From the NCBI GenBank assembly GCA_007126515.1, contig SLBD01000188.1, positions 1 through 35,787 of the forward strand: a DNA stretch of 35,787 bases. The letters are read 5' to 3'. A program made the translations under genes and the position numbers. Each line of letters starts with the position of its first letter. Positions within the stretch are counted from its first letter, which is position 1. The notes beneath the pieces were generated by a model that was given only the letters and a program-made list of their open reading frames with translations, made no database searches and had not been told where the DNA came from. This DNA comes from Kiritimatiellia bacterium (lineage in GTDB: Bacteria; Verrucomicrobiota; Kiritimatiellia; SLAD01). This document shows positions 1 to 35,787 of this stretch, in pieces.

Positions 1-100
1 CCGCTCTCGTGTACCGATTTCCTCTTTGACAGCAGCTTCGCTTGGTAGATCATCCATGTTGGCGAACGAGGGCTCGTTTAACAAAGAGGTAGTGCGTATT

Positions 101-410
101 ATGGCTAAATCAAAAGGACCCGAGTTCCTGCGTTTCTGCATCCCCATCATCGATGTCCTTTGCGATCTGGGCGGATCAGGGCGTCCTGCTGAAGTCACCG
201 ACTTGGTTTTGGAACGATTACATGTTTCAGAAGCCGAGCAGGAAATCGCCAATCAAAACGGGGGATCACGGGCGCGAAATCAGGTTGCATGGGCCTATTG
301 AGTTGGTGGACGGAGAGAAACTTATCGACATGTTTGAATCTCTTAGCCTCGGCCTTCGCCCTAAGAAAGACTACGAAATTGATGAACAGTTTTTTGTTCA
401 ATTCAAATAG
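101..410 (+). pseudogene. Mrr-type restriction endonuclease remnant: N-terminal winged-helix part joined out of frame to the C-terminal tail, catalytic core absent
   Basis: Frame of ORF 26..301 reads FLRFCIPIIDVLCDLGGSGRPAEVTDLVLERLHVSEAEQEIANQNGGSRARNQVAWA (Mrr_N-like). Frame of ORF 153..410 reads GPIELVDGEKLIDMFESLSLGLRPKKDYEIDEQFF (Mrr C-terminal-like). No PD-(D/E)XK domain lies between. Confidence 0.65.
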
Positions 411-440
411 CCACTCATACAGATGGTGAAGGAGGCAGTA

Positions 441-821
441 ATGGAACCATTTGTTGTTGTCATTGGGTTTGTGATGTTAGCCATTGTAATTCGGTTGGTA
501 GCTGGATCATTCGACGGGGACCGAGTTGAAGCCTACGTAAGGGGAAAAGGATGGGAACTGGTTGATCGGAGCTGGAATCCTTTAGGGCCAGGATGGTTTG
601 GTGAAAAGAATGCTCGCATCTATCGCATCATGTATCGGGACACCCAAGACAACCTGCATCACGCACATGTCAAAACCTCTATGTTGAGCGGCGTCTACCT
701 CACCAACGATGAGATCGTCGAACATAGCCCCGAAAGCCATAGGACGAAAGAACAGTTGCTGGCAGATGAAAATCAGCGTTTGAAAGAACGTCTCAAGGAA
801 TTGGAAAAGGGTAAGAGATAA
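441..821 (+). CDS. Hypothetical protein with N-terminal transmembrane segment and C-terminal charged coiled coil
   Basis: ORF 423..821; ATG at 441 preceded by GGAGG; hydrophobic FVVVIGFVMLAIVIRLV; Lys/Glu-rich tail. Confidence 0.55.
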   Translation: MEPFVVVIGFVMLAIVIRLVAGSFDGDRVEAYVRGKGWELVDRSWNPLGPGWFGEKNARIYRIMYRDTQDNLHHAHVKTSMLSGVYLTNDEIVEHSPESHRTKEQLLADENQRLKERLKELEKGKR

Positions 822-828
822 CCCGCGG

Positions 829-884
829 GTCATTCCGACCGAAGTCCTGGAGCGACGCGACGGGACGAAGTGGAGGAATCTCCA
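829..884. repeat. Dispersed intergenic element of the GTCATTCCGA(S)CGAAG...GAGGAATCT type
   Basis: gtcattccgaccgaagtcctggagcgacgcgacgggacgaagtggaggaatctcc, noncoding gap; resembles a sequence type common in bacterial MAG intergenic regions. Confidence 0.4.
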
Positions 885-1006
885 GCGTTTCCCACGCAAC
901 AGATCTCTCGCCGCTGTTGTTTCTCACTCCTCACCATGCTGGTCTTGAGCGGACGCAGAATTCTGAAAATAGCTTATAGGCTATTGATTGAAACAATCCG
1001 AAACGC

Positions 1007-1030
1007 AGCTATAGCTTATAAGCTATAGCT
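1007..1030. repeat. 24-bp perfect palindrome
   Basis: AGCTATAGCTTATAAGCTATAGCT equals its own reverse complement; near-copy ATAGCTTATAGGCTAT at 969-984. Confidence 0.9.
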
Positions 1031-1094
1031 TGCCGAAGCAGGCTGGAAGCCTGTTTCACCCTGTATCGCAAGTGCAAAGGCGGTTTGGCGCGGT

Positions 1095-1201
1095 TTCCAC
1101 TCAATGGAAGAAAAAACGGCGGTTTTCCATTCAATGGAAACTTTTTAATGCATTTTTCCACTCAATGGAAATTTTTCGGTCCGTTTTTCCATTCAATGGA
1201 A
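1095..1201. repeat. Phased palindrome array 1: four copies of TTCCA[C/T]TCAATGGAA
   Basis: Copies at 1095-1109, 1125-1139, 1156-1170 and 1187-1201; start-to-start distances 30, 31, 31; variants alternate C,T,C,T. Confidence 0.95.
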
Positions 1202-1284
1202 AAATATTGGGGCCCACCTTGAACCTTTCCGAACTGGATTGTGTCCCAAGTTTGGAATCAAAATTGGCAATCGGAGGATTCAAC

Positions 1285-2469
1285 ATGAAGAGAATGATTA
1301 TATTTTTATTTTTTGCTGCACTGGCTGTATCGGCCCAGGCAGGGTTTGAGGATGAGGTGATCTTCTCGCGCAGTCGGACGGAGTATGAAATGGTGACTCT
1401 GACCCGGCGGATTGGCGGTTTAAATCGACCGTGGGCGGCGGCGTTTCCGGGCGAGAACCAGTATTTGATTACAGAGCGAGCCGGACGGTTGCTGTTCATT
1501 GATGAAAATGGCCATCGCCATGAGGTATCCGGATTACCGGATGATCTGGTTGCGATTAACCAAGGCGGGTTGCTGGATATCGTGCTGCACCCGGAATTTG
1601 AAGAGAATGGCTGGATTTACATGACGTATTCCCAAGGGACCCGCGCAGCGACAGCCACGACCCTGATTCGGGCTCGCTTGGATGGCACGACGTTGGTGGA
1701 TGTGGAGCAGCTGTTTACGCAGGATCGAACTTCGTCGCCGGGGCGCCATTATGGGTCGCGTATCCTCTTCACGGATTCGAATATGCTGCTGATGACGATT
1801 GGGGATCGAGGCACTCATCCAGAGCGTGCTCAGGATCCCTTGGATCATGCCGGCACGGTGATCCGGCTGCGCGACGATGGATCGATTCCCGAGGACAATC
1901 CGTTTGTGGGGAATCCACGGTATCTGCCAGAAATCTTCTCGTATGGTCATCGGAATATTCAGGGAATTGCGATGCATCCCATCACGGGAGAGATTTGGGC
2001 GACCGACCATGGCGCGCGCGGCGGGGATCGATTGGACCGAATCGATGCGGGCCGCAACTACGGCTGGCCGGTTGCAACTCCGAGTCTTAATTACCGCGAT
2101 GGAACTCCGGTGTCGGATACCCGCGTCGGGTTTGGGTATGTTCCGCCTGTCTTTGAGATTCTGCCGACATTGGCTCCGTCGGGATTGGCGTTCGCGGATG
2201 CATCCACGTTTCCACGCTGGGAGGGAGATCTGTTGGCTGGCGGCTTGGCGAGTCGTCAATTGCAGCGCATGGTGCCGGCGTATGGTCCCCTTTCAAAATT
2301 TAAGGACGGGCAGCGTCGCATCACTATCGAAGGCCCATACTTAGCTCATTCCGAGATCCTGCTAATCAATCAAATCGGGCGAATTCGCGACGTCCGGACA
2401 GGGCCGGGCGGGAACGTTTATATCCTTACCGATGAGAGCAATGGCGGATTGTATCGATTGACGCCGTAG
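1285..2469 (+). CDS. PQQ-dependent sugar dehydrogenase family protein (glucose/sorbosone dehydrogenase-like, YliI type), exported
   Basis: Signal peptide MKRMIIFLFFAALAVSAQA; RBS GGAGGA; motifs GDRG, IFSYGHRNIQGIAMHP, WATDHGARGGDRLDRIDAGRNYGWP. Confidence 0.85.
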   Translation: MKRMIIFLFFAALAVSAQAGFEDEVIFSRSRTEYEMVTLTRRIGGLNRPWAAAFPGENQYLITERAGRLLFIDENGHRHEVSGLPDDLVAINQGGLLDIVLHPEFEENGWIYMTYSQGTRAATATTLIRARLDGTTLVDVEQLFTQDRTSSPGRHYGSRILFTDSNMLLMTIGDRGTHPERAQDPLDHAGTVIRLRDDGSIPEDNPFVGNPRYLPEIFSYGHRNIQGIAMHPITGEIWATDHGARGGDRLDRIDAGRNYGWPVATPSLNYRDGTPVSDTRVGFGYVPPVFEILPTLAPSGLAFADASTFPRWEGDLLAGGLASRQLQRMVPAYGPLSKFKDGQRRITIEGPYLAHSEILLINQIGRIRDVRTGPGGNVYILTDESNGGLYRLTP

Positions 2470-2552
2470 TTCTCTGCTTGACGCAACTCGCTCGCTTGCC
2501 TAGCCTTGACCATTGGCATCCGCGCTTGGATGCGAAGGTGTGAAGGTGTGAC

Positions 2553-3968
2553 ATGGGTCGCTGTTTAATACGCGATATTCATACGTTGGTGACGATGGTA
2601 GACGGGGAGCCCGACCTGAGCGGGGCGCATCTGCTGATCGAAGGCAACCGGATTGCAAAGATTCTCCGGGCGGAAGACCGTGCGGAGGCGGACGCGTGGG
2701 CGGGCGAGGCCGAGACGGAAATTATTGATGGACGCTGGTGTGTGGTTTACCCCGGCTTCATCAACATGCATCATCACCTTTACCAAACCCTGACTCGCAA
2801 TATCCCCCACGTCCAAAATGCCAAGTTATTCGATTGGCTGATCGGCCTCTACGAAGTCTGGCGCGAACTCAGCGAGGAGGCGGTGGAGGTGAGCACGCAA
2901 ATTGGTTGCGGCGAACTGCTGCTTTCCGGCTGCACGACAACTACCGATCATTTTTATGTGTTTCCGGAAAAAGCGTCGGCGGAGCTGTTGGATGTGGAAA
3001 TCAAAGCTGCGCGGCGGATCGGCATGCGCTTTCATCCGACGCGCGGCAGCATGAGTCGGGGCCGGTCGCAGGGCGGATTGCCGCCGGATGACCTGGTGCA
3101 AACGGCAGATGCAATTCTGGCGGATTGTAACCGGGTTATTGATGCGTACCACGATCCCGAACCGTTTTCGATGTGCCGGATTATTCTGGCTCCCTGCTCG
3201 CCGTTCTCGGTGACGACGGAGTTGCTGTCGGAAACGGCGGAACTGGCGAGGCAACGGCAGGTTCGCTGTCACACGCATTTGTGCGAAACGATCGATGAAG
3301 AAGAGTTCTGCCTGCAAACCCATGGCATGCGGCCACTGGCCTACATGGAGAAAACCGGCTGGGTGGGCGAGGATGTCTGGTACGCGCATGGCATCTACTT
3401 TAATGACGACGAAATTCGGCTGCTGGCGGAATCGCAGACCGGCATCTCCCACTGTCCTTCGTCCAATCTGCGCCTGGGCTCGGGAATCGCCCCGATTCCG
3501 AAAATGCTGGATGCGGGCGTGCGCGTGGGATTGGGTGTCGATGGCAGCGCCAGCAACGATGCATCGAATATTGGCCGCGAAATGCAGATGGCCTTGCTGG
3601 TGCATCGCGTTGGGACGGGCGTGGAGGCGATGCCGCCGCGACCGGTGCTGCGCATGGCGACGCGTGGGGGCGCAACGATTTTGGGGCAACCGGAGATTGG
3701 CCAGTTGGCTCCGGGCGCAGCAGCGGATGTGGCGATGTTCCGGCTGGACAAGATCGACTATGCGGGGGCGATGAGCGATCCCGCCCATGCGATGCTGTTT
3801 TGCGGCTCGGGGCCGCGCACTGAATTGACGATGGTAAATGGCCGGATCGTGGTCCGCGGTGGAAAACTGGTGGACGTGGATGAAGAGGCCTTGTTCCATC
3901 GCGCCAATGCAATTGCTGAGAAGATGTTAACGGAAACCGAACGCAAAACCGGCCAAGCATACCGGTAG
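2553..3968 (+). CDS. Amidohydrolase, 8-oxoguanine deaminase-like (COG0402)
   Basis: GFINMHHHLYQTLTR, HTHLCET, ISHCPSSNLRLGSGIAP, GVDGSASND motifs. Confidence 0.8.
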   Translation: MGRCLIRDIHTLVTMVDGEPDLSGAHLLIEGNRIAKILRAEDRAEADAWAGEAETEIIDGRWCVVYPGFINMHHHLYQTLTRNIPHVQNAKLFDWLIGLYEVWRELSEEAVEVSTQIGCGELLLSGCTTTTDHFYVFPEKASAELLDVEIKAARRIGMRFHPTRGSMSRGRSQGGLPPDDLVQTADAILADCNRVIDAYHDPEPFSMCRIILAPCSPFSVTTELLSETAELARQRQVRCHTHLCETIDEEEFCLQTHGMRPLAYMEKTGWVGEDVWYAHGIYFNDDEIRLLAESQTGISHCPSSNLRLGSGIAPIPKMLDAGVRVGLGVDGSASNDASNIGREMQMALLVHRVGTGVEAMPPRPVLRMATRGGATILGQPEIGQLAPGAAADVAMFRLDKIDYAGAMSDPAHAMLFCGSGPRTELTMVNGRIVVRGGKLVDVDEEALFHRANAIAEKMLTETERKTGQAYR

Positions 3969-3978
3969 GAGGCTGCCC

Positions 3979-4827
3979 ATGATGAACTATGTTGATTTCA
4001 AAACTCCAGCCAGCGTGGCAGAAGCGCGGGCACTGATGAAAGAACTGGGACCGCAAGCATCCCCTGTGGCTGGATCTACATTGCATGTGTTTCTACGGGA
4101 TGAATCACCGAAAGTAGCGGTGGATATTTCGCGCCTGGGATTGAACTCGATTGACACCCTTCCCGACGGATACCGCATTGGCGCGACCAGTACGGTGGGC
4201 GATCTACAGGACTTTCATGCACCGGGGTGGGTGCTGGATCGGGTGGCACGAGAATTCGTGACGCAGCCGATTCGCAATGTGGCGACGTTGGGCGGATCGA
4301 TTATCCGCGTATTCCCGTGGTCGGATCTGCCGATTCCGCTGTTGGCGTTGGATGCGGTCATGGAAATTGAAGGCGACGAAACCCGTCGCATTGCGGCGGG
4401 CGACTTCTTCAAGTCGCAACCGTTTCATCATCTGCAGTCAGGTGATTTGCTGACGGCGATCCATGTCCCGGCCTTGGCATCGGGGCAAGGGTTCGGCTAT
4501 CACAAGGAGCGCCGGACGACAACGGACTTCAGTCGCTGTTCAGTGGCTGTGTGGATGGCCTTGGAGGACGATCGCGTAGCGGATGTACGGATTGCGATTG
4601 GTGCCGCTGTGCCGATGCCGTGCCGAATGAAGGCGATGGAGCAGGCGCTGAAAGGCAAGAAGCCGACGCAAAGCAATTTCGAAAGCGCAGTGCAAGCGGG
4701 CCTTGATGAAGGTCACTGGAAGGGATTGCACGGGATTTCCAATGAATATGCGCGTCATTTGGCGTCGGTGATTGTCGTCGACATGTTGCACGCCGCCACC
4801 GATGAGGCGAAAGGAGACGCAGTATGA
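3979..4827 (+). CDS. Xanthine dehydrogenase family FAD-binding subunit
   Basis: CoxM/XdhB-like: SPVAGSTLHVFLRDE, TQPIRNVATLGGSI; neighbouring Fe-S and Mo subunits. Confidence 0.85.
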   Translation: MMNYVDFKTPASVAEARALMKELGPQASPVAGSTLHVFLRDESPKVAVDISRLGLNSIDTLPDGYRIGATSTVGDLQDFHAPGWVLDRVAREFVTQPIRNVATLGGSIIRVFPWSDLPIPLLALDAVMEIEGDETRRIAAGDFFKSQPFHHLQSGDLLTAIHVPALASGQGFGYHKERRTTTDFSRCSVAVWMALEDDRVADVRIAIGAAVPMPCRMKAMEQALKGKKPTQSNFESAVQAGLDEGHWKGLHGISNEYARHLASVIVVDMLHAATDEAKGDAV

Positions 4828-5297
4828 AGCAGATTACGTTTACCCTCAACGGGCGCAAGCGCCAATGGGACATTGCGCCCGACGAAACCTTGATCGACTT
4901 GCTGCGGCGACAGGGCCTAACCGGCACCAAGCGCGGCTGCGATACGGGCATGTGCGGCTCGTGCGCCGTGATTATCGATGGGCGCGCCGTCAACGCATGC
5001 ATTTACTATGCCTTCCAAGTCGATGGGCGCACGGTGGAGACAATTGAAGGTGTGGGCGATTTTGATCGGCCGCACCCGCTGCAAACGGCGCTGGCCGACG
5101 CGGGAGCTGTACAGTGTGGTTTTTGCACACCTGGATTCATTATGACAGCCAAGGCATTACTGGATCGGAAACCCAATGCGGAGGACGCGGATTTTCGGCA
5201 GCATTTGGATGGGAACCTGTGCCGCTGCACAGGGTATGTAAAGATTGAGCAAGCGATTCGCAGTTGCTCCACAGCCGCAGAAGGAGGAGCGCAATGA
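4824..5297 (+). CDS. Xanthine dehydrogenase family (2Fe-2S)-binding subunit
   Basis: CDTGMCGSCAVIIDG and QCGFCTPGFIMTAKALL...GNLCRCTGYVKI motifs. Confidence 0.92.
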   Translation: MKQITFTLNGRKRQWDIAPDETLIDLLRRQGLTGTKRGCDTGMCGSCAVIIDGRAVNACIYYAFQVDGRTVETIEGVGDFDRPHPLQTALADAGAVQCGFCTPGFIMTAKALLDRKPNAEDADFRQHLDGNLCRCTGYVKIEQAIRSCSTAAEGGAQ

Positions 5298-7639
5298 GCA
5301 AACGAGAATTCAAAGTCGTCAACAAGCCGCTGCGGAAGATCGATGCGATGTCGCTGGCCTTAGGGAAACCCGCGTATGTCGGCGATTTCAAACCGGCCGA
5401 TGCGCTGGTCATCAAGATGCTGGGCAGCCCCCATGCCCACGCGCGGATCAAGTCGATCGATATTTCGGCGGCGGAAGCGATGCCGGGGGTTCATGCGGTG
5501 TTGTATTACGGCAACGTGCCGCGGATCGTTCACACCACAGCCGGGCAGGGATATCCAGAGCCCTCGCCGTATGACACGTTCATGTTTGACAGCAAAATGC
5601 GCTTTGTCGGCGATCGCGTAGCGGCTGTTGCCGCGGAGTCGAACAAGATCGCGCTGGCGGCGTTGAAGGCGATCCAGGTCGAATACGAAGTCCTTGAGCC
5701 AGTCTTTCGAATTCAGGATGCGATGCAGGATGGCGCACCTGTGATTCATGATGAACCCGAGGCAAAAGCCGTCATTCCCGTTCCCTACGATGCCAAGCGC
5801 AATATGGCCGCGAAAGTGGACATGGAAATCGGCGACCTGGAGAAGGGATTGGCCGCAGCCGATGTAACGGTCGATGTGCCGTTCTATAATCATTATGCGC
5901 AGCATTGCCCGGTCGAGCCGCATGTGTCCATGGCCTGGGTGGACCGCGAGGACCGTATCATCATCACCACGAGCACGCAGGTGCCGTTCCACTGCCGCCG
6001 GATTGTGGCGCAGACGTTGGATGTGCCCGTGCAGAGGATTCGCGTCATCAAGCCACGCATTGGCGGGGGCTTCGGCGCGAAACAGGAAATTGTGCTCGAA
6101 GATGTGGTGGCGATGATGGCGCTGCGAACGCGGCGACCGGTGTACTGGGAGTACACACGCGAAGAGGAGTTTGTGGCTTCCCGGACAAGGCATCCGATGT
6201 TGATGCGTATCCGCATGGGCGCCAAACGCGATGGCACAATCACGGCGATCGGCCTCGATGCTACGTCCAACACAGGATGGAACGGCAGTCAGGGCCTGAC
6301 TGTGGTCTGCAACAGCGGCAGCAAGATGCTGCCTTTGTATCGCTGCGAAAATATCCACTTCCTTGGCATGGCGGTCTACACCAACTTGCCGGCGGGAGGC
6401 GCATACCGCGGCTATGGCGCAACTCAGGCGGCGTTTGCATTTGAAAGCGCCATGGACGAAATCGCGGAAAAGATCGGCATGGATCCGTTGCAGTTCCGGT
6501 CCATGAACCACATTCGTAAAGGCGAAACCTCGCCGGTGTTCCGTGCCTTGGGCGAGGGACGTGAGGGGGTCGACCAAGCCATTACCAGTTGCGAGTTGGC
6601 CCGCTGTATCAAAGCCGGCGCGAAGGAAATTGGTTGGCGCAAGCGCAAGCCGCACACAGCGAAGAAGGGGCGGTATCGACGCGGGATCGGCATGGCTTGT
6701 CTGATGCAGGGGTCGGCGATTCCGGAGATCGACATGGGCGCTGCGTCCATGAAGATGAACGAGGATGGCTCGTTCAACTTATTGATGGGCGCCACGGATC
6801 TCGGTACCGGCAGTGACACCGTGCTGGCTCAAATTGCTGCGGAGCAGTTGGGGACCACGCTCGATAAGATCATTGTGTACTCGTCCGACACCGACATGAC
6901 CCCGTTCGATGTGGGCGCGTATGCGTCGAGCACGACGTACTTGAGCGGTCAGGCCGTCTTGAATGTGGCTCAGAAGGTGCGCAAGCAGATCCTCAAGGTT
7001 GGCGCCGACATGTTGGACTGCAAGGCGTCCGAGCTGGGTATTGAGGATGCCAAGGTAATCCGCAAAAATGGCGAGTCGGTGACCTTTTCCGAGATCGCGT
7101 TGTATTCCATGTATGCGTCCAATCAGTTCCAGATTGGCGATATGTCGTCCAAGATCGTGCATCATTCCCCGCCGCCGTTTGCGGCGCATTTTGCCGATGT
7201 GGAAGTCGACACGTACACGGGGCGCGTCCGCGTTGTGAAATACGTCGCGGCAGCGGACTGCGGTACGCCGATTCATCCGCGACTGGCCGAAGGCCAGGTG
7301 GAAGGCGCGGTCATGAACGGGATCTGCTATGCCTTGACCGAAGAATACTTGTTCAATGACAAGGGGCGGATGACCAACGGCAACTTTGGCGACTACAAGT
7401 TATACACGGTCAGCGATCTGCCGGAAATGAAAACGATCCTGGTGCCCAGCTACGAAAAGACTGGTCCGTATGGCGCCAAGAGTATCGCTGAAATTGGTAT
7501 CAACGGTCCGTTGCCAGCGATTGCCAATGCCATCTACAACGCCTGTGGCGTCCGTTTGCGAACGGGTCCATTCACGGCGGAGAAAGTCTGGCGCTCCTTG
7601 CAGGCGGGCGGTGAAATCCCATTTGAGGAAGGCCATTAG
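5294..7639 (+). CDS. Xanthine dehydrogenase family molybdopterin-binding subunit
   Basis: RIGGGFGAKQE, GGAYRGYGATQ, DLGTGSDTVLAQIAAEQLG, SIAEIGINGPLPAIANAI; ATG at 5294 overlaps previous stop. Confidence 0.9.
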   Translation: MSKREFKVVNKPLRKIDAMSLALGKPAYVGDFKPADALVIKMLGSPHAHARIKSIDISAAEAMPGVHAVLYYGNVPRIVHTTAGQGYPEPSPYDTFMFDSKMRFVGDRVAAVAAESNKIALAALKAIQVEYEVLEPVFRIQDAMQDGAPVIHDEPEAKAVIPVPYDAKRNMAAKVDMEIGDLEKGLAAADVTVDVPFYNHYAQHCPVEPHVSMAWVDREDRIIITTSTQVPFHCRRIVAQTLDVPVQRIRVIKPRIGGGFGAKQEIVLEDVVAMMALRTRRPVYWEYTREEEFVASRTRHPMLMRIRMGAKRDGTITAIGLDATSNTGWNGSQGLTVVCNSGSKMLPLYRCENIHFLGMAVYTNLPAGGAYRGYGATQAAFAFESAMDEIAEKIGMDPLQFRSMNHIRKGETSPVFRALGEGREGVDQAITSCELARCIKAGAKEIGWRKRKPHTAKKGRYRRGIGMACLMQGSAIPEIDMGAASMKMNEDGSFNLLMGATDLGTGSDTVLAQIAAEQLGTTLDKIIVYSSDTDMTPFDVGAYASSTTYLSGQAVLNVAQKVRKQILKVGADMLDCKASELGIEDAKVIRKNGESVTFSEIALYSMYASNQFQIGDMSSKIVHHSPPPFAAHFADVEVDTYTGRVRVVKYVAAADCGTPIHPRLAEGQVEGAVMNGICYALTEEYLFNDKGRMTNGNFGDYKLYTVSDLPEMKTILVPSYEKTGPYGAKSIAEIGINGPLPAIANAIYNACGVRLRTGPFTAEKVWRSLQAGGEIPFEEGH

Positions 7640-7660
7640 ACATTCTCCCTTGAAATCCAA

Positions 7661-7688
7661 TTGACAGAGAGAGTCTGTTTTTCATAAG
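7661..7688 (+). promoter_or_regulatory. Possible sigma70-type promoter upstream of rpsU
   Basis: TTGACA at 7661-7666, 16-nt spacer, CATAAG at 7683-7688 (weak -10). Confidence 0.3.
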
Positions 7689-7771
7689 GTTCAGATCGTT
7701 TTTCCCCGATTTTCGAAATTGTTGGCAATTATCGAAGCGGGTGGATGGAAGGGAGTGTGAGTTAAACTACC

Positions 7772-7951
7772 GTGTCTGAAGTAAAAGTACGAAAAGGTGA
7801 ATCCGTGGACAAGGCCTTGCGCCGGCTGAAGAAGAAGCTGGACCGCGAGGGGACTATGCGCGAGATTCGATCGCATCGACATTACGAAAAGCCCAGCGTG
7901 AAGCGACGACGCAAGTCGGCGCGTGCCCGCACGCGGCCCGTAATGCGCTAA
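7772..7951 (+). CDS. rpsU: 30S ribosomal protein bS21
   Basis: GTG-start ORF of 59 aa: (M)[58 protein letters not shown]; not in ORF track. Confidence 0.93.
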
Positions 7952-7967
7952 TAATTCTATCATTCAC

Positions 7968-8015
7968 GCGCTCCCCCTCGTGATCCGTGCGAACGCGAGC
8001 GGGGGCGCTTTTTTT
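7968..8015 (+). terminator. Rho-independent terminator downstream of rpsU
   Basis: gcgctccccctcg...cgagcgggggcgc imperfect stem followed by TTTTTTT. Confidence 0.75.
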
Positions 8016-8022
8016 ATGTGTC

Positions 8023-8955
8023 ATGGCTGAGCCACATATTGCTTTAACGACTCGCTGGAATGCCCAGCGCCACGGTCGCGGCGAAAGCTTGATCGAGGAA
8101 ATTCTTGAGCTGGGCTTTGATCGCGTCGAGCTTGGGTACGATACGCGTCCCGATCTCGTCCCGGGCATCCGCGCCATGGTTGAATCGGGCGCAGTAACAG
8201 TCGACAGCGTCCACAATTTTTGCCCGGTGCCCATGGTCGCGCACCGAGGTCACCCGGAAATCTTCACGTTGGGACACAAAGATCGACGCGTTCGGGAACT
8301 CGCCGTGACACACACAGCAGAAACGATTCGTTTTGCCTCAGAAATCGGGGCCAAAGTCGTGGTGACTCATTGTGGCAATATCGACATGCCGCGCTATTCG
8401 CAGCAACTGGTGAGTTTGTGCGAACAACAGCAGCAATTTTCGCCGCATTATGAAAAATTGAAATTAAAGCTGCAAGTGAAGCGCGAGAAGAAATCGAAAC
8501 GCCAACTCCGCTATTGGTACGAGGGATTGGAAAGATTGCTTCCAGTGCTCGAACAATGTCAGGTGATGCTGGGCATGGAAAACCTGCCGACGTGGGAGGC
8601 AATCCCAACGGAAGCCGAGCTGGAACAAGCCCTGCTGCATTTTCGATCCCCATGGCTCAAATGTTGGTACGACATGGGGCACGGACAGATTCGAGAGAAC
8701 CTAGGACTGATCAACGCCGAACGCTGGCTTGATCGACTCCAGCCATATTTGGCAGGAATGCATGTCCATGATGTTGTCCCACCCGGATACGACCATGTAA
8801 TGCCCCCCCACGGTGCCATGGATTTTTCTCGCTATAAGCGATTTTCTGACCTTAATATCATCCGAGTCATTGAACCGACCCCTCGCACTCCGGCTGATGA
8901 AATTCAAGAGGCGCTGGCTTTCTTGAAAGCCGCCTGGGGCGAAGAAAGAATATAA
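8023..8955 (+). CDS. Sugar phosphate isomerase/epimerase family protein (xylose isomerase-like TIM barrel)
   Basis: [36 protein letters not shown] pattern of AP-endonuclease-2-like TIM barrels. Confidence 0.75.
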
Positions 8956-8974
8956 CACGAGGATACTGAATACG

Positions 8975-9940
8975 ATGAAAGCATTAATCACAGGCGTCAC
9001 AGGCCAAGACGGCTCCTATTTGGCTGAGTTCCTACTCGAAAAAGGATATGAAGTGTATGGCATGGTGCGACGCTCCAGTACCGAGAATTTCGAGAGGATC
9101 AATCACATCAAAGATAAAATCGAGCTGGTGCAAGCGGATTTGCTGGATGAATTGTCCTTGATTAAATTACTGGAAGCAGTGCAGCCGGATGAGATTTACA
9201 ATCTGGCAGCCATGTCGTTTGTGCCGACTTCCTGGACACAACCCGTGCTGACCGGTGAATTCACGGCCATCGGCGTCTCCCGCATATTGGAGGCCGTTCG
9301 GTTTGCCTGTCCCAAAGCAAAATTTTATCAGGCATCCAGCAGCGAAATGTACGGCAAAGTACTGGAAGTTCCACAAACGGAAAAAACCCCTTTCTATCCG
9401 CGCAGTCCGTATGCGGTTTCGAAGGTCTACGGCCACTACATCACCGTGAATTACCGGGAAAGTTACGACATCTTTGCCGTCTCCGGCATTTTGTTTAACC
9501 ACGAGAGCCCGCGTCGTGGAAAAGAGTTCGTTACGCGCAAGATCACCGACTACGTCGCTCGAATCAAATTGGGCTTCGAAAAGCAATTGCCGCTAGGCAA
9601 TATCGATTCAGAACGCGACTGGGGATTTGCTGGTGACTATGTGCGGATGATGTGGATGATGCTGCAACAAGATCAACCGACCGACTATGTGATTGCGACG
9701 GGGAAAAGTCATTCTGTGAAGCAGTTTCTGGAAGCCGCCTTTTCTGTGGTGGACTTGAATTGGCAGGATTACGTGGTTCAAGACCCACGTTTCATGCGCC
9801 CAGCTGAGGTCGACCATCTGATCGGTGACTCTTCCAAGGCAAAGAATGAGCTAGGTTGGGTGCCTGAAGTTGATTTTGAAGGTCTAGTACAAATGATGGT
9901 GGAAGCCGACCTCGAGCGCTGGCAAGCCGTCAAGGGCTAA
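8975..9940 (+). CDS. gmd: GDP-mannose 4,6-dehydratase
   Basis: [85 protein letters not shown]. Confidence 0.93.
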
Positions 9941-9946
9941 CAGGCC

Positions 9947-10879
9947 ATGGGCATGCGGGTTCTCATCACCGGCTCTGCCGGGTTTGTTGGTGCCTACCTG
10001 ATTCGCGAATTGCAGGCGACCGGACATGTTCCTCTGGGATATGATCTGGCCCAAACACCTCTGTTGTCGGGTTCCGAGCAATGTGTGGGATCGATTGACG
10101 ATGGCTTGACGCTGAGCCAATGGATTTCCTCGACGCGCCCTGATGCCTGCGTTCACTTGGCCGGCATGTCGTTCGTGCCAACAGCATGGGATCACCCGCA
10201 GGAAGCGATTGATGTGAATGTCAACGGCACACTGAATGTCCTGACGGCGTTTCACGAGCAACAACGGCAGGCGCGGATTTTAGTGGTGACGTCGTCCGAG
10301 GTGTATGGCCGTGAAGATCGACGCGAACCCGTGCTTGAGAATGATGCGCTTTTACCCTCTTCCATCTACGGTGTTTCTAAAGCCGCAGCCGACCAGAGCA
10401 GCCTACTGTTTGGCCATCATCACGGCATGTGCGTGATGACGGCGCGTCCCCAAAACCACATTGGCCCAGGACAATCGGAGCGGTTTGCCATGCCCAGTTT
10501 CGCCCGACAAATCGGTGAGCTTGTTCGACAAGAGAATCCTAACGGGACTCTGCGGACCGGGAATTTAGAAGCACGCCGTGATTTCACGGATGTCAGGGAT
10601 GTGGCGAGGGCCTATCGCTTACTGATCGAAAGCGGCAAAGCGGGCGATGCGTATAATATTGCCTCTGGGCGAATGATCCCGATTCAAGACATGCTCAATG
10701 AACTGTGTCAGCATGCTGGCATTTCTCCTCGGATTGAAGTCGATCCCAGCCTGTATCGGCCAGCTGATCGACCGCCTCAACTGAGCATTGAAAAGATATC
10801 CTCCCACGTGGGCTGGCACCCGGAAATCCCTTTATCCCAGACACTAAAGGATATTTACGATGCCGTGCAGCACGCCTGA
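9947..10879 (+). CDS. NAD-dependent epimerase/dehydratase, probable GDP-6-deoxy-D-lyxo-4-hexulose (GDP-4-keto-6-deoxymannose) reductase
   Basis: SDR fold GSAGFVGAYL, SSEVYG, YGVSKAA; immediately downstream of gmd. Confidence 0.75.
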   Translation: MGMRVLITGSAGFVGAYLIRELQATGHVPLGYDLAQTPLLSGSEQCVGSIDDGLTLSQWISSTRPDACVHLAGMSFVPTAWDHPQEAIDVNVNGTLNVLTAFHEQQRQARILVVTSSEVYGREDRREPVLENDALLPSSIYGVSKAAADQSSLLFGHHHGMCVMTARPQNHIGPGQSERFAMPSFARQIGELVRQENPNGTLRTGNLEARRDFTDVRDVARAYRLLIESGKAGDAYNIASGRMIPIQDMLNELCQHAGISPRIEVDPSLYRPADRPPQLSIEKISSHVGWHPEIPLSQTLKDIYDAVQHA

Positions 10880-11915
10880 AGATTGCTCTGCACCCCGGTA
10901 CTGGAAGCGTTTTATACTTCTGGCCATTCGCACAGGGCTTGGCATTGCGATTCTCGTCTGGGTCTTCAGCCAATTGCCCTTGGATGAATTTGTGGCCGCC
11001 CTGTGGCGAGGCGCTTTGAATTGGCGCTGGTGGGCGATGGGCCTATTTTTTGCCGGCATGGGGCTGGCTGGTGCAGCCATTCGTTGGCGCGCACTGCTTC
11101 GGGCACAGCAGGTCGACCTAACCGCTTCACGGACGATGCGGTTATTTTTTATTGGACAGTTTTTTAATTCGTTCCTGCCCGGCTCCTGTGGCGGAGACGC
11201 GGCGCGCGTCTACTATGTCTTCCGCGAAACAGAACTGAAACGCACCGAAGCCATGACCACTGTTGTCGTAGATCGCGGCATTGGCTTCCTGACTCTGGTC
11301 TTCTTTGCGTGTGGAATGTTGGCCTGGCAATTTACCTATGTGGTCGAGGAACGGTGGGCGCAGATGGCGGGGTTACTCATGTTGGCCATTTTGCTTGTTG
11401 CCGCGATTGTCTCCATTTTGGCCTTTCATCAACACTTTTTTGATCGGTGGCCTCGCGTAACCCAATGGCTGCGCCGCTGGCGACTGGGCCCCATTCTGAT
11501 CCGCGCATATGATGCCGTATATGTCTACCGAGATCGTCCAACGGTATTGGCTGTATCCGTCGCTTTGTCGCTGGTGAACTTGGCCGGCTTGACGTTGGCT
11601 TGTTACGCTTTCGGTCGTAGTCTTGGGATTGATGTGTCTCTGCTCTATTACTTCACCTTATTCCCCGTCATCACAGCCTTGTCCTCTATTCCCCTCACAC
11701 CTGGCGCATTTGGCGTTCGGGAAGGCCTGTTCGTGCAGCTTTTTGCGATTCCGGGTGTCAGCGCCGCTGGTGCGGTCTCGTTATCGCTGATGGTCTATGG
11801 CGGGGGCTTGGCCTGGAGCCTGTTCGGCGGCTTGCTCTTTATCAATTATACCGCCCGCTTCGGTGTGTCCTGGCGGGATGAATGGCGCAAGCTGCAGAAT
11901 CAACCACTGCCCTGA
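10860..11915 (+). CDS. Lysylphosphatidylglycerol synthase TM region / YbhN family integral membrane protein
   Basis: Multiple TM segments; GQFFNSFLPGSCGGDAARVYY and SSIPLTPGAFGVREG motifs. Confidence 0.8.
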   Translation: MPCSTPEDCSAPRYWKRFILLAIRTGLGIAILVWVFSQLPLDEFVAALWRGALNWRWWAMGLFFAGMGLAGAAIRWRALLRAQQVDLTASRTMRLFFIGQFFNSFLPGSCGGDAARVYYVFRETELKRTEAMTTVVVDRGIGFLTLVFFACGMLAWQFTYVVEERWAQMAGLLMLAILLVAAIVSILAFHQHFFDRWPRVTQWLRRWRLGPILIRAYDAVYVYRDRPTVLAVSVALSLVNLAGLTLACYAFGRSLGIDVSLLYYFTLFPVITALSSIPLTPGAFGVREGLFVQLFAIPGVSAAGAVSLSLMVYGGGLAWSLFGGLLFINYTARFGVSWRDEWRKLQNQPLP

Positions 11916-13185
11916 CAGGACGAAATACAGCAACAAACATCAGGATCATGGATGCCACGTTTACAGACCCCATGATGGTCAACACCTGGCCGAATCGATC
12001 ATGCCAGACAGCAACACAGACCACATAGACACCCGCTAGAACCAAGAGCAGCAATGGAGCCCAAAATCGGCGTTGAGCCAACTCAAAATTCATCAACAAA
12101 AACGTTAAGCCCAAAGGTGATAGCGCCCAAATAACTCCACGCACCAAAGAAATTCCGGCCGGATCGTCCCAGCTCCCCGTAAAGATCCACCAAACGAACG
12201 GCGTCCACACCGTGCAGACGAATCCTGCCAATCCAATCAGTGCTGCTGTGAACAACAGCGCCTTCAGCATGACGCGTCGATCACCAGCCGTTGACACCCC
12301 CGCTGACACCACTTTGGGAAACATCACGGCGGCAATCGGAACCGGCAGAAAGACGATACTGCGGCCAATCGTCGCGGCCTGAGCAAATACGCCGGCTTGC
12401 TCTGGGTCAAAGAAGATTTTTACCAGCGCCACATCCGCATTCATCAACACGGCATAACCAATCAGAACCGCCAGCGACAAGAGAAAATAATTCCAGCCCG
12501 CGAACGGTAATTCGAGGCATACCGGTTGCCGACGAATCAAGCGCGCGACGGCCCAGCCACCTACTGCGACACTCGCAACAACAGCCATCATTTGTGCTGA
12601 AAGCGCCGTCATGGCCGTCGGCTGTATGGATCGCGACACCCAGATCCAGACGAGCAACGCTCCGATTACAAATCGCACCACGCCCCAGACTTGACCATGG
12701 ATCGCCATCCAAGTAAACGCCTGCCCCCCTTGAAGGGCGCCCTGGAAATAAGGCATGAACAAACTGCCAGCCACAATGAATCCCGTCAGAATGACCAAGC
12801 CAGGAGCGGGTAATTGCAGCAAAGTACTGATCCCATGACGACCCAACCAACCGATCAGAACGATCAAGGCTGCGGCCACCAACAACGAGCGCGCCCAATG
12901 CCGCAAGAATGCACGCAACGCTCCGCCCTGCCCCATCCGCATCAACAAGGCCGTCTGATGGGCCACCGCCGTCCGCAACGCTTCGAGCGGAGTTCCAGTA
13001 ATCAGCACCAAACTTAGCATCGAAGCCAACATGCCGTACTCAATGCGAGAAAGCTGCCGCATCATCAGGATTTGGAACAACATGGTCGCGACATTGCCAA
13101 ACTGCGTGGCAAACAGTAGCAATACACTGTGTCGCAGCAATCCGGACTGGTGTGCGTTTTGTGGGGCGTCCGTAGTCATGAGCAA
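11842..13185 (-). CDS. Polysaccharide/oligosaccharide flippase-like membrane protein (MATE/Wzx superfamily)
   Basis: About 12 predicted TM segments, N-terminal LLLFATQFGNVATMLFQILMMRQLSRIEYGMLASMLSL typical of flippases. Confidence 0.7.
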   Translation of the reverse strand: MLMTTDAPQNAHQSGLLRHSVLLLFATQFGNVATMLFQILMMRQLSRIEYGMLASMLSLVLITGTPLEALRTAVAHQTALLMRMGQGGALRAFLRHWARSLLVAAALIVLIGWLGRHGISTLLQLPAPGLVILTGFIVAGSLFMPYFQGALQGGQAFTWMAIHGQVWGVVRFVIGALLVWIWVSRSIQPTAMTALSAQMMAVVASVAVGGWAVARLIRRQPVCLELPFAGWNYFLLSLAVLIGYAVLMNADVALVKIFFDPEQAGVFAQAATIGRSIVFLPVPIAAVMFPKVVSAGVSTAGDRRVMLKALLFTAALIGLAGFVCTVWTPFVWWIFTGSWDDPAGISLVRGVIWALSPLGLTFLLMNFELAQRRFWAPLLLLVLAGVYVVCVAVWHDRFGQVLTIMGSVNVASMILMFVAVFRPVRAVVDSAACAIHPARTHRSGRYN

Positions 13186-13204
13186 CGGTTTTTTAATCGA
13201 GTCT

Positions 13205-14806
13205 TTATTCCGATGGAGAATGACTGTCCACCACCCATGTGGACAACACTTTGTCGGGATTGTGAATTACATCCGCCCCGATGGTGAAGGTATGGTTCCC
13301 CGTGTTTCGGGCGACCAAGCCGAGCCCAAACTCAAAATTCCGAAAGGTTTCTTCACAAACCGCCCGAATGGTTCGGCCCGTGTTACGCCCCAATTCCAAC
13401 AAGTCCTCCACCGCTTCTTCTTCAAAAACCAATTGCAAGCCATGCGCTTCCTGGAATCGCTCTGCGAATCGATGCACTTCCCCTTTCAACAGCGTTTCGG
13501 TGGTATCTTGATTTTCTTCTAGCAACGCATGTAAGGCTGCGTTCGGATTTTGCACCACGTCAGCCGTCAATTCCAGTGTGCGAATCGAGGTCGATGGCAG
13601 CTCATATTTGAAGTCCCGCAGCACTCGCTCCAAAATCGTCATCAGCCCGCGAGCTCCCGTCTTCTCCTTTTCAGCGCGGCGGGCAATTTCTTGTATGGCT
13701 TCGGACGAGGTATGCATGTGAATGTCATATCCTTGAAAATCTTCACGGAACTGCAGCAGCACACTGCCTTCAGACTTCACCAACACCTGCTCCAAATCAT
13801 CTGCTTTCAAATGTTCGCAAATAACGCGTACCGGCAAGCGACCGATAAACTCTGGCTCGAAGCCGAACTGGATGAAATCAGTCGTCTCCACCTGCAGCAG
13901 GTAATCACTCTCCTCCCGGTCCGCGGCATCGCCGACCTGACTGAATCCGATTCGCGATCGCTCCACACGTGTACGGACAATATCCGACAGCTTGTCAAAG
14001 GCACCGCTCACGATGAACAGCATATGTCGCGTACTAATCGTCCGCTTCTTCGGTTTGCCACCGGTCCGTTGCATTTCCATGATCGCCTGCATCTGACCAA
14101 TCAGGTCCGTCTGACTGTGCAGATTGACATCCGTCTCCTCCATCAACTTGAGCAAATTGATCTGCACACCGCGACCAGACACATCCCGCATCCCTCCGCC
14201 TGTCGATTGGGAGGCAATCTTGTCAATCTCATCAATGTAAATGATGCCATACTGCGCCAACTCTGTATTGCCATCCGCCGCTTTAACCAAATCGCGCACA
14301 ATGTCTTCCACATCATTTCCGACATAGCCCGTTTCGGAAAACTTCGTCGCATCGGCCTTCGCAAACGGCACTCCGATCAAGCGCGCAATACAGCGCATCA
14401 AGTACGTCTTCCCAACTCCAGTCGGACCCAACAAAATGATATTGGGTTTGGCATACTCCTTCTGATTCAATTCCGGATCTTCCAGGCACCGCCGAACATG
14501 ATTAAAATGATCACAAACATGAACAGCCAAGACTTTCTTGGCTTCCTCCTGTTTGACTACAAACCGGTCCAGATAGTCGCGGACTTCGCGCGGCTTTAAC
14601 GTAAATTCACGAATCTTGCGCAAGGTTTCAGCGTCACTGGATTCATCCTCAGTCGGCGCAGAAGATTCGGGGGAGGATTCCTGCCTCAAGAAATTGGGGG
14701 AATCCGATAAAAACGCTGCTTGTGTCTTGTTCAACAAGTCCATGAATTGCTTTTGCAGATCGTCGATTTCGTCCGACGGCTCGTTATCTTTCATCTCATC
14801 GCTCAT
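13205..14806 (-). CDS. ClpX-like AAA+ ATPase without N-terminal zinc-binding domain and with extra C-terminal module
   Basis: Walker A GPTGVGKTY, Walker B IIYIDEIDKI, RIGF loop, FIGRLPV sensor region, TGARGL; protein lacks the Cys4 N-domain. Confidence 0.85.
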   Translation of the reverse strand: MSDEMKDNEPSDEIDDLQKQFMDLLNKTQAAFLSDSPNFLRQESSPESSAPTEDESSDAETLRKIREFTLKPREVRDYLDRFVVKQEEAKKVLAVHVCDHFNHVRRCLEDPELNQKEYAKPNIILLGPTGVGKTYLMRCIARLIGVPFAKADATKFSETGYVGNDVEDIVRDLVKAADGNTELAQYGIIYIDEIDKIASQSTGGGMRDVSGRGVQINLLKLMEETDVNLHSQTDLIGQMQAIMEMQRTGGKPKKRTISTRHMLFIVSGAFDKLSDIVRTRVERSRIGFSQVGDAADREESDYLLQVETTDFIQFGFEPEFIGRLPVRVICEHLKADDLEQVLVKSEGSVLLQFREDFQGYDIHMHTSSEAIQEIARRAEKEKTGARGLMTILERVLRDFKYELPSTSIRTLELTADVVQNPNAALHALLEENQDTTETLLKGEVHRFAERFQEAHGLQLVFEEEAVEDLLELGRNTGRTIRAVCEETFRNFEFGLGLVARNTGNHTFTIGADVIHNPDKVLSTWVVDSHSPSE

Positions 14807-15771
14807 AGTGCCTTCTCCAATCGGGCGCGTAGCACCCATCCCACATATTCGAGAATTCCTTCGGCTAATCCGTGCGCCATGGACTCCATGAATTCGGGGC
14901 GCAGCACATTTCGCGCATCTTCCGGATTTGACAAGAACGCTCCCTCAAACAGAACCGTCGGACAGGGTGCCTCACGCAACAAATAAAATCGCGCCCGCTT
15001 CAACCCTCGATCCGAATTCCCCGTCTGTGCCAACACCCGCCGGTGAATAGCAAAGCCCAGCAATTGACTACTGGCATCGAAGGCATTGCCCGGCAGCGAT
15101 GGCGGAGACGGATGATTCACCGCCTCGCCCGTGGACGGCTGTCCCGCCGCAGCCAGGACAAACGTCTCCATACCGCGCGCCTCCCGGTTCTGCGCAGCAT
15201 TAAAGTGAATACTAACAAACAAGTCCGCCTGCAATTCTCGCGCCAGCACCACCCGATTCGACAAGGAAATGAATCGATCATCCGTCCTTGTCAGATGCAC
15301 CTCATTACCGGCCTGACGCAACAAATCCGCAACGCGCAAGGACAATGCCAGCGCCAGCTCTTTTTCTACTGTACCCATCAACCCAATCGCACCCGGATCA
15401 GATCCGCCATGGCCCGGATCAATCACAATGCGTCGATACCCTGCCGTTGCCAAGGCATATTGGGGTCGCAACAACGGATCAAGAACGGTTTCCACATCCA
15501 CTGCGGAAATTTGCCAGTCGCGGCGACCGCTCAGGACCGGCTGATGAAGCCACAGTACCACCCCATTCACCAGTGCCCGTCGACTATTCAATTCCAACAC
15601 GAGCTCCATGCCCTCCGCCCGAATCGTCGCCGTCCGCTCATCCATTTCCGGAGGCGAGAACCCGTAATAGCTGGCAAATTGCTGCAACGGAACCGGCTCG
15701 CCGGGGACAAGCTCCCGCACTCGACCGGCCGCCCAGACAGAATCAACGGCACAAAAAGAGAGCCACAGCAC
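14803..15771 (-). CDS. N-acetylmuramoyl-L-alanine amidase (Amidase_3), exported
   Basis: IVIDPGHGGSDPGAIG, SIHFNAAQN, VLFEGAFLSNPEDA; likely GTG start at 15771 giving signal peptide VLWLSFCAVDSVWA; longer ATG ORF runs into repeats. Confidence 0.8.
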   Translation of the reverse strand: MLWLSFCAVDSVWAAGRVRELVPGEPVPLQQFASYYGFSPPEMDERTATIRAEGMELVLELNSRRALVNGVVLWLHQPVLSGRRDWQISAVDVETVLDPLLRPQYALATAGYRRIVIDPGHGGSDPGAIGLMGTVEKELALALSLRVADLLRQAGNEVHLTRTDDRFISLSNRVVLARELQADLFVSIHFNAAQNREARGMETFVLAAAGQPSTGEAVNHPSPPSLPGNAFDASSQLLGFAIHRRVLAQTGNSDRGLKRARFYLLREAPCPTVLFEGAFLSNPEDARNVLRPEFMESMAHGLAEGILEYVGWVLRARLEKAL

Positions 15772-15827
15772 TGTGAACCATCCTAAAAGCGGACGCCCCT
15801 GGCAGCCGAAGAAATGAAAAGGAAATA

Positions 15828-16087
15828 GAGCGTTCAACGCTCGACTTACAATCTTTACACTATGTGCGGCGGGCGAGAGACCGCCCGCTCTACCCGTGAC
15901 GCCTAAGGATGGCGAGCGCGGCAAGACCCCAGCGAACGGCGTCGCAGAGCTCCGCCCTCCAAAAGATACCGATTCTTTGCCTCCCGCCTGGAGGGGCGAG
16001 CTCCGCGAGCCCAGAGGCAACGCAGAGTTTGTCTTGCAGATGTGCGATTCCGCTTCCCGGATGTGGCGTCGCGGAGCTCCGCCTTCC
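15828..16087. repeat. Intergenic cluster of palindromic repeats
   Basis: GAGCGTTCAACGCTC (15828-15842); GCGGGCG/CGCCCGC hairpin (15869-15888); direct repeats ggcgtcgcagagctccgccctcc (15938-15960) and ggcgtcgcggagctccgccttcc (16065-16087). Confidence 0.75.
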
Positions 16088-16208
16088 AACCTGCCGGGTT
16101 CAGGGTTCACGACTAGCCTATGCGCGCGCATCGGTTTTGAATTAAGCTGTTGCATCCGCATGTTCGATTTCATACCATTGCAAGCATGTGAACGGAAGGA
16201 GAAGTTTC

Positions 16209-17582
16209 ATGGCAGAAGTTACCCTGGAAGAAGCACCGCGTAAGATTCGCGATATGTACGAAAAGGCCTATGGGGCTATGGAACGTGGCAACACGAAATA
16301 TGCCATCGACATGTTCTTGAACATTCTGGATCTTGAGCCCCGGCTGTTCATGGCTCGCAAGCTTCTCCGCGCGGGTCAAGTCAAGCTGTTCAAGGAAAAG
16401 GGCGGCGGGGCTGGCGCACACGTGATGTCTTCCATCTCCGGGTTGGGCGGACTCTTGTCAGCCAATTCGGCCCTGAAAAAAGATCCCCTTAAAGCCCTTA
16501 AACTGTCCGAGAAACTGCTGACATCGGATCCTCTCAACAAATCGTTCATCAATGTTCACGTCCAGGCCGCGCTCAAGGCAGATATGCCCGAGGTGGCAAT
16601 CCTCATGTTGGAAGTGGCCCGAGAATTTTACTCCAAAGATATCGAACTGCTGAAACGCCTCGGGAAACTTTATTTGGACAACAACATGACGAACAAGGGG
16701 CGTGATGTTTATGAAGCCCTCTTGGCAATGAAGCCGAATGATCCCATCATTCTGAAGGCCTACAAGGACGCAAGCGCCCTAGACACGATGAACAAGGGCG
16801 GATGGAGTGGTGCTTCGTCCTATCGGGACATGATCAAGGACACCGCCGAAGCCACGCGACTAGAGCAAGAAGCAAAATCCACGAAGACGGCGAAGGATGT
16901 GGATACCTTGATTGCAGATGGCCTGGCCAAGATCGAGCGGGAGCCAGAAAACATCAATTACCGTCGTTCGCTGGCCGAATTGTATGTCCGCGCAGGCCGC
17001 ATGGACGAGGCCCTGGAAACCTTGAATAAAGCTCAAGAAATGAGCGGTGGAGCCGATCCGCAAATTGAGCGGACCATTTCCAGCGTCAAGTTGAAGAAGT
17101 ATGATCAAGAAATAGCCGCTCTTAGAGAAGCTGGAGACGAGTCAGGCGCAGAAGCCAAGCAGTCCGAACGCGACGCCTTCGAACTCAGTGAAGCCGAAGA
17201 TCGCGTCAAACGCTACCCCAACGACCTCCTCTTCCGATATGAGTTGGGTGTCCTTCTATACGAGAATGACCGCACCACGGAAGCCATTCAGCAATTCCAG
17301 CAATCCCAGCGAAATCCGCAACGACGAAATCGTTCCTTGTACTACATGGCCATGTGCTTCAAGAGCAAACAACAGTACGATATTGCCTTGGAACAGCTTG
17401 AGAAAGCCGCCTCGGAGATGCAGATCCTAGACGAAACCAAGAAGGATATCCTGTACGAACTGGGCGTTATCTGCGAAGCCATGGATAACAAAGAAAAAGC
17501 GGCCAAGTACTTCAAAGAGATCTACTCCGTTGACATCGGGTACCGAGATGTGGCCGAGAAAATTGAAAAAGGTTATTCGTAA
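16209..17582 (+). CDS. Tetratricopeptide repeat protein
   Basis: Repeated TPR-like segments, e.g. INYRRSLAELYVRAGRMDEALETLNKAQEM and YDIALEQLEKAASEM; RBS AAGGAGAAG. Confidence 0.8.
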   Translation: MAEVTLEEAPRKIRDMYEKAYGAMERGNTKYAIDMFLNILDLEPRLFMARKLLRAGQVKLFKEKGGGAGAHVMSSISGLGGLLSANSALKKDPLKALKLSEKLLTSDPLNKSFINVHVQAALKADMPEVAILMLEVAREFYSKDIELLKRLGKLYLDNNMTNKGRDVYEALLAMKPNDPIILKAYKDASALDTMNKGGWSGASSYRDMIKDTAEATRLEQEAKSTKTAKDVDTLIADGLAKIEREPENINYRRSLAELYVRAGRMDEALETLNKAQEMSGGADPQIERTISSVKLKKYDQEIAALREAGDESGAEAKQSERDAFELSEAEDRVKRYPNDLLFRYELGVLLYENDRTTEAIQQFQQSQRNPQRRNRSLYYMAMCFKSKQQYDIALEQLEKAASEMQILDETKKDILYELGVICEAMDNKEKAAKYFKEIYSVDIGYRDVAEKIEKGYS

Positions 17583-18633
17583 TCCGGTTCCTCAGCCGGC
17601 TGTTACCAGCACACCCCAAGCGCAACCCGCACAGGGCGACTGGAAGCGTACGCCTGCTGTTGCCGCCTTGCTTGTGTGTGCAATCCTGCTGACCGGATGC
17701 GGGCAGGGATCCGAACCCGATCAGCGGGCAGGTACTTCAAATGGACGTGCCCTGCCGGACGAAAACACCTTCTCAGTCTTGTCTTTTAATCTGGATCGGT
17801 TTGGCTTTGATGACCGCACAAGCGACGGACAAGTTGTTGACATGAAACCGGAGGCTGAGCTGCAAGCGGTATTTTCCATCCTTGCTGACCTTCGTCCTGA
17901 TATTCTCGCCGTTCAAGAGCTCGGCGGCGGCGACGTGTATGCCACTTTTCTGGACACCCTGACCGAGCGTGGCTTGGATTATCCGTTTCATACGATACTC
18001 GAGCAGGAAGGGTCGGAATTTCATCTGGCGCTGTTCAGCCGGTTCCCCTTCACCTCCTTGCAACTGCATAAAGACGATCGCTTCACCGCAGACGGCCAGT
18101 CTTTTCCTGTCAAACGAGGTTTCATTGAAGCTGATATTGCCGTCAATCCGAACTATTCATTCCGCATCATTGTTGCACAGCTCAAGTCCAAAGCCTTTCA
18201 CCCCGTCGGCCATTCCGAACTGCGCCGCAACGAAGCCCGCATTCTGAATAATTGGGTCCGTCGCTACTTAGGCCGCGAGCGCCGCCTGAATTTACTGGTG
18301 GTCGGAGACTTCGCTGATCCTATCTCCTCAGCAGCCATGCGAACCATCACCGGCGACCAACAACAATTTCTTTCTCCTTTGCGACTAGCCGATGCCTATG
18401 GCGATATCTGGACCCATTTTGATGCCGACAGCGATACGTATCATCGCTATGACTTCATGCTGGTCAGTTCCCACATGCTGCCGGAATTTATCCCCGAAGC
18501 ATCCAGCGTTGTCCGACATCCAAAGAATAGACTGGCATCCAATCGCCGCCCGCTACTGGCCGTCTTTCACGCCCGCGAGATGGATCCGCACAGCTCTTTG
18601 ATGTTGCCCGCCTACGAGTTCGACGACGAGTAG
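17530..18633 (+). CDS. Endonuclease/exonuclease/phosphatase family lipoprotein
   Basis: Lipobox LLTGC; FSVLSFNLDRFGFDD, DILAVQELGG, VVGDFAD, HRYDFMLVS; exact start uncertain. Confidence 0.75.
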   Translation: MTSGTEMWPRKLKKVIRNPVPQPAVTSTPQAQPAQGDWKRTPAVAALLVCAILLTGCGQGSEPDQRAGTSNGRALPDENTFSVLSFNLDRFGFDDRTSDGQVVDMKPEAELQAVFSILADLRPDILAVQELGGGDVYATFLDTLTERGLDYPFHTILEQEGSEFHLALFSRFPFTSLQLHKDDRFTADGQSFPVKRGFIEADIAVNPNYSFRIIVAQLKSKAFHPVGHSELRRNEARILNNWVRRYLGRERRLNLLVVGDFADPISSAAMRTITGDQQQFLSPLRLADAYGDIWTHFDADSDTYHRYDFMLVSSHMLPEFIPEASSVVRHPKNRLASNRRPLLAVFHAREMDPHSSLMLPAYEFDDE

Positions 18634-18636
18634 GTC

Positions 18637-19296
18637 ATGGCATTTGAACGTATAGAAGCCCTTATCTTTGATTTTGATGGCACACTGGTCGACGCGTCAG
18701 CCGCCATTTGCCAGTCTTTCAATGCCGCTTTAGAACAATTCGGCAGCTCCGCCATTCCAGAGGAACGCATCCGCCGACTCATCGGCAAACCGTTGCGCGA
18801 GATGTTTCCCGCCGTGCTGCCCGACGCCACCGAGCAACAAATCCAGCAATTGATTGATGCCTACCGAGTCGTCTTTGCTCCCATCGCCTGTGACCTCTCC
18901 AAACCTATGCCCGGACTCGAAGAAATGATGCATCATTTTCATCCGCGCGTGCGCATGGGGATTGCCACCTCCCGCATGTCCGATGGCGCCCACCGCATCC
19001 TCGGCGCGATGGGCTGGCTGGATCATTTTGATGTGATTGTCGGCTTGCAGGATGTCACACACGCCAAACCGCATCCGGAATCTGTCCAGCGAGTCTTGGC
19101 GGCGCTCGACACAGCGCCTGATCGTGCCATTATGGTGGGCGACGTGCCCGCCGATATGATGGCAGGCAAGGCGGCAGGTACTGCGGCGATCGGAATGATC
19201 TCCGACCATCACAGCGCCGCAGTGCTGCAAGAGGCAGGCGCAGACGCAGTGATTCAATCGCTGGCAGAATTAATCGACCTCATTCAACTTTCATAA
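18637..19296 (+). CDS. HAD family hydrolase (phosphoglycolate phosphatase/PpaX-like)
   Basis: LIFDFDGTLVDASAAI, HAKPHPESVQRVLAAL, MVGDVPADMMAGKAAG. Confidence 0.88.
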   Translation: MAFERIEALIFDFDGTLVDASAAICQSFNAALEQFGSSAIPEERIRRLIGKPLREMFPAVLPDATEQQIQQLIDAYRVVFAPIACDLSKPMPGLEEMMHHFHPRVRMGIATSRMSDGAHRILGAMGWLDHFDVIVGLQDVTHAKPHPESVQRVLAALDTAPDRAIMVGDVPADMMAGKAAGTAAIGMISDHHSAAVLQEAGADAVIQSLAELIDLIQLS

Positions 19297-19309
19297 TCAG
19301 GGAACTCTC

Positions 19310-20134
19310 ATGGCTCATTGTATCGTACCCGCCGCCGAACAGATATTGGATCAGGAATTCAAGGTGTTGGACCACGGCTTTGTCCGCTTAGTCGACTACA
19401 TGGGCGGGGATGCCCGGATTGTCCAAACCGCTCGCGTCTCATACGGCGAAGGCACCAAAACAGTACGGGAAGACGCAGGCCTGATCGATTACTTGATGCG
19501 TCACCAGCACACCTCCCCCTTCGAACATGTCGTACTTGAACTGCATTGCAAGATGCCAATCTTTGTCGCGCGCCAATGGATCCGACACCGGACAGCCCGT
19601 CTGAACGAAATCTCCGGTCGCTACAGCGTCATGAAAGACGAGTTTTATATCCCTGCCCCCGCCCAGATCAGCCTGCAAAGCACCGACAACAAGCAAGGCC
19701 GCGCCAAAGAGGAAGTGCCACCGGAATTACAGCAAAAAGTCATCGACCTCTTGCGCCGCGATCAAGGCACCGCCTATGCGTCCTACAATGAACTGATTGA
19801 AAATGGCATTGCCCGCGAATTGGCCCGCATCAATTTGCCCCTCTCCATGTACACCCAATGGTACTGGCAGATGGACCTGCACAATCTCTTTCACTTCATC
19901 AAGCTGCGGGCCGACAGTCATGCCCAATGGGAAATCCAGCAATATGCTCGAGCCATCGCCGAGATCGCCAAGGCCATTGCTCCCCTTGCCTTCGAATCCT
20001 TTGAGCGTCATGTGCTGAATGGCAAACGCTTTTCCTCCGACGAAATTGCCGCTGTAAAGGAATTGATCGCTGGCAATCCCAACCCCCTCACCGGAAAACG
20101 CCTCAGCGAGTTTGAAGCCAAACTATCCTCATGA
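19310..20134 (+). CDS. thyX: FAD-dependent thymidylate synthase
   Basis: ThyX motif RHRTARLNEISGRYS; HTSPFEHV; LPLSMYTQWYWQMDLHNLFHFIKLR. Confidence 0.95.
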   Translation: MAHCIVPAAEQILDQEFKVLDHGFVRLVDYMGGDARIVQTARVSYGEGTKTVREDAGLIDYLMRHQHTSPFEHVVLELHCKMPIFVARQWIRHRTARLNEISGRYSVMKDEFYIPAPAQISLQSTDNKQGRAKEEVPPELQQKVIDLLRRDQGTAYASYNELIENGIARELARINLPLSMYTQWYWQMDLHNLFHFIKLRADSHAQWEIQQYARAIAEIAKAIAPLAFESFERHVLNGKRFSSDEIAAVKELIAGNPNPLTGKRLSEFEAKLSS

Positions 20135-20550
20135 CAGACACCGCACACATTCCCACTTTCTTTGCTGATGGCATTCAATTTGAATGCGTCCATTGCGGGA
20201 TGTGCTGCACGGGCCAGCCTGGAATCGTGCAAATTAATACCGAAGAAATCGATACGCTGGCCGCCTTCCTCTCGGTCTCAATGACCGAGTGCGTCCAGCG
20301 CTTTCTGACTCCTCACGAGGGGGGATATCGGATTCAGGAGCGCAGCAACGGCGACTGCATTTTTTTCGACAATGGCTGCTCCATTCATCCAGTCCGCCCG
20401 GCACAATGTCGCACCTACCCGTTTTGGGTCAAAAATATGCGCTCCCAAGCAGCCTGGCAGCGAACCCGCGCCGAATGCCCAGGCATTGGACTTGGGCGCC
20501 TCTATACGGAAAGCGAAATTCTGGATACTCTGGAGGGCAGCCCCTTGTAG
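20131..20550 (+). CDS. YkgJ family cysteine cluster protein
   Basis: CVHCGMCC, CIFFDNGCSIHPVRPAQCRTYPFW. Confidence 0.88.
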   Translation: MTDTAHIPTFFADGIQFECVHCGMCCTGQPGIVQINTEEIDTLAAFLSVSMTECVQRFLTPHEGGYRIQERSNGDCIFFDNGCSIHPVRPAQCRTYPFWVKNMRSQAAWQRTRAECPGIGLGRLYTESEILDTLEGSPL

Positions 20551-20565
20551 AATAGCGAGATCGTC

Positions 20566-20976
20566 ATGTTCACCTACACCACCAATCTTCATCTCCGCGA
20601 TACCGACGCCGCCGGCCTGATCTACTTTCCAAATCTCTTTAATATCGCGCAAGAAACGCTGGAAGCGTTTATGGAATCCGTGGGCATGGACATTGGCTTG
20701 GTGCTGCGGTCGACCCATTATCTATTTCCCGTTGTTCACGCCGAAGGCGACTTCAAGAAACCGATGTATGCGGGACAGCGCCTGCGGATCACGCTCGAAC
20801 TTGAGCAAATCGGCACAACCTCATTCACGCTCGCCTACCGCGTCTGGGATCGCGGCGAGGATGAAGAGCTAGCCATCGCTCGCGTCGTCCATGTTGTTGT
20901 CGACCGACAGGGCGGGACCAAGAAACCCCTGCCATCGACATTGATGCATGCTTTAGAACAGTTACAGGCCACTTGA
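20566..20976 (+). CDS. Acyl-CoA thioesterase (hotdog fold, 4HBT/DHNA-CoA type)
   Basis: RDTDAAGLIYFPNLFNIAQETLEAFM active-site region. Confidence 0.82.
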   Translation: MFTYTTNLHLRDTDAAGLIYFPNLFNIAQETLEAFMESVGMDIGLVLRSTHYLFPVVHAEGDFKKPMYAGQRLRITLELEQIGTTSFTLAYRVWDRGEDEELAIARVVHVVVDRQGGTKKPLPSTLMHALEQLQAT

Positions 20977-21000
20977 CGGTCAATCATTGAGAAATCAGCT

Positions 21001-22029
21001 ATGCCCACTTTATACCCTTTGCTACTGCAGCCCACGTACAAAGATTATCTCTGGGGCGGTGACACCATTATCCGCCAGTTTAATCGTTCCGAGCCGCCGG
21101 GAACCTACGCGGAATCGTGGGAACTGTCCGACCGCAGCGACGGGATGAGTGTTGTCCGCAATGGTCCGAAAGCCGGAACCCCACTCGCTGACATCATTGC
21201 GGATTGGGGCTCCTCTCTACTTGGCAGCGACGCCCCAAATGATAAATTCCCATTGTTGATCAAGTTGATCGATTCTCAGCAACGACTCAGCGTTCAAGTG
21301 CATCCCAATGATGAAACTGCCGCTCAACATGGGGGCGATGCCAAGACAGAATGTTGGTATGTGCTGGCAGCAGAACCCGATGCTGCCGTCTACGCAGGTT
21401 TTCGTGATGGCGTCACACAAGAAGACTATCACGCAGCCGTTAAAAAGGGAGAAACGGGAGAGTTGCTCAACCGCCTTCTCGTTGCCGCAGGTGATGTCAT
21501 CTTTATCCCCGGCGGACTGGTTCACGCCATCGATGCCGGCTGCTTGATTTTGGAAGTGCAGCAAAATTCTAATACTACCTATCGTATTGATGACTGGGGG
21601 CGCGTCGGTCCAGACGGGAAGCCCCGCGAGCTGCACGTGGAGCAGGCGGCTCAAGTGATACGGTGGGACGCTACTGGCTCTCCCAAAGTGAAGCCCGCGC
21701 CCATCTATTCAGCCAATGAGAACTCGCATGAGCGACTCGTCGTTTCCCCATACTTTCAATTGATGCGGATCCGTCTGACAGAACCCGAAGCCATCTCTGG
21801 AGCAGGACGCGCGTTTGTCGTCTTGTTCGTGGCGCGCGGAGAAGTCGACGTAGCTTGGCCGGGCGGTAGCGAGCATGTGACGGCCGGAACGTCGTGTTTG
21901 ATTCCTGCCGCATTAGAGGGAGTGACACTGACACCGACTAAGGATGACACCGAAGTCATTCACATCACCCTTCCGGAAACGAACACCGGAACATACGAAT
22001 CGAAAGTTGACCAGACACAGCCGACATGA
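21001..22029 (+). CDS. manA: Mannose-6-phosphate isomerase, class I type
   Basis: DYLWGGDTI, ESWELSDR, FPLLIKLIDSQQRLSVQVHPND, KTECWYVLAAEP, GLVHAIDAGCLILEVQQNSNTTYRIDDWGR. Confidence 0.88.
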   Translation: MPTLYPLLLQPTYKDYLWGGDTIIRQFNRSEPPGTYAESWELSDRSDGMSVVRNGPKAGTPLADIIADWGSSLLGSDAPNDKFPLLIKLIDSQQRLSVQVHPNDETAAQHGGDAKTECWYVLAAEPDAAVYAGFRDGVTQEDYHAAVKKGETGELLNRLLVAAGDVIFIPGGLVHAIDAGCLILEVQQNSNTTYRIDDWGRVGPDGKPRELHVEQAAQVIRWDATGSPKVKPAPIYSANENSHERLVVSPYFQLMRIRLTEPEAISGAGRAFVVLFVARGEVDVAWPGGSEHVTAGTSCLIPAALEGVTLTPTKDDTEVIHITLPETNTGTYESKVDQTQPT

Positions 22030-22035
22030 GGCTTC

Positions 22036-22141
22036 GGCGCGAAGGTCCCGCCATTGCGGGACCGTTCGCGCCCTACAACTACGGCGTTTCTCAAGCGCGA
22101 TTGTAGGGCGGGAATGGTTGAGTCATCGAGACCTTCCCGCC
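22036..22141. repeat. Tandem set of three hairpins
   Basis: GGCGCGAAGGTCCCGC/GCGGGACCGTTCGCGCC (22036-22072), CCCTACAA/TTGTAGGG (22071-22108), GGCGGGAA/TTCCCGCC (22107-22141). Confidence 0.8.
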
Positions 22142-22312
22142 GGACGCAAGACTGATTCAGTGGAATTCATACGTTATCGGCTCGCTCGGTGAGCTCGCCA
22201 AGCGAGCCGCATTTCAATCAATCGCTTCACCTGAAATTCTTGTCTCCTCCACCTCACGCTGATAGTCTGCCGTCCATCAAAATTCTCTCAGGTGTGTATG
22301 GGAGTTGTGTGT

Positions 22313-23452
22313 ATGAGACGATACGTTATTTTAGCGGCCTCGGTGGTCATGCAGTTGACTCTGGGCGGTGTGTATGCGTGGAGCGCCTTTATTCCCCCGC
22401 TGCGCGACGAGCATGGCTTGACCGGCTGGCAGGCCGGTCTGATTTTTGGCACGACGATTGCCACGTTCACCGTTAGCTTATTTCTGGCCGGACGCGTCCT
22501 CGAAAAAGTGGGGCCACGCCGCATGGGCATGGCGGGTGGTGTCATTTATGGTCTTGGCTATTTGGTTGCAGGATACTCAACCGGGGCCTGGCCGATGGTG
22601 TGGCTGGGTATCGGACTAATGACCGGAATCGGCATCGGACTAGGCTACGTGTGCCCACTGACCACATGCGTTCGCTGGTTTCCGAATCAGAAGGGACTGG
22701 TCACAGGTATCGCGGTGGCCGGATTTGGCGGTGGCGCGATCGTGCTGGCAGAGTTGGTGGAATGGCTGGTGGGGCTGGGATGGTCGGCAACGGCCATCTT
22801 CCGTATGCTTGGCTATGTCTTGTCGGTCATCGTTGTTCTCTGCGCCACTGTGCTGCGTTTTCCCGGTCCAGCACCTGAGCCTCCCCCCCCTCCGCGTGGG
22901 ATGGCCTTGTGGATGAATCCACACTTTCTTCGCCTGGTGGCCGGGATGTTTGGCGGCACCTTTGGCGGATTGCTGGTCATCGGCCACCTGAAACCTATTG
23001 CCCTTGTCGCCGGACTTTCATCCCAGGCAGGCGCCTACGCCGTAGGCACTTTTGCGATCGGCAATGCAATTGGACGGATTGGCTGGGGCCTCTTCTACGA
23101 TCGGTACGGATATCGCATGGTGACCATCAGCATGGGGTTTCTGGCCTTTTCCTTGATCGGTCTTCTGGACTCAGGTGTGGCGTGGCGCTTTGTCGGAGCA
23201 TCGATGGTCGCGGGTTTCGGATTCGGCGCTTGCTTTGTTGTTTATGCCGCTGATGTCGCTTCGCATTTTGGCCCCAAACAAGTTGCCACGCTGTATCCGA
23301 AAATTTTCTTATTCTACGGGCTCGCAGGAATCCTCGGACCGCTGGCCGGAGGATTGCTCTACGACCTGACCGGCGGCTACCTCTGGCCCATCATCACCGC
23401 CGTCACCATTTCAACCTTGGGCGCAATCAGCACGGTCCAAAAGCCTGCGTAA
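22313..23452 (+). CDS. MFS transporter, OFA (oxalate/formate antiporter-like) family
   Basis: LTLGGVYAWSAFIPPL, GIGIGLGYVCPLTTCVRWFPNQKGLVTGIAVAGFGGGA; 12 TM pattern. Confidence 0.85.
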   Translation: MRRYVILAASVVMQLTLGGVYAWSAFIPPLRDEHGLTGWQAGLIFGTTIATFTVSLFLAGRVLEKVGPRRMGMAGGVIYGLGYLVAGYSTGAWPMVWLGIGLMTGIGIGLGYVCPLTTCVRWFPNQKGLVTGIAVAGFGGGAIVLAELVEWLVGLGWSATAIFRMLGYVLSVIVVLCATVLRFPGPAPEPPPPPRGMALWMNPHFLRLVAGMFGGTFGGLLVIGHLKPIALVAGLSSQAGAYAVGTFAIGNAIGRIGWGLFYDRYGYRMVTISMGFLAFSLIGLLDSGVAWRFVGASMVAGFGFGACFVVYAADVASHFGPKQVATLYPKIFLFYGLAGILGPLAGGLLYDLTGGYLWPIITAVTISTLGAISTVQKPA

Positions 23453-23566
23453 GAATTAGTATAAAACGCTTGTTGCAACGTGCGCCGCACGTTCGGCTCA
23501 CCGAGCGAGCCGACAGCCCAGCCATCTTTCTCTGTGCACGCTGTGTTCTCTGTGGTTGATTCTTCT

Positions 23567-24457
23567 TCAACCACAAAGCGCCTGCAACGCGTCTTCCAAT
23601 TCCGCGTACTGAAATCGAAACCCGGAATTCAGCAAGCGCGTGGGCACAACGCGTTGACTCGCCAGCAACAGCGCATCGGCCATTTCACCAAACACCAACC
23701 GCGCCGCGCCGGCCGGCACAGGGAACACAGTCGGCCGCCTCAGTACCCGTCCCAAGGCCTCGGTGAATGCAAGATTGGTGCATGGATTCGGGCTGACAAC
23801 ATTGACCGGCCCCTCGATCTCTTGATTCTGCCAGACATGCAGAATCGCTGCAACGGCATCATCAAGCGCTGCCCAGCTCATGTATTGCAAACCTGGACCC
23901 AGCCGGCCGCCCAATCCCATCTTGAACGGCGGCAGCATCTTCTTCAATGCGCCGCCCTCTGGACTCAGCAGCATTCCGAATCGGGCATGGACCACGCGAC
24001 ATCCCACGGCGCGCGCTGAATCGGCGGCCACTTCCCAGTCCCGACATACATCCGCCAGAAATCCAGTTCCCCGGGCACTTTCTTCGTCCAGGACATCGTC
24101 TCCCCGATCGCCGTAGTAGCCAATCGCTGAAGCGACGATGAATGTCGGCGGCGCAGCAGCACAATGTGCCTCAATGGCCTTCGCCAATTGCGCGGTACTG
24201 GCAATCCGGCTGACGTGAATACGCTGCTTTTTCTCAGGACTCCAGCGGCCAACGATGCTTTCACCGGCCAAATGAATAACGGTGTCGAAACTCGTCAACT
24301 CAGAGGCATCATCCAACGCATAGGTTGCCGAATCCCAGTAGAGGCCCTCCTGGCCCCGACTACGCACCAAGGGGGTGACTTCATGCCCATCGTCACGCAA
24401 GCGGGCGACCAACTTCGCCCCGACCAACCCCGATGAGCCGCTGACTAATACCTTCAT
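23567..24457 (-). CDS. TIGR01777 family NAD-dependent epimerase (YfcH/SulA-like)
   Basis: MKVLVSGSSGLVGAKLVARL, VIHLAGESIVGRWSPEKKQRI, ASAIGYYGDRGD, NVVSPNPCTNLAFTEALG. Confidence 0.88.
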   Translation of the reverse strand: MKVLVSGSSGLVGAKLVARLRDDGHEVTPLVRSRGQEGLYWDSATYALDDASELTSFDTVIHLAGESIVGRWSPEKKQRIHVSRIASTAQLAKAIEAHCAAAPPTFIVASAIGYYGDRGDDVLDEESARGTGFLADVCRDWEVAADSARAVGCRVVHARFGMLLSPEGGALKKMLPPFKMGLGGRLGPGLQYMSWAALDDAVAAILHVWQNQEIEGPVNVVSPNPCTNLAFTEALGRVLRRPTVFPVPAGAARLVFGEMADALLLASQRVVPTRLLNSGFRFQYAELEDALQALCG

Positions 24458-24460
24458 CGC

Positions 24461-25060
24461 TTATCGATAATACGGATTGGTTCCCGCCGCGTGATCGGTG
24501 ATATCGATGATTTCGCCCACTTGCGGACACACTTCACGGATGGCGGTTTCGACTCCGTTTTTCATGGTCATTTTCGAAGCGGCACAACCTTGGCACCCGC
24601 CGCCCATTTCAATGTGGACATTCTGATTCTCGACCTTGACCAATCGAACAAAGCCTCCATGCGAAGCCAAGGCCGGGTTGATGTGGCTTTCCAACAAGTG
24701 CTCAATAATGGCAGCGATGTCATCATTAGATCCGCACGCATGCGCCGCTTCCAGCGCAGCAGATGAAATCGGCGGCTGATCGGTCAAGAGCGGATTCTTG
24801 ATCGCGGGCAGAATATGCTTGGCTAATTCAGGCCAAGGATTGGGCACGTTTTTGGAGAGCGTAATATTCGAACCAGAGACTCGGATCCGAGTGATCCCCG
24901 GCACAGCAAATAGCGCATCCGCCAGCGGCGATCCCTGACTGTCGTCGGCACTATTGAATACGATACTGCCATTGTCCAGTACCGGCACATTGACTTGAAA
25001 CCGACACATATTTGGGTCCGGTAAAAACTCACCTGTCACCTTAATTTCATTCTCGTTCAT
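24461..25060 (-). CDS. Nfu-type Fe-S cluster scaffold protein (Nfu_N plus NifU C-terminal domain)
   Basis: HGGFVRLVKVENQNVHIEMGGGCQGCAASKMTMKNGVETAIRE with CxxC. Confidence 0.85.
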   Translation of the reverse strand: MNENEIKVTGEFLPDPNMCRFQVNVPVLDNGSIVFNSADDSQGSPLADALFAVPGITRIRVSGSNITLSKNVPNPWPELAKHILPAIKNPLLTDQPPISSAALEAAHACGSNDDIAAIIEHLLESHINPALASHGGFVRLVKVENQNVHIEMGGGCQGCAASKMTMKNGVETAIREVCPQVGEIIDITDHAAGTNPYYR

Positions 25061-25091
25061 CGTGTTTCTCCTCGGCGTTGCACGTCCTCAA

Positions 25092-26666
25092 TTAAAAGCT
25101 GATCGAGCAGGCGGTCACCGCGCCAATGGATTGCCCTATCTGAGCAATTAATTTGGGATCGACAGGTTGATTGACCTTTAACAAGGCCAATGATTGCTTG
25201 CACTTGGAATCATGCGGATTCCGAACGTCATCAATGTTAATGTTCGCCTCCGCCAACGCGGCGGCAATTCGCCCAAGCACACCGGGCCGATCTTCGTAGG
25301 TGAACAAAACGGCGTGCCCACGCGGCTCGAAATACAACTTATCAAAATCGTTAATCCGAGCGATCATCAGATTCCCTTCCGCCACCGTACCTCGCACACT
25401 GTACACCATCAACTGATCCGTGCCAGTGTGGGCCGTAAAATCAACTGTAATCGAATTCTCAAACCCTTTGCGTGGATCTGCCTCGCGATCCTGATAAGAG
25501 ATGCCCATTTCTTTCAGGAATTTAAGGGCGGCAGCATGGTCCATGGAACGATCCACGTTCTGATTCAGTGCCGTCACAATCGGGATCAACAGCCAAGTCG
25601 CATAGGGCTTCAAGCTGCCATAGAAACTGGTTTCGATTTCCTTGATCGGATGCTGCGAGCCCACCAAGGCCCTGCAGAGCTTCGACAAGGTATACGCCAA
25701 ATCGCCGTAGGCTTCGTCCAGCCCTTCGGGAATGTCGCGGTTGACGACATAACTGGTGATGCCTTTGTCATCGTACTCAATCAATTCTTCTGCCGCACGG
25801 CGGGCGGCATTGGTATTGGCTTCACGTGTGTTGGCGCCCAAGTGTGGCAACATCACATCGGCAACGTCCGCTACTGATTTTTCTCCCGCCTCATCCTTCG
25901 GATACACGTCATTCAAAAAACGCAATTGCAATTCTGGCTTGATCCGCCGTACGTCCTCTTCGTTGACAACACCGGAGCGAGCGCAATTAATCAGAGTCGC
26001 TTCCTTTTTCATCTGCCTCAAGAGATCTGCATTGATCAGCCCGCGAGTCTGATCATTTTCGGGAAGGTGCAGGGAGACAATGTCTGATTGGCTGAACAAA
26101 GTTGCCATATCAACTAGCTCCACGTCCAAGTCCCGAGCGCGTTCTTCGGACATCACCGGGTCATATCCGAGGATGCGAACTTGGAATCCCTGCAACCGAC
26201 GCACCAATAGCTTGCCGATGGCTCCCAAGCCCACAATACCTACCGTCTTGCCCGCCAGCTCACGTCCCATAAACTGGCTCTTTTCCCACTTCCCAGCTCG
26301 CGTCGATGGATCTGCCTTCACGATGTGGCGGGCATCGGCAAGATAAAGGGCCACCACCAATTCGGCCACCGCATTGGCATTGGCACCGGGGGTGTTCATC
26401 ACATCAATGCCCCGTCGCCGGGCCGCTTGGGTATCGATGGTATTATAGCCCGCACCGGCCCGAATGATCACTTTCAAGTCCGGCAGCGCGTGAATAACAT
26501 CTTCTGTAATTTTCTCGCTGCGCACAATCAAGGCGTAGGCATCGGCATGCTGCGCCAGCAAGTCCGCCAATGGTGTCGTATTATCTTGAACCACAGAGTA
26601 TCCACCATGCTGCGTCAGCATGTCAGCGGCAATCCGGTCCAGTTTTGTCGGAATCAGTACTTTCTT
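25092..26666 (-). CDS. serA: D-3-phosphoglycerate dehydrogenase
   Basis: MNTPGANANAVAELVVAL, GKTVGIVGLGAIGKLLVRRLQGF, NCARSGVVNEEDV, C-terminal ACT-like region. Confidence 0.92.
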   Translation of the reverse strand, partial: KKVLIPTKLDRIAADMLTQHGGYSVVQDNTTPLADLLAQHADAYALIVRSEKITEDVIHALPDLKVIIRAGAGYNTIDTQAARRRGIDVMNTPGANANAVAELVVALYLADARHIVKADPSTRAGKWEKSQFMGRELAGKTVGIVGLGAIGKLLVRRLQGFQVRILGYDPVMSEERARDLDVELVDMATLFSQSDIVSLHLPENDQTRGLINADLLRQMKKEATLINCARSGVVNEEDVRRIKPELQLRFLNDVYPKDEAGEKSVADVADVMLPHLGANTREANTNAARRAAEELIEYDDKGITSYVVNRDIPEGLDEAYGDLAYTLSKLCRALVGSQHPIKEIETSFYGSLKPYATWLLIPIVTALNQNVDRSMDHAAALKFLKEMGISYQDREADPRKGFENSITVDFTAHTGTDQLMVYSVRGTVAEGNLMIARINDFDKLYFEPRGHAVLFTYEDRPGVLGRIAAALAEANINIDDVRNPHDSKCKQSLALLKVNQPVDPKLIAQIGQSIGAVTACSISF

Positions 26667-26836
26667 CATAGTCTTACACGTCTCCAAAATAGTTTATTCC
26701 CCCTCTACACGTGTGGGAGTCAGAGTCATCAAGCTATATCGACCCGTATCGCAAAGCAATAAAGAAGCCAAGATGGCCGACACTCGAATCTAAGGATACG
26801 GCTCGAGAATCGCTACCAAAAACCTTGACCGCCCAG

Positions 26837-27712
26837 ATGGCGCATGAACATACTTTGCCCATGAACGAAGGCATGGAATCTGACAACAGATTAATCGATT
26901 GGGCCCTCGCTGAGGACATCGGTCCCGGCGATGTCACCACCCTGACGCTGGTACCCGAACGGGCGAAAGCGTCTGCCTCCATCATTGCCCGGGCACCCGG
27001 CGTTGTGGCGGGCGCTCACGTGGTAGCCAAGGTCTTTCTGCGACTGGATCCGTCAATGACGTGCAAGATCATGGCCGCCGACGGAACCGCCGTACAAGAA
27101 GGCGATGTGATTCTGCGCCTCCAAGGACAAGCCCGCGCTATTCTCACGGGAGAACGAACCGCTCTCAATTTCCTCCAACGCCTCAGCGGCATTGCCTCAC
27201 TCACCGCCCAATATCGCCAACAAGCAGGCCGCGACGACGTGGCCCTGCTCGACACCCGCAAAACAACGCCCGGCTGGCGGGCATTGGAAAAATATGCCGT
27301 CACCTGCGGGGGCGGAGAAAATCACCGCATGGGCCTCTATGATCGTGTCATGATTAAGGACAATCACCTCGCGTTCTGGGCGGGTGAATCGGAACGATCC
27401 ATCCGTGAAGCTGTTCGAGCCGCGCGCTCTCGGTATCCAGATCTGGAGGTGCAAGTCGAAATCGATCATCCAGAACAACTCGATGATCTCGAAACCGATT
27501 GGCCGGACTGGGTCTTGCTCGACAACATGACACCCAATGAAGTCCGCGCCTGTGTATCCCAGTGCCAGGGTCACACCCGCACCGAAGTCTCAGGCGGTGT
27601 CACTCTTGACACGATCGCCGAATACGCTGCGGCGGGACCCGATGCGATCTCCATAGGTGCCCTCACCCATTCAGCCACGGCTCTCGATTGCTCACTGGAA
27701 CTGGACGGCTAG
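26837..27712 (+). CDS. nadC: Nicotinate-nucleotide pyrophosphorylase (carboxylating)
   Basis: AEDIGPGDVTT, GERTALNFLQRLSGIASLT, LLDTRKTTPGWRALEKYAVTCGGGENHRMGLYDRVMIKDNH; start uncertain (26837, 26861 or 26873). Confidence 0.93.
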   Translation: MAHEHTLPMNEGMESDNRLIDWALAEDIGPGDVTTLTLVPERAKASASIIARAPGVVAGAHVVAKVFLRLDPSMTCKIMAADGTAVQEGDVILRLQGQARAILTGERTALNFLQRLSGIASLTAQYRQQAGRDDVALLDTRKTTPGWRALEKYAVTCGGGENHRMGLYDRVMIKDNHLAFWAGESERSIREAVRAARSRYPDLEVQVEIDHPEQLDDLETDWPDWVLLDNMTPNEVRACVSQCQGHTRTEVSGGVTLDTIAEYAAAGPDAISIGALTHSATALDCSLELDG

Positions 27713-27717
27713 CCGAT

Positions 27718-28515
27718 ATGGGGTCTGATTCCAAACCCGTCCCGGAGCGCATCTGGGTCATTGATGTCGGTAACTCCAATACGTCCCTGGGGATTTATGC
27801 AGATGGCAAGATCACGCAGCGTGATCGTGTCCCCACAGCATCACTGGCGGAGCACGATATCCATACTCGTTTGGCGGCTTGGCAGGCGGATCATCCAGTA
27901 TCAGGAGCGGCCGTTGCCTCCGTGGCTCCGGCGGTTAACGGCATCCTAAAACGCACGATTGCCGAAATCATCGGTACGCCGCCGCTACGCATCCGACACG
28001 ACATGCAGCTCGGCGCGTCGCTCACCTACCCGGAACCCGAGACCATTGGCGAAGATCGCCTCGCCAATTTGGCTGGCGCTGTGGCCCGCTATCGACTCCC
28101 TGCGGTTGTTGTCGATATCGGCACCGCCACCACATTTGATATCATTCAACCTCGCAAAGGCTATGCGGGCGGCATCATTGCGCCCGGCCCCGCCCTGATG
28201 CTTGATTATCTTGCCGAAAAGACCGCGCTGTTGCCCCCAGTTGACCTGACCCCAGTGCGAGCCGCCTTCGGCAAAAGCACCGAGCAGGCCATGCGAATTG
28301 GCGCACTGCATGGGTATCGAGGCATGGTTAAGGAAATCTGCACACAGCTGATGCGCAAGCTGCATAGCAACAATCTCACTCTGTGCGCCACCGGCGGATA
28401 TGCGCGCTGGGTCTTGAAAGGGATGGAATTGCCCTTTATATATGACCCTGATTTGACCTTATATGGTATCGGCAGAATCTATGAATTGAACGCGAACAGG
28501 ACACCCACTTCATGA
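27718..28515 (+). CDS. coaX: Type III pantothenate kinase
   Basis: WVIDVGNSNTSLGIY, VVDIGTATTFDII, GGIIAPGPALMLDYLAEKTALLP. Confidence 0.9.
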   Translation: MGSDSKPVPERIWVIDVGNSNTSLGIYADGKITQRDRVPTASLAEHDIHTRLAAWQADHPVSGAAVASVAPAVNGILKRTIAEIIGTPPLRIRHDMQLGASLTYPEPETIGEDRLANLAGAVARYRLPAVVVDIGTATTFDIIQPRKGYAGGIIAPGPALMLDYLAEKTALLPPVDLTPVRAAFGKSTEQAMRIGALHGYRGMVKEICTQLMRKLHSNNLTLCATGGYARWVLKGMELPFIYDPDLTLYGIGRIYELNANRTPTS

Positions 28516-29309
28516 ACACTCGAATTGATCAATGCTTCACTCGCCTGCGACAGCAGAAACGCAAAGGCTTCATCGCCTACATCACCGCCGGTGACCCGAC
28601 GCTCGAACAAACGCTGGAAAATGTCCTGCTGCTTGAAAAAGCCGGGGTAGATATCGTCGAATTAGGCATTCCCTTTTCCGATCCCTTGGCCGACGGCCGG
28701 GTCAACCAGGAATCCGCCATGCGAGCCTTGGAGTCAGGCACCACAATCAAAGGAATCTTTGAGATGGTCGGCGAACTACGTCAACGCAGCCAGATTCCCA
28801 TCATGTGTTACTGTTACATGAATCTCCTCTACGCCCCCGGGTTCGAGCGCACCATCAAGCGAGCCGCCCGCGTCGGGATCGACGGAATGCTGATTCTCGA
28901 TCTGCCCTCCGAGGAACGTGGCAACTACGCCACCCTCTTGAACACCCACGATCTCAATTACATCACCCTAATTACGCCCACCACCCCAAAGGAGCGAATT
29001 GCCGACATCGTCAAACACGGCAGCGGCTTTGTCTACGCCGTCTCCCGCACCGGCGTCACGGGCGTCCAAAGCAAGCTCGCCAATGATGCAGGTCAATTAC
29101 TCAAACGCGCCGCCGCAGTCACCGATTTGCCGCTGGCGTTAGGGTTCGGCATTTCCACCCCCGAACAGGCAGCCGCAGCAGCGCGACAAGCCGATGCCGT
29201 CGTTGTTGGTAGCGCCTTGGTCCAGCGCCTGCACGAAGCGGGACGCTCGCGGAACGCGCGCAAGCAAGTCGCCGATTGGCTCACCTCCATGGTCAATGCC
29301 ATTCATTAA
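28512..29309 (+). CDS. trpA: Tryptophan synthase alpha subunit
   Basis: FIAYITAGDPTLEQTL, VDIVELGIPFSDPLADGRVNQESAMRAL, PIMCYCYMNLLYAPG, FVYAVSRTGVTGVQ. Confidence 0.94.
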   Translation: MNTRIDQCFTRLRQQKRKGFIAYITAGDPTLEQTLENVLLLEKAGVDIVELGIPFSDPLADGRVNQESAMRALESGTTIKGIFEMVGELRQRSQIPIMCYCYMNLLYAPGFERTIKRAARVGIDGMLILDLPSEERGNYATLLNTHDLNYITLITPTTPKERIADIVKHGSGFVYAVSRTGVTGVQSKLANDAGQLLKRAAAVTDLPLALGFGISTPEQAAAAARQADAVVVGSALVQRLHEAGRSRNARKQVADWLTSMVNAIH

Positions 29310-29336
29310 TATTTTTCAGAATTTGAGGAAGACGAT

Positions 29337-30419
29337 ATGAACGAATCGATGTATGCCGTTATTCTCGCTGGCGGACGCGGCGAACGCTTTTGGCCGCTCA
29401 GCCGCAGTCATCGCCCCAAGCAATTGTTATCGCTGGTCGGTGATGAAACCTTGCTCGCCCAAGCCGTCGGACGATTGGATGGCCTGATTCCTCCCGAACG
29501 CGTCTTCGTTATTACCAACATGGATCTCGTCGACGCCTCGTGCGCCGCTGCGCCGCAGTTGCCTCCAGAAAATATCATTGGAGAGCCCGTCGGTCGCGAT
29601 ACCGCAGCCGCCGTTGCCCTAGCCTGCGCACTCGTCAAGGCTCGTGATCCCCAAGCCGCGTTCTGCATTCTCACTGCCGACCACGTCATTGGCGATCTCG
29701 ACATCTATCGAAATACTCTGCGCCAGAGCCTGCTCCTAGCACAGCAACAGGATGTCCTCATCACCATTGGCATGCAACCCACCGAACCGAGCACGGGCTA
29801 TGGCTATATCCATGCCGGAGAGCAAGTCGAATCCACAGACGGCATCACCTTCTTGAAAGCCTTGCGTTTTGTCGAAAAACCGAACGTCGACGTTGCCCGG
29901 GAATACATAGCCTCCGGCGACTTCTACTGGAATTCAGGCATGTTCATTTGGTCCGTCGCCGCCGTTGAAAAAGCGCTCAGCCAACACCGGCCCGGACTTG
30001 CCACATTGATTGAACAACTTCTCCCCACCATCGGCAGCGATGCATTTGCAGCAGCCCTCGCGAACGCATATGCCGACTTAGAAAAAATATCGATCGACTA
30101 CGCATTGATGGAGAAAGCCGACAACATCCTCATGGTGCGGGGCACCTTCGCCTGGGATGATGTTGGAGCCTGGCCCGCGCTTGAAAATCATTTCGATCGC
30201 AACGAAGACGGCAATATCTCCCTGGGCGAATGCACCAGTGTCGACGCGGAAAACAACATCGTCTTCTCCAAAGGTCGACTCACCGCCTTGATCGGAGTTT
30301 CCGACCTCGTCGTCGTGCAAGCAGAAGATGCCACCTTAATCTGCCCGCGTGACCGCGCTCAAGATGTCAAGAAACTCGTCGAACGCCTCAAGCAAACCGG
30401 CCAAACGGGATATCTCTAA
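29337..30419 (+). CDS. manC: Mannose-1-phosphate guanylyltransferase
   Basis: VILAGGRGERFWPLSRSHRPKQLLSL, FVEKPNVDVAREYIASGDFYWNSGMFIW, GTFAWDDVGAW. Confidence 0.93.
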   Translation: MNESMYAVILAGGRGERFWPLSRSHRPKQLLSLVGDETLLAQAVGRLDGLIPPERVFVITNMDLVDASCAAAPQLPPENIIGEPVGRDTAAAVALACALVKARDPQAAFCILTADHVIGDLDIYRNTLRQSLLLAQQQDVLITIGMQPTEPSTGYGYIHAGEQVESTDGITFLKALRFVEKPNVDVAREYIASGDFYWNSGMFIWSVAAVEKALSQHRPGLATLIEQLLPTIGSDAFAAALANAYADLEKISIDYALMEKADNILMVRGTFAWDDVGAWPALENHFDRNEDGNISLGECTSVDAENNIVFSKGRLTALIGVSDLVVVQAEDATLICPRDRAQDVKKLVERLKQTGQTGYL

Positions 30420-30470
30420 TAGAGCCCACCGGGGCCGTATAAGTAGACAATCACCGATCAAGTGTGCAGC

Positions 30471-31809
30471 TCACTGAGGCCCCACCCACGCCTCAAGCAG
30501 CTCTTCCATCCGCGCTAGCCGCTGCTTCAATGCCTCGTTTTCCGCCTCCAGCGCAATCACCTTCGCGTTCAGACCCTGAATTGCCGCCAAGGCCACTCCG
30601 TCCGTATCCAACGTGTTAATCGTCACGTCATCACCCAAACCAAACGACGCATGGAAATCCTGCGCCACAGGTCCGATGTATCGACGCTGTCCGGGATCGG
30701 CCTTGTAGTTCCAAGCCGACAGCGGCAAGGCAGCGACCTGCGCCAAAATCTCGCCCGTGTCGATCGCCTCAAAGTTCTCCTTTACCTCGCGGTCAGACAG
30801 GATCGACCAAGCCGTCGCATTCGCTGCTAATTCAACTCCTAATGAATTCTTGTCATCCGTGATCAGGCGATACCCCCCCGATGCGCGAAACGTGACGGTA
30901 TTGGGCATGGGTGATGTCAGATCGGTCCCCGTCGCATCGGCCCATACAAACTGTCCTTCCAGTGCCGCCTTCGCTTGTCGGCCTGCTGCAAACGAATAAT
31001 TCCCCGCCGCAACATTTTGGAAGCCGCCCGGCACCGTGCTATAGGAACCGCCACTGATAGCGCCCGCTCGGTTTTCAGCACCTCCGCCCACAACCGAATT
31101 CGTGCCCATGGCAACATTCCTCTGCCCTCCCGCCACTCACGGTGGACTCGTTGCCGCTGGCTATATTTTGATCCCCAATGGCAATGGAATTCGTGCCACT
31201 CGCCACCGGCGGCGTGGCAAACGGGCCGCTTTGCGCGAAACCGCTGATCGCCATCGACGGCATCGTCGCCCAGTTCAACTTATTGCTGGTGATGCTGTTG
31301 TCGACGATATTGACACCAGTGATGGACTCGTACACCACGCCACCCGCCACAGCCGCGAAGGGAACTGACCCCAAAGGCTGGTCAGGCTCAAGTCGTGTGA
31401 AGTTCTCATTATCCTCACTAAACCAAATCCGTAGATACAGGATCGTTGGCAAAAAGACATACGAGGGCAACGGCACCATATTCGGCAGATCCGCATTGCC
31501 CAGCTCGACCATGAACAAGCCATTCTCAACGGCTAGTTCGACCGCACTTGTCGGCTTAATCACATCCACTTCCGACCCTATCGTATCGTTCCGCCAACGA
31601 GCCGCCGAGGCTTCCGGAGAAGACAGCAGCGCGAACTTGAAATAGCCGGTACCGCTGAACGGAGCCCCGTTGGCCGTCACCAACCCCTGATAACTGATCG
31701 TCGGCGGCACATCCTCAAAGCCCGGCGGCAGTGCGTGGCTATTCAGAACAACCCCCACGGCCAACAAAGCAATCCATGTCACACTCGCGAGTTTATAATG
31801 GCTCATCAT
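30471..31809 (-). pseudogene. Exported tail-fibre/YadA-head-like protein with C-terminal Peptidase_S74 chaperone domain, interrupted by a frameshift
   Basis: N-part (start 31806/31809, RBS GGAAAGGA): signal peptide, TISYQGLVTANGAPFSGTGYFKFALL, ends in hep_Hag-like repeat. C-part in another frame: GGQRNVAMGTNSVVGGGAENRAG...LSDREVKENFEAID...QRRYIGPVAQDFHASFGLG. Confidence 0.75.
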
Positions 31810-31858
31810 CGTCCTTTCCAATCGGCTTACAGCCGGGATTTTACCTCCGTGAATACTT

Positions 31859-31997
31859 TTCCACTCAATGGAAGAATTTTTTGGTGTTTTTCCACTCAAT
31901 GGAAATTTTCCGTAGCTTTTTTCCATTCAATGGAAAAAAATCAGCCCGAGTTTCCACTCAATGGAAGTTTTCCGGGGCGATTTTCCATTCAATGGAA
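31859..31997. repeat. Phased palindrome array 2: five copies of TTCCA[C/T]TCAATGGAA
   Basis: Copies at 31859-31873, 31890-31904, 31921-31935, 31952-31966 and 31983-31997; every start-to-start distance is 31 bp; variants C,C,T,C,T. Confidence 0.95.
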
Positions 31998-32253
31998 AAC
32001 GGCCCAAACAAATCGTGCCCAACTGGAGATGCTACTCGAAGCGCAAGCCATGCACAATCAGGGCGACCACGACACCCTCATCAGTGATCTGCGCCGACTC
32101 ACCTGAGTTCATTTGCGACTATTTGCGATTCCCTCCACCGCATGGAATCGCGCGTCCGTCCTCGGATCGGCAATGGTTGAGGTGATCTCGAACAAGGGTG
32201 CCGGGTCGCCGACGACGGCGTAAGATATTCTTCAACAATTCCAACTTGATATC

Positions 32254-32270
32254 TGTGGCAATTTGCCACA
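32254..32270. promoter_or_regulatory. Palindromic operator candidate upstream of the toxin-antitoxin operon
   Basis: TGTGGCAATTTGCCACA: 8-bp perfect arms around a central T, 10 bp upstream of the antitoxin ATG. Confidence 0.65.
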
Positions 32271-32280
32271 CATTTTAAGC

Positions 32281-32559
32281 ATGAGTAAATCCATACGTAT
32301 CAGTGACACTCTAATTGCGGAGGCCGAAAGAGTTGCTCGGGCGTTCCACCGCTCGCCGCCACAGCAAGTCGAGCATTGGGCACAATTGGGGCGAATCATG
32401 GAAACGGCCCTCTCCTGGAAGGCCCAGTCCAACGCGAAGGCCGCCAGCATGTATAGTCAGCTAGAAGATGCCTTGGCTTCCGTGGATACCGTTGCAGGGC
32501 TGAACAGGAGCCATAATGTCATTCGGCGTACCTCTGTGATGCCGTGCGGCTATGAGTGA
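32281..32559 (+). CDS. ParD-like antitoxin (PF11903-type)
   Basis: MSKSIRISDTLIAEAERVARAFHRSPPQQVEHWAQLGRIMETAL; overlaps downstream toxin by 8 nt. Confidence 0.8.
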   Translation: MSKSIRISDTLIAEAERVARAFHRSPPQQVEHWAQLGRIMETALSWKAQSNAKAASMYSQLEDALASVDTVAGLNRSHNVIRRTSVMPCGYE

Positions 32560-33079
32560 GCCGGACAAGCCAATTCTGGTCATGCTGGCTGGTCCGAACG
32601 GAGCTGGCAAGACGACGTTTTATGAAGCCCACCTCGCCCCTTTGGGATTGCCGTTTATCAACGCCGATATTCTGGTGCGCACGCTAGGACTTGCGCCGTA
32701 CGAGGCCGCTATCGAGGCGGAGCGCATTCGTGAGATCTATGTTGAAAAGCAGATCGGTTTTGTTTCTGAAACCGTCTTTTCTGATCCAGTTGCCTCCAAG
32801 CTCGCTTTTCTATGCCGAGCTGTTCAAGCAGGGTTTGATGTCCATCTGATTTTCATCCAGATTCGGGATGTTGAGTTGTCGATGGCGCGTGTGCGCGACC
32901 GGGTTGCGGCCGGTGGGCACGATGTTCCGGAAGATAAACTAAAGAGCCGTTTCGCCCGAACTCAAACGAACCTACGTAAAGCCTGCAAAGTTCTGCCACA
33001 TGTCTTGATTTACGACAACTCGTCCTATCAGGCACCCTTCCGCTTGAAGGCTGAATATCGCGAGGGAAAACGCATATAA
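32552..33079 (+). CDS. Zeta toxin family protein (P-loop kinase-like)
   Basis: MLAGPNGAGKTTFYEAHLAPLGLPFINADILV Walker A; FVSETVFSDP; RVRDRVAAGGHDVPEDKLKSRF. Confidence 0.85.
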   Translation: MSEPDKPILVMLAGPNGAGKTTFYEAHLAPLGLPFINADILVRTLGLAPYEAAIEAERIREIYVEKQIGFVSETVFSDPVASKLAFLCRAVQAGFDVHLIFIQIRDVELSMARVRDRVAAGGHDVPEDKLKSRFARTQTNLRKACKVLPHVLIYDNSSYQAPFRLKAEYREGKRI

Positions 33080-33128
33080 GGTGGTGACGGTGGCTCTTTA
33101 ACGACGGGGAGCGGTTGCTCATGCGGTT

Positions 33129-33157
33129 CTTGCGGGAAATCAAACACCTCCCGCAAG
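33129..33157. repeat. Hairpin with 9-bp perfect arms
   Basis: CTTGCGGGA-11 nt-TCCCGCAAG downstream of the zeta toxin gene. Confidence 0.7.
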
Positions 33158-33320
33158 CTCATTTCCAGATCAGGGAAACAGGGACTCGTGAGCGTGTCTT
33201 CTCTGGAAAAGACATTCCTTCTCCATCAATTTTCATAATAGCCTCTGTCCTCTGTGGTGAAGAATCTTTTCCAAACCCGGACAGAGCACGGGCAGGAATG
33301 CCCGCGCTCCCATGCCAGCT

Positions 33321-33770
33321 CTATTCGTTCACTCTCAATCGATAGAAATACGGAACGGCACTCGGTGTCACAATCAGCCGATACTCGCCTTCCTCCAAGA
33401 TGGGTGTTCCGGTGTCGTCTGCCCAGCCAGCCTCATCCGCCAGATCCGTGCTACGCTGCAAAATGGCGAGCGGCGCGTCTCCGTCCCAGTAGATCAGCGC
33501 TTGTTTGGGAGAGAGGTAGCGGATGTGCAGCTGTGGCCCACCCTCACTTTGTATGACGAGGGCAAAAACCCAGAATCCGGCCACGAGTTCATAGTCGCCG
33601 CTGGCAGATCGACCGACATCCTGCTGTCCGATCGTACCCTTGATTTCATATTCACCACCCACACTCCTGCCGCCGCCACTGCCGATTTTGAACCACTCGA
33701 TCTCGTACTGAGCCGTCACGACCAGAGGGAGAACCACAGCCAAGCCAATCACCACAAATTTCTTTTTCAT
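33321..33770 (-). CDS. Small exported protein with GGGxSxGGxYxxxGTIGQxDxGxSxSGxYxLxxGFW motif
   Basis: Signal peptide MKKKFVVIGLAVVLPLVVTA; IGSGGGRSVGGEYEIKGTIGQQDVGRSASGDYELVAGFW; C-terminal LQRSTDLADEAGW...YFYRLRV. Confidence 0.7.
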   Translation of the reverse strand: MKKKFVVIGLAVVLPLVVTAQYEIEWFKIGSGGGRSVGGEYEIKGTIGQQDVGRSASGDYELVAGFWVFALVIQSEGGPQLHIRYLSPKQALIYWDGDAPLAILQRSTDLADEAGWADDTGTPILEEGEYRLIVTPSAVPYFYRLRVNE

Positions 33771-33970
33771 GACCTGCCTTCCTTTGCCTTGAGCAAACAC
33801 ACCACAAGTTGCTGCCAAATTTCATGGGCATCCCTAAAGGCTAGCAAACAAAGGTCATAAACATAGTCCAAACTTCACGCTCATAAAAAAACAGGGTTCC
33901 CCTGATATCGCCATCAGCGGGTCCAATCATCACCTTGTCATTTCTCCTTTGGCATAGTATCTTCGTTCCT

Positions 33971-34621
33971 ATGAAAAGGTCGTTACTCATACTCTGCTTG
34001 ATTTTTACGGGAACGCTTTCAAGCGCCTCCATCCCCGAATTCAGCCGGTATCGGATTATTTTAGACCGTAAGCCGTTTGGGGATCCCCCTCCTGCCCCCG
34101 TCACCCCGCGGCCCACGCCCCCGGTTTCTCCTCAGCAATCCTTTGCCCGGACAATCCGTTTAACCGCGTTACTGGAATCAGACGACGGCGAACTCCGTGT
34201 TGGCCTTGTGAATTCGCAAAACAACGACAGCTTCTTTCTGCGTGTTGGCGAGACGCATGATGGCATTGAATTGGTTTCTGCCTCCTACGAAGAAGAAGAA
34301 GCCGTTTTGCGTCGTGGCTCCGAAATGGCCGTGATCAGTTTTAATACGGGTGACGTGGAACCCATTACTCAGCAGCAGCATGCAGAGCGAGCCCAAGCTC
34401 GCCAAAGCTCCTATGAAGAAAGAAGGCAAGCACGTCGAGCAGCTGCCGAAGCTCGAAGACGGGAACCCCCGCCAGAACCACTCTTGACCGGCGAAGAATT
34501 GCAACAACACTTGCAAGACTATCAAATGGAAGTAATCCGACAGGGACTCCCCCCCCTCCCCATCCCATTGACTCCTGAAATGGATGATCAGTTGGTGCGA
34601 GAAGGTGTTCTGCCACCCTGA
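33971..34621 (+). CDS. Hypothetical exported protein, Pro/Arg/Glu-rich
   Basis: Signal peptide MKRSLLILCLIFTGTLSSA; YRIILDRKPFGDPPP; low-complexity charged C-terminal half. Confidence 0.6.
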   Translation: MKRSLLILCLIFTGTLSSASIPEFSRYRIILDRKPFGDPPPAPVTPRPTPPVSPQQSFARTIRLTALLESDDGELRVGLVNSQNNDSFFLRVGETHDGIELVSASYEEEEAVLRRGSEMAVISFNTGDVEPITQQQHAERAQARQSSYEERRQARRAAAEARRREPPPEPLLTGEELQQHLQDYQMEVIRQGLPPLPIPLTPEMDDQLVREGVLPP

Positions 34622-34659
34622 CACCAAACCGGGAACATGAGTCTTCATGCAGTCGCAGT

Positions 34660-35385
34660 ATGAGTAGGTTGTGGCTCATCTTTGGTGCAGTCAGTGCCTC
34701 CATAGCGATCCTGATCACGGCACTTGCTCTTTGGCGAATGTTTGACTTTCGGACTCGCTGGCATGGATTATGGGTGAACAGCCAATGGGAGCAAACTCTG
34801 GAGCAAGAGGGACTTTTTGCTGATCACACCATCATCTTTTTCGGAGATTCTCAACTCGCACTGTGGCGCATGGCTCCATCATTTGGCCGCCTGCCCATTC
34901 GTAATCGAGGCATATCAGGGGATCAAGCGATTCATGCCCTGCGCCGCTTCGAACAAGATAGTTTAGCCTATCAGCCCGACCTGATTTTATTCCTGATGGG
35001 CACAAATGACCTGGCTCGTCAAACACCCATCGACGAAATTGTGGCTGCGCTCAAATCTATGGTAGACGCAGCGCGAACCCAAGGAGCCAGTGTTCTCATC
35101 GGCAGCATCTTGCCAGTGGCACCACAGCAAGGCCCAATCCGGGATCCAGCCAAGATCATTCAGTTGAATCAACAGCTTCAAGCTCTGGCGGACAGAGACC
35201 TTGTTGAGTTCATCGACTTTCACGCCCAATTGGTTGACGAGTCCGGCTGGATGAATCCCCAGTACACCGATGACGGACTGCATCCGAATGAAAGCGGATA
35301 CGCAAAAATGACTCAGTTGCTTACCCCCCGCTTAGCTCAAGTCCTAACCGGCAACAACGCTCACGACCAGGGCGCTTTAAATTAA
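34660..35385 (+). CDS. SGNH/GDSL hydrolase family protein, membrane-anchored
   Basis: N-terminal TM; IIFFGDSQLALW, NRGISGDQ, LFLMGTNDLA, DDGLHPNESGYAKM. Confidence 0.85.
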   Translation: MSRLWLIFGAVSASIAILITALALWRMFDFRTRWHGLWVNSQWEQTLEQEGLFADHTIIFFGDSQLALWRMAPSFGRLPIRNRGISGDQAIHALRRFEQDSLAYQPDLILFLMGTNDLARQTPIDEIVAALKSMVDAARTQGASVLIGSILPVAPQQGPIRDPAKIIQLNQQLQALADRDLVEFIDFHAQLVDESGWMNPQYTDDGLHPNESGYAKMTQLLTPRLAQVLTGNNAHDQGALN

Positions 35386-35495
35386 AGTGCTTCATTCAAA
35401 CTATTTCGTATTTTATGAGTTCATGAGCCTCAACGCAAGCTTGCGGGCGGGAGAAACTGAAAGCGCCACCCTCCCTGTTGAGTTCCGGGCGATTA

Positions 35496-35787
35496 TTAGA
35501 AATTCCTTGCGTAGAACTGAGTGTCTCTGACGGCTTGCTCAAGCCTGCCGTCTCGCAGCTCGTAACGGGTCGTCGCCAGTGCTTTGATGAAATCTGGATC
35601 GTGCGAGACAATTACGAGGGTGCAAGGGAGCTGTGCAAGGACATCCAAGACTCGGGCACGGGAGGATTTGTCTAGGCAACTGGTGGGTTCATCCAGCAAT
35701 AGCGTATCGGGGCGCATGGCGAGATTGGTGGCCAGGGCGACACACTGTTTTTCGCCGGCGGAAAGGCGATGGGTGATTCGTTCCTCG
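35496..35787 (-). CDS. ABC transporter ATP-binding protein (partial, 5' end outside the window)
   Basis: Reverse strand reads ..EERITHRLSAGEKQCVALATNLAMRPDTLLLDEPTSCLDKSSRARVLDVLAQLPCTLVIVSHDPDFI (signature, Walker B, H-loop). Confidence 0.88.
   Translation of the reverse strand, partial: EERITHRLSAGEKQCVALATNLAMRPDTLLLDEPTSCLDKSSRARVLDVLAQLPCTLVIVSHDPDFIKALATTRYELRDGRLEQAVRDTQFYARNF

Follow-up and report, generated by a model that had tools for sequence, protein, structure and literature searches.

Palindrome arrays in the window and in the source genome

The window, i.e. the whole stretch of 35,787 nucleotides of Kiritimatiellia DNA that was analysed, held two arrays of a short palindrome. 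The chance expectation for exact copies of the palindrome in the window was approximately 0.0002. The relevant features were as follows.

969 to 1026, plus strand: ATAGCTTATARGCTAT, another palindromic element, present upstream of array 1 as a pair (969-984 and 1011-1026, distance 42 bp)
1095 to 1201, plus strand: array 1, four copies of TTCCAYTCAATGGAA with starts at 1095, 1125, 1156 and 1187 (steps of 30, 31 and 31)
1285 to 2469, plus strand: gene for a GSDH-family (PF07995) dehydrogenase, neighbour downstream of array 1, with nothing that marks it as a specific target
31859 to 31997, plus strand: array 2, five copies of TTCCAYTCAATGGAA with starts at 31859, 31890, 31921, 31952 and 31983 (all steps 31)

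The positions of the four palindromes of array 1 and their C,T,C,T order were exactly as given in an earlier note on this DNA. The strict alternation of the two types, which had been pointed out there, was local to array 1. Genome-wide, 77 exact C-type and 42 exact T-type copies occurred in mixed orders. Array 1 ended 83 bp before the ATG at 1285. The protein encoded downstream was identified by a Pfam match as a glucose/sorbosone dehydrogenase (GSDH, PF07995, E=9e-106), and no specific tie of array 1 to this gene was found. The gene adjoining array 2, located at 31075-31809 on the minus strand, showed a weak match to YadA-head repeats slightly below the Pfam cut-off, and its product resembles a secreted or surface protein. 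At 32552-33079, some hundreds of bases away from array 2, there was a zeta-toxin-like gene (PF06414, E=1e-10). Together with the short ORF preceding it, it possibly forms a toxin-antitoxin pair.

A scan of the source genome revealed approximately 136 palindrome copies at about 36 loci. Most loci were arrays of two to seven palindromes; the few single copies included several near contig ends. The step within arrays was 31 bp in nearly all cases and 29, 30 or 32 bp in a few. Each array started and finished on a palindrome, and flanking sequences had little in common from array to array. The spacers had been described as unrelated as well, which proved incorrect: their identity was 48%, compared with 29% expected from composition, and they shared the patterns aCTTTTtggcccgtTT and GAAAAaaatcgCgtTT. 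Palindromes of the same units were 95% identical, showing that the sites are constrained and the spacers much less so. With one exception, the palindromes within each array had a uniform orientation. The first spacer tended toward GAAAAaaatcgCgtTT and later spacers toward aCTTTTtggcccgtTT, so the arrays are polar.

Pairs of ATAGCTTATARGCTAT with a distance of 41-42 bp, or four helical turns, were located 18-70 bp upstream of seven of the approximately 36 source-genome arrays, once as a single copy. Besides array 1, these were L040, L041, L042, L046, L059 and L060. No further copy was detected elsewhere in 294 kb of source-genome sequence examined. The element appears to belong to the same system as the arrays and may be a site for a partner protein.

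Distribution and helical phasing of the site

The general form of the site across the class was TTCCA-N5-TGGAA. About a third of the Kiritimatiellia genomes surveyed were rich in it. In the remainder of the phylum its frequency was that expected by chance, with 0-32 copies per genome outside the class. Site-rich genomes, mostly drafts like the survey as a whole, contained about 50 to 3,240 copies each, while the reversed control pattern was found 0-12 times. The complete genome G137 (3.88 Mb) had 951 sites versus one for the reversed control, and 113 copies were present in a sister species. Site counts were at or close to chance in the families f2, f9, f19, f26, f37 and f38, and a site-poor relative, G007, had five sites. 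The distance between the arms was strict. In 520 kb of G137, TTCCA-Nk-TGGAA occurred 133 times at k=5 and 0-1 times at any of the other gap lengths up to k=11. Other phased palindromes were searched for de novo in G005, G018, G198 and G301 (7-85 kb each), and none was found. In the open-licence literature, no earlier description of these repeats was found; one elsewhere is possible.

Two further observations were made during the survey. One contig of a viral collection, L468 (IMGVR_UViG_3300035698_006241), carried a TTCCAATGATTGGAA pair at 31 bp and represents either phage or mis-sorted host DNA; with another, narrower pattern, no contig of the viral collection matched. G389, a genome from a different class of the phylum, had 56 copies of the reversed control AAGGT-N5-ACCTT versus 0-15 elsewhere. 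These may reflect a separate system of palindromic sites that likewise has the 5-5-5 format.

Steps in 110 loci of other species were 21-22, 30-32, 41-42, 51-52 and 62-64 bp, corresponding to whole helical turns. As these loci had been selected for a 31-bp pair, the informative steps are those other than 31. The genomes G137, G097 and G016 were taken without such a selection. Their pair distances of 60-500 bp were in phase at 10.4 bp with R=0.62 (n=43, distances sharing a site being non-independent). None of 4,000 jittered controls was as high, and control periods in the same range gave R values of 0.15-0.28. Phasing was still present at distances of 200-500 bp, with 14 of 4,000 jittered controls as high, all distances above about 130 bp originating from G137 alone. 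The preferred step was 32 bp in G097 versus 31 bp in the source genome. The proposal that all sites lie on one DNA face with a period of about 31 bp was strongly supported, as the step was kept throughout the class and the other spacings were also whole turns.

Gene context, pheS and turnover between species

According to a home-made gene caller, which was used for the gene calls throughout the survey, the arrays of the source genome were essentially all intergenic. Their neighbours were unrelated genes, often with housekeeping functions. Random spacing or a location mostly inside coding sequence had been named as observations that would speak against a phased regulatory array. Neither was seen in the source genome. 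G137 departed from this on the second point, with 69 of 114 sites inside ORFs and in all three frames; per base, sites were nevertheless some four to five times denser in intergenic DNA. The system therefore goes beyond a promoter operator. Arrays occurred in divergent, tandem and convergent gaps in roughly the proportions expected from the intergenic background, and the special placement upstream of start codons that had been suspected was not recovered. The neutral gene context and the coding sites in G137 rule out a promoter-only operator as a general rule. Plain transcriptional regulation fits poorly with the ORF sites in G137 and the missing promoter enrichment. Clustering of 276 array-flanking proteins, carried out as a search for autoregulation, revealed no recurrent DNA-binding family beside the arrays. 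Recurrence was limited to pheS, pyrE, one GspK-like gene and a small number of others.

In 19 of 24 site-rich genomes, covering eight families, the 250 bp preceding pheS contained two or more exact sites. The exceptions were G016, G035, G039 and G081, and G038 with one exact and two near sites. The last site was often 1-22 bp before the ATG. The orthologue query was approximate, with a source-genome match of 89% identity, and orthologues were still recovered. In several species, a TATAGAT-like box was present 5' of the pheS array, which is presumably a promoter.

Between species, the arms were invariant and the 5-bp core was species-specific, with YTCAA in the source genome and ATCRT in the sister species G002 and G003. 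At dnaJ-rsmE in G003 and at pheS in G002, the array had the same place and orientation as in the source genome, with every core changed. The carB array of G003 was located on the same side of the gene as in the source genome but nearer to it. The dnaJ-rsmE and carB gaps of G002 had no array, nor did the sister species at most other compared loci, indicating a fast turnover. The number of array positions shared with the sister species (p=0.018) is indicative only, as it assumes 2,000 intergenic gaps. At the level of the genome sequences, the core was shown to change genome-wide in concert between species.

Proposed binding platform, alternatives and known systems

Protein dimers that touch each other on one DNA face would be expected to leave short palindromes under constraint, spacers that vary more freely and distances of whole turns. 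Whole-turn spacing is not predicted by RNA structure, termination or a selfish repeat, which argues for binding. We consider it probable that a putative class-restricted global DNA-binding protein uses the arrays as cooperative one-face binding platforms. It would regulate locally at pheS and similar loci and may also organise the chromosome. The suggestion already made from the window, of an operator bound cooperatively or an array that organises the chromosome, gained strong support from the class-wide step of about 31 bp and the whole-turn spacings. Each TTCCA-N5-TGGAA palindrome would bind one dimer. The dimer would contact two half-sites of 5 bp, separated by one helical turn, on either side of a degenerate core of 5 bp. 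Where the distance between sites is two, three, four or more whole turns, neighbouring dimers would sit on the same helix face, where they could join as an oligomer, and the DNA would be coated, wrapped or looped. With approximately 100 to 3,000 sites per genome, the putative protein would have a global role, in regulation or in nucleoid organisation. Some genes are probably controlled by occupancy of their 5' region; the best case is pheS, where the array follows a TATAGAT-like box and precedes the start codon. We infer from sequence patterns that such a protein exists, that it oligomerises and that its binding has a regulatory or architectural effect.

Bacterial chromosomes are usually held to be organised by proteins of little sequence preference. 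More tentatively, and as a conjecture we would not yet favour, the putative protein could be a class-specific nucleoid protein with hundreds to thousands of sites in helical register, even where they are hundreds of base pairs apart or lie within coding sequence. Its core would be rewritten genome-wide as species diverge, with the protein and all its sites co-evolving.

The binder might be the Lrp/AsnC (feast/famine) protein of these genomes, whose octamers would wrap the DNA at sites two or three turns apart. Lrp proteins use site clusters on one face in which the centres are spaced by two or three turns of the helix (PMC2995911), the same geometry as in the arrays, where steps of 21-22 and 30-32 bp dominate. 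A PF01037 protein was encoded in 39 of 39 tested site-rich genomes versus 34 of 41 others (Fisher p=0.012). In G198 and G210 of the family f37, both without sites, the Lrp-like protein was reduced to the RAM domain and had no helix-turn-helix. Some array neighbours were amino-acid genes (pheS, thrC, leuA, gcvP and carB). However, an intact orthologue was present in site-poor genomes of many families, among them G018, G021, G040 and G041. The recognition-helix region varied among site-rich genomes although TTCCA is common to all of them, and the alignment revealed no consistent difference of this region in site-poor genomes. In ten loci examined, for some of which the reading frame was wrong, no sites were located around lrp. 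As Lrp also occurs in many site-poor genomes and its recognition helix shows no clear relation to the sites, binding by this Lrp is unproven, and we regard it as unlikely. The analogy itself stands, in that the arrays would work like Lrp-type arrays.

Selfish or mobile interspersed repeats of the REP/BIME or BOX type, spread by a transposase and without a function for the cell, would also be dispersed, mostly intergenic, sharp-ended and located beside unrelated genes, and their presence would vary between sister species as that of the arrays does. Copying, however, would leave the spacers as alike as the palindromes, whereas here the spacers have drifted and the palindromes are near-invariant. 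The whole-turn spacing of several lengths and the conservation of arrays before pheS across families do not agree with such an origin either. The transposase family PF01797 (RAYT) was not detected in the site-rich G024 and G038 (88% and 87% complete) and was present in many site-poor genomes; on this distribution, a RAYT/REP system was rejected. Mobile repeats in general are a rather improbable explanation.

The palindromes could act in RNA as terminators, attenuators or hairpins at ribosome sites, since each can form a short hairpin (-4.3 to -5.3 kcal/mol) and the arrays often directly follow stop codons or shortly precede start codons. Helical phasing would be meaningless in RNA, however. 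The hairpins are weak and A-U rich, and the commonest site of the source genome (77 of 136) has an unpaired C.A beside the stem. Convergent gaps were not enriched in arrays, mid-gene sites of G137 were in all three frames, and the window had no Rfam match. A role in RNA is very unlikely. As explanations, REP/RAYT repeats, terminators and RNA hairpins all fit worse than a binding platform. A DNA-uptake or other genome-mark sequence without a chromosome-bound protein would account for hundreds to thousands of copies, including those in ORFs, but is scarcely credible, as phased multi-copy arrays and fixed places upstream of pheS would be unexpected and uptake sequences are, to our knowledge, non-palindromic.

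In the present case, a whole class carries a strict and readable site code in approximately 100 to 3,000 copies per genome, with a helical register visible in the raw sequence. Phased binding, DNA wrapping and the co-evolution of a protein with all its sites can thus be tested directly, in a clade of which very few members have been cultured. The array itself is a ready bait for finding the putative protein.

Several known systems share parts of this organisation. CRISPR-like arrays also combine a constant repeat with variable spacers and have a repeat at both array ends. Their scale and content are unlike the arrays described here, which have a 15-bp repeat, a 16-bp spacer, dozens of loci and a base pattern common to spacers between arrays. 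REP/BIME elements with RAYT are likewise short, dispersed, intergenic and palindromic, with modular arrays and species-specific sequence. The arrays differ from them by the lack of a consistent RAYT association, by whole-turn phasing, by constrained sites with free spacers and by sites within ORFs in some species. NrdR box pairs and Fis upstream sites are about three turns apart and are bound cooperatively on one face, as is proposed for the present sites. Such phased operators are either sparse in the genome or degenerate in their motif, whereas the arrays have a strict motif in up to thousands of copies. Lrp/AsnC arrays, as known for Ss-LrpB and E. coli Lrp, share clustered palindromes on one face with two- or three-turn centres (PMC2995911), a global reach and interacting dimers that wrap approximately 100 bp. 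In contrast to these, the resident Lrp does not clearly track the sites, the arms (TTCCA/TGGAA) are different and far stricter, the core is non-A/T, and hundreds of near-perfect copies are restricted to one class.

Follow-up and report, generated by a model that had tools for sequence, protein, structure and literature searches.

The question raised by this locus is what a row of short, evenly stepped repeats is doing in the gap between two divergently oriented genes of a Kiritimatiellia bacterium. The window (the whole stretch of DNA that we analysed, 35,787 nucleotides) holds two such rows. The focal one, array 2, is built from the 15-mer TTCCA[C/T]TCAATGGAA, a near-palindrome whose chance expectation in the window is 0.00 (100 dinucleotide shuffles; none occurred in the shuffled windows). 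The arrays, their sites and the genes beside them are:

1095..1201, + strand: array 1, four sites (1095, 1125, 1156, 1187), gaps 30, 31, 31, variants C, T, C, T
1285..2466, + strand: GSDH-family exported dehydrogenase gene (PF07995), 83 bp after array 1
30474..31136, - strand: C-terminal part of the YadA-head-like protein gene, in another frame (Peptidase_S74, PF13884)
31078..31809, - strand: N-terminal part of the same exported YadA-head-like protein gene (PF05658, E 9e-5, below the curated cut-off)
31859..31997, + strand: array 2, five sites, gaps 31, 31, 31, 31, variants C, C, T, C, T
31859..31873, + strand: array 2 site 1, TTCCACTCAATGGAA
31890..31904, + strand: array 2 site 2, TTCCACTCAATGGAA
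31921..31935, + strand: array 2 site 3, TTCCATTCAATGGAA
31952..31966, + strand: array 2 site 4, TTCCACTCAATGGAA
31983..31997, + strand: array 2 site 5, TTCCATTCAATGGAA
32263..32556, + strand: ParD-like antitoxin gene (PF11903), divergent neighbour of array 2
32552..33076, + strand: zeta-toxin-like / AAA_33 gene (PF06414, PF13671)

In line with the preliminary description, array 2 comprises five exact copies, starting at 31859, 31890, 31921, 31952 and 31983 with every gap 31 bp, and lies near the start of a minus-strand gene, whose ATG (31809 or 31806) is 50-53 bp away. Both arrays, as that description also stated, are on the + strand, open with the C variant followed by GAA and close with the T variant; the periodicity of array 1 is inexact, its first gap being 30 bp and the next two 31. 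A frame change near 31075-31136 divides the YadA-head/S74 gene next to array 2 and leaves its integrity uncertain (either a pseudogene or an assembly error), and across the divergent gap the ParD-like/zeta-toxin-like pair begins about 270-280 bp beyond the array.

The suggestion that the two arrays belong to a larger family with a shared binding factor fared well. The source assembly (2.47 Mb, 244 contigs) contains 122 exact sites, 66 on the + and 56 on the - strand, and the reversed motif, used as a control in the same genome, gave 0 sites. These sites form about 35 arrays (33 with several sites, 2-7 copies each, were catalogued), which supports a genome-wide family and makes a shared, putative binding factor probable. 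The spacers (~16 bp) have a loosely common composition, namely two A/C/G bases, an A/T run, a G/C-rich block and T's, and their identity is 6.9/16 within arrays versus 7.7/16 between arrays; being no more alike within than between, they indicate that the 31-bp step did not arise by recent duplication of a unit. We rejected a simple tandem repeat or VNTR on the same figures, the whole unit including the spacer not being repeated, and also a CRISPR array, given the 15-bp repeat (at least about 21 bp is needed), the composition-sharing ~16-bp spacers and the 2-7 copies at about 35 loci. The 60-bp array flanks have no conserved column past the motif edge except [G/T]T before and A after, and a 10.3-bp AT/GC wrapping pattern, sought within the unit, was not dominant. 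Our search of the open-access literature found no description of the exact motif, nor of such arrays in Kiritimatiellae/Verrucomicrobia.

The arrays had further been linked to genes for exported proteins, and this link was not upheld. Using gene calls and a signal-peptide heuristic from simple home-made code, we found signal-peptide-like products for 9 of 34 array-facing genes versus 33 of 142 others in the source genome (p=0.66), and for 28 of 139 versus 112 of 391 in relatives. Enrichment beside exported-protein genes was thus absent, the outcome that had earlier been set as refuting the link. The view that array polarity is not fixed relative to the genes did stand, the two orientations occurring 8:7 in the source genome and 31:28 in relatives. 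Neighbouring genes are mostly of housekeeping type (pheS, clpB, pnp, sdhA, ilvB, carB, leuA, thrC, rsmE), with no common function and no recurrent functional class except pheS; as recurrent partners beside arrays in three genomes, only pheS and an NTP-transferase gene were found. The 25 commonest Pfam families in 127 array-facing genes include no RNR family, tRNA genes are only occasional hidden neighbours, and one E. coli Lrp query had no match in the loci around arrays.

An array often occupies all of the space between its two flanking genes. In the source genome the gaps that contain arrays are tandem in 15 cases, divergent in 9 and convergent in 3; in genome G033, where 24 arrays are dispersed over large contigs (a feature common to chromosome-organising sites), 8 are tandem, 6 divergent and 4 convergent, and about 4 arrays are possibly intragenic. 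The relatives' sample has 33 divergent, 58 tandem and 3 convergent gaps, i.e., convergent gaps are avoided (3/94 vs about 20%, p about 1e-4), an avoidance not seen in the source genome or G033. No promoter or -10 element was found at a fixed offset from the arrays. Elsewhere, two arrays (L134:804-850 and 2003-2079) lie within one long, strongly coding ORF.

How far the family extends was assessed with a generic query, TTCCA-N5-TGGAA three times at 31 bp, in a collection of 85,488 species genomes. At least 115 stretches match; the labels among the matches listed are almost all Kiritimatiellae, Verrucomicrobia, Lentisphaerae, Spartobacteria or Pontiellaceae, with a few plain 'bacterium'. Within Kiritimatiellia, represented largely by MAGs, which are incomplete, 50 of the 289 genomes contain such triples, up to 138 in one genome, and 27 of the 114 genera have them; a control pattern gave zero in each of the 289. 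Genomes share the outer TTCCA/TGGAA and the spacing, whereas the inner five bases are genome-specific: the source genome has almost only CTCAA/TTCAA, the arrays at pheS or within the NTP-transferase gene of its congeners G004-G006 read ATC[G/A]T instead, and other families have AGCCT, CGCTA, CACAA and others. A phage origin was rejected, as only 3 stretches on 2 contigs (L290, L291, L292) were found among 2.9 million viral contigs of IMG/VR; these two contigs are possibly proviruses or host fragments.

Neighbouring sites keep to the helical repeat of DNA. Whole turns (about 2, 3, 4 or 6, at 10.5 bp per turn) account for 597 of 599 distances, which fall into classes of 20-22 bp (47), 29-32 bp (537), 41-43 bp (9) and 62-66 bp (6); outside the three-turn class, 61 of 62 are still whole turns. 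Two-turn (22-bp) gaps are terminal in 45 of 61 cases versus 27 expected (p=4e-6, significance being overstated in this sample, which includes related, non-independent genomes), resulting in layouts such as 22-31-31-31-31-22, a defined architecture with two-turn end gaps in some families (L139, L040, L051, L054 and others). The robust point of these data is that half-turn distances are absent among neighbouring exact sites up to 66 bp.

Two array positions are old and shared across families. Of 27 genomes, mostly picked for carrying arrays, 19 (from 8 families) have an array directly upstream of pheS, often at 7-50 nt from its start. The second position is within an NTP-transferase (HddC/GmhD-like) gene, which contains an in-frame array in 12 of the 17 genomes that could be resolved (6 families), always after ...NGD(S/T)LxPxL. 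Arrays at this same protein position in different families include L062:609-778, L096:1294-1453 and L111:3503-3579. When the NTP-transferase genes of G005 and G004 were compared, differences were found at 1 of 50 outer motif bases, 29 of 64 spacer bases and 165 of 445 flank bases (p about 1e-8). Since the array copies are read in different frames, selection at the protein level cannot explain this constancy; judged from the aligned genes, it is the motif DNA itself that is under purifying selection. A motif held fixed amid diverging coding DNA points to selected, putative binding sites of a self-associating protein. Other positions behave differently: in the dnaJ-rsmE gap, arrays are present in five family members and absent in two, and about ten other source-genome arrays are without a counterpart at the orthologous gene in relatives, indicating that most positions turn over fast. 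For the last pheS spacer of G000, 6-19% of background spacers match those of relatives equally well, so that spacer homology is only suggestive of a core changed in place, a step for which the evidence is position.

The combination of phasing, DNA-level selection and core rewriting suggests that the arrays are rows of putative binding sites for one cooperative, self-associating DNA-binding protein, and their dispersal, lack of polarity and presence in any type of gap, even in a coding gene, make a chromosome-wide job the most likely one. We hold this reading, with its chromosome-wide job, to be rather probable. While the motif, its phasing, its genome-specific core and the selection on it are read from the DNA, we infer the protein, its cooperativity and its changing specificity. 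A unit of the protein, probably a dimer, would sit on each 15-bp near-palindrome, and adjacent units would touch one another because the sites, whole helical turns apart and normally three, lie on one face of the helix; a short cooperative nucleoprotein block would thereby be loaded on an array of 2-7 sites. Whenever the core was rewritten, the protein's recognition surface would have changed with it. Candidates for the chromosome-wide job are nucleoid architecture, segregation and anchoring of the occlusion type; individual genes, pheS for instance, may also be affected locally. The patchy spread (50 of 289 genomes) is odd for an essential chromosome factor and counts against a chromosome-wide role.

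Known chromosomal sites offer a partial parallel. matS, the Noc and SlmA sites, parS and the F-plasmid sopC centromere are short palindromes, dispersed or arrayed, each served by one dedicated protein; the chromosomal ones (matS, Noc/SlmA, parS) are single sites and sopC is one 43-bp array. The arrays described here resemble them as short dispersed or arrayed palindromes and differ in being 31-bp phased at 25-40 loci, for which we know of no equivalent among them. A more specific proposal, which we put forward tentatively and at somewhat less than an even chance, is that this is a new chromosome-organising system of Kiritimatiellia: each chromosome would have 25-40 three-turn-phased arrays, ending in some families in special two-turn pairs, on which a putative protein assembles, and the sequence preference of this protein would have changed several times in the history of the class, all sites in the genome following.

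The main rival is that the arrays are promoter operators, making up a large regulon under a global Lrp/AsnC- or NrdR-like regulator that acts cooperatively at two- or three-turn spacing. The Ss-LrpB site is a 15-bp palindrome, TTGCAAAATTTGCAA, and Lrp-family sites are palindromes whose centres lie two or three turns apart (PMC2995911, PMC4046817). The arrays share this spacing feature (palindromes, two or three turns, one face) and the 5+5+5 build (TTGCA-N5-TGCAA in Ss-LrpB, TTCCA-N5-TGGAA here), as well as having several sites per target, some of them intragenic (PMC2995911, PMC4046817); they differ from Lrp/AsnC clusters in their strict motif, their many dispersed arrays, uniform and with at most about 7 sites each, and their lineage-rewritten core. 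NrdR likewise binds a pair of palindromic boxes 15-16 bp apart, their centres separated by about three turns, in a helix-phase-dependent manner (PMC12051234), but its boxes are mostly pairs upstream of ribonucleotide reductase operons, whereas here up to 7 sites of a different motif accompany unrelated genes. The layout works like that of Lrp-family clusters and NrdR box pairs, a likeness from which membership in either does not follow. Operators would also suit the enrichment of divergent and avoidance of convergent gaps in relatives and the pheS array, which lies 7-50 nt before the start in most bearers. Against them stand the arrays in convergent gaps and in frame within genes, the random polarity, the lack of a promoter element at a fixed offset, the lack of a counterpart to most arrays at the orthologous gene in relatives and the absence of a recurrent functional class other than pheS. 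We therefore consider a promoter regulon unlikely, and a chromosome-wide role more likely.

It is more doubtful still that the arrays are selfish interspersed repeats of the REP, MITE or Rickettsia palindromic element type, which a transposase disperses and the genome tolerates both between genes and within them. Their dispersal over about 35 loci and rapid turnover between species would fit, as would the in-frame copies, since Rickettsia palindromic elements, too, are dispersed palindromic repeats sometimes found in frame inside ORFs (PMC10969869). Unlike REP/BIME, MITEs and the Rickettsia elements, however, the arrays have no conserved border in their flanks, by which, along with terminal repeats or target duplications, REP and MITE elements are recognised, and no conserved spacers; they keep two positions across families with a locally rewritten core, and their motif DNA is under purifying selection inside a gene. 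Least probable of all are RNA-level elements, i.e., transcribed palindromes forming hairpins that process or stabilise mRNA: RNA from either strand of the array does fold better than shuffled sequence (z -4.0 and -5.6), as any row of palindromes would, but orientation to the genes is random, the C/T and A/G variants disrupt base pairing in one of the two strands, exact 2/3/4/6-turn phasing is meaningless for RNA, and Rfam gave no match to the array.

If the arrays are cooperative binding sites of a chromosome-wide protein, they expose a class-wide DNA-protein system, with its putative protein, in a class known mostly from MAGs. They would also provide a natural series in which more than 100 putative binding sites per genome follow a change of recognition sequence, allowing the protein to be found by covariation and factor-site co-evolution to be watched. 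The pheS and NTP-transferase arrays are ready test loci, the latter separating DNA-level from protein-level selection.

Several smaller observations concern individual arrays. The neighbour of L169 is a PALP-family (TrpB-like) gene. In L165:4006-4176, five sites of the array share one orientation and the first is inverted. A second dispersed repeat (TAGCTTATAGGCTATTATTTG...GTGGCC) adjoins several arrays (in the flanks of L152, L153, L154, L175 and L179), and a further repeat, GGCTCGACRGAGTCTCGCCCT, which follows the arrays L175 and L179, resembles a palindromic extragenic repeat.
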